NCBI RefSeq assembly: GCF_920984675.1
Contig: NZ_CAKLBV010000001.1
Coordinates: 62,001 to 126,000 of the forward strand
Length of the DNA stretch: 64,000 nucleotides
DNA from: Methylobacterium sp. Leaf118
GTDB taxonomy: Bacteria > Pseudomonadota > Alphaproteobacteria > Rhizobiales > Beijerinckiaceae
Reading direction: 5' to 3'
The translations under genes and the position numbers were made by a program. The notes below the pieces were generated by a model that was not told the DNA's origin, ran no database searches, and was given only the letters and a program-made list of their open reading frames with translations. This document shows, piece by piece, positions 1 through 64,000 of the stretch; positions within the stretch are counted from its first letter, which is position 1; each line of letters starts with the position of its first letter.

Positions 1-1236
1 CAGCGGCTCGACCGCCCATTCCTGCGCGAGAACGGGCGCCTGCGCCCGGCCTCCTGGGGCGAGGCCTTTTCCGCGATTGCCGCCAAGCTGAAGGGCGCCG
101 ACCCGAAGCGCGTCGGCGCGCTGGTCGGTGACCTCGCGGGCGCGGAGGAAATCTTTGCGCTGAAGGCCCTGATGGGCTCGCTCGGCGTGACCAACCTCGA
201 TGCGCGTCAGACCGGCGAAGCGATCGACCCGGCCTGGGGCCGGACCGCCTACACCTTTGGGCCGACGATCCCCGGCATCGAGGCGGCGGACGCGATCCTG
301 CTCGTGGGCACCAATCCGCGCACCGAGGCCTCGCTGCTCAACGTCCGCATCCGCAAGCGCTGGCGCATGGCGCCGCTGGCGGTGGGGCTGATCCTCGACG
401 AGCAGCCGGATCTGACCTATCCCTACACCTATCTCGGCGCCGGAACCGACACGCTGGCCTCGCTCGCCAAGGGCGAGCACAGCTTCCTCGACATCCTCAA
501 AAAAGCCGAGCGCCCGCTGATCATCGTCGGCGAGGGCGGACTGGGCGCGCTCGGCGCGGCGGCCGCGCTGGCGAAAGACATCGGCGCCGTCACCGACGGC
601 TGGAACGGCTTCGGCGTCCTGCACACCGCCGCCGCCCGCGTCGGGGCGCTCGATCTCGGCTTCGTGCCGGGGGAGGGGGGGCGCGGCTTCTCCGCCATGC
701 TGGAGCCGAACGCCCTCGACGTGGTGTTCAACCTCGGCGCCGACGAGCGGGCGATCCCGGCCGGCGCCTTCGTGATCTACCAGGGCACCCACGGCGATAC
801 CGGCGCCAGCCGCGCCGACGTGATCCTGCCGGGCGCCGCCTATACCGAGAAGAGCGCGACTTACGTCAATCTCGAGGGCCGGGTTCAGACCACCAACCGC
901 GCCGGCTTCCCCCCGGGGGATGCCCGCGAGGATTGGGCGATCCTGCGCGCGCTGTCCGATGTGCTCGGCAAGCGGCTGCCCTACGATTCGCTCGCCGCGC
1001 TGCGCAAGGCGATGTATGCGGAGCATCCGCATCTCGCGGCGGTCGGCGCCGTCGAGCCCTCCGACGCGGCGGCCGCCCTCGAAACGCTCGCGGCACTTCC
1101 GGGCCGCACCGAGAAAGCCGCGTTCGCCTCGCCGATCGCCGACTTCTACCTCACCAATCCGATCGCCCGCGCCTCGCGGGTGCTCGCCGAGTGCTCCGGG
1201 CTCGCCCGGGGCCGCGCGCTCGAAGCGGCGGAATAA
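1..1236 (+). CDS. nuoG: NADH-quinone oxidoreductase subunit G, C-terminal part
   Basis: This is the last 411 residues of the complex I subunit NuoG; the start lies before the window. The visible part is the molybdopterin-oxidoreductase-like domain of the peripheral arm, readable from base 1 in frame 1. It contains a nucleotide-fold stretch with LVGTNPRTEASLLNVRIR and a late segment GDTGASRADVILPGAAYTEK, which is typical of NuoG/formate dehydrogenase alpha relatives. The N-terminal iron-sulfur domains are not visible. NuoG carries the electron-transfer chain of complex I, on the cytoplasmic face of the inner membrane. It is followed after 12 bp by nuoH, and the order G-H-I-J-K-L-M-N is the standard nuo order. 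The identification rests on sequence character plus operon position. Confidence 0.93.
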   Translation, partial: QRLDRPFLRENGRLRPASWGEAFSAIAAKLKGADPKRVGALVGDLAGAEEIFALKALMGSLGVTNLDARQTGEAIDPAWGRTAYTFGPTIPGIEAADAILLVGTNPRTEASLLNVRIRKRWRMAPLAVGLILDEQPDLTYPYTYLGAGTDTLASLAKGEHSFLDILKKAERPLIIVGEGGLGALGAAAALAKDIGAVTDGWNGFGVLHTAAARVGALDLGFVPGEGGRGFSAMLEPNALDVVFNLGADERAIPAGAFVIYQGTHGDTGASRADVILPGAAYTEKSATYVNLEGRVQTTNRAGFPPGDAREDWAILRALSDVLGKRLPYDSLAALRKAMYAEHPHLAAVGAVEPSDAAAALETLAALPGRTEKAAFASPIADFYLTNPIARASRVLAECSGLARGRALEAAE

Positions 1237-1248
1237 GGGACGGCTTCG

Positions 1249-2271
1249 ATGACCTTCCTCGAGGTGCTCGGCACCGTCCTCCTGATCGCGCTGAAGAGCT
1301 TCGTGCTGCTCGCGGCACTGCTGGTCTTCATCGCCTACGCCCTGCTCGCCGACCGCAAGATCTGGGCGGCGGTGCAACTGCGGCGCGGTCCGAACGTGGT
1401 CGGGCCCTGGGGCCTGTTCCAGTCCTTCGCCGACCTGCTGAAGTTCGTCCTGAAGGAGCCGGTGATCCCGGCGGGCGCCAACAAGGCGATCTATCTGCTG
1501 GCGCCGCTCGTGTTCGCGATGCTGGCTTTGGCGTCCTGGGCGGTGATCCCGCTCGCCGACGGCTGGGCGATCGCCGACATCAATGTCGGCATCACCTATA
1601 TCTTCGCGATCTCGTCGCTCGGCGTCTACGGCGTCATCATGGGCGGCTGGGCGTCGAACTCGAAATACGCCTTCCTCGGCGCGCTGCGATCGGCGGCGCA
1701 GATGATCTCCTACGAAGTCTCGCTCGGCTTCGTCATCATCTGCGTGCTGCTCTGCGCCGGCTCGCTCAACCTCTCGCGCATCGTCATGGCGCAGGACACC
1801 GCACTCGGCCTCTTCGGCTGGTACTGGCTGTGGCTGTTCCCGATGTTCGGCGTGTTCTTCGTCTCGGCGCTCGCCGAGACCAACCGCCCGCCCTTCGATC
1901 TGCCGGAGGCCGAGTCGGAACTCGTGGCCGGTTACATGGTCGAGTATTCCTCGACGCCGTACCTGCTGTTCATGCTCGGCGAGTACGTGGCGATCATGAC
2001 CATGTGTGCCCTCGGCACGGTCCTGTTCCTCGGCGGCTGGCTCTCGCCGATCCCGTTCGCGCCCTTCACCTGGGTGCCCGGCGTGATCTGGTTCACGCTG
2101 AAGGCCAGTTTCCTGTTCTTCATGATCGCCATGGTCAAGGCCATGGTGCCGCGCTACCGCTACGACCAGCTCATGCGGCTCGGTTGGAAGGTGTTCCTTC
2201 CGCTCTCGCTGATCTCGGTCGTCATCGTCGCCTTCGTCCTGAAGCTGACCGGCCTCGCGCCGGGCGCTTGA
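1249..2271 (+). CDS. nuoH: NADH-quinone oxidoreductase subunit H
   Basis: A 340-residue membrane protein of the size usual for NuoH (ND1), which lines the quinone-binding chamber at the junction of the peripheral and membrane arms of complex I. About eight hydrophobic segments are visible. Family motifs include [16 protein letters not shown] near residues 36-50 and the conserved acidic loop [20 protein letters not shown] near residues 205-225. The ATG lies 12 bp after the nuoG stop, with GGGA a few bases upstream. It sits in an uninterrupted nuo operon and should be co-transcribed with it. No anomalies were seen. Confidence 0.97.
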
Positions 2272-2358
2272 ACCCATCCCTTGTGAGGTCGCATTTCCTT
2301 CACGCGAGCCGGTAACCACCTCGCTCGGAAATGCTTCCAACGAATCGGAGATCGCGCC

Positions 2359-2847
2359 GTGAAGCTCGATCAGGTCGCCAGAAGCCTTCTCCTGAAGGAG
2401 TTCGTGTCGGGGTTCATCCTCGCCATGAAATACTTCTTCAAGCCGAAGGCCACGATCAACTACCCCTTCGAGATGGGACACCGGGGCCCTCGCTTCCGCG
2501 GCGAGCATGCGCTCCGCCGCTACCCCAACGGCGAGGAACGCTGCATCGCCTGCAAGCTCTGCGAGGCGATCTGCCCGGCCCAGGCCATCACCATCGAGGC
2601 AGGCCCGCGCCGCAACGACGGTACCCGGCGCACCACGCGCTACGACATCGACATGGTGAAGTGCATCTATTGCGGCATGTGCCAGGAGGCCTGCCCGGTG
2701 GATGCCATCGTCGAGGGGCCGAACTTCGAGTTCTCGGTCGAGACCCGTGAAGAGCTGCTCTACGACAAGGACAAGCTGCTCGCGAACGGCGATCGCTGGG
2801 AGCGCGAGATCGCGCGCAACATCGCGATGGACGCACCCTATCGCTGA
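2359..2847 (+). CDS. nuoI: NADH-quinone oxidoreductase subunit I, ferredoxin type
   Basis: A 162-residue protein with two classical 4Fe-4S motifs, [12 protein letters not shown] (about residues 60-71) and [12 protein letters not shown] (about 99-110). These hold clusters N6a and N6b, which pass electrons to the terminal N2 cluster of complex I. The length matches alphaproteobacterial NuoI. The chosen start is a GTG preceded by CGGAG, giving the family-like N-terminus [15 protein letters not shown]. It lies 87 bp after nuoH, in the complex I operon. Confidence 0.97.
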
Positions 2848-2970
2848 GGCGCCCCGGCGCGCTGTTGTGCGCCGCAAGGCCGAGTTCTATAGACGGGCCG
2901 CCGCCTGCGGCCGAGGGTCCACCGAGGCAGAAGGGAGCCGCCCGCAGGGGCGGCCGATGCTGAAAATCGC

Positions 2971-3591
2971 ATGACCGCAGCCGCCGCCTTCTTCTATCTC
3001 TTCGCGAGCCTCACCGTGGCCTCCGGCTTCATGGTGATCGCGGCCCGGAACCCCGTCACCTCGGTGCTGTTCCTGATCCTCGCCTTCGTCAACGCGGCGG
3101 GCCTGTTCGTCCTGATGGGCGCCGAGTTCCTGGCGATGATCCTGATCGTCGTCTATGTCGGCGCGGTCGCGGTGCTGTTCCTCTTCGTCGTGATGATGCT
3201 CGACGTGGATTTCGCGGCGCTGCGCCAGGGCTTCCAGCGCTACCTGCCGGTCGGCGGTCTGATCGGCGCGATCTTCCTCATCGAGCTCCTGCTCGTCGTC
3301 GGCTCGTGGACGATCGATCCGGGCCTCGTTCAGGCGCCCCTCGGGCGGGCCGCCCAAACCGAGCACGTGACGAACACCCAGGCGCTCGGCCGCGTGCTCT
3401 ACACGGACTACGTCTACTTCTTCCAGATCGCCGGCCTGATCCTACTGGTGGCGATGATCGGCGCGATCGTGCTGACCCTGCGCGACCGCACGGGCGTCAA
3501 GCGCCAGAACATCTCGGTGCAGAACGCCCGGACGCAGGCGATGGCGGTCGACACGATCAAGGTGCCCTCCCGCCAGGGCGTGGAGGTCTGA
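2971..3591 (+). CDS. nuoJ: NADH-quinone oxidoreductase subunit J
   Basis: A 206-residue integral membrane subunit (ND6 family) with five predicted transmembrane segments in the first 170 residues. The family stretch [20 protein letters not shown] around residues 55-74 corresponds to the pi-bulge helix that couples quinone reduction to proton pumping. The C-terminal 40 residues are polar and cytoplasmic. The ATG is 123 bp after nuoI; that spacer holds no other gene. Its stop is 2 bp before the nuoK start, suggesting translational coupling. Confidence 0.96.
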
Positions 3592-3593
3592 AC

Positions 3594-3899
3594 ATGGTCG
3601 GTCTGAGCCATTACCTGACGGTCGCCGCGATCCTGTTCACGCTCGGCGTGCTCGGCATCTTCATCAACCGCAAGAACGTCATCGTGATCCTGATGTCGGT
3701 CGAGCTGATCCTGCTCGCCGTCAACATCAATCTGGTGGCCTTCTCGACCCACCTCAACGACATCACGGGCCAGGTCTTCGCCCTGTTCGTGCTGACGGTG
3801 GCTGCGGCCGAGGCCGCGATCGGCCTGGCCATCCTGGTGGTGTTCTTCCGCAACCGCGGCTCCATCGCCGTCGAGGACGTGAGCATGATGAAGGGCTGA
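3594..3899 (+). CDS. nuoK: NADH-quinone oxidoreductase subunit K
   Basis: A 101-residue, three-helix membrane subunit of complex I (ND4L family), a normal length for the family. The conserved buried glutamates needed for proton translocation are present, in [13 protein letters not shown] (about residue 36) and [12 protein letters not shown] (about residue 72). The ATG begins 2 bp after the nuoJ stop, so the two genes are almost certainly translationally coupled. Longer in-frame starts upstream run inside nuoJ and were rejected. Confidence 0.96.
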
Positions 3900-3954
3900 C
3901 GGCTCGAAAGAAGCGCCGCCCCTTCGTCCGCCTGCTGCGAGGCAACCGAGATCC

Positions 3955-6102
3955 ATGTATCACGCGATCGTCTTCTTCCCGCTGATCGGCGCCCTGATCG
4001 CCGGCCTGTTCGGCCGGTATCTCGGCGCGCGGATGAGCGAGCTCGTGACGACGGGCTGCCTCGCCTTCGCCTGCCTTCTGTCCTGGGGCGCCTTCTTCCT
4101 CGTCACCGGCGACGGCCGCGCCGAGACGGTGCCGGTGGCGCAGTGGTTCACCGCCGGGGACCTCAGCGTCGACTGGGCGTTCAAGGTCGACACGCTGACG
4201 GCGGTGATGCTCGTGGTCGTGACCACGGTCTCGACCCTCGTGCACCTCTACTCCATCGGCTACATGCACGAGGATCCGCACCGGCCGCGCTTCTTCGCCT
4301 ACCTGTCGCTGTTCACCTTCGCCATGCTGATGCTAGTGACGGCCGACAACCTCGTGCAGATGTTCTTCGGCTGGGAAGGCGTCGGCCTCGCGAGCTACCT
4401 GCTGATCGGCTTCTGGTACGAGAAGCCGTCGGCGAATGCGGCGGCGATGAAGGCCTTCATCGTCAACCGCGTCGGCGATTTCGGCTTCTCCCTCGGCATC
4501 TTCCTGGTGTTCGTCCTCACCGGCTCCGTCGGGTTCGACGCGATCTTCGCCAAGGCCCCCGAGCTGAAGGACGCGACCTTCCACTTCCTCGGGACTGACT
4601 GGAACGCGCTGACCCTTGCCTGCCTGCTCCTGTTCATGGGCGCCATGGGCAAGTCGGCGCAGTTCCTGCTGCACACCTGGCTCCCCGACGCGATGGAAGG
4701 CCCGACCCCGGTCTCGGCGCTGATCCACGCCGCGACCATGGTCACCGCCGGCGTCTTCATGGTCGCCCGCCTGTCACCGCTCTTCGAGCTGGCGCCGACC
4801 GCGCTCACCGTGGTCACCGTCATCGGCGGCATCACCGCCTTCTTCGCGGCGACCATCGGCCTCGTGCAGAACGACATTAAGCGGGTCATCGCCTACTCGA
4901 CCTGCTCGCAGCTCGGCTACATGTTCGTGGGCCTCGGCGTCGGCGCCTATGCCACGGGCGTGTTCCACCTCTTCACCCACGCCTTCTTCAAGGCGCTGCT
5001 GTTCCTCGGCGCCGGCTCGGTCATCCACGCGATGCACCACGAGCAGGACATGCGGAACATGGGGGGCCTGCGCGCCTACATCCCCTTCACCACCGCGATG
5101 ATGACGATCGGCACGATCGCCCTGATCGGCTTCCCCTTCACCGCGGGCTATTACTCCAAGGACGCCATCATCGAGGCGGCCTACATGTCTGACCGCCCGG
5201 GTCACGTTCTGGCGTTCCTCGCCACCGTGATCGCGGCGCTGATGACCTCGTTCTACTCCTGGCGCCTGTTCTTCCTCACCTTCGAGGGCCCGGAGCGCTG
5301 GGCGGCGCATGCCAGCCACGGCCACGAGGCGCATGGACACGATGCGCATGGCCACGACGCACAGGCCCAGGGCGCGCACACCCATGCGGCGACCGCCCAC
5401 CAGGCCGACGGCGCACCGGGGCATCACGAGGGCGTCGCCCACAACGACAAGGGCCACGACGTCGAGCCGGCCTCGCACAGCGCGGTCGAGCACCACGACC
5501 ACGCGCCCCACAAGCCCCACGAGAGCCCGCTTGTGATGACGATCCCGCTCGCAATCCTGGCGTTCGGCGCCCTGTTCGCCGGCATCGTCTTCAAGGAGCG
5601 CTTCATCGGGCACGACATGGACAAGTTCTGGGGCAACGCGCTCCCGCACGGGTCCGGCAACGACATCATGCACAAGATCCACGACGCGCCGGGCTGGGTC
5701 GCGGCCTCGCCGTTCGTCATGCTGGTTCTCGGGTTCCTGCTGGCCTTCTGGATGTATATCCGCCGGCCCGACCTGCCGAACCGGCTCGCGACCTCGCAGC
5801 CGATCCTGTACCGCTTCCTGCTCAACAAGTGGTACTTCGACGAAATCTACGACCGGATCTTCGTGCGGCCGGCCAAGAACTTCGGTCTGTTCCTCTGGAA
5901 GGAGAGCGACGGTCGCGTCATCGACGGGTTCGGCCCTGACGGCATCTCGGCCCGCGTCGTCGACGTGACCCGCGGCGTGGTCCGCCTCCAGACCGGCTAC
6001 GTCTACCACTACGCCTTCGTGATGCTCGTCGGGGTCGCCGGCCTGATCACGTGGTACCTCGTCTCCGGCGTGCCGGCGGGCGTGTCCGGAGGAGCGCACT
6101 GA
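3955..6102 (+). CDS. nuoL: NADH-quinone oxidoreductase subunit L with His-rich loop
   Basis: A 715-residue antiporter-like proton-pumping subunit of complex I (ND5 family). The N-terminal domain ([20 protein letters not shown]) and the central antiporter core, with [20 protein letters not shown] around residue 242, are typical. A C-terminal region with [16 protein letters not shown] leads to the final anchoring helix. The oddity is a soluble insert at about residues 450-524. It is built of [14 protein letters not shown]-like repeats with about 20 histidines in 72 residues, between two transmembrane segments. The insert makes the protein longer than the roughly 615 residues of the E. coli subunit. 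Its stop overlaps the nuoM start. Confidence 0.97.
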
Positions 6103-7685
6103 TGTTCGGCCTCGGCATCCTTTCCGGGCTCCTGATCGTCCCGCTCGCGGGCGCCGCCTTCATCCTGACGCTGGGTGAGGAAAGCGAGAGCGTGAAGCGC
6201 AACGCCCGCTGGGCGGCGCTGATCACCACGATCGTCACCTTCCTGCTCTCGCTGGTGGCCTGGGCGCGCTACGACATCGCGAGCCCGAGCTTCCAGCTGG
6301 TCGAGAGCCATGCGTGGCTCGCCGAGACGATCCGGTTCAAGCTCGGCGTCGACGGCTTCTCGATGCCGCTCGTCCTGCTGACCACCTTCCTGATGCCGTT
6401 CTGCATCGGCGCCTCCTGGCTGTCGGTCGAGAGCCGGGTCAAGGAGTACTTCGTCGCGTTCCTCGTGCTCGAGACGACGATGATCGGCGTGTTCTGCGCG
6501 CTCGATCTGGTGCTGTTCTACCTGTTCTTCGAAGCCGGCCTGATCCCGATGTTCCTCATCATCGGCATCTGGGGCGGGAAGCGGCGCATCTACGCGAGCT
6601 TCAAGTTCTTTCTCTACACCCTGCTCGGCTCGGTGCTGATGCTGCTCGCCATCATGGCGATGTACTGGGAGGCCGGAACCACGGACATCCCGACGCTGCT
6701 CGCGCACCGCTTCCCGGTCGGTCTGCAATGGTGGCTGTGGCTCGCCTTCTTCGCCTCCTTCGCGGTGAAGATGCCGATGTGGCCGGTCCACACCTGGCTC
6801 CCCGACGCCCACGTCGAGGCGCCGACGGCGGGCTCGGTGATCCTGGCCGGCATCCTGCTCAAGATGGGCGGCTACGGCTTCATCCGAATCTCGCTGCCGA
6901 TGCTGCCGGACGCCTCCGCCTCGTTCGCACCGCTGGTCTTCGCCCTCTCGGTGATCGCGATCATCTTCACGTCGCTGACGGCGATGATGCAGACCGACAT
7001 CAAGAAGCTGATCGCCTATTCGTCGGTCGCCCATATGGGCTTCGTCACGCTCGGCCTGTTCACGCTCAACGAGCAGGGCATCCAGGGCGCCCTGTTCCTG
7101 ATGATCTCCCACGGCATCGTCTCGGGCGCGCTCTTCCTGTGCGTCGGCGTGGTCTATGACCGGATGCACACCCGCGAGATCGCGGCCTATGGCGGCCTCG
7201 TGAAGCGCATGCCGCTCTACGCCGCCGCCATGATGGTCTTCACCATGGCCAATGTCGGGCTCCCCGGCACCTCGGGCTTCGTCGGCGAATTCCTGGCGAT
7301 GATGGGGGCCTTCAAGGCCAACCCGACGGTCGCCTTCTTCTCCGTGTTCGGCATCATCCTCTCGGCGGGCTACGCCCTGTGGCTCTATGCCCGGGTGATC
7401 TACGGGAAGCTGGAGAAGCCCAACCTCCAGGGCATCCTGGATCTCGACTTGCGCGAGAAGATCATCATCGCGCCGCTGGTCGCGCTGACGATCTGGTACG
7501 GCGTGCATCCGTCCCCCGTGCTCGACACCTTCGCGCCCGCCACCGAGGCGCTGGTGCAGAACATGCGCACCGCGCTCGGCGCGACGCAGACCGCCGAGGC
7601 GGCGGCCAAGGCCGCCAAGATCGCCGCGGCCGAGTCCATGGCTGGGCCCGAGTCCCGAAACACCGTCGAGGCCGCCGCGCGATGA
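6102..7685 (+). CDS. nuoM: NADH-quinone oxidoreductase subunit M
   Basis: A 527-residue antiporter-like membrane subunit of complex I (ND4 family). It shows [20 protein letters not shown] (about residues 230-249) and the lysine-containing helix region expected of proton-pumping subunits. The start ATG shares a base with the nuoL stop (TGATG), which supports this start over an in-frame ATG 51 bp upstream inside nuoL. The C-terminus ends in an Ala/Lys-rich tail ([15 protein letters not shown]) beyond the last helix. It overlaps nuoN by 4 bp (ATGA). Confidence 0.96.
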
Positions 7686-9121
7686 CCCCGATCCAGTCCG
7701 TCCTGCCGGCGATCACCCCGGTCCTGCCGGAGATCGTCCTGAGCGTCGGCGCGCTGCTGCTCGTGCTCTACGGGGCCTGGCGCGGCGAGCGCTCGTCGGA
7801 AGGCGTGAACATCGGCGCGCTGATCCTGCTGATCTTCACGCTCTTCCTCGTGGCGTCCCAGACCGGGCGGGTCACGACCCTGAACGGCGCCTTCATCGCC
7901 GATCCGTTCGCACGGGTCATGAAGGTGCTGATCCTGATCGGCTCGTCGGCCACCATCCTGCTCTCGCGCGACTATTTTCAGCGGGAGCGGATCGACCGGT
8001 TCGAGTACCCGATCCTGATCGTGCTCTGCACGATCGGCATGATGGTCATGGCCTCGGCCAACGACCTGATCGCGCTCTATCTCGGTCTCGAGCTGCAGTC
8101 GCTCGCCGCCTACGTCATCGCCGCCTTCCACCGCGACGACGTGAAATCGACCGAGGCGGGCCTCAAGTACTTCGTCCTCGGCGCACTTTCCTCGGGGATG
8201 CTGCTCTACGGCTCGTCGCTGATCTACGGCTTCACCGGTACGGTGTCCTTCCCGGGCATCGTCACGGCGCTGGACGGCCCGGCGAGCTTCGGTCTGGTGC
8301 TCGGCATCGTGTTCGTCGCGGCGGGCGTCGCCTTCAAGCTCGCCGCGGTGCCGTTCCATATGTGGACGCCCGACGTCTACGAGGGCTCGCCGACCCCGGT
8401 GACGGCCTTCTTCGCCTCGGCGCCCAAGATGGCCGCCATGGCGATGACCGTGCGGGTCTTCATCGGCGCCTTCCCGGACGTGACCGCGGTCTGGCAGCAG
8501 ATCATCGTCTTCATCTCGATCGCCTCGATGGCGCTCGGCTCGTTCGCCGCGATCGGCCAGCGCAACATCAAGCGCCTGATGGCCTATTCCTCGATCGGCA
8601 ATATCGGCTACGCCCTGATCGGCGTCGCCGCGGGGTCGGAGGAGGGCATCCGCGGCGTGGTGATCTACATGATCATTTACCTGGCCATGACGCTCGGCGC
8701 CTTCGCGGTCCTGCTCTCGCTTCGGCGCAAGGACACGATGTTCGAGACGATCGACGACCTGTCGGGCCTCTCGCGCACCCATCCGTGGCTGGCCTTCAGC
8801 CTTGCTGCGATGATGTTCTCGCTCGCCGGCATCCCGCCTCTGGCCGGGTTCTTCGGGAAGTTCTACGTCTTCGCCGCCGCCATCCAGGCGGGATTGGTGA
8901 GCCTCGCGGTCATCGGCGTGGTGACCTCGGTGGTCGGTGCCTTCTACTATATCCGCCTCGTCAAGGTGATGTACTTCGACGAGGCCCGTGCCCCCTACGA
9001 GCGCATCCCGCCGGGCTCGGCGATCGTGCTCGCGGCGTCCAGCGTCGTCGTGGTGCTGTTCTTCCTCGTGCCGGCTCCGCTGGTCGCTGCAGCGGGCGAC
9101 GCGGCCAAGTCGTTGTTCTGA
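7682..9121 (+). CDS. nuoN: NADH-quinone oxidoreductase subunit N
   Basis: A 479-residue antiporter-like membrane subunit of complex I (ND2 family) and the last gene of the nuo operon. It has about 14 hydrophobic helices and the family stretch [20 protein letters not shown] near residue 224. The ATGA overlap with nuoM fixes the start; a longer in-frame reading begins well inside nuoM. birA follows after only 5 bp, so the housekeeping genes downstream may be partly read from the nuo promoter. Confidence 0.96.
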
Positions 9122-9126
9122 GGCGC

Positions 9127-10005
9127 ATGCAGTTCCGGCTGAGCCCGGCGGCGCGGTCCGAGGGACATCGCCTGCACAGCCACGACACGCTCGGCTCGAC
9201 CAACAGCGAGGCCCTCGACCTCGCACGGGGCGGCGAGACGGGTCCGCTCTGGATCACGACCCGACGGCAGGTGGCGGGCCGGGGCCGCCGCGGCAATGCC
9301 TGGAGTTCGCCGGAGGGCAACCTCGCCGCGAGCCTCTTGGTCTCGGTGTCGGGGGTGGCGCCCGAGTTGATCGCCACGATCGGCTTCGTGGCGGGTGTGG
9401 CGCTCGTCGAGGCTCTGCGCGACGCAGCCGGTACGGGTCTCTCCCCCGGCGTGCGGGGGATGAGCCGCGGTGAAGCCGGGACCGGCACAGGCGGGAGCGG
9501 ACCGGCGCCGTCGCCGCAGGCCATTGCCGGATCCCCCCCGGCCATCCATCTCAAATGGCCGAACGACGTGCTGGCCGACGGCCGGAAACTCGCCGGCATC
9601 CTCCTGGAGGCCGAGACGTTGCCGGGCGGACGCCGGAGCGTGGTGATCGGTTTCGGCGTCAATGTCGCCTCCGCACCCGACGGTCTTCCCTACCCGACGG
9701 CAGCCCTGTCGGCCTTTTCCGCGGCGGATGCGCCGATGCTGTTCGAATTTCTGTCGGAACGATTTGTCGAAGCGGCTCGGATCTGGAACAAGGGGCGCGG
9801 ATTTGCGGAGATCCGACGGCTCTGGCTGGAGCGCGCGGCGGGGGTGGGCGCCCCTGTCTCGGTGCGCACCGCCGGTGCGACGCTGTCGGGCACCTTCGAG
9901 ACGATCGACGAGGGGGGGCGGCTTGTGATCCTCGCCCCGGATGGAACACGACGAACCGTGACGGCGGGCGAGGTGCATTTCGGAAGTGCCGCGACGGCGG
10001 CCTGA
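9127..10005 (+). CDS. birA: Biotin--[acetyl-CoA-carboxylase] ligase, single-domain
   Basis: A 292-residue class I biotin protein ligase. It activates biotin to biotinyl-AMP and attaches it to carboxylase biotin domains. Visible motifs are GRGRRGNAWSSPEGNLAAS (biotin/ATP loop, residues 50-68) and KWPNDVLADGRKLAGIL, followed by a C-terminal SH3-like domain. It has no N-terminal helix-turn-helix, so it should not act as the bio repressor. The protein is about 40 residues longer than usual because a Gly/Ser/Pro-rich stretch (about residues 103-138) sits just before KWPNDV; see findings. It starts 5 bp after nuoN. Confidence 0.93.
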   Translation: MQFRLSPAARSEGHRLHSHDTLGSTNSEALDLARGGETGPLWITTRRQVAGRGRRGNAWSSPEGNLAASLLVSVSGVAPELIATIGFVAGVALVEALRDAAGTGLSPGVRGMSRGEAGTGTGGSGPAPSPQAIAGSPPAIHLKWPNDVLADGRKLAGILLEAETLPGGRRSVVIGFGVNVASAPDGLPYPTAALSAFSAADAPMLFEFLSERFVEAARIWNKGRGFAEIRRLWLERAAGVGAPVSVRTAGATLSGTFETIDEGGRLVILAPDGTRRTVTAGEVHFGSAATAA

Positions 10006-10023
10006 GACTGGATAGACGACAAG

Positions 10024-11697
10024 ATGACGACACGGCAGGACGAGCTCGTCTTCGTGCCGCTCGGCGGCGTGGGCGAGATCGGCATGAATGCGGGCCTCTA
10101 CGGGATCGGACCCGAGCGGGCGCGCAAATGGATCATGGTCGATTGCGGAATGGGCTTCGCGGGTGAGGAGGGGCTTCCGGGCATCGACCTGATGTTCCCG
10201 GATCTGACCTTCATCGAGGAGCGCAAGAAGGATCTTCTGGGCATCTTCATCACTCACGCGCACGAGGACCATATCGGCGCCATCTCGGAGCTGTGGCCGC
10301 GCCTCAAGGTGCCGGTCTACGCGACCCGGTTCGCCAAGCAGCTCCTGGAGACCCGGCGCCTCTCCGAGCCCGGCGCGCCGAAGGTCGATCTGCGCGAGAT
10401 CAAGCCCGGTCGCCGCGTCACCGTCGGCCCCTTCGAGATCGAGTTCGTACCGGTGGCGCACTCGATCCCGGAATCGAACGCGGTGGCGATCCGGACCGAG
10501 TTCGGTCTCGTCGTGCATACCGGCGACTGGAAGCTCGACGACACCCCGGTGGCCGGCGACTCGACCTCGCCCGAAGCGTTCCAGGCGCTCGGTGACGAGG
10601 GCATCCTGGCGCTGGTGTGCGATTCCACCAACGTCCTGCGCGAGGGCCGCTCGCCCAGCGAGGCCGAGGTTTCGGCGACGCTCCGGCGCATCATCCAGGA
10701 ATCGCCCCACCGGGTGGCGGTGACGACCTTCGCCTCGAACGTCGCCCGCATCCGCGCCGTCGCCGAGGCGGCGCAGGCCAGCGGACGCGAGGTGATCGCG
10801 GTCGGCCGGGCCATGGATCGGGTGATCGATGTCGCGCGCGAATGCGGCTATCTCGACGGCCTGCCCCCGTTCCGCAGCGCGGATTCCTACAGTCATCTGC
10901 CCCGCGACCGGGTCGTCTGCCTGCTCACCGGCTCCCAGGGCGAGGCGCGGGCGGCGATGTCCCGGGTCTCGCGCGACGACCATCCGGCCATCGCGCTGAC
11001 CGCGGGCGACCGGGTGATCTTCTCCTCCCGGGCGATTCCCGGCAACGAGCGCGATGTCGGCGCCATCATCAACGACCTGATCGAGTCGGGCGTGGAGGTC
11101 ATCACCGACCGCACCGAACTCGTCCACGTCTCCGGCCATCCCCGCCGCGAGGAGATGGTGGCGATGTATGGCTGGACGCGGCCGAAGGCGGTGATCCCCG
11201 TGCACGGCGAGGCTTTGCACCTCGACGAGCATGCCCGCTTCGCCCGGGCGCAGGGTGTCGAGACCGTGGTCAAGGCCCGCAACGGGACCGTGGTGCGCCT
11301 CGCCCCCGGCAAGCCCGAGGTGGTCGAGCATGTCCGCGCCGGACGCCTCTACAAGGACGGCAACGTCCTGATCGATTCCAAGGATCGGGCGATCCCGGAG
11401 CGGCGCAAGCTCTCGCAGACCGGCATCGTCTCGGTCGCGCTGGCCATCGACGAGCGTGGGGCAGTGGTCGGTGAGCCCGCGGTCGACATCATGGGCCTGC
11501 CCAATCGCGGCCGCGGTGGCGAGCCCCTGCTCGACACCGTGGTCGATACCGTCAACCGCACGCTCAACGGCCTCTCCCGCGCCAAGATGAAGGACTCGGA
11601 GGCGGTCGAGAACGCCGTCGACCGCGCGGTGCGCTCCGCCGTCAACGAGGCGTGGGGCAAGAAGCCCGCCTGCCACGTGCAGGTGGTCGAGGTGTGA
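10024..11697 (+). CDS. rnj: Ribonuclease J
   Basis: A 557-residue metallo-beta-lactamase/beta-CASP ribonuclease, the length usual for alphaproteobacterial RNase J. The metal-binding motif HAHEDHIGA lies near residues 78-86. The beta-CASP part follows (DSTNVLREGRSPSE, later VHVSGHPRREEM), and a C-terminal domain ends the protein. RNase J processes rRNA 5' ends and degrades mRNA with 5'-to-3' exonuclease and endonuclease activity in the cytoplasm. The ATG lies 18 bp after birA, and the order birA-rnj-mce is common in Rhizobiales. Confidence 0.95.
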   Translation: MTTRQDELVFVPLGGVGEIGMNAGLYGIGPERARKWIMVDCGMGFAGEEGLPGIDLMFPDLTFIEERKKDLLGIFITHAHEDHIGAISELWPRLKVPVYATRFAKQLLETRRLSEPGAPKVDLREIKPGRRVTVGPFEIEFVPVAHSIPESNAVAIRTEFGLVVHTGDWKLDDTPVAGDSTSPEAFQALGDEGILALVCDSTNVLREGRSPSEAEVSATLRRIIQESPHRVAVTTFASNVARIRAVAEAAQASGREVIAVGRAMDRVIDVARECGYLDGLPPFRSADSYSHLPRDRVVCLLTGSQGEARAAMSRVSRDDHPAIALTAGDRVIFSSRAIPGNERDVGAIINDLIESGVEVITDRTELVHVSGHPRREEMVAMYGWTRPKAVIPVHGEALHLDEHARFARAQGVETVVKARNGTVVRLAPGKPEVVEHVRAGRLYKDGNVLIDSKDRAIPERRKLSQTGIVSVALAIDERGAVVGEPAVDIMGLPNRGRGGEPLLDTVVDTVNRTLNGLSRAKMKDSEAVENAVDRAVRSAVNEAWGKKPACHVQVVEV

Positions 11698-11848
11698 CAG
11701 CGACGGGCGGCGGGGGAGCCCCGCCGCCTCGTCCCTGCGGGTCGCGGTCGACGCTATCCAGGGTGCTGTCCCTTCGGGACGCGCCGCCGGGGCGCTTCGC
11801 GCCGATCCGCAAAATGCGGGAACAGCTTCGGGCAGGGAGGAAGACCCA

Positions 11849-12253
11849 ATGATCGGACGGCTCAACCACGTCGCCATCGCGGTGAAGGATCTCGAGGCGG
11901 CGACCGCCATCTACCGCGACACGCTCGGTGCCAAGGTCACGGAGCCGCTGCCGCAGCCGGAGCATGGCGTCACCGTCGTGTTCGTGGAACTGCCCAACAG
12001 CAAGGTCGAGCTGATGTCGCCGCTCGGCGAGAACTCGACCATCCAGGGCTTCGTCGACAAGAACCCGGCCGGCGGCATCCACCATGTCTGCTACGAGGTC
12101 GAGGACATCCTCGCCGCCCGCGATCAGATGAAGGCCGCCGGCGCCCGGGTGCTGGGCAATGGCGAGCCCAGGATCGGCGCCCACGGCAAGCCGGTGATCT
12201 TCCTCCACCCGAAGGACTTCCTCGGAACTCTGGTGGAGCTGGAGCAGGTCTGA
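11849..12253 (+). CDS. mce: Methylmalonyl-CoA epimerase
   Basis: A 134-residue vicinal-oxygen-chelate protein. It starts MIGRLNHVAIAVKDLEAATA and carries the metal ligands expected of the family: His7, the histidine in GGIHHVCYEVED and the glutamate in GTLVELEQV. It epimerises (2S)- and (2R)-methylmalonyl-CoA. In methylotrophs of this kind that step belongs to the ethylmalonyl-CoA pathway and feeds B12-dependent methylmalonyl-CoA mutase, which connects it functionally with the btu cluster at 49305-54001. GGGAGGAAG lies just upstream of the ATG. The 151 bp after rnj hold no other gene. Confidence 0.95.
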   Translation: MIGRLNHVAIAVKDLEAATAIYRDTLGAKVTEPLPQPEHGVTVVFVELPNSKVELMSPLGENSTIQGFVDKNPAGGIHHVCYEVEDILAARDQMKAAGARVLGNGEPRIGAHGKPVIFLHPKDFLGTLVELEQV

Positions 12254-12361
12254 CGGCCTGTCGCCCTGACCCTTCCCGTTCGGGGGAGGGGGCCCGCGGG
12301 CAGGGCCGGGGCCAGCGAGACCTTCCCGGGACGGTACCGACGCAACACGCCACGGCACGCT

Positions 12362-12694
12362 ATGACCCCTCTGCGCACCATCGCCGCCTCGACCCCGCTC
12401 ACCCTGGTGACGGTGGTGGTCCTCGTTGCGATCATGGTGACGATCGCCGTGATGGGCTTCGCCCTCACGGTGGTCGGCGCGCTCGGGCTCTATTTCGTGC
12501 TGTGGTGGACTTTCCTGTTCGCGATCCTGCCCTTGGGCAATGCGGCGGAAGCCGATCCGCAACGGCTGGTGCCGGGCCAGGACCCGGGCGCCCCCGCGCT
12601 GCCGCGCCTGCGTGAGAAGGCGCTGCTGACGACGGTGGCTGCCGGCTTCGCGCTGTTTGCTGCGATGCTGGTCTTCCCGCTCGCGCGGCTGTGA
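12362..12694 (+). CDS. DUF1467 family small membrane protein
   Basis: A 110-residue protein with two or three transmembrane segments. Residues 13-33 and 36-58 are strongly hydrophobic, and a third helix lies near the C-terminus. The motif WWTFLFAILPLGN followed by an Asp/Pro-rich loop is characteristic of DUF1467 proteins, which sit between mce and proS in many alphaproteobacteria. The function is unknown. It lies 108 bp after mce and is probably in the same transcript. Confidence 0.85.
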   Translation: MTPLRTIAASTPLTLVTVVVLVAIMVTIAVMGFALTVVGALGLYFVLWWTFLFAILPLGNAAEADPQRLVPGQDPGAPALPRLREKALLTTVAAGFALFAAMLVFPLARL

Positions 12695-12865
12695 CACCGC
12701 CATCGCGTCCCGGAGCGCGACGCCGGGTTCTCCACCCGCGCGACGAGGGCGCCGATCGCGCCTCGTGAACCGCCGCGGCTCTCGTCCGAGAGCCTGCGTT
12801 CTCCCCGCTCAGGCCGATGCGCGTCTCGCAATGGACGCCTCTCGGAAACAGGGGCCCAAAAACAA

Positions 12866-12890
12866 AAAGCAAGGCGCGAAGCCTTGCTTT
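12866..12890 (-). terminator. Intrinsic terminator for a minus-strand transcript
   Basis: A perfect 10-bp inverted repeat, AAAGCAAGGC / GCCTTGCTTT, flanks a 5-base loop (GCGAA). Read on the minus strand it is followed by TTTTTGTTTTT, the standard layout of a Rho-independent terminator. On the plus strand no T-run follows. No annotated minus-strand gene lies upstream of it, so it must end an unrecognised transcript or be decoupled from any. Confidence 0.7.
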
Positions 12891-12897
12891 GAAACAA

Positions 12898-13002
12898 TCA
12901 AGTATGCCAGCCTGATTTTTTCGCGCATCTTTTGCGGCGCGTCGGCTGATTATTCCTCCCGAGACTCGGACCGTGCGCCGCCTCTTGCTGGGCTGCGACC
13001 AT
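12898..13002 (-). CDS. Possible small basic protein ending at the terminator
   Basis: A minus-strand frame of 34 residues (MVAAQQEAAHGPSLG to KKSGWHT), or 47 residues if it starts at 13041. The C-terminus is strongly basic (TRRKRCAKKSG), and the stop lies 7 bp before the intrinsic terminator at 12866-12890. A TATAAG hexamer lies about 13 bp upstream of the shorter start on the same strand. I do not recognise the protein and see no good ribosome-binding site; a small RNA is an equally good explanation. Confidence 0.25.
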   Translation of the reverse strand: MVAAQQEAAHGPSLGRNNQPTRRKRCAKKSGWHT

Positions 13003-13264
13003 CACGCGGCTGCTTATAGGAACAAGATTTCCCGTTGTCATCAGCCCGCAGAAGGTTTGCGGCGCTTTTTTTGCATGGGTTGCGTCAAACTGCCTCCTGC
13101 GCACCGGAGCCGGGTGATGAGCCGGCTTCCATCCCCCCCGGGTCGCGGCGGGGGGCTGTGGTCGGCCGGCGCTTGTCTTTTGCAGGCGCAATGTGTTGTG
13201 TGCCTCGCATCCGGTCTGACCCGCCTCGCCGCCGGTCGGTGCCCCGCCGTTCCAAGGTCGTCCG

Positions 13265-14590
13265 ATGCGTCTCTCCCGCTACTTTCTGCCGATCCTGCGC
13301 GAGACGCCCAAGGAAGCCGAGATCGTCTCGCACCGGCTGATGCTGCGGGCCGGCATGATCCGCCAGGAGGCCGCGGGCATCTATGCGTGGCTGCCGCTCG
13401 GTCTGCGGGTGCTGGAGCGGATCTGCAAGGTGATCCGGACCGAGCAGGACCGCTCGGGTGCCGTCGAGATCCTGATGCCGACGATCCAGGCCGCCGACCT
13501 CTGGCGGGAATCCGGCCGCTACGAGGCCTACGGCAAGGAGATGCTGCGCTTGAAGGATCGCCACGACCGCGACCTTCTCTATGGGCCGACCGCGGAAGAG
13601 GTCGTCACCGAGATCTTCCGCGCCAGTGCCCGCTCCTACAAGGACCTGCCGAAGAACCTCTACCAGATCTCGTGGAAGTTCCGCGACGAGGTGCGTCCGC
13701 GGTTCGGCACCATGCGCTCGCGCGAATTCCTGATGAAGGACGCCTACTCGTTCGATCTCGACCAGGCCGGGGCGCGCCACGCCTACAACAAGATGTTCGT
13801 CGCTTATCTGCGCACCTTCGAGACCCTCGGCCTTCGGGCGATCCCGATGCGGGCCGAGACCGGGCCGATCGGCGGCGACCTGAGCCACGAGTTCATCATT
13901 TTGGCCAAGACCGGCGAGAGCGAGGTGTTCTGCGACCGCGCCTATCTCGACATGCCGGTGCCGCCGCCCTCGGTCGATTTCGACGACGTGGCGGGGCTCC
14001 AGGGCGTGGTCGACGCCTGGACCTCGCACTACGCCGCCACCGACGAGATGCACGACGAGGCGGTCTTCGCCGAAGTGCCGGAGGCCTCGCGTCTCTCGGC
14101 CCGCGGCATCGAGGTCGGGCACATCTTCTACTTCGGCACGAAGTATTCCCAGCCGATGAAGGCGGTCGTCACCGGCCCCGACGGGCAGGAGCGGCCGGTC
14201 CATATGGGCTCCTACGGCATCGGCCCGAGCCGGCTTGTCGCCGCGACCATCGAGGCGAGCCACGACGAGGCCGGCATCATCTGGCCGGACGCGGTGGCTC
14301 CGTTCGACGTGGCGTTGATCAACCTGAAGGTCGGCGATGCCGCCTGCGACGGCGCCTGCGCCGAGATCCAGGCGACCCTGGAGACGGCGGGACTGTCCGT
14401 TCTCTACGACGACCGGGACGAGCGTCCCGGCGCCAAGTTCGCCACCGCCGACCTGATCGGCCTGCCCTGGCAGGTCATCGTCGGGCCGAAGGGGTTGGCG
14501 GACGGCAAGGTCGAGCTGAAGCGCCGCGCCAGCGGCGAGCGCGAGACCCTCGACCCCGTCGATCTGCCCGCTCGGCTGCGGCGCATCTGA
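13265..14590 (+). CDS. proS: Prolyl-tRNA synthetase, short alphaproteobacterial form
   Basis: A 441-residue class II synthetase that charges tRNA-Pro. The three class II motifs are visible: [14 protein letters not shown] (about residues 38-51), the motif 2 loop [19 protein letters not shown] (about 150-168), and motif 3 [18 protein letters not shown] (about 316-333). A C-terminal anticodon-binding domain follows. At about 440 residues it lacks the editing insertion of the 570-residue E. coli enzyme, which is normal for Rhizobiales. It lies upstream of lolC-lolD, the usual arrangement in this group. Confidence 0.96.
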
Positions 14591-14602
14591 GGATCCAACG
14601 CA

Positions 14603-15910
14603 GTGGCGCGCGCGCTCGGTATCTGGAAGGGCGTTCTGGCGCGGGTGGGCAATGCCCGGCGTGCCGCCTCGACGCCGCCTTTCGCGGGCTTCGAATGGCT
14701 CATCGCCGGGCGCTACCTGCGGGCGCGTCGTCGGGGTGGCGGCGTCTCGGTGGTGGCCCTGTTCTCGGTGCTCGGCATCGCGCTCGGCGTGGCGACCCTC
14801 ATCATCGTGCTCTCGGTGATGAACGGCTTCCGCACGGAGCTCCGCTCCAAAATCATCGGCCTCAACGGCCACGTCTTCGCCGCCCCGATTGATCGGCTGT
14901 TCACCGATTACGTGGATCTCTCCGAGCGGCTGGAGAAGGTGGCGGGCGTGCGCGCCGTGGTTCCAATGGTGCAAGGCCAGGCCTTCGCCTCCTCGCCCTA
15001 TGGCGGTTCGGGCGTGCTGGTGCGCGGCCTGCGCGAGACCGATCTCGCCAAGGTTCCCGCCGTGTCCAGCGCCATCAAGAGCGGCACGCTGGAGGGCTTC
15101 GACGACGGCACGGGCATCGCGCTGGGCAAGCGGCTTGCCGATTCCCTGGGGCTGCAGGCAGGCGATCAGGTCACGCTGCAGACGCCGAAGGGGGCGAGCA
15201 CGCCCTTCGGCACCGCGCCGCGTACCAAGGCCTACACCGTCAAGGCGATCTTCGAGATCGGGGTGACGGATTTCGACACGACGATCGCCTTCATGCCGCT
15301 CGCCGAGGCGCAGGCGTTCTTCAACCGCGACGGCGACGTCAGCATGATCGAGATCTACCTCGACGATGCCGACACGGTCGCCGAGATGCGCGAGCCCCTG
15401 GAACTCGCCGCCGAGCGACCGGTCCTGCTCACCGATTGGCGCCAGACCAACCGCACCTTCTTCGGCGCCCTGGAGGTGGAGCGGAACGTGATGTTCCTCA
15501 TCCTCAACCTCATCGTCATCGTGGCGACGCTCAACATCGTCTCGGGGCTGATCCTGCTGGTGCGCGACAAGTCGTCCGACATCGCGATCCTGCGCACCAT
15601 GGGGGCGACGCCGGGCACGATCATGCGGGTCTTCCTCATCAACGGTGCGATGATCGGGCTCGTGGGTACGGCGCTCGGATTCGCCGGCGGCGTCCTGTTC
15701 ACCCTCAACATCAAGCCGATCCAGCGCACGCTGTTTCCCGGCGCCTGGGACCCGACCGTGCGGTTCCTCGCCGAGATCCCGGCGGAGATGAACACCAGCG
15801 AGATCGTCGTGGTGGTCGTCACCTCCTTCCTGCTGTCGCTGGTCGCGACGCTTTATCCTTCCTGGCGTGCCGCCCGGCTCGATCCGGTCCAGGCCCTGCG
15901 CTACGGCTGA
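14603..15910 (+). CDS. lolC: Lipoprotein-releasing ABC transporter permease (LolC/E family)
   Basis: A 435-residue inner-membrane permease. One N-terminal transmembrane helix ([26 protein letters not shown]) is followed by a large periplasmic MacB-like domain and three C-terminal helices of the FtsX type. The segment [21 protein letters not shown] is diagnostic. With LolD it extracts lipoproteins from the inner membrane and hands them to LolA. One LolC/E gene seems to serve here, as in many alphaproteobacteria. The start is a GTG 12 bp after proS. Confidence 0.93.
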
Positions 15911-15920
15911 CGGACACTCC

Positions 15921-16631
15921 ATGGCACAGACGCAAGCCGGCGCCGCGCAGCCGGTGCCGGCCCTGTTCTTCGCGGGCGTGCAACGCCGCTACGCGCAAGG
16001 GGAGGGCGCGCTCGAAATCCTGCGCGGCACCGATCTCGCCATCTGGCCGGGGGAACTCGTCGCCCTGGTGGCGCCCTCGGGGGCGGGCAAGTCGACGCTC
16101 CTGCACGTCGCGGGCCTCCTGGAGCGGCCGGACGGCGGCGAGGTCTATATCGGCGGCCAGCCGACCGCGGCGATGTCGGATGCCGAGCGGACCCGCCTGC
16201 GGCGGGAGGAGATGGGCTTCGTCTACCAGTTCCATCACCTCCTGCCCGAGTTCTCCGCGCTGGAGAACGTGGTGCTGCCCCAGCTCATCCGCGGCCTGTC
16301 CCGGAAGGAGGCCGAGACCCGCGCGGCCGAACTCCTGAGCTTTCTCGGCCTCAAGGACCGGCTGCCGCACCGGCCCGCCGAGCTCTCGGGCGGTGAGCAG
16401 CAGCGCGTCGCCATCGCCCGCGCCGTGGCCAACGGACCACGCCTGCTTCTCGCCGACGAGCCCACCGGCAACTTGGATCCGCAGACCTCCGGCCGCGTGT
16501 TCAGCATCCTGCTTCAGCTCGTGCGCGCTTCCGGGCTCGCCGCCCTGATCGCGACCCACAACATGGAGCTCGCCGGCCGGATGGACCGCCGGGTGACCAT
16601 CCGCGACGGGATGATCGAGCAGCTCGGTTAG
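15921..16631 (+). CDS. lolD: Lipoprotein-releasing system ATP-binding protein
   Basis: A 236-residue ABC ATPase. It shows Walker [10 protein letters not shown] (about residues 53-61), Q-loop [16 protein letters not shown], signature [14 protein letters not shown] and Walker [13 protein letters not shown]. The last two are typical of the LolD/MacB group. It powers the permease encoded 10 bp upstream. I chose the ATG giving [10 protein letters not shown]; a longer in-frame start lies inside lolC. An Ala/Pro-rich N-terminal extension of about 20 residues precedes the ATPase domain. Confidence 0.94.
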
Positions 16632-16791
16632 GCGCGCGATCGCGCGCCGCACGCGCGCTCCCGGTCGACCCGGCAATGGGACGGCCTCGGGCGCGGATGG
16701 GCCCATGGGCCTGGCCGCCATCCCCCGCCGTGGCGCCGGTAACACATCCTTCACCCTGTCGGCGCGTCCCGTCGGAATTCGGCTTTACAAG

Positions 16792-16806
16792 GAACAAAAC
16801 AAGAAC
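16792..16806 (+). promoter_or_regulatory. LexA (SOS) box
   Basis: The sequence GAACAAAACAAGAAC is an exact GAAC-N7-GAAC direct repeat, that is GTTC-N7-GTTC on the other strand. This is the established LexA recognition site of alphaproteobacteria. It lies 31 bp upstream of the ATG of a 34-residue membrane peptide and 360 bp upstream of dnaE, a position fit for promoter repression. Binding is inferred. Confidence 0.75.
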
Positions 16807-16837
16807 AAAGATCGCTTCATCACAAGGGAGCGACGAG

Positions 16838-16942
16838 ATGACCAAGCGCCTGTTCCTCACCAGTGTCGTCGAGTTCACCGCCTTCGGGCTTCTCTTCGGC
16901 GCGGTCGCGCTCTGGGCGGTAGCTTTGGCGCCCATTCACTAA
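16838..16942 (+). CDS. 34-residue SOS-regulated membrane peptide (SidA-like candidate)
   Basis: A short frame encoding MTKRLFLTSVVEFTAFGLL followed by FGAVALWAVALAPIH: a basic N-terminus and one transmembrane helix of about 22 residues (10-31). The start is supported by AAGGGAGCG upstream and the LexA box 31 bp away. Size, single helix and SOS control resemble Caulobacter SidA, a 29-residue inner-membrane inhibitor of cell division made during DNA damage. I infer a similar role from topology and regulation, not from alignment. A longer in-frame start at 16676 would run through the LexA box and is unlikely. dnaE follows 223 bp downstream. Confidence 0.6.
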   Translation: MTKRLFLTSVVEFTAFGLLFGAVALWAVALAPIH

Positions 16943-17165
16943 CCGTTCGCGTCCGGACGCGGTTTGTTCCAGCCAGGTGCGGGTTGCGCACAGGATAAGG
17001 GACGGGGGCCGCCCGGTCGGCGGCCCGTTGATCCTGGGAGTGCGGCCCTGGGGATACGATCAGTGGATATCACCCGGGACGGGACGGCGGACTGTCGACT
17101 CTTGGGGCTGGAGTCCGGATCCTGCCGGGCTTCGCGGCGGAACGACCCCGCCGCGCCCGGTCACG

Positions 17166-20100
17166 ATGAGTCCGCTGGTGCGCACCCTGAAAGAAGTCGG
17201 CTTCGTCCACCTCCACGTCCACTCGTCGTACTCGCTGCTCGAAGGCGGGGTGAAGGTTGCCGACATCGTGAAGGCCGCCGCCGCCGACCGGCAGCCCGCG
17301 CTCGCGCTCACCGACACCAACAACCTGTTCGGAGCCCTCGAATTCTCGGAGAAGGCCGCGAGCACCGGCATCCAGCCCATCGCGGGCCTCCAGCTCACGG
17401 TCTGCTTCGAGGCCCCCGACCCGATGGCGCGCCTGCCCCAGGCAGGCTGCGCCAACCTCGTGCTGCTCGCCCAGGACGAGACCGGCTACGGCAACCTGCT
17501 GCGGCTCGCGAGCCGGGCCTATTTCGACGGCATGCTCGGGGCGCCCCCCTGCGTCGCGGCCTCGGCCCTCGAAGGCGCGGTCTCGGGCCTGATTGGGTTG
17601 ACCGGCGGCTTCACGGGGCCGCTCGACACGAGCCTGCGCGCTGGCCGGAGTGAGCAGGCGGCCCGCCGCCTGGAGGTGCTCAAAGGGGCCTTCGGCGAGG
17701 ACCGGCTCTATGTCGAGATCCAGCGCCACGGTCTCGACGACGGCCCCGCCGTCGAGCGCGAGCTGGTGCGGCTCGCCGATCGCAACGGCCTCGGCCTGGT
17801 CGCCACCAACGAGCCGTTCTTCGCCAAGCCCGACGATTACGCGGCCCACGACGCCCTCCTGGCCATCGCGGAGGGGCGCCTCGTCTCCGACGAGCGCCGC
17901 CGCCGGCTGACGCCGCGCCATGCCTTCACGACCCGCGCCGCGATGATGGAGCTGTTCCGCGATCTGCCGGACGCGCTCTCGGCCACCGTCGAGATCGCCA
18001 TGCGCTGTTCGTACCGGGCCCGCACCCGCAAGCCGATCCTGCCGAACTTCTCCACGGTGGCCGCGGGCGAGACGCCGCCGATGGCCGAGGTTCTGGCCGA
18101 AGCCGCCGAGGCGCCGGTTCAGGCGGTCGCGGCCGACGAGCCGACGGAGCTGTGCCGGCAGGCCGAGGCCGGGCTGGAATTGCGCCTGAAGCAGCATGGC
18201 ACCGCGCCGGGCTTCACGGAGGACGATTACCGCAAGCGCCTGACGTTCGAGCTCGACGTCATCGTCAAGATGAAGTTCCCGGGCTATTTCCTCATCGTCT
18301 CGGACTTCATCAAATGGGCCAAGGACCACGACATTCCGGTCGGGCCCGGCCGTGGCTCGGGCGCGGGCTCGCTGGTGGCGTGGTCGCTCCTGATCACGGA
18401 CCTTGACCCCCTACGGTTCGGCCTGCTGTTCGAGCGCTTCCTCAACCCTGAGCGCGTCTCGATGCCGGATTTCGACATCGATTTCTGCGTCGAGGGCCGC
18501 GAGCGGGTGATCCGCTACGTGCAGCAGCGCTACGGCGAGGCCCAGGTCGGGCAGATCATCACCTTCGGTACCCTGCTCGCCCGCGGCGTGCTGCGCGATG
18601 TCGGCCGGGTGCTGGAGATGCCCTACGGCCAGGTCGACAAGCTGACCAAGCTCGTGCCGCAGAACCCGGCCAACCCCGTCACCCTGGTCCAGGCGATCGA
18701 GGGCGAGCCCAAGCTCCAGCAGGCGATCGAGGAGGAGCCGATCGTCGCCCGGCTCATGGAGATCTCGAAGAAGCTGGAGGGCCTGCACCGCCACGCCTCG
18801 ACCCACGCGGCGGGCGTGGTGATCGGCGACCGTCCCCTCGAAGAGCTGGTTCCGCTCTACCGAGACCCGAAGACCGGCATGCGGGTGACCCAGTTCAACA
18901 TGAAGTGGGTCGAGCAGGCCGGCCTCGTGAAGTTCGACTTTCTGGGCCTGAAGACGCTCACGATGCTCCGGTGCTGCACCGACCTGCTGAAGCAGCGCGG
19001 CATCGAAGTCGACCTGGCGCAATTGCCGTTCGACGATGAGAAAACCTACGTGCCGATGGGCCGGGGCGAGACCGTCGGGGTGTTCCAGGTGGAATCCGTC
19101 GGCATGCGCAAGGCGCTGTGCGAGATGCAGGCCGACCGGCTGGAGGACATCATCGCGCTCGTGGCGCTCTACCGGCCGGGCCCGATGGCCAATATCCCGG
19201 TCTATTGCGAGCGCAAGCTCGGGCGGGATGCCGGCAACGAGGCGAGCTGGTACCCGCACGAGCGGCTGGAGCCGATCCTGAAGGAGACCTTTGGGATCAT
19301 CGTCTACCAGGAACAGGTGATGGAGGTCGCCAAGGTCCTCGCCGGCTACACGCTGGGCGAGGCCGACATGCTTCGTCGCGCCATGGGCAAGAAGATCAAG
19401 GCGGAGATGGACGCCCAGCGCGACCGCTTCGTGAAGGGCTGCACCGAGGGCGGACTGACCAGGGCCAAGGCCGACGAGATCTTCGATCTGCTGGCCAAGT
19501 TCGCGGATTACGGCTTCAACAAGTCCCACGCGGCGGCCTACGCGCTGGTCACCTACCAGACTGCCTATCTGAAGGCGAATTATCCGGTCGAGTTCCTGGC
19601 CGCGGCCATGACCCTCGACATCGACAACACCGACAAGCTCGCCGAATTCCGCCAGGACGCGCAGCGTCTGAAGATCACCGTCGAGCCGCCCTCGGTGAAC
19701 ACCTCAGGCGTGGTGTTCGACGTGAAGGAGGGGCGCATCCTCTACGCGCTCGCCGCGATCAAGGGCGTCGGCCGCGCGGCGGTGGAATCGATCGTCGCCG
19801 CGCGCGGCGACAAGCCGTTCAAGGATCTCGCCTGCTTTGCCCGGCGCCTCAGCCCGCGCCACGTCAACAAGCGCACCCTGGAGAACCTGATCGCGGCGGG
19901 CGCTCTCGATTGCATCGAGCCGGACCGGGCCCGGGCCTGGGCCGCGGTCGAGCCGATGATGAAGATGGCGCAAGGCGCGGCGGAGGCCGAGACGTCGGGC
20001 ATCACCGACATGTTCGGCGGCGTCGCCTCGGTGGACGTCTCCCTGCGCATCCCGCCCCACGAGTTCTGGGCGCTCACCGATAAGCTCAAGCGGGAGTGCG

Positions 20101-20696
20101 ACGCCGTCGGCTTCTTTCTCTCGGGCCATCCCCTCGACGAGTACGGGTCGATCCTGACGAAGCTCCGGGTCCAGTCCTGGGCGGATTTCGGTCGGGCGGT
20201 GCGGGCGGGCTCGGCGAGCGTCGGACGGGTGGCGGCCTCGGTGCTCGACCGTTCGGAGCGGCGCACCAAGAGCGGCAACAAGCTCGGGATCGTCACGCTC
20301 TCGGACCAAACCGGCCATTTCGAGGCGATCATCTTCTCGGAGGGGCTCAACCAGTACCGCGACATCCTCGAGCCGGGCCGCCCGCTGGTGCTGACCCTGC
20401 AGGCGAATCTGGAGGGCGAGGACGTGCGCGCCCGCATCACCACCGCCGAGCCCCTCGACCAGGCCGCCGCCCGCCACCAGAAGGGCATGCGCATCTTCCT
20501 GCGCGACGACCGCCCGATCGGCTCGGTGCACCGGCAATTGTCGCTGCGGGGCGAGGGCGAGGTTTCCCTGATCCTCATCCTCGACGGCGGCGAGCGCGAG
20601 GTCGAGGTGAAGCTCCCGGGCAAGTATCAGGCGACCCCGCAGGTGGCGGGGGCGCTCCGCGCGGTGCCGGGCGTGGTGCAGGTGGAGATGAACTGA
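17166..20696 (+). CDS. dnaE: DNA polymerase III alpha subunit
   Basis: A 1176-residue replicative polymerase subunit. The N-terminal PHP domain begins FVHLHVHSSYSLLEG. The polymerase core carries VGPGRGSGAGSLVAWSLLI and the catalytic aspartates in MPDFDIDFC (about residue 436). Later parts include helix-hairpin-helix and OB-fold regions (GIVTLSDQTGHFEAIIF). I chose the ATG giving MSPLVRTLKEVGFVHLHVHS because the longer reading from 16977 adds 63 residues with no family character. The length then matches DnaE1. The LexA box at 16792 could also influence its transcription. Confidence 0.95.
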   Translation: MSPLVRTLKEVGFVHLHVHSSYSLLEGGVKVADIVKAAAADRQPALALTDTNNLFGALEFSEKAASTGIQPIAGLQLTVCFEAPDPMARLPQAGCANLVLLAQDETGYGNLLRLASRAYFDGMLGAPPCVAASALEGAVSGLIGLTGGFTGPLDTSLRAGRSEQAARRLEVLKGAFGEDRLYVEIQRHGLDDGPAVERELVRLADRNGLGLVATNEPFFAKPDDYAAHDALLAIAEGRLVSDERRRRLTPRHAFTTRAAMMELFRDLPDALSATVEIAMRCSYRARTRKPILPNFSTVAAGETPPMAEVLAEAAEAPVQAVAADEPTELCRQAEAGLELRLKQHGTAPGFTEDDYRKRLTFELDVIVKMKFPGYFLIVSDFIKWAKDHDIPVGPGRGSGAGSLVAWSLLITDLDPLRFGLLFERFLNPERVSMPDFDIDFCVEGRERVIRYVQQRYGEAQVGQIITFGTLLARGVLRDVGRVLEMPYGQVDKLTKLVPQNPANPVTLVQAIEGEPKLQQAIEEEPIVARLMEISKKLEGLHRHASTHAAGVVIGDRPLEELVPLYRDPKTGMRVTQFNMKWVEQAGLVKFDFLGLKTLTMLRCCTDLLKQRGIEVDLAQLPFDDEKTYVPMGRGETVGVFQVESVGMRKALCEMQADRLEDIIALVALYRPGPMANIPVYCERKLGRDAGNEASWYPHERLEPILKETFGIIVYQEQVMEVAKVLAGYTLGEADMLRRAMGKKIKAEMDAQRDRFVKGCTEGGLTRAKADEIFDLLAKFADYGFNKSHAAAYALVTYQTAYLKANYPVEFLAAAMTLDIDNTDKLAEFRQDAQRLKITVEPPSVNTSGVVFDVKEGRILYALAAIKGVGRAAVESIVAARGDKPFKDLACFARRLSPRHVNKRTLENLIAAGALDCIEPDRARAWAAVEPMMKMAQGAAEAETSGITDMFGGVASVDVSLRIPPHEFWALTDKLKRECDAVGFFLSGHPLDEYGSILTKLRVQSWADFGRAVRAGSASVGRVAASVLDRSERRTKSGNKLGIVTLSDQTGHFEAIIFSEGLNQYRDILEPGRPLVLTLQANLEGEDVRARITTAEPLDQAAARHQKGMRIFLRDDRPIGSVHRQLSLRGEGEVSLILILDGGEREVEVKLPGKYQATPQVAGALRAVPGVVQVEMN

Positions 20697-20724
20697 GCCG
20701 ATCGCGGGGCCCGGGCCCAAGGGC

Positions 20725-20750
20725 GGCGGGAGCGTCGCCGCGCTCCCGTC
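20725..20750 (+). terminator. Hairpin after dnaE, possible terminator
   Basis: GGGAGCG and CGCTCCC pair across a 6-base loop, with further G-C and G-U pairs outside, 29 bp after the dnaE stop. It is a strong GC hairpin but lacks a following T-run, so intrinsic termination is uncertain; it may protect the 3' end or act with Rho. Confidence 0.35.
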
Positions 20751-20911
20751 CGTGATCCGCGATGCCAAGGCGGTTGCGCCTCACGGCAGGCGCTCCGGGT
20801 CGGCCTCGAGGCGCGCCTCGGTTCGGCGATGATCGCTTCGACCGCGTCGATCGGAAGGGTGTCCGGTTCGGACGGCCTCCCCCGGAAGGTCGGAGGAGGC
20901 CCCCAGGGCGA

Positions 20912-21289
20912 TCAGCCCTCTTCGTCGCCGTCGGAATCGTTGTCGATCAGGTCGGAGACGTCGTCGTCGCCATCCTCTTCTTCCAGGAACGTGTCGTCGT
21001 CGCCGGTGGTGGTTTCGCTGCTCTCGTCGTCATCCACGTCGACGCTGATATCGCTCTCGTCCTCGGTGGTCTCCGCCTCGTCGAGGGAGACGAGCTCGGG
21101 ACCCGTCTTCTCCTCCTCGTCCTCTTCGTCTTCCTGGGCACGGCTGGCGATCGGCGGCGCGACGCGGCTCGAGGCGACCTGATAGACCGTGCCGCATTTC
21201 GGGCAGGTCGCCGGATCGCGGTCGAGATCGTAGAACTTGGCACCGCAATTCATGCACTGGCGCTTGACGCCGAGTTCCGGTCTAGCCAC
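20912..21289 (-). CDS. FYDLN acid domain protein (TIGR02300 type)
   Basis: A 125-residue protein with two parts. The N-terminus (about residues 1-45) has a four-cysteine zinc-ribbon-like motif with CMNCGAKFYDLDRDPATCP and CGTVYQ. The C-terminal two thirds are almost wholly acidic (Asp/Glu/Ser-rich). The FYDLN signature defines a family found near aroA in alphaproteobacteria; its function is unknown. I chose the GTG start giving MARPELGVKRQ, the usual family N-terminus; the longer frame to 21454 adds low-complexity sequence. It is convergent with dnaE. Confidence 0.85.
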   Translation of the reverse strand: MARPELGVKRQCMNCGAKFYDLDRDPATCPKCGTVYQVASSRVAPPIASRAQEDEEDEEEKTGPELVSLDEAETTEDESDISVDVDDDESSETTTGDDDTFLEEEDGDDDVSDLIDNDSDGDEEG

Positions 21290-21574
21290 GGCAACGAACC
21301 TCTGGGCACATGTCGAAGGAAAGGGGGGCGGGGAAGCGGCCCCGTTAGTCGTAGCCTCCGCCCATGTCAAATGGGTCCGCGACGGGGATCGCGCCGGGTG
21401 CTTCGCCCGCGGCCCGCCGCGCGGTGCAGGCGACGAAAAAGGAAGGCGCGCCATCGCCGGGATGCACGCGCCCTCAGGGGGTTCCGGGTCTCAGGAAGGA
21501 ACTGCCTGTTCCGCTATCGGATTCGCTCCGCCCGCGCTGTGTCGGACCGATCACACCGCCACCGGCCACCGCCG

Positions 21575-21955
21575 TCATCGGAATGTCACGGGGGCGTCGG
21601 GTTCGCCGTATCGGCCCTGCGGGAACGGCACCCCACCTCCACCGCCGGCCGGATGTCCCCGGCCCTGGCCGGGCCGACCCCGTACGGATCTGCCCGCCTC
21701 GCCCATGCGCCGGGCAGAGCGGTGCTGGCGGCGATCCACACAGACGCGCAGGAATCGACTGAGCGGCGCGCCCGCATCCTGCCGGCGCTGTTCGTAGCCC
21801 TGAAGGACGGCTTCGAGGGCGACGATGCGCTCGCTCGCCCGCGGATACGCCGTCTCCAGCTCGTCCAGCGCTTGGCACACCTGCTCGGCCAAGTCGCAGT
21901 CGGGGAGAGAGGCGGCAGCGTCCACCTTGCTGAGGCATCGGCGCACGGGGTTCAT
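21575..21955 (-). CDS. Hypothetical protein, 126 residues
   Basis: The first 75 residues (MNPVRRCLSKVDAAASLPDC onward, with ALDELETAYPRASERIVALE) look like a real helical protein with ordinary composition. The last 50 are Gly/Arg-rich and low complexity. AGAGG lies 8 bp before the ATG, which supports translation. I do not recognise a family. It lies alone between the FYDLN gene and aroA, on the minus strand. The competing frame in the same stretch is compositionally worse. Confidence 0.5.
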   Translation of the reverse strand: MNPVRRCLSKVDAAASLPDCDLAEQVCQALDELETAYPRASERIVALEAVLQGYEQRRQDAGAPLSRFLRVCVDRRQHRSARRMGEAGRSVRGRPGQGRGHPAGGGGGVPFPQGRYGEPDAPVTFR

Positions 21956-22016
21956 GGCGCCACCTCTGCATCATAGGTTAACTCTTGTCGAGTCTCCCGG
22001 CGGCACGATCCCCTGA

Positions 22017-24170
<2,154 letters not shown>

Positions 24171-24190
<20 letters not shown>

Positions 24191-24506
24191 CCGCGCCGGT
24201 CCAGGCCTCGATCCGTGCGGCAAGCGCGGCGGGGTCGCCGCTCAGGCGCAGCCGCTTGGTGCGCGACGCCTCGCTGGCGGCAAGCGCCACCTCGGCCCGG
24301 CGCAGGCCGAGGCTGCGCGCGACGAAGGCCACGAGCGCGGCATTGGCCGCCCCCTCCACCGGCGGGGCCGCGACCCGCAGGCACAGCACCGGCCGACCCT
24401 CCGCGTCGGCGCGAATCCCGTCGAGCCCGTCCCGTCCCGCCCGCGGCGTCAGGCGCACGGCAAGGACGAGACCGTCGCCGTCGGCCGTATAGGGCTTGGG
24501 TGTCAT
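24171..24506 (-). CDS. DUF167 / YggU family protein
   Basis: A 111-residue protein with the family core [38 protein letters not shown] and [21 protein letters not shown]167 proteins have a small alpha/beta fold and no firmly known role. The start chosen ([12 protein letters not shown]) has GGAG 6 bp upstream; a frame extending to 24581 adds an Arg-rich, unlikely leader. Its stop lies inside cmk, a 20-bp tail-to-tail overlap. Confidence 0.85.
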
Positions 24507-24633
24507 GGGCATCTCCGCCGACCTGCGGCCCTGGACCGCGCCCCTCGCATGCCGCCGACCTCGCCTGCGTCGTTCCGGCAAATCCGCAGCCCTGTGCGGA
24601 ACGGGGCCGTGCTTGCACCGCCTCGGAGGGGCT

Positions 24634-24740
24634 GCTAGAGCCGTGTCCGACGCGACTGCCTGCAGTCGGCGTCTCTTGACCCTTGTCCAGACGCATTCTT
24701 CCGACGAACCGGTCGCCGTTTCCTGGGAATCCGTTCAGAC
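24634..24740 (+). repeat. Degenerate palindromic intergenic repeat
   Basis: The segment starts TAGAGCCGTGTCCGACGCG and holds a hairpin (GACGCGACTG against CAGTCGGCGTC). It then has TTGTCCAGACGCATTC and GACGAACCGGTCGCC. The layout (GAGCCGTG hairpin, TTGT, GAACCGG core) is the same as at 34710-34808, which argues for one dispersed repeat family. Copies of this general type are common between genes of Methylobacterium and Bradyrhizobium, from memory. It ends just before the tRNA gene. Confidence 0.45.
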
Positions 24741-24751
24741 ACACGTGCAAA

Positions 24752-24827
24752 GCCGGTTTAGCTCAGTTGGTAGAGCAACCGCCTTGTAAGCGGTAGGTCG
24801 CGAGTTCAAGTCCCGCAACCGGCACCA
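24752..24827 (+). tRNA. tRNA-Thr (anticodon TGT)
   Basis: A complete 76-nt cloverleaf. The acceptor stem is GCCGGTT/AACCGGC with discriminator A and an encoded CCA (24825-24827). The D arm has TAGCTCAGTTGGTAGAGCA. The anticodon stem ACCGC/GCGGT encloses loop CTTGTAA with anticodon TGT at 24785-24787, and the T arm has GTTCAAGTC. The anticodon reads ACA threonine codons. Confidence 0.97.
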
Positions 24828-24937
24828 TTCTCCCTCACCGCCTTGCCTGACGTTGATGCGCGGGCCCGACCTGCGTCGCCGACTGGCGCGCTGGCATCCG
24901 CTCCCGTGGGAGACGGACGCCAGGCAACAGCCCGCCC

Positions 24938-25207
24938 TCAGTTCAGGATCAGCTCGCGGGCGGGACCACCGGTTTCCTGGCCCCGCGATTGCGCGTAGTC
25001 CGGCAAGGCGGGGTTCTGGACGTTGCTGCTGTCGGTGTCCCGGCCGCCGAGCCAGTCCGCGGATTGCGGCGGCGGCAGGATCGCGCCGGTGATCGCCGGA
25101 CCGTCGATCCGGTGCGGGACGGTCCGAGCCTGAGAGGCTCCGGTCAGGATCGCAAACGTGCAGAGGGACGCGAACGCCGTCGTCGAAACAGTCTTGATCG
25201 TCGTCAT
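24938..25207 (-). CDS. Small secreted protein, unknown
   Basis: An 89-residue protein with a clear Sec signal peptide (MTTIKTVSTTAFASLCTF to about residue 27, cleavage after SQA). The short polar mature part contains PPPQSADWLGGRD. GGAG lies 7 bp before the ATG, which fixes this start over a longer frame to 25531 that runs into the sigma-factor gene. It is divergent from the ECF sigma gene. I do not recognise a family. Confidence 0.7.
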   Translation of the reverse strand: MTTIKTVSTTAFASLCTFAILTGASQARTVPHRIDGPAITGAILPPPQSADWLGGRDTDSSNVQNPALPDYAQSRGQETGGPARELILN

Positions 25208-25508
25208 GTCAGGTCTCCGGTGTGTCCTGCCTGATCCAACGGCGTCGGGCAGGGATGCCGGACAGACGACGTCTTCGTCTGCGTATTCCTGGTCTCGGCG
25301 AAAAATTCGGGTCTTGTGGTCGAGACCCCGTCGCCGGGAGCCGGCCCGCGATAGGAGGCCGCGAGAGATCGCTGCGCATCTGAAAAAAATCGCTGCGCGC
25401 TTGGAATAAGGCGGACCTCGCAGCGTCCATGCCTCAGTCGCCGGGCCTGAACGGGTTCGCCCCGGTCGGCCCGCACAGGGAGGGGCGCGCCATGCCAGGA
25501 GAGCGGAC
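25208..25508. promoter_or_regulatory. Divergent promoter region of the ECF operon
   Basis: This 301-bp gap separates the small secreted gene (minus) from the ECF sigma gene (plus). Two identical 10-mers, ATCGCTGCGC, stand at 25368-25377 and 25389-25398. Their 21-bp period is two helical turns, so they could be an operator or activator site. A run of seven A separates them. I see no confident -35/-10 pair. Confidence 0.35.
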
Positions 25509-26039
25509 ATGACGGACATGATGCGCCTCATCGAGCCGCTGATCCCGGCCTTGCGCCGCTATGCCCGGGCCCTCCTGCGCAACCCGACCGATGCGGACGA
25601 CCTCGTGCAGGATTGCCTGGAGCGCGCCGTCGGCCGCTGGCACCAGCGCCGGCCCGACGGCGACGCGCGGACCTGGCTCTTCGCCATCGTCCACAACCTC
25701 GCGGTCACGCAGTTGCGCCAGCGCGCCCGTCGCGGGGCCCACCTGCCGATCGAGGATACGGCGGAGGTCAGTCTCGCGGTGGCGCCGACCCAGGAGAGCG
25801 GCCTGCGCCATCGCGACCTGATGAGCGCGCTCGACGCCCTGCCAGAGGAGCAGCGCAGCGTCCTCCTCCTCGTGACGGTGGAGGGCCTGTCCTACGCCGA
25901 GACGGCCGAGATCCTCGCCATCCCGGCCGGGACCGTGATGTCCCGCCTGTCCCGGGCGCGGGACCGGATGATCCTGCTGATGGACGGTACCGAGGCAACG
26001 GCTCCGGCCAAGCGCGCGCTCCTGCGGAGGGTGAAATGA
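25509..26039 (+). CDS. ECF-family RNA polymerase sigma factor
   Basis: A 176-residue extracytoplasmic-function sigma factor. Region 2 is visible in the first 80 residues (RRYARALLRNPTDADDLVQD, then WLFAIVHNLAV). Region 4 lies at about residues 108-155, with LPEEQRSVLLLVTVEGLSYA and the recognition helix region IPAGTVMSRLSRARDRM. There is no extra C-terminal domain. It is translationally coupled (ATGA) to a membrane anti-sigma gene, then a peroxidase and a cytochrome b561, so it probably senses an oxidative or envelope signal and drives its own operon. Confidence 0.92.
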   Translation: MTDMMRLIEPLIPALRRYARALLRNPTDADDLVQDCLERAVGRWHQRRPDGDARTWLFAIVHNLAVTQLRQRARRGAHLPIEDTAEVSLAVAPTQESGLRHRDLMSALDALPEEQRSVLLLVTVEGLSYAETAEILAIPAGTVMSRLSRARDRMILLMDGTEATAPAKRALLRRVK

Positions 26040-26809
26040 GCATGCGTCCGATCGGCGAGGACGATGTCCAGGGCTTCGTGGACGAGCGGCTCTCGCCTGC
26101 GCGACGGCGCGAGGTCGAGGCCTATCTCGGGGACCATCCCGAGGCGCAGGCGCGGGTCGCGCGCATGATCGCCCTGCGCGACGACATGCGGGCCGCCTTC
26201 GCGCCCATCGCCGCCGAGCCGGTACCGGCCCGTCTGAACCTGGCGCGGATCGTCGAGGTCCGCCGTCGCGCGGTGCGGCCGGCCTGGCAGGTGATGGCGG
26301 CGGGCGTGCTGCTCCTGCTCGGCGGGGCCGGGGGCTGGGGCCTGCGCGAGGCGGTCTCGCCCGTGCCCAGCGGGATCGACGCCCTGGCCCAGGCCGCGAG
26401 CATGAACTACGCGGTCTACGCCCCCGACCATACCCGGCCCGTCGAACTCGCCGCCGCGGACCGGGACGAGCTCGCCGGCTGGTTCTCGGCTCGGCTGAGG
26501 CGGACGGTCGGCGTGCCGGACCTCAGCGGCGCGGGCTACCGCCTCATGGGCGGGCGCCTCGTCGCGACGCCCCAAGGTCCGGCCGGGCTGCTGATGTACG
26601 ACGACAGTCACGGTGCCCGGTTCGTCATGCTCATGCGCCCCATGACCGTGCCCGGCGACGCGCCGATGCGCCCGCACGCGACGGCGACGTCGAACGGCTA
26701 CGCCTGGGCGCAGGACGGACTGGGCTACAGCCTCGCCGGGGCCGCCGATCCGGCCGTTCTGCACCCGCTGGCCGACACGATCCGCCGCGCCACCGCCAAG
26801 TCTCTTTGA
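26036..26809 (+). CDS. Transmembrane anti-sigma factor
   Basis: A 257-residue protein. Its cytoplasmic N-terminal anti-sigma domain (about residues 1-80) starts IGEDDVQGFVDERLSPARRR, the usual layout for ECF antagonists, but lacks the His-x3-Cys-x2-Cys zinc motif. One transmembrane helix spans about residues 84-104. A periplasmic domain of about 150 residues follows (GWFSARLRRTVGVPDL, GRLVATPQGPAGLLMYDD). It overlaps the sigma gene by 4 bp and should hold the sigma factor at the membrane until a signal arrives. Confidence 0.88.
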   Translation: MSMRPIGEDDVQGFVDERLSPARRREVEAYLGDHPEAQARVARMIALRDDMRAAFAPIAAEPVPARLNLARIVEVRRRAVRPAWQVMAAGVLLLLGGAGGWGLREAVSPVPSGIDALAQAASMNYAVYAPDHTRPVELAAADRDELAGWFSARLRRTVGVPDLSGAGYRLMGGRLVATPQGPAGLLMYDDSHGARFVMLMRPMTVPGDAPMRPHATATSNGYAWAQDGLGYSLAGAADPAVLHPLADTIRRATAKSL

Positions 26810-26818
26810 AGGCCCGCC

Positions 26819-27931
26819 ATGCCTCGTCTGAACGACCTCGCCGGGGCCGGTCCGGCCTCGAATGCGCGCGCCATCCTCCTGCGCCTCGGCGCCATCGGGG
26901 GGCTCGTCGCCGGCCTCGCGGGCACCTTCGCCTATGCGGGCGGCTGGCTTTCGCCGGGCGCGCTGACCCAGGCGCGGATCGTCGACCACTTCGAGCGGGT
27001 CAACGGGCCCCATCCGGGCTTCCGGCGCAATCACGCCAAGGGGCTCTGCCTCGCCGGTCGCTTCGAGAGCAGCGGGCAGGGGGAGCGCCTGTCGCGGGCG
27101 TCGCTGTTTGCGGCCGGCCACGTCACGCCGGTCACCGGACGCATCGCGCTCGCCGGCGGCCAGCCCTACGCGGCGGATGCTTCCACGACGGTGCGCAGCC
27201 TCGCGCTGCGCTTCCACCTCCCCGACGGTGAAGAATGGCGCACCGGCACCAACGACATCCCGGTCTTTCCGGTGCGCGATCCCGCGGCGTTCGACGCGCA
27301 GCTGCGCGCCGCCAAGCCCGACCCGGCCACCGGCAAGCCCGATCCCGAGGCGCTCAAGGCGTTCTTCGCCGCGCATCCCGAAAGCGCGAAGGCGGCATCC
27401 CTGATCAAGGCGCGCACGATCACCTCAGGTTTCGCCGACGACACCTTCCGCAGCCTCAACGCCTTCCGGCTCGTCGCCCGGGACGGCACGACAACGCCCG
27501 TGCGCTGGGCATTCGTGCCCGAGCAGGCCGCCACGGCGCAGAGCCCCGCCCAGGGCGCGCGCCCGGACACGAACTTCCTGTTCGACGATTTCGCGGCCGC
27601 GGTCCGTCGGGCGTCCGTGCGCTGGCACCTCGTCGTGACCCTTGGTGCCCCCGACGACCCCACCGCCGACGCGACGCGTCCCTGGCCGGCCGAGCGGCCA
27701 AGCCTCAACGTCGGAACCGTGATCGTCGCCGAAACGGCCGCCGAGGCGGACGGCAATTGCCGTGACGTGAACTTCGACCCCCTCGTCCTGCCCGCCGGCC
27801 TCGCCGGATCGGACGATCCCCTGCTCAGCGCCCGCTCGGCGGCCTACGCGCAATCCTTCACGCGCCGCGCCGGCGAGCCGAAGGCGCCGAGCGCCGTCCA
27901 CGACACCCCTGCTTCGGGAGCCGGATTGTGA
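26819..27931 (+). CDS. Catalase-related peroxidase (SrpA-like), membrane-anchored
   Basis: A 370-residue haem protein of the small catalase-like peroxidase group. An N-terminal helix (about residues 22-42) anchors or exports it. The distal His72 lies in NHAKG, Asn145 in GTNDIPVF, and the proximal Tyr343 in RSAAYAQSFTRR. It lacks the long C-terminus of true catalases. Together with the cytochrome b561 encoded next it probably forms a peroxide-reducing pair at the periplasmic face that takes electrons from quinol. It is 9 bp after the anti-sigma gene. Confidence 0.88.
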   Translation: MPRLNDLAGAGPASNARAILLRLGAIGGLVAGLAGTFAYAGGWLSPGALTQARIVDHFERVNGPHPGFRRNHAKGLCLAGRFESSGQGERLSRASLFAAGHVTPVTGRIALAGGQPYAADASTTVRSLALRFHLPDGEEWRTGTNDIPVFPVRDPAAFDAQLRAAKPDPATGKPDPEALKAFFAAHPESAKAASLIKARTITSGFADDTFRSLNAFRLVARDGTTTPVRWAFVPEQAATAQSPAQGARPDTNFLFDDFAAAVRRASVRWHLVVTLGAPDDPTADATRPWPAERPSLNVGTVIVAETAAEADGNCRDVNFDPLVLPAGLAGSDDPLLSARSAAYAQSFTRRAGEPKAPSAVHDTPASGAGL

Positions 27932-28476
27932 GCCGCACCCCCTCATTCAACCGGCCGGCCCGGCTCCTGCACTGGATCATGGCGGGCCTGATTCTCGCCA
28001 TGCTGTTCATCGGCGTCGCGATGGTGACCTCGCTCGCCCACTATGACGCCCTCGTGGCGCTGCACCGCCCCCTCGGCATCGCCATCCTGGTCCTGGCGGT
28101 GGTGCGCATCGTCAACCGCTGGCGCCATCCGCCGCCCGAACTGCCGGAGGACCTTCCGGGCTGGCAGCGGCAGGCGGCGCATGCCTCGCACCTCCTGCTC
28201 TACGCGCTGATGCTCGGGCTGCCGCTGCTCGGCTGGGCGATGCTGTCGGCGGCCGGCTATCCGATCGGGCTCGCGGGCGCCCTGGTGCTGCCCCCGATCC
28301 TGCCCCGGGATCCGTCGTTCTACGCGTGGCTCCGTCCGCTCCACACAATCCTCGCCTACGCGCTGTTCGGCCTGATCCTGGCGCATCTGGCTGCGGCCCT
28401 CATGCACGGGCTGATCCGACGCGATGGGGTGTTCTCCAGCATGACCCTGCGTCTGAGGGCGTTCCGGGCTCGATGA
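27928..28476 (+). CDS. Cytochrome b561 family protein
   Basis: A 182-residue, four-helix membrane protein. Histidines in RLLHWIMAGLI, ALHRPLGIAIL, HASHLLLYALML and LHTILAYALFGLILAH are suitably placed to bind two b haems, as in YodB/CybB proteins. The GTG start overlaps the peroxidase stop (GTGA), so the two are translationally coupled. It probably passes electrons from the quinone pool to the peroxidase. It is the last gene of the ECF operon. Confidence 0.9.
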   Translation: MSRTPSFNRPARLLHWIMAGLILAMLFIGVAMVTSLAHYDALVALHRPLGIAILVLAVVRIVNRWRHPPPELPEDLPGWQRQAAHASHLLLYALMLGLPLLGWAMLSAAGYPIGLAGALVLPPILPRDPSFYAWLRPLHTILAYALFGLILAHLAAALMHGLIRRDGVFSSMTLRLRAFRAR

Positions 28477-28700
28477 CGGCGACGCGGGCGTCCTGGCCGC
28501 CCGCGATCCGCTCCCGGTGTGGCGAGCACCGACGGCCACCGCTTGGGCCGGCGCGCTCGGGCCGTCCCATTCGATCGGCAGCTAGATCTCATCAGAACGA
28601 TGCGTTTCCCTCGATCATCGCCGCGGGGCATCCTTGCGGCGCGGTTCGAGGTCGCCCGACGGCCTCGAGCATCGGCAAGCTCTTGAAGGTCACGCGTGTC

Positions 28701-29443
28701 ATGAACGAGCCGGGATCGGCGGCCTTCCCTCGGCAGGGCGGTCGCCCTGCGCGTTTCACCATCGTCCGTCGAGCTGGCTGGCCTTCGCCCTGGGCGGCTG
28801 CGTGACCGCCGCCCCCCGCGTGAGGCCGTCGCGCCAGCGCCGAACGTGGCCTTCACGGCCACGGACGGCGCGCAGCCCGACGAGCGCGTCCCCCTCCCGG
28901 CGACCGAGATCGGCCGCGTCGATCCCTGCTACGTCCGCCAGGAGGCCGCCTATCTCCGCACTGATCCGCCGGGCACGCTGGTCGTCGATCCGGGCCGCAA
29001 GTTCCTCTCCCTCGTTCGCGAGAACGGCCGCGCCCTGCGCTACGGGGTCGGCGTCGGTCGGGCCGGCTGGGAGCGGGTCGGCGCGGGTGGGCCGCAAGGC
29101 CGAACGGCCGCGCTGGACCCCGACGGCGGACATGATCGCGCGGGAGCCGGTCCGCAACGGGCCCTGGCGCAGCGGCATGGCCGGGGGCCCCGGCAACCCA
29201 CTCGGACCGCGGGCGCTCTACCTCTGCGAGGGGCCGCGCGATACGCTGGGCCGCATCCACGGCACCACCGAACCGCAGACCATCGGCACCGACGTCTCCT
29301 CCGGCTGTATCCGGATGTTCAACCAGGACCTCATCGACCTCTACGGCCGCGTCCCGGTCGAGACGCAGGTCGTCGTGCTGCCGGCCGATGAGCATGTCGA
29401 GATCGCGGTCGCTCACTCGGCCTCCCCGTCGATCGGGGGATGA
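28701..29443 (+). pseudogene. L,D-transpeptidase with two compensating frameshifts
   Basis: A YkuD (ErfK/YbiS/YcfS) protein that is readable only by changing frame twice. A signal or lipobox segment (LAFALGGCVTA) lies in frame 2. Frame 1 then gives FTATDGAQPDERVPLPATEI through GVGVGRAGWER. Frame 2 then gives VGRKAERPRWTPTADMI and the catalytic region IHGTTEPQTIGTDVSSGCIR. The first break fits one missing C in the C-run near 28811-28816. The second fits one extra G near 29080-29085. The net effect is zero. The upstream start is not resolved. L,D-transpeptidases make 3-3 peptidoglycan cross-links or attach proteins. It may be a pseudogene or carry two sequencing errors. Confidence 0.75.
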
Positions 29444-29514
29444 CGTCCCGGGCCCATGAGTCCGGCGGCTGAGAGACGGTCGCGTGACTTCGCGAGAGGG
29501 GATACGGCAAAACC

Positions 29515-30393
29515 ATGCGATACCCGGATCTGGAGCTCGATCTGCTACGAGCCTTCGTGGCGGTCGCCGAGACCGGCAGCTTCACGGCGGCCGCCGACGT
29601 GGTTCATCGCTCGCAATCGGCGGTGAGCCAGAAGGTGCTGCGCCTCGAAGAGATCCTGGGCCGGCGGGTGTTCGACCGGACCAGCCGCATGCTCGGGCTG
29701 ACGCCGGACGGCGAGCGGCTACTGGTCGCGGCCCGCCAGATGCTGGAGTTCAACGACCGGTTCCTGCGCAGCTGGCGGGAGCCGGCCGCGAGCGGCACCC
29801 TGCGGCTCGGCGTGTCGGAGGACTTCATCCCCGGCCAGTTGCCGAAGCTGCTGGCGCGGTTCGGCCGGCTCTATCCCGATGTCCACATCGTGCTCATGAC
29901 GGGCCTGAGCTGCACCCTCCTCGAAGCCTACGACGCGGACCGGGTCGATGCGGTGATCGTCAAGCGCAGCGGCGCGCAGGCGCGGGGGCGCGTGATCTGG
30001 CGCGAGCCCCTCGTCTGGCTCGCGTCCGCCGATTACCAGCTCGATTTCACCAAGCCCGCGCGCCTGGTGATGCTGGCTCCCCCGTGCAGCTATCGCGAGT
30101 CGATGATCGCGGCCCTCGATTCCGTGCGCCGCGACTGGGTGGCGGCCTGCACGGCGAGCAGCCTGACGGGCGTCCAGGCGGCGGTGGCGGGCGGGCTTGG
30201 AGTGACGTTGCTCGGCCGCTCCTTCGTGCAGGAGGGCATGCAGATCCTGCGCGCGCCCGACCTCTGGCCCGCCCTGCCGATGACGGAGGTCAGCGTGCTC
30301 GGCGAGGACCGGGCGCCCGACCTCGTCGAACCGCTGATCACGTTCCTTAGCCAGAGCCTCGCCAGCCATGACGGGCTCACCATCGCGGCCTGA
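29515..30393 (+). CDS. LysR-family transcriptional regulator
   Basis: A 292-residue LysR protein. The N-terminal winged helix-turn-helix is at about residues 8-67, with LLRAFVAVAETGSFTAAADV and HRSQSAVSQKVLRLEE. A periplasmic-binding-like effector domain follows (GTLRLGVSEDFIPGQLPKLL). The effector is unknown. It lies after the broken L,D-transpeptidase and convergent with an MDR oxidoreductase, so its target is not clear from context. Confidence 0.92.
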   Translation: MRYPDLELDLLRAFVAVAETGSFTAAADVVHRSQSAVSQKVLRLEEILGRRVFDRTSRMLGLTPDGERLLVAARQMLEFNDRFLRSWREPAASGTLRLGVSEDFIPGQLPKLLARFGRLYPDVHIVLMTGLSCTLLEAYDADRVDAVIVKRSGAQARGRVIWREPLVWLASADYQLDFTKPARLVMLAPPCSYRESMIAALDSVRRDWVAACTASSLTGVQAAVAGGLGVTLLGRSFVQEGMQILRAPDLWPALPMTEVSVLGEDRAPDLVEPLITFLSQSLASHDGLTIAA

Positions 30394-30627
30394 ATGTCCG
30401 GCGGCTGGTGAAGCGCGGGTCGTGCACGACGCCGATCGGGGTCACGACACCGTCGAGGGCGATCGTCCGGCGCACCCGGGCGCCCGCGATGTCGATTCAC
30501 GGCATCCGGCAGGGTGACGGCCATCGTGGGACCGCGCAGGCCGCCTCGGCGTCCCCTCCGCGGAACAGCAACAGCGCCGCACCGGCGCCCACCCGGCAGG
30601 GGCGCCGGTCGAGGTCCGATCCTCCGG

Positions 30628-31644
30628 TCATGCCCAGCCCTCCAGAACGATCTTGCCCTTGGCCCGTCCGGTCTCGATCAGGGCGTGCGCGCGGCGCAGG
30701 GTGGCGGCCGAGATCGGGCCGAACCGCTCGGCCAGGGTGGTCTTCAACTGGCCCGCATCGACGAGGCGCGCCACCTCGTTCAGGAGCTGGCCCTGCGCCG
30801 CCATGTCCATGGTCGCGAACATCGAGCGCGTGAACATGAACTCCCAGTGGGTCGACACGCTCTTGCGCTTGAAGGGCACGATGTCGAGGCTCTCGGGATC
30901 GTCGATCAGGGCGAAGCGGCCCTGTGGCGCGATCAGCTCGGCGATCTCGGCGCGGTGCCGGTCGGTGCCGGTGGTCGAGAACACGAAGCCCGGTGCGCCC
31001 AAGCCCAACCCCGCGATCTCGGCGGCGAGCGGTCGGGTGTGGTCGACGACGTGATGGGCGCCGAGTTCGCGGCTCCAGGCGGCGGTCTCGGGGCGCGAGG
31101 CGGTGGTGATCACGGTGAGGTCCGTCAACTGGCGGGCGAGCTGCGTCGCGATCGAGCCGACGCCGCCTGCCCCGCCGATGATCAGGATCGACCGGGCGGC
31201 CCCCGGAACCGGCTTGCCGACGTCGAGCCGGTCGAACAGCGCCTCCCAGGCCGTGATCGCGGTGAGCGGCAGGGCCGCGGCCTCCGCCGCCGAGAGCATG
31301 GCGGGCTTGCGGCCGACGATGCGCTCGTCGACGCAGTGCAGCTCGGCGTTGGTGCCGGGCCGATCGAGGGCGCCGGCATAGAACACGGCATCCCCGGGCC
31401 GGAACAGCCGGACCTCGGGACCGACCGCCTCGACGCGGCCGACCGCATCGTAGCCGAGAATGTGCGGCTGCCCCTCGGCCGGCGTGACCCGGGCGCGGAC
31501 CTTGGTGTCGACCGGATTGACCGAGACCGCTTCGACCCGGATGAGCAGGTCGCGGGGGCCGGGCGTCGGGGTCGGCAGGTCGAGATCGACCAGGGACTCC
31601 GCGTTCGCGATGGGCAGGGAGGTGTGGAAGCCGACGGCCTTCAT
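30628..31644 (-). CDS. Zinc-type alcohol dehydrogenase family (MDR) oxidoreductase
   Basis: A 338-residue medium-chain dehydrogenase/reductase with a GroES-like N-terminal domain (VSVNPVDTKVRARV, LGYDAVGRVEAVG). The Rossmann segment is [20 protein letters not shown] near residue 155. It resembles the TIGR02817 group of zinc-binding dehydrogenase-like quinone reductases. The catalytic zinc ligands of true alcohol dehydrogenases are not evident, so an NADPH quinone or enone reductase is the more likely activity. It is 27 bp downstream of the EamA transporter gene, probably one transcript. Confidence 0.87.
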   Translation of the reverse strand: MKAVGFHTSLPIANAESLVDLDLPTPTPGPRDLLIRVEAVSVNPVDTKVRARVTPAEGQPHILGYDAVGRVEAVGPEVRLFRPGDAVFYAGALDRPGTNAELHCVDERIVGRKPAMLSAAEAAALPLTAITAWEALFDRLDVGKPVPGAARSILIIGGAGGVGSIATQLARQLTDLTVITTASRPETAAWSRELGAHHVVDHTRPLAAEIAGLGLGAPGFVFSTTGTDRHRAEIAELIAPQGRFALIDDPESLDIVPFKRKSVSTHWEFMFTRSMFATMDMAAQGQLLNEVARLVDAGQLKTTLAERFGPISAATLRRAHALIETGRAKGKIVLEGWA

Positions 31645-31671
31645 GGGGATGCTCCGCGTTAGGGGTGGGTG

Positions 31672-32655
31672 TCAGGAACGGGACGGGTGCGCGCTCGCGG
31701 CGATGCCCAGCACGATCGCGACGGCGCCGACGATCAGGTCGAGGCTCGGCACCTCGTGCAGGGTGGCCGTGGAGAGGGCGAGACCGGTGACTGGCACCGC
31801 CATCATCAGGGTCGCCGTCATGCTGGCCGGCAACCGGGTGCTCGCGGCGTTGACCGCGCAGAAACAGAAAGCCGTGGCGACGGGCCCGACGAAGCCGAGG
31901 CAGGCCCAGAAGGTCGCCGTGCCGTCGCCCGTGAACGGACCTTCGACGGCATAGGCCAGCGGGGCCAGGACCAGTGCGGCGAGCAGCATCTGCCAGGGCG
32001 CGAGCTGGATCGCCGAGGCCGAGGCGCCCCCGTAGCGCAGGTGCAGGATGCAGACGGCCCAGGCAAGCGAGGCCGCCACCAGCATCGCGTTCGCGCCGAC
32101 GACCTGCCCGTTCCCCCAATCGACCGCGTGCGGGTTGAGCAGGACGAGAACGCCGAGCCCGGCCAAGCCGAGACCGGCCCAGTGCCGCCGCTCGATCCGT
32201 TCGCCGAACACCAGGACCGCGACCGGGAGCACCCAGAGGGGCGTGGTGTAGCTGAGGATCGCCGACCGCCCCGCCGGCAGATGCGTCAGCGCCACGGTGC
32301 CGAGCGCCGTGAACAGCATCATCTGAAACAGGCCGATCGAGGCGACGCGCGGCAGGTCCCTGGCCTGGGGCCGATGGATTCCGCCGCGCAGGGCCTGCCA
32401 GGCGAACAGGCAGCCGGCCCCGCTGGCGAACCGGGCCGCAGAGAACCACAGGGGCGAGACATGGCCGAGGCCGAGCTTCATCACCGGCCAATTCGTCCCC
32501 CAGAGCAGGATCGCGCCGCCGAGCAGGAGCACCGAGCCGCCCCGCGCCCGAACGGTCTGCACCGCCCGCCCTGCGGGACGGAAGTAAGCGCGCCCCACCG
32601 CGGGGGCCCGGTCGCGAAGGGCTGGATGGTCAGCGGCGATCGCTGAGGCGGGCAT
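31672..32655 (-). CDS. EamA/DMT-family transporter
   Basis: A 327-residue inner-membrane protein with ten hydrophobic segments in two homologous halves. The EamA-type opening is VLLLGGAILLWGTNWPVMKLGL. The halves meet near LNPHAVDWGNGQVVGANAML. Members export amino acids, metabolites or drugs; the substrate cannot be told from sequence. The first 40 residues are polar and unusual, and the true start could be later. It is divergent from the carotenoid oxygenase gene and upstream of the MDR gene. Confidence 0.88.
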   Translation of the reverse strand: MPASAIAADHPALRDRAPAVGRAYFRPAGRAVQTVRARGGSVLLLGGAILLWGTNWPVMKLGLGHVSPLWFSAARFASGAGCLFAWQALRGGIHRPQARDLPRVASIGLFQMMLFTALGTVALTHLPAGRSAILSYTTPLWVLPVAVLVFGERIERRHWAGLGLAGLGVLVLLNPHAVDWGNGQVVGANAMLVAASLAWAVCILHLRYGGASASAIQLAPWQMLLAALVLAPLAYAVEGPFTGDGTATFWACLGFVGPVATAFCFCAVNAASTRLPASMTATLMMAVPVTGLALSTATLHEVPSLDLIVGAVAIVLGIAASAHPSRS

Positions 32656-32926
32656 GACGGGCCTCTTCCGGCGCGAGGGATCAGGGTCGGTCGCGTGCCC
32701 TCCCGGGGCCCGCGGCGCCGAGCCTCATGGCCGGCGCATCCTCACGATGCCCCCCAATGCCTGATCCGATAAGCGCATAGTTCCGATGGATACGATCGGT
32801 AAATCGACTAGATACGGGCCCGACTGCCGCAGGACGGTTCGCCGCGCGACGGCATCCGCCCGGCCCCTATCGCCGGGGTGATCCCGTCGGCAGGATAGCG
32901 CCCGGCCCATCCGGAGAGCGCCTCTC

Positions 32927-34357
32927 ATGTCCAACCCTGTCGGCTCGGCCCTTCGCGCCGTGGCAGAAGGCGGCGTCGCGCTGGTGGCGGCCTGCAATCG
33001 CTGGCGGCTGCCCCGGACCCCGAACCCCTTCGCGAGCGGCATCCACGCGCCGATGGGCGAAGAACTGACCCTCTCCGATCTCCCCGTCACCGGATCGATC
33101 CCGGCGGGGCTCGAGGGCCGCTACCTCAAGATCGGGGCCAACCCCGTCCGTCCCGCGTCCCGGGGGCATGAATGGTTTCTCGGCGACGGCATGGTGCATG
33201 GCCTCGCCATCGGCGACGGCCGCGCCCAGTGGTATCGCAACCGCTGGGTCGGCTCGCGCATCGCCGCCGCGGCCCTGGGTCGGGAGCCCGCACCCGGACC
33301 GCGCCGAGGGCGCAACGACACCGTCAACACGAACGTCGTCGAGATCGGCGGCCGCGTCTTCGCCGTGGTGGAGGCCGGAAGCTTTCCCGTCGAGCTGTCC
33401 GAAACCCTGGATGCGCAACGCTACAACCCGTTCGACGGCACGCTGGCCGGGTCCTTCACGGGTCACCCGCATCGCGACCCGGTCACCGGCGAGACCCACG
33501 CGATCGCCTATGACGGAAGCATCTGGGACAGCGTCCGCCACGTGGTCCTCTCGCCCGCCGGCCGTGTGGTGCGCGACGTGGCGATCCCGGTCGAGCACGG
33601 CCCCTGCATCCACGATTGCGCGCTCACCGCGCGCTTCGCCCTCGTCCTCGACCTGCCCCTCACCTTCTCGATGCGGGCCCTGCTCGCCGGCTATCGCCTT
33701 CCGTTCCGCTGGAATCCCTCGCACCGCGCCCGCGTCGGTTTGCTCCCTCGGCACGGCCGCGCGGCCGACATCACGTGGTGCGATGTGGAGCCGTGCTACG
33801 TCTTCCACGTCGCCAACGCCTTCGACGAGACGGACGGCCGGGTGATCCTCGACGTGATCGCCTACCCGACGATGTTCGCCTCAGTAGGCGGTGGCTTCGA
33901 CGCCCCGGGCCGGTTCGAGCGCTGGACCGCCGACCCCGCGACGCGGCGGGTCGAGCGGCAGGTGATCGACCCCACGCCGCAGGAGTTTCCCCGAATCGAC
34001 GAGCGCCGGTTCGGGCAGCGCCATCGGTACACCTACACGGTCTCGGTCCCGCCCGATGGCGATCCGCAGCTCACCGGCGCGACCTGCCTCTACAAGCATG
34101 ATGGCGAGACCGGAGAGCGCCAGGTGCACGAGTTCGGTTCCGATCGTGTCCCCGGCGAGTTCGTGTTCGTGCCCGCCGCGTCCGGCTCAGGCGAGGACGA
34201 GGGCTGGCTCCTGGGGCTCGTCATCGACCCAGCGAACGATACGACGGACTTCGCCATCCTCGACGCACGGGCCTTCGCGGCCCCGCCGGTTGCCACCATC
34301 CGGCTGCCGCACCGGATCCCGCCGGGCTTTCACGGCAACTGGTTTCCGACCCGCTGA
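32927..34357 (+). CDS. Carotenoid oxygenase family protein
   Basis: A 476-residue beta-propeller enzyme that cleaves carotenoids or related alkenes with a non-haem iron. The four iron-ligand histidines expected of the family are visible: His180 in GHPHRDPVTGE, His229 in IHDCALT, His294 in FHVANAFDE and His469 in HGNWFPTR. The opening also fits (GLEGRYLKIGANPVRP, GHEWFLGDGMVHGLAIGDGR). The host group is often carotenoid-pigmented, so an apocarotenoid or xanthophyll substrate is plausible; lignostilbene-type activity cannot be excluded. It is a single gene with a 271-bp upstream region. Confidence 0.92.
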   Translation: MSNPVGSALRAVAEGGVALVAACNRWRLPRTPNPFASGIHAPMGEELTLSDLPVTGSIPAGLEGRYLKIGANPVRPASRGHEWFLGDGMVHGLAIGDGRAQWYRNRWVGSRIAAAALGREPAPGPRRGRNDTVNTNVVEIGGRVFAVVEAGSFPVELSETLDAQRYNPFDGTLAGSFTGHPHRDPVTGETHAIAYDGSIWDSVRHVVLSPAGRVVRDVAIPVEHGPCIHDCALTARFALVLDLPLTFSMRALLAGYRLPFRWNPSHRARVGLLPRHGRAADITWCDVEPCYVFHVANAFDETDGRVILDVIAYPTMFASVGGGFDAPGRFERWTADPATRRVERQVIDPTPQEFPRIDERRFGQRHRYTYTVSVPPDGDPQLTGATCLYKHDGETGERQVHEFGSDRVPGEFVFVPAASGSGEDEGWLLGLVIDPANDTTDFAILDARAFAAPPVATIRLPHRIPPGFHGNWFPTR

Positions 34358-34491
34358 CCCAGGATGGCCGCGCATTCTGGCGCGACGGGCTGATGCCCGG
34401 CGCACCGGTGGGCTGAAGGCACCGCCCGGGGAGCGGCCTCAGGCCGACGATCGGCGCCTTCCGCGGGTCGGGGATGCTCGGTGCGAGCCCT

Positions 34492-34656
34492 TGCCGGACT
34501 CGGCACCGCGCCTGCAAACCCGCGCGTGCCCAGATCGAGGTCATCGACGCACACGTCGACGAGGCGAGCTGGGTTGTCGGCGGTGATGCCGTCGTCCAGG
34601 CAATCGGGACGGAGCGTGGTCTGCCGACGATCCTCGCTTCCGAGGAAGCGCTTCAT
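34492..34656 (-). mobile_element. IS1182-type transposase, N-terminal remnant
   Basis: About 55 codons on the minus strand read MKRFLGSEDRRQTTLRPDCL followed by DDGITADNPARLVDV and DDLDLGTRGF. This matches, from memory, the start of IS1182-family transposases (MKRFIEGEDR, ECLDDYI, EDNPVRVIDVFVDELDL). After residue 55 the frame loses all similarity and no DDE residues are present. I see no terminal inverted repeats. It is an old, non-functional insertion relic. Confidence 0.65.
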
Positions 34657-34709
34657 CCCGATCTTCCCGGATCGAGCCATGCTCCATCGGATCGGCGCGT
34701 TTTCACCTG

Positions 34710-34808
34710 GAGCCGTGCCCGATCATGTTGAAACGTGAGCACGGCTCTCAGTCTTTGTTGTGTCGCGCTCTCTGAAGCCGAACCGGGTTCCACTTCGGCG
34801 GAGAGCGC
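34710..34808. repeat. Two-hairpin palindromic intergenic repeat
   Basis: Hairpin one pairs GAGCCGTGC (34710-34718) with GCACGGCTC (34739-34747). Hairpin two pairs GCGCTCTC (34765-34772) with GAGAGCGC (34801-34808), and inside it GCCGAA with TTCGGC around a GAACCGG core. The same arrangement, less perfect, precedes tRNA-Thr at 24634. This is a dispersed intergenic palindrome of the kind common in Rhizobiales. Confidence 0.65.
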
Positions 34809-35059
34809 TCCAGCTCCCCACTCAACAGCTCTTTACCCACGCGCGGCTGGAGCATTGAGCGGCGGGAAGCGGGTGGGGGGACGCAGCCGTCGCCACACAG
34901 GCCGTGGAACACGGCCGCGCTTCGGACGGAATCGTTCCCTTGCGGAGCGTGTGCGTTGGTACGTCACGCCGGCAAACCGGTCCCCATATGAAGTCTACGC
35001 AAGACGACGAAGCTTAGGGTGACCTGGGCGCGCTGCGTTCAAGGAGTTGTGAGATCCCC

Positions 35060-35329
35060 ATGATGACCCGTGTTGCCGTCGCCATTGCCGCTATTGCTCT
35101 TGGCATTGCTGCTCCGGCTTCGTCCGCCCTGGCTTTCGGCGAAGACGCGCCTGCAGGACGCTCCGTGTCGACGATGCCCTACGACGTGGCGACGACGGGC
35201 TCGATCACCAGCTCCGATGGCTTGCTCTATGATCACTGCCCGATGAGTTCGGCGGCCGAGGGCAACGCCAACCAGCAGAACTTCCCCGTCAAGCAATACG
35301 GCCAGACCTCGGGCGGCTACCGCTGCTAA
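35060..35329 (+). CDS. Small secreted protein, unknown
   Basis: An 89-residue protein with a Sec signal peptide (MMTRVAVAIAAIALGIAAPA, cleavage near residue 25 after ALA). The polar mature part is rich in Ser/Thr/Gly, with single cysteines in YDHCPM and at the very C-terminus (GYRC). AAGGAG lies 13 bp upstream of the first ATG; the second codon is also ATG. It is followed by a good intrinsic terminator at 35474. I do not recognise a family. Confidence 0.75.
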   Translation: MMTRVAVAIAAIALGIAAPASSALAFGEDAPAGRSVSTMPYDVATTGSITSSDGLLYDHCPMSSAAEGNANQQNFPVKQYGQTSGGYRC

Positions 35330-35766
35330 CCGGCAGGCCACGAGGAGAAAATCCAATCCTGAAGGCCTTTTCGTACGGCAGGATCGGCGTCTTCGTGAGG
35401 GGCCACGCCATGACGGTGGCGGGCTCGGCCCAGCTGCTGATCGGCCTCTGACGAGGCGGACGAACGGATGATGAAACGGCGGGGCGCAAGTCCCGCCGTT
35501 TTTTTCTGTGCCCAGCCCCGGGCCGGTCAAACGGCCACCCGGCGCGTGCCCCGCGTCATGAATTCGATCGCTGGCCTCGCCGTCACCGCCTGGGCAGGCC
35601 AGCCGAGGGCGTCATGCGCCGCTCCGACGCCTCGGCCCTGCCATCATGCACGTTATCGATAATAACTATGAAATCATCCCATTTGATTCATGGGGCTGGC
35701 TTGCGCACATTCCTCCTCACGAAGCGACGGGATCACCGCCGCCAGAACGACAAAGAGGCTGAACTG
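35330..35766. other. Intergenic region between two small secreted genes
   Basis: This 437-bp gap contains the intrinsic terminator at 35474-35505 and, at about 35651-35665, an AT-rich palindrome-like sequence (GTTATCGATAATAAC). A 14-codon frame beginning ATGACGGTGGCGGGC at 35410 is too short to support. The promoter of the downstream gene should lie after 35640. Confidence 0.45.
35474..35505 (+). terminator. Rho-independent terminator
   Basis: A perfect 10-bp stem, AAACGGCGGG / CCCGCCGTTT, with an 8-base loop is followed directly by four more T (seven in all). It ends plus-strand transcription from the small secreted gene at 35060 and whatever lies in the 144 bp between. Confidence 0.88.
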
Positions 35767-36018
35767 ATGTCCAAGCAGATCATCGCGCGTACCGTCACCG
35801 GCCTGGCGCTCACCGTCCTCGCCACGGCTGCCTTCGCCAGCGAGCCGGCCAGCATCCACAACACCAAGACGGTCGGGGCGATGATCCTGGCGACCCAGGG
35901 TCTCGCCACCAGCATGGGGGCCGTCCACCGCCAGGGCGGCTACGCGCTCCCCGGCGCGGTCCAGTGGATCAAGGTCCCGGCGACGGACGATCGCGTCAAG
36001 CAGGCTGCTGCCTTCTGA
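35767..36018 (+). CDS. Small secreted protein, unknown
   Basis: An 83-residue protein with a Sec signal peptide (MSKQIIARTVTGLALTVLAT, cleavage near residue 25 after AFA). The mature part contains HNTKTVGAMILATQGLATSM and GGYALPGAVQWIKVP. I chose the ATG at 35767 because the signal peptide begins there; a frame open to 35614 adds no meaningful residues. I do not recognise a family. A strong inverted repeat follows the stop. Confidence 0.7.
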   Translation: MSKQIIARTVTGLALTVLATAAFASEPASIHNTKTVGAMILATQGLATSMGAVHRQGGYALPGAVQWIKVPATDDRVKQAAAF

Positions 36019-36024
36019 CAACGC

Positions 36025-36092
36025 TTCACGGGATTCCCGGCTTGCGCCGGGAGCCTCCCCCGGGTTTGCCGGAGCGGCGGGAATTCCGTGAA
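36025..36092. terminator. Large inverted repeat, likely bidirectional terminator
   Basis: TTCACGGGATTCCC (36025-36038) pairs with GGGAATTCCGTGAA (36079-36092) with one mismatch. Inside it CCCGGC and GCCGGG form a second hairpin with a 4-base loop. It starts 7 bp after the small secreted gene, in the gap before the convergent oxidoreductase gene. There is no T-run, so a role in termination or transcript stability is inferred. Confidence 0.5.
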
Positions 36093-36257
36093 AGCGCACC
36101 ACGAACGAGCGAGCGAACGGCCCCTGGAGCCGGCACGCGGCTGGGCCTGTCTGGCCTCACCCGCGTTCCGGCAACCGGGCCGTGAGCAGCCTCATTCTCC
36201 TCGGTATGTCGGGTCGGCGTCGGCGCGGCTTGAGCCGCCCTCCGTGCCCTGTCGGCG

Positions 36258-37214
36258 TTACGATCTGACCCGAAGCACGATCTTCCCCTTCACCCGCCCC
36301 TCCTCCGCGCGCGCATGCGCGCCGGCGACTTCCGCGAGGGGAAGCTCCAAGCCGACTTGCGGCACCACAAGGCCGCGTTCGAGGAGCCTCGTGAGGGCAT
36401 CGAGCTTGCCGGCACTCTGGCGCGAGAAGACGAAGTGGTAGGTGGCGTTCCGGCCCCAGGCGTCGATGAGGTTCTGGGGTGTCGCGGTATCGACCAGGCT
36501 GACCACCCGCCCATCCTCGCGAAGGAGGCGCGGGGAGCGCGAAAGCGTGTCGCGTCCGAGCGTATCCAGCACGACGTCGACGCCCGGGCCTTCGGTCAGG
36601 CGATCGACGGCCTCGCCGTAGTCCTCGCGCTCGAAATCAATGACCTCTGAGGCGCCGAGCCGTGCGACCCGCGCCGCGTCGCTGCCTCGCGCCGTGGCGA
36701 GAACCCGCGCCCCGATCGCTGTCGCGACTTGGACGGCGATGGACCCGACGCCCCCGGCACCCCCGTGGATCAGGACGGTCTCGGTCACCTGCAAGCGGGC
36801 CCGCTGCACCAGCGCTTCCCAGACGGTCACCCCGACGAGGCTGACGCTCGCCGCCTCGGAATGGGTAAGGTTGGCCGGCTTTCGCGCCACGATGTCGGTG
36901 TCCGCCACGTGGTATTCCGCGTAGGATCCCGGCCCCCCGAAGATGCGCGGTGTGTAATAGACCTCATCTCCCTCGCGGAACCCGGTCACGCCGGATCCGA
37001 TCTCATCGATGACCCCGGAGACGTCGTGCCCGATGATGGCCGGCAGGGCGACCTGGTCGGCGTAGTCGCCGCGGCGGATCTGGATGTCGAGCGGGTTGAT
37101 CGAGGTCGCATGCACCGCCACGCGGACCTGCCCGGGGCCCGGCCGTGGGTCGGGCAGGTCCTGGCGCGCGAAGCTGTCCGGCCCGCCGAAGCTCGTCAAC
37201 ACCATCGCTTTCAC
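36258..37214 (-). CDS. NADP-dependent quinone oxidoreductase (MDR family)
   Basis: A 318-residue medium-chain reductase without catalytic zinc ligands, like QOR/zeta-crystallin enzymes. Visible are [28 protein letters not shown] and the nucleotide-binding [20 protein letters not shown] near residue 150. It ends VKGKIVLRV, the usual family terminus. The GTG start has AGGAGG 5 bp upstream. It is divergent from a LysR gene, with three 13-bp tandem repeats between them, so the LysR protein is its likely regulator. Confidence 0.9.
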
Positions 37215-37224
37215 GGGAGCCTCC

Positions 37225-37263
37225 TGTCCTTGGCAGCTGTCCTTGGCAGCTGTCTTTGGCAGG
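37225..37263. repeat. Three 13-bp tandem repeats in a divergent promoter
   Basis: TGTCCTTGGCAGC at 37225-37237 is repeated at 37238-37250 and, with two changes, at 37251-37263; a partial fourth unit follows. The array lies directly upstream of the ribosome-binding site of the oxidoreductase gene. It may be an iterated operator for the LysR regulator or simple slippage expansion of the leader. Confidence 0.7.
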
Positions 37264-37335
37264 TGTGCTTGTGTCAGCGGGGAAGCGGGATGACGAACGC
37301 GTTCTCCTCACGCAATGGATGAGCTACCATCAGCC

Positions 37336-38223
37336 ATGATGGCGCGGCGATCGCTTCCCCCGCTGGCGTCGCTGCGGGCCTTCGAGGCGGCGGCGCGCCG
37401 CCTGAGCTTTCGCGGCGCCGCCGACGAGCTGGGGGTCACGGCGACCGCCATCAGCCATCAGATCCGGCTCCTCGAACAGACCCTGGGGCTTCGTCTCTTC
37501 CACCGCGAGACGCGACGGGTCCGGCTGACCGCCGAGGGCGCCGTGCTGCTGCCGGTGCTGCGCGCGGGCTTCGACGCCTTCTCCGACGCCATCGACCAGA
37601 TCCGCAGCCGGCCCTCGGCCCAACTTCTGACCATCTCGGCGCCGACCGCCTTCGTCGCGAAATGGCTGGTGCCGCGGCTGGCCGACTTCCGTGCCGCGCA
37701 TCCCGGTTGCGACCTGCGCCTGCACGCCTCCGACAGTCTGATCGACTTCGCCCGCGATGGCGTGGACCTCGCGGTCCGCTACGGGCCCGGTCCCTTTCCT
37801 GATCTCACGGCTCACCGGCTGGTGATCGACCGGGTCGCCCCCGCCTGCAGCCCGCGCCTCGCGGTTCGATCCGTGGGGGACTTGTCCCAGCACCCGCTGC
37901 TGCATTTCGAGTGGCCCCACCTGACCGACGCGACGCCGACCTGGACGGCTTGGCTGCGGAGGGCCGGGATCGCCTACGTTCCTGGCGGCGCGGGCCTTCA
38001 CTTCAGCGACGAAGGTCACGTCATCCAAGCCGCGATTGCCGGGCAGGGGATCGGGCTCCTGTCGCTCGTGCTGGCCGCCGACGACCTGGCGAGCGGCGCG
38101 CTGGTTCAACCCTTCGGGCCGATCCTCGACGCCGACCCCTACTGGATCGTCCACCCGCGACACCCGGCCCGGGCGGCCGATGTCGGGCGGCTGGTCGACT
38201 GGCTCCGCGCCGCAACCCTGTGA
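37336..38223 (+). CDS. LysR-family regulator (GcvA-like)
   Basis: A 295-residue LysR protein of the GcvA-like subgroup. It opens RRSLPPLASLRAFEAAARRL, has a helix-turn-helix in FRGAADELGVTATAISHQIR, and an effector domain with FVAKWLVPRLADFRAAHPGCDL and VDLAVRYGPGPFPDL. I chose the ATG at 37336, which gives the common MMARRSLPPL opening; an ATG 21 bp earlier is possible. Neither has a strong ribosome-binding site. It is divergent from the quinone oxidoreductase gene, the classic arrangement of a LysR gene and its target. Confidence 0.9.
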   Translation: MMARRSLPPLASLRAFEAAARRLSFRGAADELGVTATAISHQIRLLEQTLGLRLFHRETRRVRLTAEGAVLLPVLRAGFDAFSDAIDQIRSRPSAQLLTISAPTAFVAKWLVPRLADFRAAHPGCDLRLHASDSLIDFARDGVDLAVRYGPGPFPDLTAHRLVIDRVAPACSPRLAVRSVGDLSQHPLLHFEWPHLTDATPTWTAWLRRAGIAYVPGGAGLHFSDEGHVIQAAIAGQGIGLLSLVLAADDLASGALVQPFGPILDADPYWIVHPRHPARAADVGRLVDWLRAATL

Positions 38224-38579
38224 GCGGGCTGGCCCGCGTTTGTTCCCTCGTCCGTCCCGGATCGCGTGCCACACCGACGGGCGACGGAGCCACCGGGCCG
38301 ACCGTCCGCGGAAATCGGCCGCGAAGGAACGTCCCGTCCGCGCCTCCGTTCGGAGTGGACCCATCGGGCGCGTTCGCCGAGCGGAGGGGGTGACGAGACG
38401 CTCACGGGCGTCACATCGGGGGCCTGTCGGCGGGCTAGACAACCTTGACCCTTGCGGCCGCGCCCGATCAATTCAGCCGGGTGATTCTGACGCACGGAGT
38501 GTCACGAAGCCTTGCGATCCAGTTCGATGGGTGACTCGCCCGACCTGCGCCTCGATCCGCAGACCCGGGCAACGCGGCG
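38224..38579. other. Intergenic region before the retron locus
   Basis: This 356-bp gap separates the LysR gene from the three-gene retron cassette. I see no gene, hairpin with T-run or known operator in it. The promoter of the cassette should lie here, possibly around the TTGACC at 38445. Confidence 0.4.
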
Positions 38580-41500
38580 ATGAAGGTTGTCCGTTCGGTC
38601 CGCCTGCATCTGCGAGAGGGGACCTTGGACAAGGTCTTCGAGGTGGACCTCGTCGAGAATCACGGGCTTGCAACCCCCGCACGCTTCTTCGTCAACGTGC
38701 GACACGGGCGCCGCGGCGCCGTCCTGCGCGAAGGCACCCGAACACCGCAGCCGGTGCCCGACGCGGCGGCGGAGGCGATCTTCGAGAGCGTCGTCGTCTC
38801 CAAGATCAATGCCGGCTATCGGCGCATCGAACGGGGCGCGACGGGGGCGGGCGCGCCCGCGGGGCGCGAGGGCGTCCTGCTCGCGCGGCTCGCGGCCTGT
38901 CGGCGTGAGGACTGGCCGGAACGGGACCGCGAGCGTCTGCTCTGGCGCATCGGACAGTTGCGGATCGCCCGGGCCGGGCCGGACCTCATCGGCCTGGCGC
39001 AAGATCTCGGACCGGCCCGGGCCAGCTATTCCCTGGTCTGGGCCCTCGCCCGATTGGCCGGGGCCGAGGCGCGGCCGACGCTGGCGGCCGTCGCCGCCGC
39101 CACGGGCAGCGTCGTGATCCGCGATCTCGTCCGCTTCGCCCTGGCGGCGCCTGACCTTGATGAGGCCCACGAGACCGGCGGCGCGCCCGATCTGCCCGCC
39201 ACGGTGGCGCATCCGGCCGAGGCCGGCGATTGCGATGGCCTATGTGCGGCCCTCGACGCACTGGCCCGGCACGAGCCCGGCCGGGTCGGTCCGGCGCTGG
39301 TGGCGCTCGGGCGCCGCGCCAGACGGGCGCCGGTCCTCCACGCCACCCTCTGCGCCGCAATTCTGCGGTTGCCGCCGCAGCCTCCCTACCTGATCGGGCT
39401 GCGCCGCCTGTTTAAACACGCCGAGATGGCCGACGATCCCGGTCTCTTCGGTGCGACCGCGCATCGGTTCGAGTCCGTGAGGCCCGTGTCCTCGGGCGTC
39501 GGGCGTCCTCTCTTCCTCCCGGAACGCGGGCGAATCGTCCCCGCGGCGAGGCTCCGGCACGGCCCCGACGCGACGGTCGGGCTCTCGGTGGCGACCTGGC
39601 TCTACCTGCGGCGCCGGATCTGGCGCATTCTGCGCAAGCGCGGCGACGTGGGCGATCCGGCCTTCGCGGAGATGGCCACCGGCTTCCTGCTGACCCTGCG
39701 TCCGGAGGACCTCGACACCCGCATTGCCTGGACCGCCCAGATGCGCCGGCCGGACGGGACCTGGGGGGGCGAAACGCGGGCGCGCGGGCGCCTCGGGCAG
39801 AACTGGACCGCGAGTCAGCTCCTCTATCGGCATGCCCCCGGAGCGGTGCCGCAGCCCTGGAAGCTGACGTTCCTGGAATGCGCCGAGCCCGATCCGAACC
39901 GCCGCGACGAGGCGTTTCCCGATCTCTGGAGGGCCCGGCCCGATTTGGCGCTGCGGCTCGCGGCCGAGGCGGCGGTCGAGCCTGCGGCCCTACTCGGCGT
40001 CCGTGTCCTGCGGGCCGATCCGCTCGCCCGGGAGGCCTGGACGACCGCCGAGATCGCACGCCTTCTCAAGGCGCTGGCCGTCCCGGCGCAGCAACTCGGC
40101 TTCGAGGCCGCCCGCGATCGTCTCGCCCGCGGACCCGCCGATCCCGACCTTCTGGCCGCCCTGATCGCCAGCGATCTGCCCGAGGCGCGCGCGCTCGCGC
40201 TGCTGCGGATCGAGGCCGATCCACCGCTGCCCTGGTCGCGCGCCGCGCTCGCCTTCGCGCTGCTGACGAGCCCCGCCCCGGATGTCGCGGCGGCGGTCCT
40301 GCGCTTTGCCGACCGCGCCAAGCCGGAGGCGGAGGCGGCCGCTCTCGGCCGACGACTGACGACGTGGCTCCTGGCGCGGCCGACCTCCCTCGGCCCGGCG
40401 GATGCCTCCGCGATTCGGGCGATGCGCAGCGGCCTCGAAGCCCTGTGGCCGGGCCGCGACATGCCGGAGGCCGAGGGGGCCGTGGCCCTGTTGCGCCATC
40501 CTGCGCCCGAGGTGGTGGCGGCCGGCCTCGATTTCCTGTCGCGCGCCGGCGTCGATCCCGGCCGCCTGTCCCCGGATCTCTGGGCGTCCCTGATCGGATC
40601 GGCCTCCGAAACGATCCAGGAAGCCCTCCTCCGACTGTTGGCGTCCGCGGCCGATGCGCGGCTCGCCGCCCAGGCCGATGTCGTGCTCGCGCTGGCGAAC
40701 GGCCCCTCGCCGGTCCTGCGGATCGCGGCGCGGCCCCTGGTCGTGCGCCTCGCCGCCGCCGATCCGGGCCTCGCCGAGCGTCTCGCCGGCGACCTGATCG
40801 CCTCCCTGTTCCGCACGGCCCCCGACGCGACCGCCGACGCCGACACGGTGGCGCTCCTGACGGAGGCGATGCCGGGCGCCCTCGCCGCCCTCGATCCCGG
40901 CACCCTGTGGCGGCTGCTCCAGGCGAAGGCCAAGGGGGCGCAGCGCCTCGGGGCCACGCTCCTGCCCGGGCGGGCGCCGGATGCGTTCAGCGTGCGCCAG
41001 ATCGCGCGGCTCGGCGGCCATGCCCACGCCGCCGTCCGCCGCTGGGCGATGGCCGCGTTCGCGGCCGAGCCCGCCCGTTTTCAGGCGGAGGCGGCCGAGG
41101 CCGTGCTCCTGATCGAGAGCCCGTGGCCGGAGGTGGTCGCCTTTGCCCAGTCGCAGTTCGAGACCTGGCCGGACGAGACTTGGACGCCGCCCGTGCTGGC
41201 GCTCGTCACCGACAGCGTCCAGCCGGACGTGCTCGCCTTCGCCCGTCACCTCCTGCGCAGCCGGCTCCGCCCCGGCGACGTGGAGGCGCATCTCCCGCGC
41301 CTCCTCGAACATCCCTCGCCCTCGATGCACCTGCTGATCACGGAAGTGCTGACCGAGGCGGCGGTCGCGAGCGAGGCGGCCTTCGCCCGGCTGATCCCGC
41401 TCGCCCGCATGGTGATGCTTCAGGTGCTCAAGGGCCGCATCGCCAAGGACCGGATGGCGGCCTTCCTGCACGCGGAGGCCTTGCGCAGCCGGGCCAGGGC

Positions 41501-41672
41501 GGAACGCCTCATGCCCCTGTTCGCCGATCTGTCGCTGAGCGGCACCGCCCGGGACCGTGCCGCCGCGATCCTGACGCTGCGCGACATCGCCGAAGCCCAT
41601 CCGGGCCTCGGCACGCCGCTTGTCCGCCTTGCGACGGAGGCGCGGACGGCACGCGCGGAGTCCGCCCGATGA
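38580..41672 (+). CDS. WGR-domain / HEAT-repeat protein, retron-associated
   Basis: A 1030-residue cytoplasmic protein. The first 85 residues form a WGR-like domain: VRSVRLHLREGTLDKVFEVD, then NVRHGRRGAVLREGTRT and a terminal SKINAGYRRI; the WGR tripeptide itself is replaced. The rest is helical and repetitive, with many HEAT/ARM-like units such as LLRHPAPEVVAAGLDFL and LLEHPSPSMHLLITEVL, and carries no signal peptide or transmembrane segment. WGR domains in PARP-like proteins bind nucleic acid. It overlaps the SWIM gene by 4 bp (ATGA), so they are made together. With the reverse transcriptase it forms a tripartite set; I infer that this is an effector or sensor of a retron defence system. 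Confidence 0.75.
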   Translation: MKVVRSVRLHLREGTLDKVFEVDLVENHGLATPARFFVNVRHGRRGAVLREGTRTPQPVPDAAAEAIFESVVVSKINAGYRRIERGATGAGAPAGREGVLLARLAACRREDWPERDRERLLWRIGQLRIARAGPDLIGLAQDLGPARASYSLVWALARLAGAEARPTLAAVAAATGSVVIRDLVRFALAAPDLDEAHETGGAPDLPATVAHPAEAGDCDGLCAALDALARHEPGRVGPALVALGRRARRAPVLHATLCAAILRLPPQPPYLIGLRRLFKHAEMADDPGLFGATAHRFESVRPVSSGVGRPLFLPERGRIVPAARLRHGPDATVGLSVATWLYLRRRIWRILRKRGDVGDPAFAEMATGFLLTLRPEDLDTRIAWTAQMRRPDGTWGGETRARGRLGQNWTASQLLYRHAPGAVPQPWKLTFLECAEPDPNRRDEAFPDLWRARPDLALRLAAEAAVEPAALLGVRVLRADPLAREAWTTAEIARLLKALAVPAQQLGFEAARDRLARGPADPDLLAALIASDLPEARALALLRIEADPPLPWSRAALAFALLTSPAPDVAAAVLRFADRAKPEAEAAALGRRLTTWLLARPTSLGPADASAIRAMRSGLEALWPGRDMPEAEGAVALLRHPAPEVVAAGLDFLSRAGVDPGRLSPDLWASLIGSASETIQEALLRLLASAADARLAAQADVVLALANGPSPVLRIAARPLVVRLAAADPGLAERLAGDLIASLFRTAPDATADADTVALLTEAMPGALAALDPGTLWRLLQAKAKGAQRLGATLLPGRAPDAFSVRQIARLGGHAHAAVRRWAMAAFAAEPARFQAEAAEAVLLIESPWPEVVAFAQSQFETWPDETWTPPVLALVTDSVQPDVLAFARHLLRSRLRPGDVEAHLPRLLEHPSPSMHLLITEVLTEAAVASEAAFARLIPLARMVMLQVLKGRIAKDRMAAFLHAEALRSRARAERLMPLFADLSLSGTARDRAAAILTLRDIAEAHPGLGTPLVRLATEARTARAESAR

Positions 41673-43369
41673 ATGTCGTCCACCGCTATCTCGGCGAAAG
41701 CCTGGCCGTCTCCGATGCGGCCTCGACCCGGCTCGGCTTCGTGCCCGACGCCCTGCGCGCGCCGACCTACTTCACCGGCACAGTCGCCCGCCACCTGCCG
41801 TTCCGTGAGGCGATCTCGGCCCTCCACCACGTCGTCGTGTCCGATCTGCGCTTCAAACCGAAGGACCGCACCGCCTATCGCGCCTGGCTCGAATCCCATG
41901 AACGGCAACTCCTCGCCGAGGCGCTGGGCGAGAACGACGCGATCCGGGCGGAGATCGACGCCCTCGGCGCCGAACTCCGGGATATCGATCGCCAGACCAC
42001 CAAGATGCTGAGCCCGTACTATACGGCGCAGAGGCACTACTTCAGCCATCTCTACAAGGAGAATTTCGACGCCTGGCAGGTGCTCGATCCGGTCATCACC
42101 GTCCATCCGGACGAGATCTTCTTCGAGTGCTTCAGCCTGGACGAATCAAGCTACGGCCGCCTGTCCTGCGACCACGATACCTTCGAGCGGGTCGGCGCCA
42201 TGGCCTGCGGCACCACCAACATCGACTACAGCCACGCCCTTCACGACGAATTCCAGAAGATCCGCAGCGACCGCGACACCGAATTGTCGATCGATCCGAG
42301 CGGCTTCGAGGTACAGACCGGCGGCGCGGCGGCCTATCGCGAGGACAAGATCGAGCTGCCCGATTCCTGGATGCGCGGTTTCCTCCAGGTGTCGAGCGCG
42401 ATGGCGCAGCCCGCCTTCACCGTCGATCTCCACCCGGTCGACATGCACGCGATCCTGACGCGGCTCGGCGCGCGCCGGGAGCGCCACGGCCCGCGCTCCC
42501 TGCGGTTCCTGCTGGAGCCCGACCGGCCGGTCTCTGTCCTGATCGAGCCGTGGAACGAGCGGCTAACCTTCCGCCGATCGATCTACCGGGGCCCCACCGG
42601 CGCCGAGATCCGGCTGTGGGGCCGGCGGCGGCTGGCGATCCTCGCCCGCGCCCTGCCACTGGCGAAGTCCGTGCGCCTGCATCTGCTCGGCACCGGGATG
42701 CCCGCCTTCGCGGTGGTGGATTACGGGGGCTTGCGCTTCACCCTCGGCCTGTCGGGCTGGACGGCCAACGACTGGTCGCGCGCCGGGCAATTCGACCTGC
42801 TGGCACCCCGCACCGAGGTCGACGGCGATACCGCCGCCCGCGTCTTCGCGGCGCTCGGGCGGCGCCATTTCGCCAGCGCCGAGGTGCTCGCCACCGACAC
42901 CGGCCTGACCCGCGCGACCGTGGAGGCCGCACTCGGCGGCTACGTCCAGGCTGGCCGCGCCATGTTCGATCTCGACAAGCGCGTGTTTCGCCTCCGCGAG
43001 CTGACCCGCGAGCCGCTCGATGCGGGCGCGCTGCGCTTCGCCTCCGAGCAGGAGGCCAAGGCCGACCGCTTCCTGGCCGCAAGGCTCGTCGGCCTCGATC
43101 CCGTCCGGCATGCCGACGGCCTGCTCTGGCTCTCCGGAACCGTGCTCGACGACGGAACGATGCTCCGCCCGACCGTCGAGATCGACGCCGACGACCGCAT
43201 GGTCGGCGGGGCCTGCGGCTGCGGGTTCTACCGCCGCAACCGGCTGATGCGCGGCCCCTGCGAGCACATGCTGGCCCTGCGCCGCCTCTTCCATGGCCAA
43301 GTTGAAGGCAAGGGCCAGTTCGAGGGCAAGGGCCAGTTCGAGGGCAAGCCGATGAGGCCCCAGGCGTGA
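41669..43369 (+). CDS. Winged-helix / SWIM zinc-finger protein, retron-associated
   Basis: A 566-residue protein. The N-terminal half is helical, with an acidic coiled region near residues 90-115, and no enzyme motif is recognised. A winged-helix segment lies at about residues 388-455 (FAALGRRHFASAEVLATDTG). A C-terminal SWIM zinc finger has Cys516, Cys518, Cys531 and His533 (CGCGF to GPCEH). SWIM fingers bind DNA or protein. The very C-terminus has an in-frame tandem repeat (GKGQFEGKGQFEGK). It is coupled to the WGR/HEAT gene upstream and followed by the msr-msd and reverse-transcriptase gene. The role is inferred from context. Confidence 0.75.
   Translation: MNVVHRYLGESLAVSDAASTRLGFVPDALRAPTYFTGTVARHLPFREAISALHHVVVSDLRFKPKDRTAYRAWLESHERQLLAEALGENDAIRAEIDALGAELRDIDRQTTKMLSPYYTAQRHYFSHLYKENFDAWQVLDPVITVHPDEIFFECFSLDESSYGRLSCDHDTFERVGAMACGTTNIDYSHALHDEFQKIRSDRDTELSIDPSGFEVQTGGAAAYREDKIELPDSWMRGFLQVSSAMAQPAFTVDLHPVDMHAILTRLGARRERHGPRSLRFLLEPDRPVSVLIEPWNERLTFRRSIYRGPTGAEIRLWGRRRLAILARALPLAKSVRLHLLGTGMPAFAVVDYGGLRFTLGLSGWTANDWSRAGQFDLLAPRTEVDGDTAARVFAALGRRHFASAEVLATDTGLTRATVEAALGGYVQAGRAMFDLDKRVFRLRELTREPLDAGALRFASEQEAKADRFLAARLVGLDPVRHADGLLWLSGTVLDDGTMLRPTVEIDADDRMVGGACGCGFYRRNRLMRGPCEHMLALRRLFHGQVEGKGQFEGKGQFEGKPMRPQA
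43295..43348 (+). repeat. 18-bp in-frame tandem repeat at the end of the SWIM gene
   Basis: GGCAAGGGCCAGTTCGAG occurs at 43307-43324 and 43325-43342, flanked by partial units. It encodes GKGQFE twice. As the unit is six codons, copy number can change without breaking the frame. Confidence 0.8.
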
Positions 43370-43416
43370 GCGGGAATCGATTGATGCCGGCCCGCGCCCG
43401 GTCTAGGTTCATCGGC

Positions 43417-43649
43417 ACGAGGGGCGTCGTCCGGGGCGGACCTTGCATCCTGGGCGGCGTTTCGCCGTCCCTGCACCCTGCCCGGCAAAGCGTCACCGGC
43501 CCGCTCTTCACTGGGCCGGCACTGACCACCCGGCTCCGTTCGCGGTTTGGGTTCGCTGAACCCAAACGGTGCCGGGTGGTCGTGCCGGCATCGAGTGGAG
43601 CGGGCCGGTCCCGAGACTTGACGAAGGCATCCCGGCCGGCGTCCCTCGT
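43417..43649 (+). ncRNA. Predicted retron msr-msd RNA
   Basis: A 233-nt structured segment directly upstream of the reverse-transcriptase gene. The outer arms a1 (43417-43429) and a2 (43637-43649) pair over 13 bp with two G-U pairs. After a1 come two msr-like hairpins: GTCCG/CGGAC (43429-43441) and GGGCGGCG/CGCCGTCC with a UUU loop (43452-43470). The msd is a long hairpin, 43495-43609. CCGGCCCGCTC pairs with GAGCGGGCCGG, then CACT/AGTG, GCCGGCAC/GTGCCGGC, GACCACCCGGC/GCCGGGTGGTC and TTTGGGTTC/GAACCCAAA around loop GCT. The order a1-msr-msd-a2-RT is that of retrons. The branching G is probably at or next to the end of a1. Exact RNA and DNA ends are predictions. Confidence 0.8.
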
Positions 43650-43670
43650 CCCATGCCGGCGGAGCCGCCC

Positions 43671-45476
43671 ATGAGCGCGCAGCCCGGCTCGCTGACCCGC
43701 CAGCAGCTCTACGACCGCATCCGCGAGACCTCGAAGGACGAGGTGATCCTCGAGGAAATGGTCCGGCTCGGCTTCTGGCCGGACGGGGCGGAGCGGCCCA
43801 ACCTGCCCGACGCGCTGATCCGCCGCCGCGGCGAGATTGTCCGCACGCTCGGCGAGCTGCACCTGCGCGAGGCCCTCTGGAGCGATCCCGACGCGGCGCT
43901 GAAGGAGATGCATCGCCGCCGCAAGAAGGCGGCCCTGGAGCGCCGCCGCGAGACCAAGCTGCGCAACGCGCGGGGTCGGCACGAGCGGGCCCTCGCGTGG
44001 CATGCGCGCCGCGACGAGGACCTGTTCCATCTCGGCGAGGGTGTCTCGGCCGGTCTTTCGGCCCCGGACGCCGCCGGACACGCCCCGGCCCCGGGCCTGC
44101 CGGCTCTGGCGAGCCCCAAGGCCCTGGCCGACGCCATGGGGATCGGCATGGGCGAGTTGCGCTTCCTCGCGTACGACCGCGCGCTCACCGCCGTCAGCCA
44201 CTACCGGCGCTTCACGATCCCGAAGAAGGCCGGGGGGGAACGCCTGATCTCGGCACCGATGCCGCGGCTGAAGCGGGCGCAGTACTGGGTGCTCGACGCG
44301 CTGCTCGCCCATGCGCCGGTCCACGAGGCCGCCCAAGGCTTCGTCCCCGGTCGCTCCATCCTGACGAACGCGCGGGCCCATGTCGGGCGGGACGTGGTGG
44401 TCAACCTCGATCTCAAGGATTTCTTCCCGACGCTCGACTATCGCCGGGTCAAGGGCAAGTTCCGCGGTCTCGGTTACGCGGAGCCGGTCGCCACCGTACT
44501 GGCGCTGCTCTGCACCGAGCCGGACGTCGATGCGGTGGAGATCGACGGGCAGCGCCTCTACGCGGCGCGGGGTCCCCGCCGCCTGCCGCAGGGGGCGCCG
44601 ACGAGCCCCGCCCTCACCAACCTGATCTGCACCCGCCTCGACCAGCGCCTCTCCGGGCTCGGCCGCAGCCTCGGCTTCACCTACACGCGCTATGCCGATG
44701 ACCTGACCTTTTCGGCTTCCGGCGAAGCGGCGGGCCGGGTCGGCCCGCTTCTCAAATATGTCGGCGAGATCGTCGCGTCGGAGGGCTTCACGGTCCATCC
44801 GGACAAGACCCGCGTGATGCGGCGGGGCCGCCATCAGGAGGTGACCGGGCTGACGGTCAACGAGCAGGTCGCCGTGCCGCGCGAGACCCTGCGCCGGTTC
44901 CGCGCCCTGCTGCACGCCCTCGAACGACACGGCCCTACCGGTCGCCGCTGGGGCCGGAGTGCCGACGCGGGCGTCCCGCGGGCCGCCCTCGGCTTTGCCC
45001 GCTTCGTCGCCATGATCACGCCCGAGGCCGGGGCCCCGCTTGTCGCCCAGGCCCGGCGTCTGGCCGAGCGGCACCGGGCCGGGGCGGCGATGGCCCGCCC
45101 GGTGATCCCGGTGTTCCGCAGCCGGGCCGCACAGGGGGCGGCGCCCTGGGAGCCCTGGTGGAGGCCGGCGAAGCCGCAGGCCCCGACGCCCGACCCGATC
45201 CTGATCGAAGCCGAAGCCGAGGCGGCCGCGCTCCGAGAAACCGAGGGCGACCGCCCTCGGCGCCGGACCTCGGCTCGGAGCTGGCTTCCCTCGATCGGCC
45301 GATCGACCGATACGGCTCTCGCGGGAACGGGCCGCGCGCCGATGAAGCCCTGGATGATCGCGCTGGGCGTGTTCGTCCTGGTCCAGGCCGCCACCGTGAT
45401 CCATCCGGCTCTCGGCGGGCTGGTTCTGATCGCGGCACTGGGCGTCGTCCTGTGGCGCTGGTTCCGCCGCCGTTAG
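43671..45476 (+). CDS. Retron reverse transcriptase with C-terminal membrane tail
   Basis: A 601-residue retron-type reverse transcriptase. The polymerase part shows YRRFTIPKKAGGERLISAP (about 178-196), NAxxH as NARAH (233-237), LDLKDFF with catalytic Asp247, RLPQGAPTSPALTN, the YADD centre (341-344) and VTG (391-393). NAxxH and VTG are retron hallmarks. Residues 1-150 form an N-terminal extension with a basic helix. After residue 480 comes a Pro/Glu-rich linker and then two hydrophobic helices (about 560-578 and 581-597) ending WRWFRRR, unusual for a retron RT. I chose the ATG at 43671, with GGAG 6 bp upstream; 43653 is possible. It should make branched msDNA from the RNA encoded just before it. 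Confidence 0.9.
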   Translation: MSAQPGSLTRQQLYDRIRETSKDEVILEEMVRLGFWPDGAERPNLPDALIRRRGEIVRTLGELHLREALWSDPDAALKEMHRRRKKAALERRRETKLRNARGRHERALAWHARRDEDLFHLGEGVSAGLSAPDAAGHAPAPGLPALASPKALADAMGIGMGELRFLAYDRALTAVSHYRRFTIPKKAGGERLISAPMPRLKRAQYWVLDALLAHAPVHEAAQGFVPGRSILTNARAHVGRDVVVNLDLKDFFPTLDYRRVKGKFRGLGYAEPVATVLALLCTEPDVDAVEIDGQRLYAARGPRRLPQGAPTSPALTNLICTRLDQRLSGLGRSLGFTYTRYADDLTFSASGEAAGRVGPLLKYVGEIVASEGFTVHPDKTRVMRRGRHQEVTGLTVNEQVAVPRETLRRFRALLHALERHGPTGRRWGRSADAGVPRAALGFARFVAMITPEAGAPLVAQARRLAERHRAGAAMARPVIPVFRSRAAQGAAPWEPWWRPAKPQAPTPDPILIEAEAEAAALRETEGDRPRRRTSARSWLPSIGRSTDTALAGTGRAPMKPWMIALGVFVLVQAATVIHPALGGLVLIAALGVVLWRWFRRR

Positions 45477-45716
45477 TTCAGCGGCGGGAGACGGGAGACG
45501 CCGGCTTCGACACAAAACGGCTGCGACGCCGGCGTTTCGAGCCTGGACCCGCCGCCTCGACCCAGCCGCCCCCGCGCGGCCGGCCGGCCGGGAGGCCGAG
45601 GCGCAACGCTGCGCGTACCTTGAACGGCAGCCGAAAAAAATTGCCGGGATCCCGGAACCTGACTGACTTTGAGACGTTTCGCGCATGCGAGGCCTGAACG
45701 GGCTCGCTTGTTGGGC

Positions 45717-45773
45717 GCCGGACCGGGTGTCCGGCGGCTCTCGTCATCACGTTGCTCAAGGGAGGATGTGGTT
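45717..45773 (+). promoter_or_regulatory. ROSE-like RNA thermometer of the hsp20 gene
   Basis: Two hairpins lie in the leader. The first pairs GCCGGAC (45717-45723) with GTCCGGC (45729-45735). The second, 45748-45770, is CACGTTGCTC, loop AAGG, GAGGATGTG. In it the UUGCUC strand masks the Shine-Dalgarno GAGGA through a U-U and a G-G mismatch and a bulged G. That weak pairing and the UYGCU motif are the signature of ROSE elements, which melt on heating and release translation of small heat-shock genes. The gene starts 3 bp later. A CTTGAA at 45619 could be part of a heat-shock promoter. Confidence 0.8.
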
Positions 45774-46259
45774 ATGAGGAGTCTCGATTTCGCACCCCTG
45801 TACCGTTCCACCGTCGGCTTCGACCGCCTATTCTCGCTCCTCGATCAGGCCGCCCGCGTCGAGCCCTCGACGCAGTGGCCGCCCTACGACATCGAGAAGG
45901 TGGCCGACGACCAGTACCGCATCACCATGGCGGTCGCCGGGTTCGCCCCCGACGAGATCGAGCTGACCCAGCACGACACTGCGTTGCTCGTCACGGGTCA
46001 GAGAAAGGACAGGGACGGCGAGCGCGCCTACCTGCATCGCGGCATCGCCAGCCGGGGCTTTCGGCAGACCTTCAATCTGGCCGACCACGTGAAGGTCACC
46101 GGCGCGTCCATGGAGAACGGTCTGCTGATCGTGGAACTCAAGCGCGAGGTGCCTGAGGCGTTCAAGCCCCGCCGCATCGCGATCGGCGGCAGGCAGGCGG
46201 CCCTGGGCCAGGACAACGCGGCGGCGGCCCAAGTCGTCGATCACGCGCGGGCTGCCTGA
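45774..46259 (+). CDS. Small heat-shock protein, Hsp20/IbpA family
   Basis: A 161-residue alpha-crystallin-domain chaperone. It starts MRSLDFAPLYRSTVGFDRLF, typical of the rhizobial class A (IbpA-like) proteins. The alpha-crystallin domain runs from about residue 36 (YDIEKVADDQYRITMAVAGF) to about 130 (MENGLLIVELKREVPE), and the C-terminal RRIAIGG contains the IxI-type motif. It holds unfolding proteins in a refoldable state. Translation is controlled by the thermometer just upstream; the start has GGGAGGA at 11 bp. Confidence 0.95.
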   Translation: MRSLDFAPLYRSTVGFDRLFSLLDQAARVEPSTQWPPYDIEKVADDQYRITMAVAGFAPDEIELTQHDTALLVTGQRKDRDGERAYLHRGIASRGFRQTFNLADHVKVTGASMENGLLIVELKREVPEAFKPRRIAIGGRQAALGQDNAAAAQVVDHARAA

Positions 46260-46289
46260 GCCCCGCAAGCATACTTTTGACGCACGAAG

Positions 46290-46357
46290 TTCCGGAGGCC
46301 GTGCGCGCTCGCCGCCGAGCTGTGGCCGGCTCGGCGAAGACAACTTGGCCTCCGGAA
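46290..46357. repeat. Strong nested inverted repeat after hsp20
   Basis: TTCCGGAGGCC (46290-46300) pairs with GGCCTCCGGAA (46347-46357), 11 bp without mismatch. Inside, CGCCGAGC (46313-46320) pairs with GCTCGGCG (46329-46336). It starts 31 bp after the hsp20 stop and ends 46 bp before the next gene. It may be a terminator or an RNA-processing signal between the two heat-shock-linked genes. Confidence 0.6.
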
Positions 46358-46375
46358 GAACCTTGCTGATCCAAC

Positions 46376-46395
46376 CCTCCGAACCTTCAGGGAGG
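46376..46395 (+). promoter_or_regulatory. Shine-Dalgarno-masking hairpin
   Basis: CCTCC (46376-46380) is complementary to GGAGG (46391-46395), the ribosome-binding site of the gene at 46403. The loop is ten bases. The pairing would block translation and might open with temperature, as in the hsp20 leader. The evidence is base pairing only. Confidence 0.35.
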
Positions 46396-46402
46396 ATGAC
46401 CC

Positions 46403-46897
46403 ATGTCGATGATGGAGACCCATCTCACCCATTCCGGCCCGATGAACCCGCCCGCGGGTCCGCCCGCCTCGTTCGAGGCCTGGCAGGCGCTCGTCGCACC
46501 CGGCGACGTGTTCCGGCACCCCAGGGAGGTCCTCGCGCATCCGCTGCTCTCGCCGGCGGAGAAGCGCGCGATTCTGGCGTCCTGGGCGTCGGATGCCAGC
46601 GCCCTCGACAGTGCCCCCGGCCTGCGCTGCCTGGCGGGATGCCGGGCCGAGCCGGTCTCGGTCGATGTCGTGCTCGGCGTCCTGGCCGAACTCGACGGAT
46701 CGGCCGCCCGGGAGGCGCGTCCGGCTCAGCCGGTCCGTGCCACGCCACGCCGTCCGCGCCGGCTGCCGTTCCCGCACCGTCACGTCCCCCGCCGACGGCG
46801 CGACGACGACGACGATCCGCCGCCCTGCCCGGCGATGGCGATGCCGCGCCCGCGGATACCACCGAACGTGACCCTGGCCCTCGCGCTGCCGGCGTGA
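46403..46897 (+). CDS. Conserved hypothetical protein next to hsp20
   Basis: A 164-residue protein. Residues 25-100 look like a real helical domain (VFRHPREVLAHPLLSPAEKR, ILASWASDASALDSAPGLR, VDVVLGVLAELD). I recall similar short proteins beside small heat-shock genes in Rhizobiales. The last 60 residues are Arg/Pro/Asp-rich and disordered (RRRRDDDDDPPPC). GGAGG lies 7 bp before the ATG. No function is known; heat-shock-linked expression is inferred from position. Confidence 0.7.
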   Translation: MSMMETHLTHSGPMNPPAGPPASFEAWQALVAPGDVFRHPREVLAHPLLSPAEKRAILASWASDASALDSAPGLRCLAGCRAEPVSVDVVLGVLAELDGSAAREARPAQPVRATPRRPRRLPFPHRHVPRRRRDDDDDPPPCPAMAMPRPRIPPNVTLALALPA

Positions 46898-47158
46898 GGG
46901 GCGGTCGGCCCTTTGGAGGATCGTCCCGGGCAACCGGATCCGGGACGATCCGCTCAACGCCTGGGCCGCATCAGCTTTTGGAGAGAGCGGGCGTCCACCG
47001 CCGAGGCCGATGCGCCGGAGACGGCTCCCGAGGTGTTTCGCCCGGTCCTTGTGCCGCATCGCCGTTTCCCGGGCGCCGTCCACCTTGCGGGGCGGGACTC
47101 TGCGAACGCGCAGCGGGAGCGGGCGCCGCCCGCCGCGATGCAGAGGGTGACGGCACCG

Positions 47159-47764
47159 ATGGACAAGCTCTCCTACTACCTCCTCGCCGCGATCGAGTCG
47201 GTGCTTGGCGTCTTCGGCGTGCGAACGCTCTACGAGCAGCCCGATTACAGCGTCGTGCGCCGGCTCGACCAGGGCGTCGAGATCCGTGCCTATGAACCCC
47301 GGCTTGCCGTCGAAACCGACGCGAAGCGGCAGGGCGACGCCGAGGCGTTCGGGCGGCTGTTCCGCTACATCGCCGGCGCGAACCGGGAGGCCGGCCGCAT
47401 CGCCATGACGGCCCCCGTCGAGATCGCCGGAACGCGCATCGCGATGACCGTCCCGGTCGAGCGGAAGGCGGGCGGCACGATGCGGTTCTTCCTGCCGCGC
47501 GCGGTCGTCGAAGCAGGGGCGCCGGAGCCGACCGAGGCCGGTGTCCGTCTTGTCCAGGTGCCCGCCGAACGTGTGGCGGCGCTGCGCTTCTCGGGCCGCA
47601 TCTCGCCCGAGGCGCTGGCCGAGCAGGAGCGCATCCTGGCCCGCGCCCTGTCGGCCGCCGGTGCCGACGCGAGCGAGGCCCCGATGTTCATGGGATACGA
47701 TCCGCCCTTCGCCCTCCCGTTTCTGCGCAGGAACGAGGTGGCAGTCCGGCTGCGCGCGTCTTGA
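47159..47764 (+). CDS. SOUL-family haem-binding protein
   Basis: A 201-residue protein with an N-terminal membrane anchor or signal (LSYYLLAAIESVLGVFGVRT). The SOUL domain follows: YEQPDYSVVRRLDQGVEIRA, FGRLFRYIAGANREAGRIAM, the paired MTAPVEIAGTRIAMTVPVER and the terminal MGYDPPFALPFLRRNEVAV. SOUL/HBP proteins bind haem or porphyrins; the bacterial role is unclear. The ATG giving MDKLSYY was chosen; an in-frame ATG 21 bp earlier is possible. Its end is 69 bp from the convergent gpmA gene. Confidence 0.88.
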   Translation: MDKLSYYLLAAIESVLGVFGVRTLYEQPDYSVVRRLDQGVEIRAYEPRLAVETDAKRQGDAEAFGRLFRYIAGANREAGRIAMTAPVEIAGTRIAMTVPVERKAGGTMRFFLPRAVVEAGAPEPTEAGVRLVQVPAERVAALRFSGRISPEALAEQERILARALSAAGADASEAPMFMGYDPPFALPFLRRNEVAVRLRAS

Positions 47765-47833
47765 AAAGCGGCGCCGACGCCGTGAGCCTGCATCCCGCCT
47801 TTCGGCCGTGACGCTGCCACCGCTCCCGGCTTC

Positions 47834-48487
47834 TCAGGCTGTCCGATCGGCCTCGGGAGCGATCGCGGCCCTGCGGACCAGGCCGCCCTCGGCCGCCGCC
47901 GCGTAGATGAGGAACTCGGCGGTGCCGAGATTGACCTCCTCGATCGCCTCCGGCGCGATGCGCTCGAGCTGCACGAGCAGGGCGCGCAACGAGTTGCCGT
48001 GGGCCACCACGAGGACCGACGCGCCGTCCCGGAACCGCGGCGCGATGCGTCCCTCGAAGAACGGCCAGACCCGTGCCGCTGCCATCGCAAGGCTCTCGCC
48101 GCCCGGCGGCACCGCCTCGTAGGACTTGCGCCAGGAGCGAACCTGATCGCCGCCGAAGCGCGCCCGGGCCTCCGTCTTGTTCAGGCCGGCCAATTCTCCG
48201 TAGTCGCGCTCGTTGAGGGCCGCGTCCTTCTCCACGGATAGGTCCGGCTGACCGAGTTCGCCCAGCATGAGCGCCAGGGTGTCCTGGGCCCGTCGCAGCC
48301 GGCTCGTGAACGCCACGTCGAAACGCAGCCCCAGCGCCTTCAGGGACCGGCCGGCCGCCCGGGCCTCCTCGACGCCGCGCGGCGTCAAAGCGGGATCGCG
48401 CAGGCCCGAGAACAGGTCGCGGGCGTTGTCCTCGCTCTGCCCGTGGCGCATCAGCACCAATGCGGTGTCGGCCGTTGCCCTGTCCAT
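47834..48487 (-). CDS. gpmA: 2,3-bisphosphoglycerate-dependent phosphoglycerate mutase
   Basis: A 217-residue histidine phosphatase-fold enzyme that interconverts 3- and 2-phosphoglycerate. It has the phospho-histidine motif LVLMRHGQSEDN (about residues 10-21), TSRLRRAQDTL, the acid NERDYGELAGLNK and the second histidine in VVAHGNSLRALL. The loop sequence and length fit the dPGM group rather than general phosphatases. The start MDRATADTAL has GGGAG upstream. A much longer open frame to 48970 runs through the intergenic region and was rejected. Confidence 0.93.
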   Translation of the reverse strand: MDRATADTALVLMRHGQSEDNARDLFSGLRDPALTPRGVEEARAAGRSLKALGLRFDVAFTSRLRRAQDTLALMLGELGQPDLSVEKDAALNERDYGELAGLNKTEARARFGGDQVRSWRKSYEAVPPGGESLAMAAARVWPFFEGRIAPRFRDGASVLVVAHGNSLRALLVQLERIAPEAIEEVNLGTAEFLIYAAAAEGGLVRRAAIAPEADRTA

Positions 48488-48947
48488 CCGATCTCCCTCG
48501 ACGACTTTGCGTCCACGCCGCGCGTTCTTGCTTCGTCGCGCGTTCTTGCCTTGCCGCGGCCCACCCGGCGAGGGGCAAAGCGGCCACACCCCCCCCGCCG
48601 TGATGGTCGACCCCTCATCGCCCCGGATCGCGGAGATCGCGCACGACACGGGACGGGCGGGACGTGGACGATCCGGAAAACAGGGAGCGATCGGGGGCGG
48701 GCCGAGGCCCATCGTCGTCTCGAAATGACGGGGCTTCTGAGCCCGTTGCCCCCGCTGCAAGGCCGGCTCAGGATAAGGATATGATAAGATCGGGTTCAGT
48801 TTGTTGAGTGCGCTTTGTCTTCGTAAAACTGAAAAACCTCTGAAAATCTGCCTCGAACACATCATGCATGGGCTTGTCGAGCAACGGGATTTGGATTTCT
48901 GCCGATTCCGATTGACCGGTCTTGCCTCGAGTGAGATGAGGATTGGG
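48488..48947. other. Intergenic region between gpmA and the cobalamin riboswitch
   Basis: This 460-bp gap holds the divergent promoters of gpmA (minus) and the btu operon (plus). A 17-base near-repeat containing CGCGCGTTCTTGC occurs twice around 48520-48550, just upstream of gpmA. A GATAAG...GATAAG pair at 48773-48789 may lie near the btu promoter. No gene is supported. Confidence 0.4.
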
Positions 48948-49172
48948 ACGGTTCCCCTCGGGGGACGCAAAAGGGAACGGGGTGAGGGCGAAAGCCCGAT
49001 GCCTCGGCTGCCCCCGCAACTGTAAGCGGCGAGCCTTTCGCCACCTGCGAGCGCCTTGTGACGGGCCCGGATACCGGGTCTTGCGCAAGAGACGCTCAGT
49101 CACTGGATGGGCCTCATCCGGGAAGACGGTGGCAAGGCAATGACCCGTGAGCCAGGAGACCTGCCGTCAGCC
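48948..49172 (+). promoter_or_regulatory. Cobalamin (AdoCbl) riboswitch
   Basis: The conserved cobalamin riboswitch core is visible in order: GGGAACGGGGTG (48973-48984), AAAGCCCGATGCCTCGG, GCTGCCCCCGCAACTGTAAG with the B12-box-type sequence, GCCACC, then CCGGGAAGACGG and GGCAATGACCCG, and finally GAGCCAGGAGACCTGCC near 49150-49166. It lies directly upstream of a TonB receptor and a B12 ABC transporter. Adenosylcobalamin binding should reduce their expression, the usual logic for uptake genes. Confidence 0.93.
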
Positions 49173-49304
49173 GTGGTCACACGCGAAACGCGTCGGGCGG
49201 GGTGCTCCGATGGGTGTCGAAGCGCTGCGAATCCCGTGGGGCGCGGCGGCTGAGGCCTCGTTCGCGGTGACGTGCCACTGCCGTCGCCCGAGGTCGCCTG
49301 TTCC

Positions 49305-51317
49305 ATGCCGTTCGTCCCCCGTTCCGCTCTGCGGTTCGCGCTGGTTTTGTCCTGCGCGGCCGCGACCCTCGCCTCAGGGCCGGCCCCGGCGCAGCAGGCC
49401 GCAGCCCCCCGTATCGGGCCGAAGGATCCGCCGGCCGGCGCCCCGGCGGCCACGACGCTGGAGGAGATTTCGGTCAGCGCCACGGGCGTGCCGACGCCGA
49501 CCGGGCAGGTGGGTTCGAGCGTCACGGTCCTGACCGCGCCGATGCTGGAGCAGCAGCAGCGCCGCACTGTCCCGGACGCGCTCCAGCAGGTGCCCGGCCT
49601 CAACGTCGTGCAGACGGGCGGACCGGGTGGCCAGACCTCGGTCTTCATCCGCGGCGCGAACGCGAACCACACCAAGGTGCTCATCGACGGCATCGATGCG
49701 ACCGATCCGTCGAGCCCGAACGGTGCCTTCGACTTCGGCCAGTTGCTCACCGACGACCTCTCCCGCATCGAAGTGCTGCGCGGACCCCAGAGCGGCCTCT
49801 ACGGCTCGGATGCCATCGGCGGCGTGATCGCCTTCACCACGAAGCGCGGCGAGGGACCGGCGCGGGCGAGCCTGCGCGTCGAAGGCGGCACGTTCGGGAC
49901 CTTCAACCCGTCCGGACGGATCAGCGGCGCCGAGAATGGCTTCGACTATTCGGTCACGGTCTCGCATGTCCGGGCCGCCGCGACGCCGGTGACTCCCCTC
50001 GACCTCGTGCCCCTCGGCGGACGCCGCTTTCCGAACGCCTACGACAACACCACCGTCTCGGCGAAGCTCGGCTATCAGATCACCGACACGCTCCGATGGA
50101 ACGCGGTGACCCGCTTCACCGGATCCAAGCTGCTGATCTCCCTCGACGATTATAGCCTGTTCCCGAGTCCGGTCCGGTTCGGTGCGTTGCGCGGGCAACA
50201 GGATGTCGAGCAGATCTTCACCCGCAACGAACTCGAATGGACACCGTTCGCCGGATTTCACAACATCCTGGCATTCAATTACTCAAATCTGTCCAGCCGG
50301 AATCAGTCGGATATCGATAACCCGCTTGCGCTGCTCCCCATCGAGAACACCGGCGAGCGGATGCGGTACGAGTACCGTGGCGACTATCGGTTCTCGCCCG
50401 GCAATCTGATTCTGTTCGGCGCGCAGCGCGACGAGGAGCGCCTGTCCAACGCCGACCCCAACCCGTTCGGCGCCGGCACCGTGAACGCCCGCAACGGCAA
50501 CACGGCGGGCTACGCCGAAGCGCAGCTGACGCCCTTCGCGCGGGCCTTCCTCGTGGCCAATGTCCGCCACGACGTGAACGACGCATTCGGACCCGCCACG
50601 ACGTTCCGGGTCGCACCGAGCTACATCCTGCCGTTCACCGAAACACGGCTGAAAGGCAGTGTCGGGACAGGCTTCAAGTCCCCGACTCTCTACCAGCTCT
50701 TCGTCGACATCCCCTCCTTCGGTCAGATCGCCAATCCCGGGCTCAAACCGGAAGAAAGCTTCGGCTATGATGCTGGCTTCGAGCAGCCCTTGGGTGATCG
50801 GGTCCTCGTCGGCGCGACCTATTTCCAGAACGACTACAGGAACCTCATTCAGACCGAGTTTCTGCCCGGCTTCCAGTACCGGTACGAAAACGTCGGCCGG
50901 GCGAACTCCTACGGCGCCGAATCGTTCGTGGCCGTGCAGATCAGCGACACCCTGTCGGGACGCATCGATTACACGAACACGGTGACGAAGGATGAGATCC
51001 GCGACCAGGAATTGCTGCGCCGCCCGCGTCACAAGGGCAGTGCGACGGCCCTCTGGACGCCACTGCCCGGGCTGACCGTCAGCGGCACCCTGGTCGTCCT
51101 CGGCTCGTTCGTCGACGGAAACCGCGACTTCTCCGTCCCGCGGTTCCGGGCGCCGGGCTTCACCCTCGTCAACCTCGCCGTCACCTACGACGTGTCGGAG
51201 ACGGTCAGGGTGTTCGGGCGCATCGATAACCTGTTCGATCGGCGCTACGAGAATCCGACCGGCTTTCTCGGCCCGGGCCTCGCCATCTATGGCGGCGTCC
51301 GCGTGACCGCGTTCTGA
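49305..51317 (+). CDS. btuB: TonB-dependent vitamin B12 receptor (BtuB-like)
   Basis: A 670-residue outer-membrane receptor. A signal peptide (PRSALRFALVLSCAAATLAS, cleavage near residue 35) is followed by a TonB-box-like segment (LEEISVSATG). The plug domain (PDALQQVPGLNVVQTGGPGG, EVLRGPQSGLYGSDAIGGVI) and a beta-barrel ending YGGVRVTAF with a terminal Phe come next. The cobalamin riboswitch and the B12 ABC genes behind it support the substrate. I chose the ATG that begins the signal peptide; a GTG 33 bp upstream is possible. Confidence 0.9.
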   Translation: MPFVPRSALRFALVLSCAAATLASGPAPAQQAAAPRIGPKDPPAGAPAATTLEEISVSATGVPTPTGQVGSSVTVLTAPMLEQQQRRTVPDALQQVPGLNVVQTGGPGGQTSVFIRGANANHTKVLIDGIDATDPSSPNGAFDFGQLLTDDLSRIEVLRGPQSGLYGSDAIGGVIAFTTKRGEGPARASLRVEGGTFGTFNPSGRISGAENGFDYSVTVSHVRAAATPVTPLDLVPLGGRRFPNAYDNTTVSAKLGYQITDTLRWNAVTRFTGSKLLISLDDYSLFPSPVRFGALRGQQDVEQIFTRNELEWTPFAGFHNILAFNYSNLSSRNQSDIDNPLALLPIENTGERMRYEYRGDYRFSPGNLILFGAQRDEERLSNADPNPFGAGTVNARNGNTAGYAEAQLTPFARAFLVANVRHDVNDAFGPATTFRVAPSYILPFTETRLKGSVGTGFKSPTLYQLFVDIPSFGQIANPGLKPEESFGYDAGFEQPLGDRVLVGATYFQNDYRNLIQTEFLPGFQYRYENVGRANSYGAESFVAVQISDTLSGRIDYTNTVTKDEIRDQELLRRPRHKGSATALWTPLPGLTVSGTLVVLGSFVDGNRDFSVPRFRAPGFTLVNLAVTYDVSETVRVFGRIDNLFDRRYENPTGFLGPGLAIYGGVRVTAF

Positions 51318-51339
51318 ACCGAACTCCGGCAGGAGAACG

Positions 51340-52170
51340 ATGCCGTTGCGAAGGGCCCTCGCCGTGCTCGCCGTCCTGATGGTTCCGCCGGCCGTGGTGG
51401 CCGCGCCGGCGCGGGTCGTCTCGATGAATCTGTGCGCCGACGAACTGGTCCTGCGGCTTGCCGACCGGACCCAGATCGCCGCGGTGACCGATCTCGCCCG
51501 CGATCCCCGCGGCTCGACGGTGGCCGCGGCCGCCCTCGGCCTGCCGGTCACCCGCGGTCTGTCGGAGGAGATCGTCGCGCTTGCGCCCGATCTGGTCATC
51601 GCGGGCGCCTTCACCACCCGCCAGACGGTCGGCCTGCTCAAGCGCATCGGCATCCCCGTCCTCGAACTCGGCGTCCCCACCGACCTCGAGGGGGTGCGCG
51701 ATCAGATCCGCATTGTGGCGGTGGCCCTCGGACAGCCGGAGCGCGGCGCGGCGATGGTCGCCGACCTCGATGCCCGGCTCGCCGCCGTGATGCCCGCGCC
51801 GCGTGCCCTGCGCGCCCTGGTGATGCGCCCGAACGCCTTCACGGTGGCGCCGGGCGGTCTCGGGGACGCCCTGATCCGGGCCGCCGGGCTCGTCAACGTG
51901 GCCGCCGAACTCGGGCGAGACCGGTTCGGGCAGGTGCCGCTGGAGGCCGCCGCCTTCGCCGATGCCGACCTCCTCGTGGTGGATGCGGGGATGCCGGGCC
52001 ACCCGTCCCTGGCCGATGCGGTCCTGCACCATCCCGTCGTCCGGTCGTTGCATCGCTCGGGCCGGACCGTCGCGATTCCCAATCGGTTCTGGACCTGCCC
52101 CGGTCCGCAGATGGCGGAGGTCGTGGCCCGGCTCGCCGCGGCGGCGCGCACCCGGAGCGGAGGACCATGA
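51340..52170 (+). CDS. btuF: Cobalamin ABC transporter substrate-binding protein
   Basis: A 276-residue periplasmic binding protein of the BtuF/FecB class. The signal peptide (LRRALAVLAVLMVPPAVVAA) is cleaved near residue 22. The mature part starts ARVVSMNLCADELVLRLADR and contains LAPDLVIAGAFTTRQT and ALVMRPNAFTVAPGGLGDAL. It binds B12 in the periplasm and passes it to BtuCD. It follows btuB by 22 bp and overlaps btuC by 4 bp. Confidence 0.88.
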   Translation: MPLRRALAVLAVLMVPPAVVAAPARVVSMNLCADELVLRLADRTQIAAVTDLARDPRGSTVAAAALGLPVTRGLSEEIVALAPDLVIAGAFTTRQTVGLLKRIGIPVLELGVPTDLEGVRDQIRIVAVALGQPERGAAMVADLDARLAAVMPAPRALRALVMRPNAFTVAPGGLGDALIRAAGLVNVAAELGRDRFGQVPLEAAAFADADLLVVDAGMPGHPSLADAVLHHPVVRSLHRSGRTVAIPNRFWTCPGPQMAEVVARLAAAARTRSGGP

Positions 52171-53189
52171 CCACACTTGTTCCATCCGGCGCCGCGGGCA
52201 TCCGAGGGCGCCGCCTCGTGGCGGGGCTCGCCGCTTCCGTCCTCCTGCTCACTGGCGTATCGGTCGCGGTCGGCTATGCCGCCTTCGACGTCACCGCGGC
52301 CTTTGCCGATCTCCTGTCCGGGCGCACCACGCTTCCCGCCCTGGTCCTGTGGGAGTTGCGGATCCCGCGGGCGCTGCTCGGCGGCCTCGTCGGGTTCAGC
52401 CTCGGCCTCACCGGGGCGGCGATGCAGGGCTACCTGCGCAATCCCCTGGCCGATCCCGGCATCCTCGGACTCTCCTCGGCCGCGGCGCTGGGCGCCGTCA
52501 TCGTGTTCTATGGCGGGTTCGCCGCCTCGCTCGCGCTGGCCCTGCCGCTCGGCGGCATCGCGGGCGCGGCACTCGCGGCCGGGCTCCTGAACGCGCTGGC
52601 CGCCCGCGGCAGCGGCACCCTGGGCCTGATCCTGGCCGGGGTCGGCCTGTCGAGCCTGGCCGGCGCGCTGACGGCGCTCGCCCTCAATCTGTCGCCGAAC
52701 CCCTACGCGGCGCTGGAGATCGTGTTCTGGCTGATGGGATCGCTCAGCGACCGCAGCATGGACCATGTCCTGCTCTGCCTGCCGCTGATGGCGCTGGGCT
52801 GGGCACTGATGCTCTCGACGGGCTCGGCGCTCGACGCGCTGAGCCTCGGCGAGGACACCGCGGCGAGCCTCGGCGTCTCCCTCGTCTCGGTGCGGCTGCG
52901 GCTCGTCACCGGGGCGGCACTCGCGGTGGGCAGCGGGGTCGCGGTCAGCGGCGCCATCGGCTTCGTCGGACTGGTCGTGCCCCATCTCGTGCGCCCGCTC
53001 GTCGGATCGCGCCCCGGAGCGAGCCTCTGGCCCAGCGGGCTCGCCGGCGCGGTGCTGGTTCTGGCCGCCGATATCGGCGTGCGCGCCCTCGCCACCCGGC
53101 CCGAACTGAAGCTCGGCGTGGTGACGGCGCTGGTGGGCGCGCCGTTCCTGATCGTCCTGCTCCTGCGCAGCCGCGGAGGGCGGGTATGA
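52167..53189 (+). CDS. btuC: Cobalamin ABC transporter permease
   Basis: A 340-residue FecCD-type permease with about ten transmembrane helices. Family motifs are LWELRIPRALLGGLVGFSLG, GAAMQGYLRNPLADPGILGL, the cytoplasmic coupling region around LSLGEDTAASLGV, and GFVGLVVPHLVRPLVG. The ATG overlaps the btuF stop. The start was chosen from the ATGA overlap and GGAGGACC upstream; a long in-frame reading inside btuF was rejected. Confidence 0.93.
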   Translation: MTTLVPSGAAGIRGRRLVAGLAASVLLLTGVSVAVGYAAFDVTAAFADLLSGRTTLPALVLWELRIPRALLGGLVGFSLGLTGAAMQGYLRNPLADPGILGLSSAAALGAVIVFYGGFAASLALALPLGGIAGAALAAGLLNALAARGSGTLGLILAGVGLSSLAGALTALALNLSPNPYAALEIVFWLMGSLSDRSMDHVLLCLPLMALGWALMLSTGSALDALSLGEDTAASLGVSLVSVRLRLVTGAALAVGSGVAVSGAIGFVGLVVPHLVRPLVGSRPGASLWPSGLAGAVLVLAADIGVRALATRPELKLGVVTALVGAPFLIVLLLRSRGGRV

Positions 53190-54001
53190 GCCTCGAGGCG
53201 CGCGGCCTCGCCCTCCGGCTTGGCCGCCGATCCCTCCTGTCCGGCATCGACCTCGCGCTGGCGCCGGGCCGCTTCGTGGCGCTTGTCGGGCCGAACGGGG
53301 CGGGCAAGACCACGCTGCTCCGCGGGCTCACCGGACTGCTCCCGCCGTCCGCAGGCACGATCCGGCTCGACGGGCAGCCCTTGTCCGATCTGAGCCGCGA
53401 CGCGCGCGCCCGGCGGATCGCGGCCGTATTCCAGGGCGTCGGAGTCGGCTGGCCGATGAGCGTCCGCGAGATCGTCGCGCTCGGGCGCCGACCCCACCGC
53501 CGCGTCTTCGCCGGCCCGGGGGAGCGGGACGAGGCGGCGATCCTCCGGGCGATGGAGCGGACGGATGTCGCCCATCTCGCCGACCGCGCCGAGCCGAGCC
53601 TCTCCACCGGCGAGCGCATGCGCACGCTTCTCGCCCGGGCGCTTGCCGTCGAGGCCGATTGGCTGATGGCCGACGAACCGATCACCGGCCTCGATCCCGC
53701 GCATCAAATCGATGCCATGGCCCTGTTCCGCGACATCGCCCGCGACGGCGCAGGCGTCGTCGCCGTGCTGCACGATCTCACCCTCGCCGCCCGCTTCTGC
53801 GACCGCATCCTGGTGCTGGCGGAGGGGCGGATCGTGGCGGACGCGGCCCCGGACGCGGCCCTGACCGACCGCCTGCTCGCCGAGGTGTTCGGGGTGACCG
53901 CGCGGCGGGGACGGGCACCGGACGGAACACCCTACATCCTGCCCTGGGCCCGCGCCCGGGCGACGACGGAGGACGACGATGACGCCATCCGCTCACCTTG
54001 A
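53186..54001 (+). CDS. btuD: Cobalamin ABC transporter ATP-binding protein
   Basis: A 271-residue ABC ATPase. Walker A is GPNGAGKTTLLRG (about residues 34-46), Walker B lies in WLMADEPITGLDP, and the H-loop is VLHDLTLAARFCD. The signature reads LSTGERMRTLLARAL, where the family usually has LSGGE/Q, an odd but seen substitution. It powers BtuC. ATGA overlap with btuC; its last 23 bp overlap the next gene. Confidence 0.92.
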   Translation: MSLEARGLALRLGRRSLLSGIDLALAPGRFVALVGPNGAGKTTLLRGLTGLLPPSAGTIRLDGQPLSDLSRDARARRIAAVFQGVGVGWPMSVREIVALGRRPHRRVFAGPGERDEAAILRAMERTDVAHLADRAEPSLSTGERMRTLLARALAVEADWLMADEPITGLDPAHQIDAMALFRDIARDGAGVVAVLHDLTLAARFCDRILVLAEGRIVADAAPDAALTDRLLAEVFGVTARRGRAPDGTPYILPWARARATTEDDDDAIRSP

Positions 54002-54944
54002 CGCGGTCACGGAGCTGCTGCGCGGCGCCCTCGCCGATCCCGGGACCGCCTGGAGCCTCGGCACCTTCGGGGCCATCGCCGAATTCATGCGCGATCCGGA
54101 CGAGCCGGTGCAGGCCCTGGCCGACGGGCGGATGGGGATGGCCACCGCCCGCGGGGCCATCGCCCTCATCCCGAATGCCGATCTGCGTCCCGTCGCCTAC
54201 GAGACCGCTTTGGCCTTGGGCTGGAACCACGCGGTCGCCCTCTGTCTGCCGTCGGAGGCCTGCGCCATGAGCGGCCGCAGCGTGGTGACCGAGCTCGGCC
54301 CCGATCGCGAGGCCGCCAGGGCCGAGAACCGGGAAGACGTCCTGTTCGATCTCGGCCTCGGGCTGCGCGCGGTCGATGCCTGCGTGCGCACGGGCGATCC
54401 GGACGCCGTCGCCTGTCTCCGCGCCGGGGTGGGCCGCCCCCTGTTCGACCCCGCGAACCCGATCGGGCCGCGCCTCGTGGCCATGAGCCCGCACCGGATC
54501 TTCCTCGCCCGGATCGGCCGGATCGAGGTCTACGCGCCGATCCCCGGGCCGGGCGGCACGAGTCCCGAGGGACCGCACACGCATGTCCTGCCGAAACTCC
54601 TGCGTCAGGGCCGCACGCATGCGGCGACGACGCCAATCCCGGCCGGCCTCGTGCCCTGCGCCGGTCTGCATCCGCCCCACCCCTACAAGGACATGTTGGG
54701 CCAGCGGATCGCCTTCGACGTCGCCCGCCTCGATGCGTTTCGGGCGCTCCTCGACCGTTGGGGCGATCCGGACTGGGTCGCGATCAAGCGCGGCGCTCCA
54801 CACATGCCCGACAGTCCCCTTTCGAGCCGGCACGCCCAGGGGGCCCGCCGCGTGGCCGAGATCCAGGCGCGCCTCCGCCGCGGCGAGAGCAATGTGCCGG
54901 ATCTGCTCTTGGACGAGAACGACGGCGAGGCGGACGAGGCGTGA
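53979..54944 (+). CDS. Unknown protein encoded in the B12 uptake operon
   Basis: A 321-residue soluble protein that I do not recognise. It has no signal peptide or transmembrane segment. Distinct segments include LGTFGAIAEFMRDPDEPVQA, LRPVAYETALALGWNHAVAL, a Cys pair in ALCLPSEACAM and the histidine-rich PHTHVLPKLLRQGRTHA and LHPPHPYKDMLGQ. GGAGGA precedes the ATG. It overlaps btuD by 23 bp, so it is very likely part of the riboswitch-controlled operon and may help cobalamin handling. Confidence 0.75.
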   Translation: MTPSAHLDAVTELLRGALADPGTAWSLGTFGAIAEFMRDPDEPVQALADGRMGMATARGAIALIPNADLRPVAYETALALGWNHAVALCLPSEACAMSGRSVVTELGPDREAARAENREDVLFDLGLGLRAVDACVRTGDPDAVACLRAGVGRPLFDPANPIGPRLVAMSPHRIFLARIGRIEVYAPIPGPGGTSPEGPHTHVLPKLLRQGRTHAATTPIPAGLVPCAGLHPPHPYKDMLGQRIAFDVARLDAFRALLDRWGDPDWVAIKRGAPHMPDSPLSSRHAQGARRVAEIQARLRRGESNVPDLLLDENDGEADEA

Positions 54945-55371
54945 GCGCGAAAGCCGTGGCGGAGGCGGACCGAGTGCCGGGCCGGGCTACCCTCGGATCG
55001 GCCGCCCTGCCTCCGGCACATCGATCGATTCAGGGACGGCCCGCTCCGCCTCTGCCCCAAGCGCCGTCGGGATAAGGCCCGGCGCGGCATGACGGATGCC
55101 TGTGAGCGGGACGGACGGTGACGCAGGCTCGCCCGTGCCTAGCTCCGCTATCGCTGCCCGATCGTGCCGCCGCGAGCGCTCCACCGCGACGATTGCCGCC
55201 TTGATGCCCCGGGCTTCCGGAGAGGTGCCCGTCGAGGGAACGCCCCCCTCTGCCTGCAAAGCGGACACCGAGATAATGGACCAAGCGTCCATAACCCTCC
55301 GTGACCGGACTGGATGAACGCAGCCGCCCCGCGATCCGTGGCGGCACGAGGCATTTCGTGCGGCGACACCG
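54945..55371. other. Intergenic region between convergent genes
   Basis: This 427-bp stretch separates the B12 operon from the end of the giant minus-strand gene. It holds one short inverted repeat, ATGGAC (55276-55281) and GTCCAT (55287-55292). Short open frames here have shadow-like composition. I see no gene or clear terminator. Confidence 0.45.
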
Positions 55372-58300
55372 TCAATGATGGGCTGCCGCGATCTGATGCT
55401 CTTGTGCCATCGGATTTGAGGCCATCGCCGAAGCCCAGGCGGCATGGGGCTGTTCCGACATGGTCGACATCGCCTGAATCATCCTGTCGATACCTGCGGC
55501 CTGTCCCGCGTCGTCACTCGACCCTGTGGCGGTCGAAGCGTCGGTCGATGAGAACGAACGCGCCGGACCGCCCATGTAGTCGAGGTCGCCGGCGAGGCCG
55601 ACCACGAAGTCGCCCCGCGACACCACCCGTTCGCCAAGCAGCGTTGTCCACTGCGACAGTTCCGCAGCCGTCGGTACACGGCCGAGGGCATTCTGGAACA
55701 TCTGCGTGATGAATTGACTATCGTTCAGCGTTCCGTAGCGCATGTAGAATTCCGAAGAATTCACGGCCTTGTCCGCCAAGGCAGCCTCGGTGTCGGTGCC
55801 GGTCAGGATGCCGCTCGCCGCGGCGGCGGCTCCCGCATCGGTCCCGTGCCGCCCCAGACTAGTTACGTAGATCCGGTCGACGATGTTTGCCGCCGCCATC
55901 TTGTCGTTGGTGTGCTCCAGGGTGAACGTACCCGAGACGTTGCGGCTGCTGCTCGTCACCGCATGGACATTGCCCATAGTGAGATGTTCGGCGCTGTCCA
56001 CCAGCGCCGCGGCGACGTAATTGCGTACAATGTAAGCTCTTATTGAAATGTTCAGCCAGTAAGCTAGCTCTGAAACCCTTGCGCTCCGACCATAAGCGTT
56101 CTTGTACATTTGCTCGATGCACTGGGCCTCGGTGAGAGTGCCGTAACGTTGTCTGAACTCGCTACTGCGTATGATGCCCGATGCGATCGAAATAAGATCT
56201 TTTTTGAAGAGATATTGTTCTCTTTCCAGCGAGGTCGGGTCACGATCCAGTAAGACGTCGAAGATGCGTGCGACACGAGCCCGGTCGGCATCGCTTTGAC
56301 GCACTGTCTGAAACCCGCCCATGATGGCCGAGTCGTATCCATTCGCCCGATACTGAGCGCCCCGGGCGATGATGATACGGTCGACGCCGTTCTCATCGAT
56401 CGTGTGGTTGCCTTGGAAGAGAACGCCGTTCGACGTCGCGTCCTGTGCGCCGATATCGTAGGAGCCAGTGCCGTCGGCCACGTGGCTCTCCACTTCGAGG
56501 GCATCTCGGCTGCCGTTTCCATCGAAGTCGCGGCTCACCGTTGTGAGGCGCCCGTCGGCGCTGGTCGTGGTTGTGTCGCGTGAGACCAGCGTGCCGCTCG
56601 CATCGTAGTAACGCACGTCGATGGTGCGAACACCGCTGCTGGCGGTGTCGTCAGTCCTGACGAGCTCGTTCCTTCCGTCGCCATCGAGATCCTCCTGGGT
56701 GACGACGTCCTGTCCGTTCGCCGAAGTGAGGATCACGGTGGTATTTTTGACTGTGGCATCGGCGTATTTCGTCTGGATCGTCTGCGTCCTGCTGCCGTCT
56801 GTGTTGAGGATGGTCTGTTTCGAGAACGTCTCGTCGGTCACGCCGTCTCCGTCGAGGTCGATCGTGCTGGTGACCTTGTAGCCGTTGGCACTGGTCGTGG
56901 TTGAAACCCGGTCGCGCAGCCTGCCTTTTCCGTTGTAATCGTTACGCGTTTGCGCGGTGGAACCGTCATCGTTGATCCACGAAGTCTGGGTTTGCTTCCT
57001 GTCGATGACGGCATCGCCGTCGGTGTCGATGGTGGTGATCTGCGTACGGCCGTCCGCGCTGGTCGTTGTGACGGACCCTTTGTGCCCGGCACTGCCCGTG
57101 CCCTGCCAGACCGCGTCGATACGAGACCCGTCGACGTGGACCTCGGTGCTCTTGAACGCGTCCGCCTGACCGTCGCCGTTGGTGTCGCGGTCAATGGTGA
57201 CGCGGCGTCCGTCGGCGCTCGTCCAGGTCACTTCTCGTTCGGCCAGCGCGCGGTCCTCGATGTCCGTATAGATCCGCGTCGTGGATCCGTCAGCGTTGAC
57301 CGTGGTCTCGTCAGTGATATGAAAATACCCGACCGGGCCGGCATCGAGTTGAACGGTGCGCTTGAGGCCATGCGCATAATCGGTGATCGTCTGCGTGCTT
57401 CCCAGCGCGACGGATCCATCGATCTGTGAGACCAGCATGCTGCGGACCATAGTCCTGCTGCCATCAGCTCTGAGACTCGTTGACTCGAACGCAGTGCGGC
57501 CGATGGTGAAGCCCTCGTTAGACCCGGTGACTTTGGTGTTCTTGCTCAGCCCGTCGGCACTTGTCGTGATTTCGATCCTGCTTTGGCTGCCCCGGCTTCC
57601 AGGCTGGATATTGGCATCGGCGTTGGTGTCCGTGACGATCTCGGTCGTCGAGCCATCGGCTTCGTAACGGAAGGTCCGGGTCTGGATCTCGTCAACCGTC
57701 GCGTCGTTGCCGACACGGAGGGTCCGCGTTGTCGAGAGCCCGTCGGCGCTCCGCGTCACCGTCGTCGTCTGCAACAGGGTATCGTTTGCGTCGTAGGCCG
57801 TCGTGGTGTCGACGACATCGCCGTTGCCTGCGACGGTGATCGTCTGCCGCGTGTCCGTGTTCCCGCTGGCGTCGAGATCGGCGGTGATCGTCGTCGCCCG
57901 GTGATCCGCACGGATCTCCGTCGTGGTCCAGTCGATCAGCCTGCCGTTGCCGCTGACATGACGGATCGTCTCGCTGGTGCCGCCCATGGCATCCGCGTTG
58001 AGGGTCATCACGGCGTTGGTGGTGAGGTCGGTGGAACTGGCGGCGAGGACGTTGCCGTCGAGATCGCTGACGATCGACCGCGACAGGCCGTCATCCGACA
58101 CGGTGGTGGCGGTGCGGCTCACGACCTTGGCCGTCGCGGTCGGCCCGCCGGCGGATCGGGTGACCGTGGTGGTCCGGCTGCCGTTGGCGTTCAGGACGGT
58201 GTCGGAAACGGTTTTCCCATCGACTTTGCCGTCACCGTTCACATCCGTCTGGACGCTCGTCTTCAGGCCGTCGGCGCTGCTGCTGGATTTGGTCCAGGTG

Positions 58301-61300
58301 CGGAAACTGCCAACGTCATTGGTCGTCTCGACCGTCTCGAGGCGCCGGCCGTCGGAGAGGAGGGTGACCGTATCGCTGCCGTGTTGGTCGTCGCCTCCGA
58401 GGGCGTCGACGTTGGTCTCGACCGTCTTGACGAGCCCGGTGTCGTCGGTCGTCGTTGACGTGATGCTGAGGGGGGCGCCGTTGCGCGCGTAACGGGTGAC
58501 GACGTCCGTGACGGTGCCGTCGGAGTGTTTCCAGATCGTCTCGACGCTGTCGGTCGCACCGTCGCCATTGATGTCGCTCGTGATGGTCGTGATGTTGCGG
58601 CCGGCGCTGAGGGTGACGACGCGCTTGCTCTGCAACGTCCCGTCGGCGCTCGTCACGGTCTCGGTCGTGGTCCGCACACCGTCGCCGCCCAATGCGGTCA
58701 CGCTCGTCGTGGTCAGATCGAAGCCAGATGCTCCGTTGAGGTCGATTTGGCTGATGGTGGTCAGCCCGTCGGCGCTCGTCGTGACCGCGCTCTGACCCGT
58801 CAAGATTCTGAGACCGGTGGAATTTTTGGTCGTGACCGTCGCGCTTCCGTCGCTCTTGTTGATCGTCTGCACTTCTGTTTGCCGGTCGAGCGTGCCGTCG
58901 CCGTCCAGGTCGGACGCGACCGTTTGGGTCAGGCCGTCCGCACTCGTCGTGGTCACCGTCCGGCGCGTCAACGTCGTGCCGTCGGGCCGGTAGTTCGAGA
59001 GCGTCTCTGTGACGATTCCAGAGGCGACGCTCACCTGATCGACGCTGTCGTTCGTCCCGTTCCCGTCCGTGTCCACGAGGGTCGTGCGGGTGATTCCGTC
59101 CGCGTCCTTGACGGTGGTGGTTTTGGACAGGACCACGCCGATGGTGCTCAGGTCGGTCGTCACCAGCGTGCGGTTGCCGTCCGCGTCGATGCTGGTGGCT
59201 TCCTTGTGGGTGGCATCGAAGGTGCCGTCGCCATTGAGGTCAGACGCCACCGACCGGCTCTGTCCATCGCGGGTGGTCGCCGTCCGGGAGGACGCGCGGG
59301 TCGTGCCGTCCCCGTTCTTCTCGGTCACGACCGTGATGATGGCGCCGTCGCCGCTGCGCACGGTCGTGTCCGACACGCGTGTCGTCTCGCTCGTTCCGTC
59401 GCCGTCGGCGTCGATCGTCTCGGTTCGGACCGTGCCATTGGCGCTCGTCACGGTGACCGATCTGGCGCGCAGCGAGCCGTCGGTGTTGGTGTCGGTGACC
59501 GTGCGGGTGCGGCTGCCGTCGGTGGCGACCGTGGTCGTGTCGTTGGTGACGAGGTCGAAGCCGTTCGCATCGTCGTCGTCGCGCTTCGTGATCGCGGTCC
59601 GTCCGTCCGTGGACACCCAGCGCCGGACCGTGTCGATCACGGTGCCATCCTCGTTGAGGTTCTGGATCGTGACCGAGAACGAGTCGTCGTCGTTGGTGAC
59701 GTCGACCTCCCTCTGGTCGGTGAGGCCGTCGCCGTCGCTGTCGCGGAGGATGGTGACGGTGGCGCGATCGGCGCTCGTCGTCGTCGTGACCTTGTCGAGC
59801 AGGATGCCGGAGGACCGGTCGCTCACCGTCTCGACATGGGTGCCGTCGGACGGATCGGTCACGGTGGTGGTGCGCACGCGGTCGATCACCCCGTCGCCGT
59901 CATCGTCGAACGAGAGCGTCCGGGTCCGGCGATCGGCGCTGGTGACGAGCGTCGTCTCCGAGATCAGCTGTCCGCCCGAATCGAGCAGCGTGTTCTTGAC
60001 GGTGACGGCGCCGCTCGCCGCGTAGGTCGTCTTCGACTGGAGGACACCGCCGTCGTCTTCAGCGGCGAAGGACACGGTCGCCGCGGTGCCGCGGGTGCCG
60101 TTCGACCGGGTGAAGGTGGTCTGCCCATCGATGGAGGAGCCGTCCTCCATGACGCGCTGGGTCTTGTCGGCGGTGAGGTTGATTTCCTTGATTCCGAGTT
60201 GCGCAAGCGTCCGGAGTGCGCCGGTGCCGTCGCTGTAATGGGTCATCAGCCGGAAAGACCCGAACTGGGCGTCGCCTGCGTCGAGCTTGCCGTTGTGGTT
60301 GGTGTCGAAGACGTGCGCCAGCGCCTCCATGTCGGTTTCGGCCGTGGCATCCCAATCGGTGAAGACGATCTCGTTGCGCTCGGTGATCTTGCCGTCGCCG
60401 TCGGCGTCGAGCGCGAGCACGGCGTCGCCCACCGCCGCCCAGGCGGTGCGATGCTGATAGCCGTCGCCGGCCACATCGAAGAACTTGTTCGATCCCGTCA
60501 GGGGCGCAATGTCGACGCCGTCACCGTCGAGATCGAGGATGACGGGGTTTAGCAGTCTGCCGCCCGTTCTTCCGGATGGATTGTACGATCTTGACCGGAT
60601 CCGAAGCATCAATGGTTCCGACTCATCGTCGCGTTCAACCGAACCGATCCCCGATTCCGGTGACATATCGCCGATCAATGTTGTGCCGCGTCCCACCAAT
60701 CCCGGGGCGTTTGCGATCCCATTGGGAGAGCCGACAGCTCCTTGGCTCACTCCGCCAATTTCACTGGCGTCGCGTCCCGAATTTCCAGTTTGATTCGGGC
60801 CAAGGATAGTGTCGAGCGTGGAAGAAACCATTATGTCGGCACCAGCAAAATCCTGGCTGGTGCCGGCGCTATTTGGATAAGGCACCATAGGTTGCGAGGC
60901 GCGACCATTCGGTTCAAGATGTGGGTTGCCTGAGGAGCTAGTGCCGTTGTTTGAGGCTTCACTTGCAGATGCCTCGGTGGCAAGTAGACTGGCCGCGATC
61001 ATCCCTGCTGCTGCCACAAAAAACCCAGGGGGCGCGGCAAGAATAGCAATTGCAGCTGCGGCAATGATAAGACCGCCCGCCACATAATTGTAATTTATGG
61101 TGAATTGATAGTCCGTCATCCGGCCAGATGCTGAGCCAGACAGAGTATTCGGCTTCTGAGCAAAAATGGTCGCGCCTTCAGGAGACGCGGCAGGAAAGCT
61201 CTCGGGCAGCGGCTGCGCGAAAGGCGTTCCCGTGAAGCCGGGGTTGGCCGGCAGCGGCTGCGCGAAGGGTGTGCTGTAGGCCTGGGGGCCCGTCGGCATC

Positions 61301-61818
61301 GCCATGAAGCCGGGCAGGTTTGTGAATTGCGGTGCCTGGGTGAAGCCAGGAAGTGGATCAAAAGAACCCGATTGCTCAAATCTCGATTGAATATTTTTCT
61401 GAAACCGAAAGTTAAACTTGTCGTTATCCGTTTTTGTATAAACATTGTAAGGGTCGGTTATCTTGTTCCTGCTTGCATGTAGCGTTCCATTCAACAGGGC
61501 TCCTTTGGCAAATCTGGCATATGACTTAAAATCGCCGCCGAGACGCGCTCTGGACGCCGGATCATTCCAAAAGTTCTTGTAATCGTTCGTGTTTTGCAAT
61601 CTCTGCAATATCTCTTCGATTCCATTTTGATATGACGAATGTGTTCTTCCATTATGACTCGATACTCCAAGTATTTCGGCTACCATATCGTCTACTGGGA
61701 GATCGACTTTGTTATAAAACGCATTCTTTAAAAAAATCCTCGATTTTAGAAGGTCTGCCGCCAATCCCTCGTCAAATAGGGTCTGTGGCCAAATGTGATG
61801 ACCTTGTGTCTTGTACAA
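55372..61818 (-). CDS. Giant repeat protein with N-terminal AHH-like nuclease domain, probable T1SS toxin
   Basis: A 2148-residue protein. Residues 1-75 have an AHH-type nuclease pattern: GHHIWP (6-11), FYNKVDLP (34-41), and His55/His60/Tyr63 in SSHNGRTHSSYQNG. Residues 180-206 repeat PFAQPLP. Residues 246-280 are a hydrophobic stretch. EF-hand-like Ca motifs follow (LDLDGDGVDI about 430, LDADGDGKITERNEI about 470, DTNHNGKLD). About 620-1800 holds roughly twenty or more units of TSADG and DxDGDGxxD. Two DUF4214-like domains (about 1840-2080) end the protein. It has no Sec signal, which fits C-terminal type I secretion by the HlyB homologue encoded nearby. The start is TTG with AAGGAG 6 bp upstream. 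The immunity-like gene ends 30 bp before. Confidence 0.85.
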   Translation of the reverse strand: MYKTQGHHIWPQTLFDEGLAADLLKSRIFLKNAFYNKVDLPVDDMVAEILGVSSHNGRTHSSYQNGIEEILQRLQNTNDYKNFWNDPASRARLGGDFKSYARFAKGALLNGTLHASRNKITDPYNVYTKTDNDKFNFRFQKNIQSRFEQSGSFDPLPGFTQAPQFTNLPGFMAMPTGPQAYSTPFAQPLPANPGFTGTPFAQPLPESFPAASPEGATIFAQKPNTLSGSASGRMTDYQFTINYNYVAGGLIIAAAAIAILAAPPGFFVAAAGMIAASLLATEASASEASNNGTSSSGNPHLEPNGRASQPMVPYPNSAGTSQDFAGADIMVSSTLDTILGPNQTGNSGRDASEIGGVSQGAVGSPNGIANAPGLVGRGTTLIGDMSPESGIGSVERDDESEPLMLRIRSRSYNPSGRTGGRLLNPVILDLDGDGVDIAPLTGSNKFFDVAGDGYQHRTAWAAVGDAVLALDADGDGKITERNEIVFTDWDATAETDMEALAHVFDTNHNGKLDAGDAQFGSFRLMTHYSDGTGALRTLAQLGIKEINLTADKTQRVMEDGSSIDGQTTFTRSNGTRGTAATVSFAAEDDGGVLQSKTTYAASGAVTVKNTLLDSGGQLISETTLVTSADRRTRTLSFDDDGDGVIDRVRTTTVTDPSDGTHVETVSDRSSGILLDKVTTTTSADRATVTILRDSDGDGLTDQREVDVTNDDDSFSVTIQNLNEDGTVIDTVRRWVSTDGRTAITKRDDDDANGFDLVTNDTTTVATDGSRTRTVTDTNTDGSLRARSVTVTSANGTVRTETIDADGDGTSETTRVSDTTVRSGDGAIITVVTEKNGDGTTRASSRTATTRDGQSRSVASDLNGDGTFDATHKEATSIDADGNRTLVTTDLSTIGVVLSKTTTVKDADGITRTTLVDTDGNGTNDSVDQVSVASGIVTETLSNYRPDGTTLTRRTVTTTSADGLTQTVASDLDGDGTLDRQTEVQTINKSDGSATVTTKNSTGLRILTGQSAVTTSADGLTTISQIDLNGASGFDLTTTSVTALGGDGVRTTTETVTSADGTLQSKRVVTLSAGRNITTITSDINGDGATDSVETIWKHSDGTVTDVVTRYARNGAPLSITSTTTDDTGLVKTVETNVDALGGDDQHGSDTVTLLSDGRRLETVETTNDVGSFRTWTKSSSSADGLKTSVQTDVNGDGKVDGKTVSDTVLNANGSRTTTVTRSAGGPTATAKVVSRTATTVSDDGLSRSIVSDLDGNVLAASSTDLTTNAVMTLNADAMGGTSETIRHVSGNGRLIDWTTTEIRADHRATTITADLDASGNTDTRQTITVAGNGDVVDTTTAYDANDTLLQTTTVTRSADGLSTTRTLRVGNDATVDEIQTRTFRYEADGSTTEIVTDTNADANIQPGSRGSQSRIEITTSADGLSKNTKVTGSNEGFTIGRTAFESTSLRADGSRTMVRSMLVSQIDGSVALGSTQTITDYAHGLKRTVQLDAGPVGYFHITDETTVNADGSTTRIYTDIEDRALAEREVTWTSADGRRVTIDRDTNGDGQADAFKSTEVHVDGSRIDAVWQGTGSAGHKGSVTTTSADGRTQITTIDTDGDAVIDRKQTQTSWINDDGSTAQTRNDYNGKGRLRDRVSTTTSANGYKVTSTIDLDGDGVTDETFSKQTILNTDGSRTQTIQTKYADATVKNTTVILTSANGQDVVTQEDLDGDGRNELVRTDDTASSGVRTIDVRYYDASGTLVSRDTTTTSADGRLTTVSRDFDGNGSRDALEVESHVADGTGSYDIGAQDATSNGVLFQGNHTIDENGVDRIIIARGAQYRANGYDSAIMGGFQTVRQSDADRARVARIFDVLLDRDPTSLEREQYLFKKDLISIASGIIRSSEFRQRYGTLTEAQCIEQMYKNAYGRSARVSELAYWLNISIRAYIVRNYVAAALVDSAEHLTMGNVHAVTSSSRNVSGTFTLEHTNDKMAAANIVDRIYVTSLGRHGTDAGAAAAASGILTGTDTEAALADKAVNSSEFYMRYGTLNDSQFITQMFQNALGRVPTAAELSQWTTLLGERVVSRGDFVVGLAGDLDYMGGPARSFSSTDASTATGSSDDAGQAAGIDRMIQAMSTMSEQPHAAWASAMASNPMAQEHQIAAAHH

Positions 61819-61848
61819 TTTGTTCTCCTTGCAAGATTTTTGGCAGAT

Positions 61849-62439
61849 TTATCTGCCACAGTTGATAAAAGTTAAGCCTTTTATTTGCTTTTTTTGGCAT
61901 TTCTCTCTGAATATGTCATTACAAATCACCTTGTGCCAGGCAAACTGCATTCTAAATATGATATTGCTTTGGATTTTTTCTTCCAAAAACAAATATCTTT
62001 CTGATCCTATTAAGTTGTAAAGCTTCTTTCCCCCAACGTAGTCAATAGATATGTCGGATTTTAATTCATCGAGCGCATTGATTGTTCTAACTACATCGCA
62101 GATCCAGTACTCTCCATCTGATTCATGCCCTTCGATACATGTTCTGCAACTCATGAAAACAAAAGCTTCAGCATCGACAGATTCAAGAAATTCTTTCACT
62201 CGATTTGTTATCAGCCAAAAATCCCTAAATTTTTCAAATTCTTTAGGCTTTCGGCCTCTACTTTTTATGTATTTTATGTAAGGCACCTCTTTCGTTGGTG
62301 GAAAGCCTCGAACCGACGAGTCTCTAAGGACAAAAGTCGGATCTCCTGAGGTAGATATTGTGGATTCGTTTATTAAAATCAATCCGGGTAAAGATTTGTT
62401 TCTATCGTGTGAAACAATAAAGTACTTACGCGCGCTCAT
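61849..62439 (-). CDS. Imm11/DUF1629-like immunity protein
   Basis: A 196-residue soluble protein. The centre (about 85-150) reads FRDFWLITNRVKEFLESVDA, FVFMSCRTC, YWICDVVRTINALDELKSDI. This resembles the DUF1629 (Imm11, MXAN_0049-type) immunity proteins of polymorphic toxin systems. It is AT-rich and uses codons unlike its neighbours, a sign of transfer. I chose the ATG giving MSARKYF, with AAGGA 9 bp upstream; the in-frame ATG at 62457 lacks one. It is encoded before the toxin on the same strand, with its own promoter at 62492-62520, as expected for an antidote. Confidence 0.7.
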   Translation of the reverse strand: MSARKYFIVSHDRNKSLPGLILINESTISTSGDPTFVLRDSSVRGFPPTKEVPYIKYIKSRGRKPKEFEKFRDFWLITNRVKEFLESVDAEAFVFMSCRTCIEGHESDGEYWICDVVRTINALDELKSDISIDYVGGKKLYNLIGSERYLFLEEKIQSNIIFRMQFAWHKVICNDIFREKCQKKQIKGLTFINCGR

Positions 62440-62491
62440 GGCTTGGCTTTCCTTCATTCATGTGATGAATTGAATTTTTAAATTAGGCAAA

Positions 62492-62520
62492 TTTATATAA
62501 TAAGCAATTATTTCAATCAA
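62492..62520 (-). promoter_or_regulatory. Sigma70-like promoter of the immunity gene
   Basis: On the minus strand TTGATT (62520-62515) and TATAAA (62497-62492) are separated by exactly 17 bp, in an AT-rich stretch 53 bp upstream of the immunity start. It is the best promoter match in the cassette; AT-richness makes chance matches likelier. Confidence 0.45.
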
Positions 62521-62817
62521 AAATATGCATCTATTATAATATTAAAAATACATTTTTGTAATTGTGGTGTTGCAACCGTGCTCAGAACTGTATTATGATT
62601 TTGGAGTGCTTTAAAATTTTTCATCGTCATGCATTAGCCCCGGCCGCCGGCCTTACCCAGCCAGCGACATATGAGTTGCATGCCACGTTCGCTACTCCGG
62701 CCGAGCTCGCCGCGCAAGGATGAAAATCGCGTCTCGAACGTGCTTGGCAAACGCAACCATCATATGTAGAAATCCGGCCACATCGGTTGGGCGCAACCTA
62801 ATGCGCCGTCCGGTCGA

Positions 62818-62840
62818 TCGCGGAAAGAGCCTTTCCGCGA
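62818..62840 (+). promoter_or_regulatory. Perfect hairpin in the hlyB leader
   Basis: TCGCGGAAAG and CTTTCCGCGA pair perfectly over 10 bp with a 3-base loop (AGC). It ends 15 bp before the ATG, just ahead of the AGGGGA ribosome-binding site. No T-run follows. It could affect translation initiation or mRNA stability of the transporter gene. Confidence 0.45.
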
Positions 62841-62855
62841 CAGGGGAAAATTTCA

Positions 62856-64000
62856 ATGAAAGACGAAGTCGTGGCCGAGTCAGGACTCGCAGCCCTGGCC
62901 GCCGTGCTGCAATTCCACGGTGTTCCTGCCGATCCCGATCAGTTGAGCCATCGCGCGGCCGGCCAGCCCTTCGGGCCCTCTGAGATCGTCCGCGCCGCCC
63001 GCGAACACAACCTAAAGGTATCTTTGCGCAGGTGCCGTCCGAACACGCTGCCGTGCCAGGCCCTGCCCGCCATTGTCCGCCTCAATGACAACCGTTACGT
63101 GATTCTGGCCAAGGTCGTGGAGCAGACCGTCCTGATCCACGATCCCGTTGCCGGTCAGCCGCGCCTGATGGAGAGGGCCGCGTTCGCGCGGGAATGGGAC
63201 GGCACCCTGATCCTGTTCGCCCGCCGCGCGGCGCTGTCCGACCTCGGGCGCCGCTTCGACTTGTCGTGGTTCCTCCAGGCGATGCACAAATATCGCTGGC
63301 TGCTCGGCGAAGTGCTGCTCGCGTCGCTGTTCATCCAGATCTTCGCCCTCGTCACGCCCCTGTTCTTCCAGGTCGTCATCGACAAGGTGCTGGTCCATCG
63401 CGGCCTGACGACCCTCGACCTCCTCGTCATCGGCCTCGTCGTCGTCGGCATGTTCGAGAGCCTGCTGACGGCCTTGCGCACCTACCTTTTCGCCCACACG
63501 ACCAACCGCATCGACGTCGAACTCGGCGCGCGTCTGTTCCGTCATCTCCTGGCGCTGCCGATCGCCTATTTCGAGACCCGCCGCACCGGCGATTCCGTCG
63601 CCCGCGTGCGCGAGTTGGAGAACATCCGCTCCTTCCTCACCTCGTCGGCCCTGACGCTGGTGGTCGATCTCGCCTTCACCTCCGTCTTCCTCGCCGTGAT
63701 GGCGGCCTATTCGCCGTTGCTGACCGGCATCGTGCTCGCCTCGATCCCGCTCTACGTCGTGGTCTCGGTCGCGCTCGCGCCGGTGTTCCGGCGGCGGCTG
63801 GAGGAGAAGTTCAATCGCGGCGCCGAGAACCAGTCGTTCCTGGTCGAGAGCCTGTCGGGCATCGAGACGCTCAAGGCCATGGCGGTCGAGCCGCAGATGC
63901 AGCGCCGCTGGGAGGAGGGGCTCGCGGCCTATGTCCGCGCCAGCTTTCGCGTGCTCTCCCTCGGCAACACCGCGAGCCAGACAATTCAGCTCATCGCCAA
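62856..64000 (+). CDS. Type I secretion ABC transporter (HlyB family), partial
   Basis: The first 381 residues of a type I secretion ATPase; the nucleotide-binding domain lies beyond the window. Residues 1-130 form a C39-like domain. The peptidase cysteine is absent (ESGLAALAAVLQFHG), as in HlyB, whose domain binds rather than cuts RTX substrates. The membrane domain follows (YRWLLGEVLLASLFIQIFAL, VTPLFFQVVIDKVLVHRGL, FETRRTGDSVARVRELENIR). It is divergent from the giant repeat protein and immunity gene, so that protein is its likely substrate. The start has AGGGGA upstream. Confidence 0.93.
   Translation, partial: MKDEVVAESGLAALAAVLQFHGVPADPDQLSHRAAGQPFGPSEIVRAAREHNLKVSLRRCRPNTLPCQALPAIVRLNDNRYVILAKVVEQTVLIHDPVAGQPRLMERAAFAREWDGTLILFARRAALSDLGRRFDLSWFLQAMHKYRWLLGEVLLASLFIQIFALVTPLFFQVVIDKVLVHRGLTTLDLLVIGLVVVGMFESLLTALRTYLFAHTTNRIDVELGARLFRHLLALPIAYFETRRTGDSVARVRELENIRSFLTSSALTLVVDLAFTSVFLAVMAAYSPLLTGIVLASIPLYVVVSVALAPVFRRRLEEKFNRGAENQSFLVESLSGIETLKAMAVEPQMQRRWEEGLAAYVRASFRVLSLGNTASQTIQLIA

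Follow-up and report, generated by a model that had tools for sequence, protein, structure and literature searches.

Three genes on one strand, the last of which encodes a reverse transcriptase (RT), raise the question of whether this locus of Methylobacterium sp. Leaf118 is a complete retron and what its two partner proteins might do. The window, that is, the whole stretch of 64,000 nucleotides that was analysed, contains the features listed in Table 1. Judging from its sequence, the locus is a complete type XIII retron, and its three genes plus one structured RNA form a probable anti-phage module.

Table 1. Features of the type XIII retron cassette in the window
Feature	Positions	Strand	Basis
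Cassette: three genes and one structured RNA	38580-45476	+	
WGR/HEAT protein (gene 1), 1030 aa	38580-41672	+	PADLOC WGR_XIII, 6e-234
SWIM protein (gene 2), 566 aa, ATGA-coupled to gene 1	41669-43369	+	PADLOC SWIM_XIII, 2.7e-208
SWIM protein residues 34-57: start of predicted PCNA-type clamp fold (first strand and helix)	41768-41839	+	Secondary structure; aligned range 34-363
SWIM protein residues 58-139: insertion (helical) within clamp fold	41840-42085	+	Helices 68-86 and 90-131
SWIM protein residues 140-363: rest of predicted PCNA-type clamp fold	42086-42757	+	
SWIM protein residues 386-445: winged-helix-like segment	42824-43003	+	Secondary structure; weak Pfam DprA_WH
SWIM zinc finger (C516, C518, C531, H533)	43175-43288	+	Conserved columns; Pfam SWIM in relatives
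Retron ncRNA (msr-msd), 233 nt	43417-43649	+	Covariation; model R1 matches
a1 arm, 18 nt	43417-43434	+	Pairs with a2
msr-type hairpin	43445-43474	+	Helices 2 and 3 of covariation analysis
Long msd-like stem-loop	43495-43609	+	Helices 4-6 of covariation analysis
a2 arm, 18 nt	43632-43649	+	Pairs with a1
Type XIII retron RT, 601 aa	43671-45476	+	PADLOC RT_XIII, 1.7e-174; PDB retron Ec86 RT, 1.8e-69
RT C-terminal tail, residues 475-601: linker and hydrophobic hairpin	45093-45473	+	Beyond PADLOC RT_XIII match (query 5-474)

Classification of the cassette

The best match of each of the three proteins is a PADLOC type XIII model (RT_XIII, WGR_XIII or SWIM_XIII), and the WGR and SWIM matches span almost the entire models. 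The original prediction of type XIII is thus supported, as RT_XIII scores 579 bits with the RT versus 320 bits for the runner-up PADLOC model, a difference of 259 bits, and both partner models also belong to this type. That prediction had further described a three-gene cassette with its first two genes coupled, a structured gap of 301 bp upstream of the RT, and the RT motifs NARAH, YADD and VTG, all of which are present. Genes 1 and 2 overlap in an ATGA sequence, which joins the start codon of gene 2 with the stop codon of gene 1. The intergenic gap (43370-43670) is more structured than expected by chance (z of -5.5, none of 100 shuffles being equally stable), and a covarying ncRNA lies inside it. 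The motifs are found at residues 233-237, 341-344 and 391-393, where N233, A234, H237, Y341-D344 and V391-G393 are invariant in a 46-sequence alignment. The window proteins have no match to the WGR, HEAT and SWIM domains above the Pfam cut-off (e.g., 13.6 bits for Pfam SWIM, with a cut-off of 19.6), but the PADLOC type XIII models match both partner proteins, and relatives do match these Pfam domains.

The RT has an N-terminal extension (about residues 1-134) followed by the RT core (about 135-475). Its kinship was judged by comparing profile scores. The group II RT/maturase model matches poorly (64.7 bits, below the cut-off of 300), so the group II intron kinship that would speak against a retron was not seen, and the nearest solved structures by sequence are retron RTs, that of Ec86 being the closest. 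The core with NAxxH, YADD and VTG, as well as an ncRNA with a1/a2 arms and an msd-like hairpin, are shared with Ec86 and other solved retrons, whereas the partner proteins differ. Two parts of the RT, the N-terminal extension (about 134 residues) and the C-terminal tail, lie outside its alignment with the Ec86 RT.

The ncRNA has no Rfam match in the gap, and its structure is supported by covariation. Eight of the 18 a1/a2 pairs and 23 of the 32 pairs of the msd-like main stem change on both sides. The inner eight pairs of the msr-type hairpin are constant across the 36 distinct rows counted, and the msd-like tip hairpin (43548-43564) is almost invariant. Two guanosines after a1, G22 and G23, are invariant in the sequences and are candidates for the branching guanosine of the msDNA. 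The ncRNA was found in all 76 loci having SWIM, 47 of which were outside the training set of model R1, and some type XIII loci have multi-copy (tandem) ncRNAs.

Distribution of the cassette

Homologues that lack the partner genes and the RNA would have spoken against the original prediction; instead, a search of other genomes found the three-gene set together with the RNA in several phyla. Gene order and RNA position are common to most type XIII loci compared, 55 of 63 WGR-SWIM pairs are closely spaced, and no feature was found that distinguishes the Leaf118 locus from the type. The predicted clamp fold, the membrane-type tail and the multi-copy ncRNAs belong to the type or to part of it. Within the genus, the SWIM gene is present in 21 of 111 genomes and the ncRNA in 21 of 110, and these are the same 21 genomes; no ncRNA without a SWIM gene was detected in the 110 (E up to 1e-8). 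Thus, the two co-occur in the loci and genomes examined. Three genomes have both the cassette and an orthologue of the LysR gene that flanks it here, and in none of them are the two adjacent; together with the patchy spread, this is the pattern of an accessory system that moves horizontally. Searches of phage records and of IMG/VR contigs detected no member of the SWIM family (16 pattern matches in the latter, none confirmed). The family is present in three plasmid records, a 2.8-Mb replicon of Methylobacterium bullatum and two distant Streptomyces plasmids.

The Streptomyces SWIM homologue, which matches PADLOC SWIM_XIII and is 28% identical over residues 139-538 (E 1e-21), also adjoins a large protein, in this case DUF6493/DUF7824. 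Its part before residue 139 is about 65 residues shorter, and therefore it probably does not have the helical insertion. Could the large partner be a relative of the WGR/HEAT protein? This was rejected, since a comparison, limited to the two sequences, detected no homology. Within 8 kb of the Streptomyces pairs, no RT is listed in the plasmid gene table, which may be incomplete. This sister pair with no listed RT suggests that SWIM plus its partner is the working module and that the retron is its controller.

Predicted structures of the partner proteins and the RT tail

The WGR/HEAT protein is predicted to be a long helical solenoid with a WGR domain at its N-terminus. The AlphaFold model (mean pLDDT 86.9) consists mostly of helical repeats, with the WGR-like domain at about residues 1-80 and the HEAT repeats continuing to about residue 1018. 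Among its relatives, 21 of 38 match Pfam WGR and 22 of 38 match HEAT_2 (E up to 0.01). A catalytic domain was recognised in neither this protein nor the SWIM protein.

For the SWIM protein, the prediction is a sliding-clamp fold of the PCNA type, with two domains, after which come a winged helix and a SWIM zinc finger. In its model (mean pLDDT 78, pTM 0.71, built from 45 sequences), both domains of the clamp are present, and 231 residues of the range 34-363 align in structure with a 244-residue PCNA, which is an almost complete fold. The helical insertion of 82 residues, the winged helix and the finger are additions relative to PCNA sliding clamps, and the insertion is modelled less confidently (pLDDT blocks 48-79). 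When E values up to 10 are allowed, a lax threshold, Pfam SWIM is found in 42 of 45 family members (best 7e-07) and DprA_WH weakly in nine of 45; CxCxnCxH is present in 44 of 45. The clamp reading pertains to the predicted fold only, because sequence-level searches found no PCNA. For example, hhalign of the family with nine PCNAs gave probabilities of 0.3 and 0.4% (whole family and insertion left out, respectively; shallow profiles), a profile search of PDB sequences (E up to 1) returned neither a PCNA nor any credible relative (best E 0.18), and no PCNA was among the 25 of 45 families listed by Pfam at E up to 10.

The RT extends beyond the retron RT core, a feature that adds to the original prediction, and the hydrophobic hairpin in this extension (from residue 558, position 45342 on) suggests that the protein ends in a membrane-anchor tail. 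We considered that the hairpin could be a small membrane protein in its own right, translated from an internal ATG at 45342. This was rejected, and the hairpin is read as part of the RT, because the codon is replaced by CTG, CTA and CTG in loci L027, L028 and L031, respectively; it is ATG in seven other loci checked. Of 74 complete RTs, 48 have a strongly hydrophobic C-terminal segment, 22 have only a Trp-containing tip and four have neither. The Trp-rich tip is not necessarily membrane-binding. To our knowledge, a membrane-anchored RT would be an unusual arrangement for a retron.

A proposed mechanism and its alternatives

With moderate confidence, we favour a complete type XIII retron in which a membrane-held RT-msDNA complex restrains or scaffolds the WGR/HEAT and clamp/SWIM pair, the release of which stops the infected cell. 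The RT would convert the hairpin into msDNA, and the RT tail would hold the complex at the inner membrane. The WGR domain may read the end or the hairpin of the msDNA, so that the pair is kept inactive or scaffolded. A phage that cleaves, modifies or displaces the msDNA would set the pair free, and the clamp-like protein could then engage DNA, disturb replication and arrest the infected cell. That msDNA works as a switch on effectors is a general logic described in PMC12948488.

The most serious alternative, which we rate as quite possible but below even chances, is that the SWIM protein does not encircle DNA. Its PCNA-like fold would be a monomeric docking scaffold, the zinc finger and winged helix would bind the msDNA, and the WGR/HEAT protein would be the effector. 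This is in keeping with the failure to match PCNA by sequence, and of the four putative channel-lining helices, those at 42-57 and 189-200 are on average not basic. Of the regions compared, the segment at the position of the PCNA interdomain loop also has the highest column identity (0.91), as if it had a single fixed partner. However, the clamp fold is nearly full, and the other two helices, 256-273 and 317-331, are clearly basic (mean charges of +2.2 and +3.2).

The remaining two alternatives are both improbable in our view. The effector of retron Ec48 is a two-TM protein that perturbs membranes, and the RT tail could likewise be toxic, its hairpin being released or reorganised while the WGR/HEAT and SWIM proteins serve as sensor and regulator. 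Although the prevalence of the hydrophobic segment fits this, the tail is replaceable across RTs, which disfavours a pore former, and two of the RTs with neither type of tail (L074 and L096) come from loci that otherwise have WGR, SWIM and ncRNA. In PCNA and PARP family proteins, clamp and WGR domains function at forks and at the ends of DNA, and so, rather than defending against phages, the cassette might be a DNA-damage or housekeeping device, but its patchy presence in the genus and its separation from the LysR orthologue argue against this role.

Type XIII appears to be little studied, as far as the literature searched shows. The founding retron classification is reportedly that of Mestre 2020 and the experimental census is said to be that of Khan 2024. 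In the literature searched, which came from outside these two, no description was found of type XIII proteins, a retron clamp fold, tandem msr-msd or a retron RT anchored in the membrane. One paper in it (PMC11953036) names the type together with retron, and does so only inside a list of defence systems; the HEAT repeats in PMC11100668 belong to the product of DRT2 and not to a retron.

If true, the clamp fold of the SWIM protein would point to a definite target of the partners, DNA replication, and this idea could be put to the test. More tentatively, and we consider this possible but rather doubtful, type XIII as a whole may consist of membrane-tethered retrons that control a sliding-clamp-like DNA binder, with an effector pair acting at the replication fork and one RT serving several diverged ncRNAs, potentially several msDNA sensors per cell. 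The tandem ncRNAs would mean that more than one msDNA can be made by one RT, which would be relevant both to phage sensing by retrons and to multiplexed retron tools.

The cassette and its surroundings

The genome that contains the window is 5.06 Mb in size. As the original prediction had it, the cassette consists of three plus-strand genes, the first two of which are translationally coupled, with a gap before an RT that carries the motifs NARAH (residues 233-237), YADD (341-344) and VTG (391-393). The motif residues are invariant across a 46-sequence RT alignment. The proposed type XIII class also stood: the three window proteins match the PADLOC models WGR_XIII (6e-234), SWIM_XIII (2.7e-208) and RT_XIII (1.7e-174), and the second-best PADLOC RT model is 259 bits below RT_XIII. 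A group II intron origin of the RT is disfavored: against the group II intron model it scores well short of the cut-off, and retron RTs are its nearest solved structures by sequence (Ec86, E 1.8e-69). Judged from its sequence, the window locus is a type XIII retron.

Features of the window and of related loci (L-handles)
Feature	Position	Strand	Remark
tRNA-like gene (ARAGORN)	33218-33314	-	undetermined type, four-base anticodon; possibly spurious
WGR/HEAT gene	38580-41672	+	
SWIM gene	41669-43369	+	ATGA overlap with WGR/HEAT gene
Peptide repeat at SWIM gene end	43295-43348		GQVEGK, GQFEGK, GQFEGK (residues 543-560)
Gap between SWIM and RT genes			301 bp
ncRNA (msr-msd RNA)	43417-43649		233 nt
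RT gene	43671-45476	+	
ROSE RNA thermometer	45687-45780		Rfam RF00435, 53.6 bits
Hsp20-family gene	45774-46256		directly after ROSE thermometer
2148-aa protein gene	55372-61818	-	DUF4214 near C-terminus
Imm11-family match	61849-62457	-	adjoins 2148-aa protein gene
Extra genes for WGR plus beta-propeller-type proteins	L077:3993-5447, L093:5564-7081		Bacteroidota
MqsR-toxin-matching gene and the gene after it	L096:2655-4384		Beggiatoa MAG; between two ncRNA copies

The SWIM peptide repeat lies mostly within a C-terminal stretch of low model confidence. The RNA thermometer is just downstream of the retron. Further along, the 2148-aa protein has, by eye, many DxDxDG-like repeats and an HNH-type nuclease-like motif at its start; together with the Imm11 gene, it resembles a toxin-immunity pair of the polymorphic type, and part of the pair lies in a stretch of lower G+C.

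Distribution and partner proteins

The SWIM_XIII protein (PADLOC) is present in 21 of the 111 genomes of the genus, in two of 385 genomes sampled across the class, both of which belong to the genus, and in four of 398 sampled across the phylum, three of them from the genus. Searching GTDB contigs for relatives of the window RT gave 303, the best 80 of which were used. By their titles these 80 are mainly from Alpha-, Beta- and Gammaproteobacteria, Bacteroidota, myxobacteria-type bacteria and Cyanobacteria; the closest named relatives of the window RT are in Methylorubrum and Methylobacterium, and Variovorax loci are also among the 80. The expectation that the same gene set would occur in other genomes was borne out, with a SWIM homologue in 76 and a WGR/HEAT homologue in 73 of the 80 loci within the stretch examined. 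The order WGR-SWIM-gap-RT is near-universal among the fetched loci (in L096 the WGR gene follows the RT), and the SWIM start is no more than 11 bp from the WGR stop in 55 of the 63 loci with both ends placed.

Four loci lack SWIM, and a search with R1, a covariance model of the retron ncRNA, found no ncRNA in them. L052 is on a 3-kb contig and the L073 RT is without YxDD. The cyanobacterial L089 and L098 are orphan relatives, also without tail or WGR in the stretch examined; RT_XIII is the best-scoring model for the L089 RT, and the L098 RT is split across two frames.

An orthologue (E up to 1e-90) of the LysR gene just upstream of the cassette is present in 10 of 110 genus genomes, including the window genome. 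Among the nine others, G015, G070 and G099 have the cassette, but elsewhere in the genome, and therefore it appears to be mobile between genomic sites.

Pfam WGR and HEAT_2 match 21 and 22, respectively, of 38 WGR/HEAT family members (E up to 0.01); the window protein has no Pfam match at this threshold, and a fold search with it returned generic solenoids. Two Streptomyces plasmids encode SWIM_XIII-type proteins (E 4e-49 and 5e-40) like that of the window, one with 28% identity over residues 139-538. The large protein encoded next, which has a DUF7824 match (and in one case a sub-threshold DUF6493 match), has no detectable relationship to WGR/HEAT in a comparison of two sequences. Since the gene listings for the 8 kb around these SWIM genes include no RT, the pairs suggest a module of SWIM protein and large partner that also exists outside the retron. 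The extra genes inside the retron clusters of L077 and L093 suggest that WGR partners are exchanged.

The retron RNA and its tandem copies

The fold energy of 43366-43675 has a z of -5.5. In an alignment of the distinct gap sequences from 39 loci, 37 have in common a block that is exactly 233 nt long and free of gaps; L023 and L075, with gaps inside the block, were dropped. In the resulting 37 rows (36 distinct), 97.7% of cells are paired, versus 35-45% with partners slid by 1-3 columns, a comparison biased in favor of the structure, which was derived from the same alignment. Two-sided changes occur in 34 of 75 pairs (shuffled mean 20.8; none of 500 shuffles as high), including eight of 18 pairs between the end arms a1 and a2 and 23 of 32 long-stem pairs. 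The msr-type hairpin is invariant and so uninformative by itself.

R1 finds the ncRNA in all 47 SWIM-bearing loci of L054-L103 (best per locus E ≤1.4e-12), none of which was used to train it, and in all 29 of L024-L053, whose sequences largely trained it. Within the genus, 21 of 110 genomes carry the RNA (E up to 1e-8), and these are the identical 21 that have the SWIM gene. The window genome has one copy; a second match is the same stem on the opposite strand.

Seven of the 76 SWIM-bearing loci have two (L038, L064, L087, L096 and L103) or three (L068 and L070) full-length plus-strand matches ahead of the RT, the first L070 copy beginning about 10 bases within the SWIM gene. Copies of one locus have 66.5-90.6% identity. 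In duplex calculations (first 22 versus last 22 bases), the mean energy of arm pairing is -23.1 kcal/mol within a copy versus -9.8 between copies. Of 22 cross-copy pairings, 20 are less stable than either own pairing; the other two are those of L038. This preference would be expected of copies that each work as a unit and give rise to an msDNA of their own, and several msDNAs may be made from tandem copies. In L096, the gene after the MqsR match has CxxC motifs and by eye resembles an MqsA antitoxin.

The RT tail and a proposed mechanism

The RT_XIII match stops at residue 474 of the window RT, and what follows is a predicted tail. After six incomplete or odd RTs (L047, L049, L051, L052, L061 and L073) were removed from the 80 loci, 48 of 74 RTs have a hydrophobic tail window (19 residues, mean plain Kyte-Doolittle hydropathy >1.6). 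Another 22 have no such window and instead carry a Trp among their final 13 residues, in tips that are often basic (e.g. KKPWWKFW) and in some cases acidic (e.g. EKPWWDVM). Only L074, L089, L096 and L098 have neither. As far as sequence can tell, a membrane tether would most simply account for two end types that can replace each other, and RTs of the Trp class may instead have a tip that docks onto a protein.

The gene set, the RNA, its covariation and its co-occurrence with the SWIM gene are shown by sequence; the protein folds and the tail are predictions. In studied retrons, msDNA is a molecular switch on different effectors, according to PMC12948488. Here, the RT would make msDNA and the RT-msDNA complex, tethered to the membrane by the RT tail, would act as the switch; the effector would be the WGR/HEAT protein paired with the SWIM protein, which has a predicted PCNA-type sliding-clamp fold, and replication would be the target.

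PMC11953036 lists, for Variovorax, a PADLOC-detected retron of type XIII, and the window locus is a further case of this already known type. Neither the clamp fold, the RT tail nor the tandem ncRNAs were found described in the literature searched, the founding classification being outside it. These three are traits of type XIII retrons in general or of a subset of them, and as such they are worth testing.
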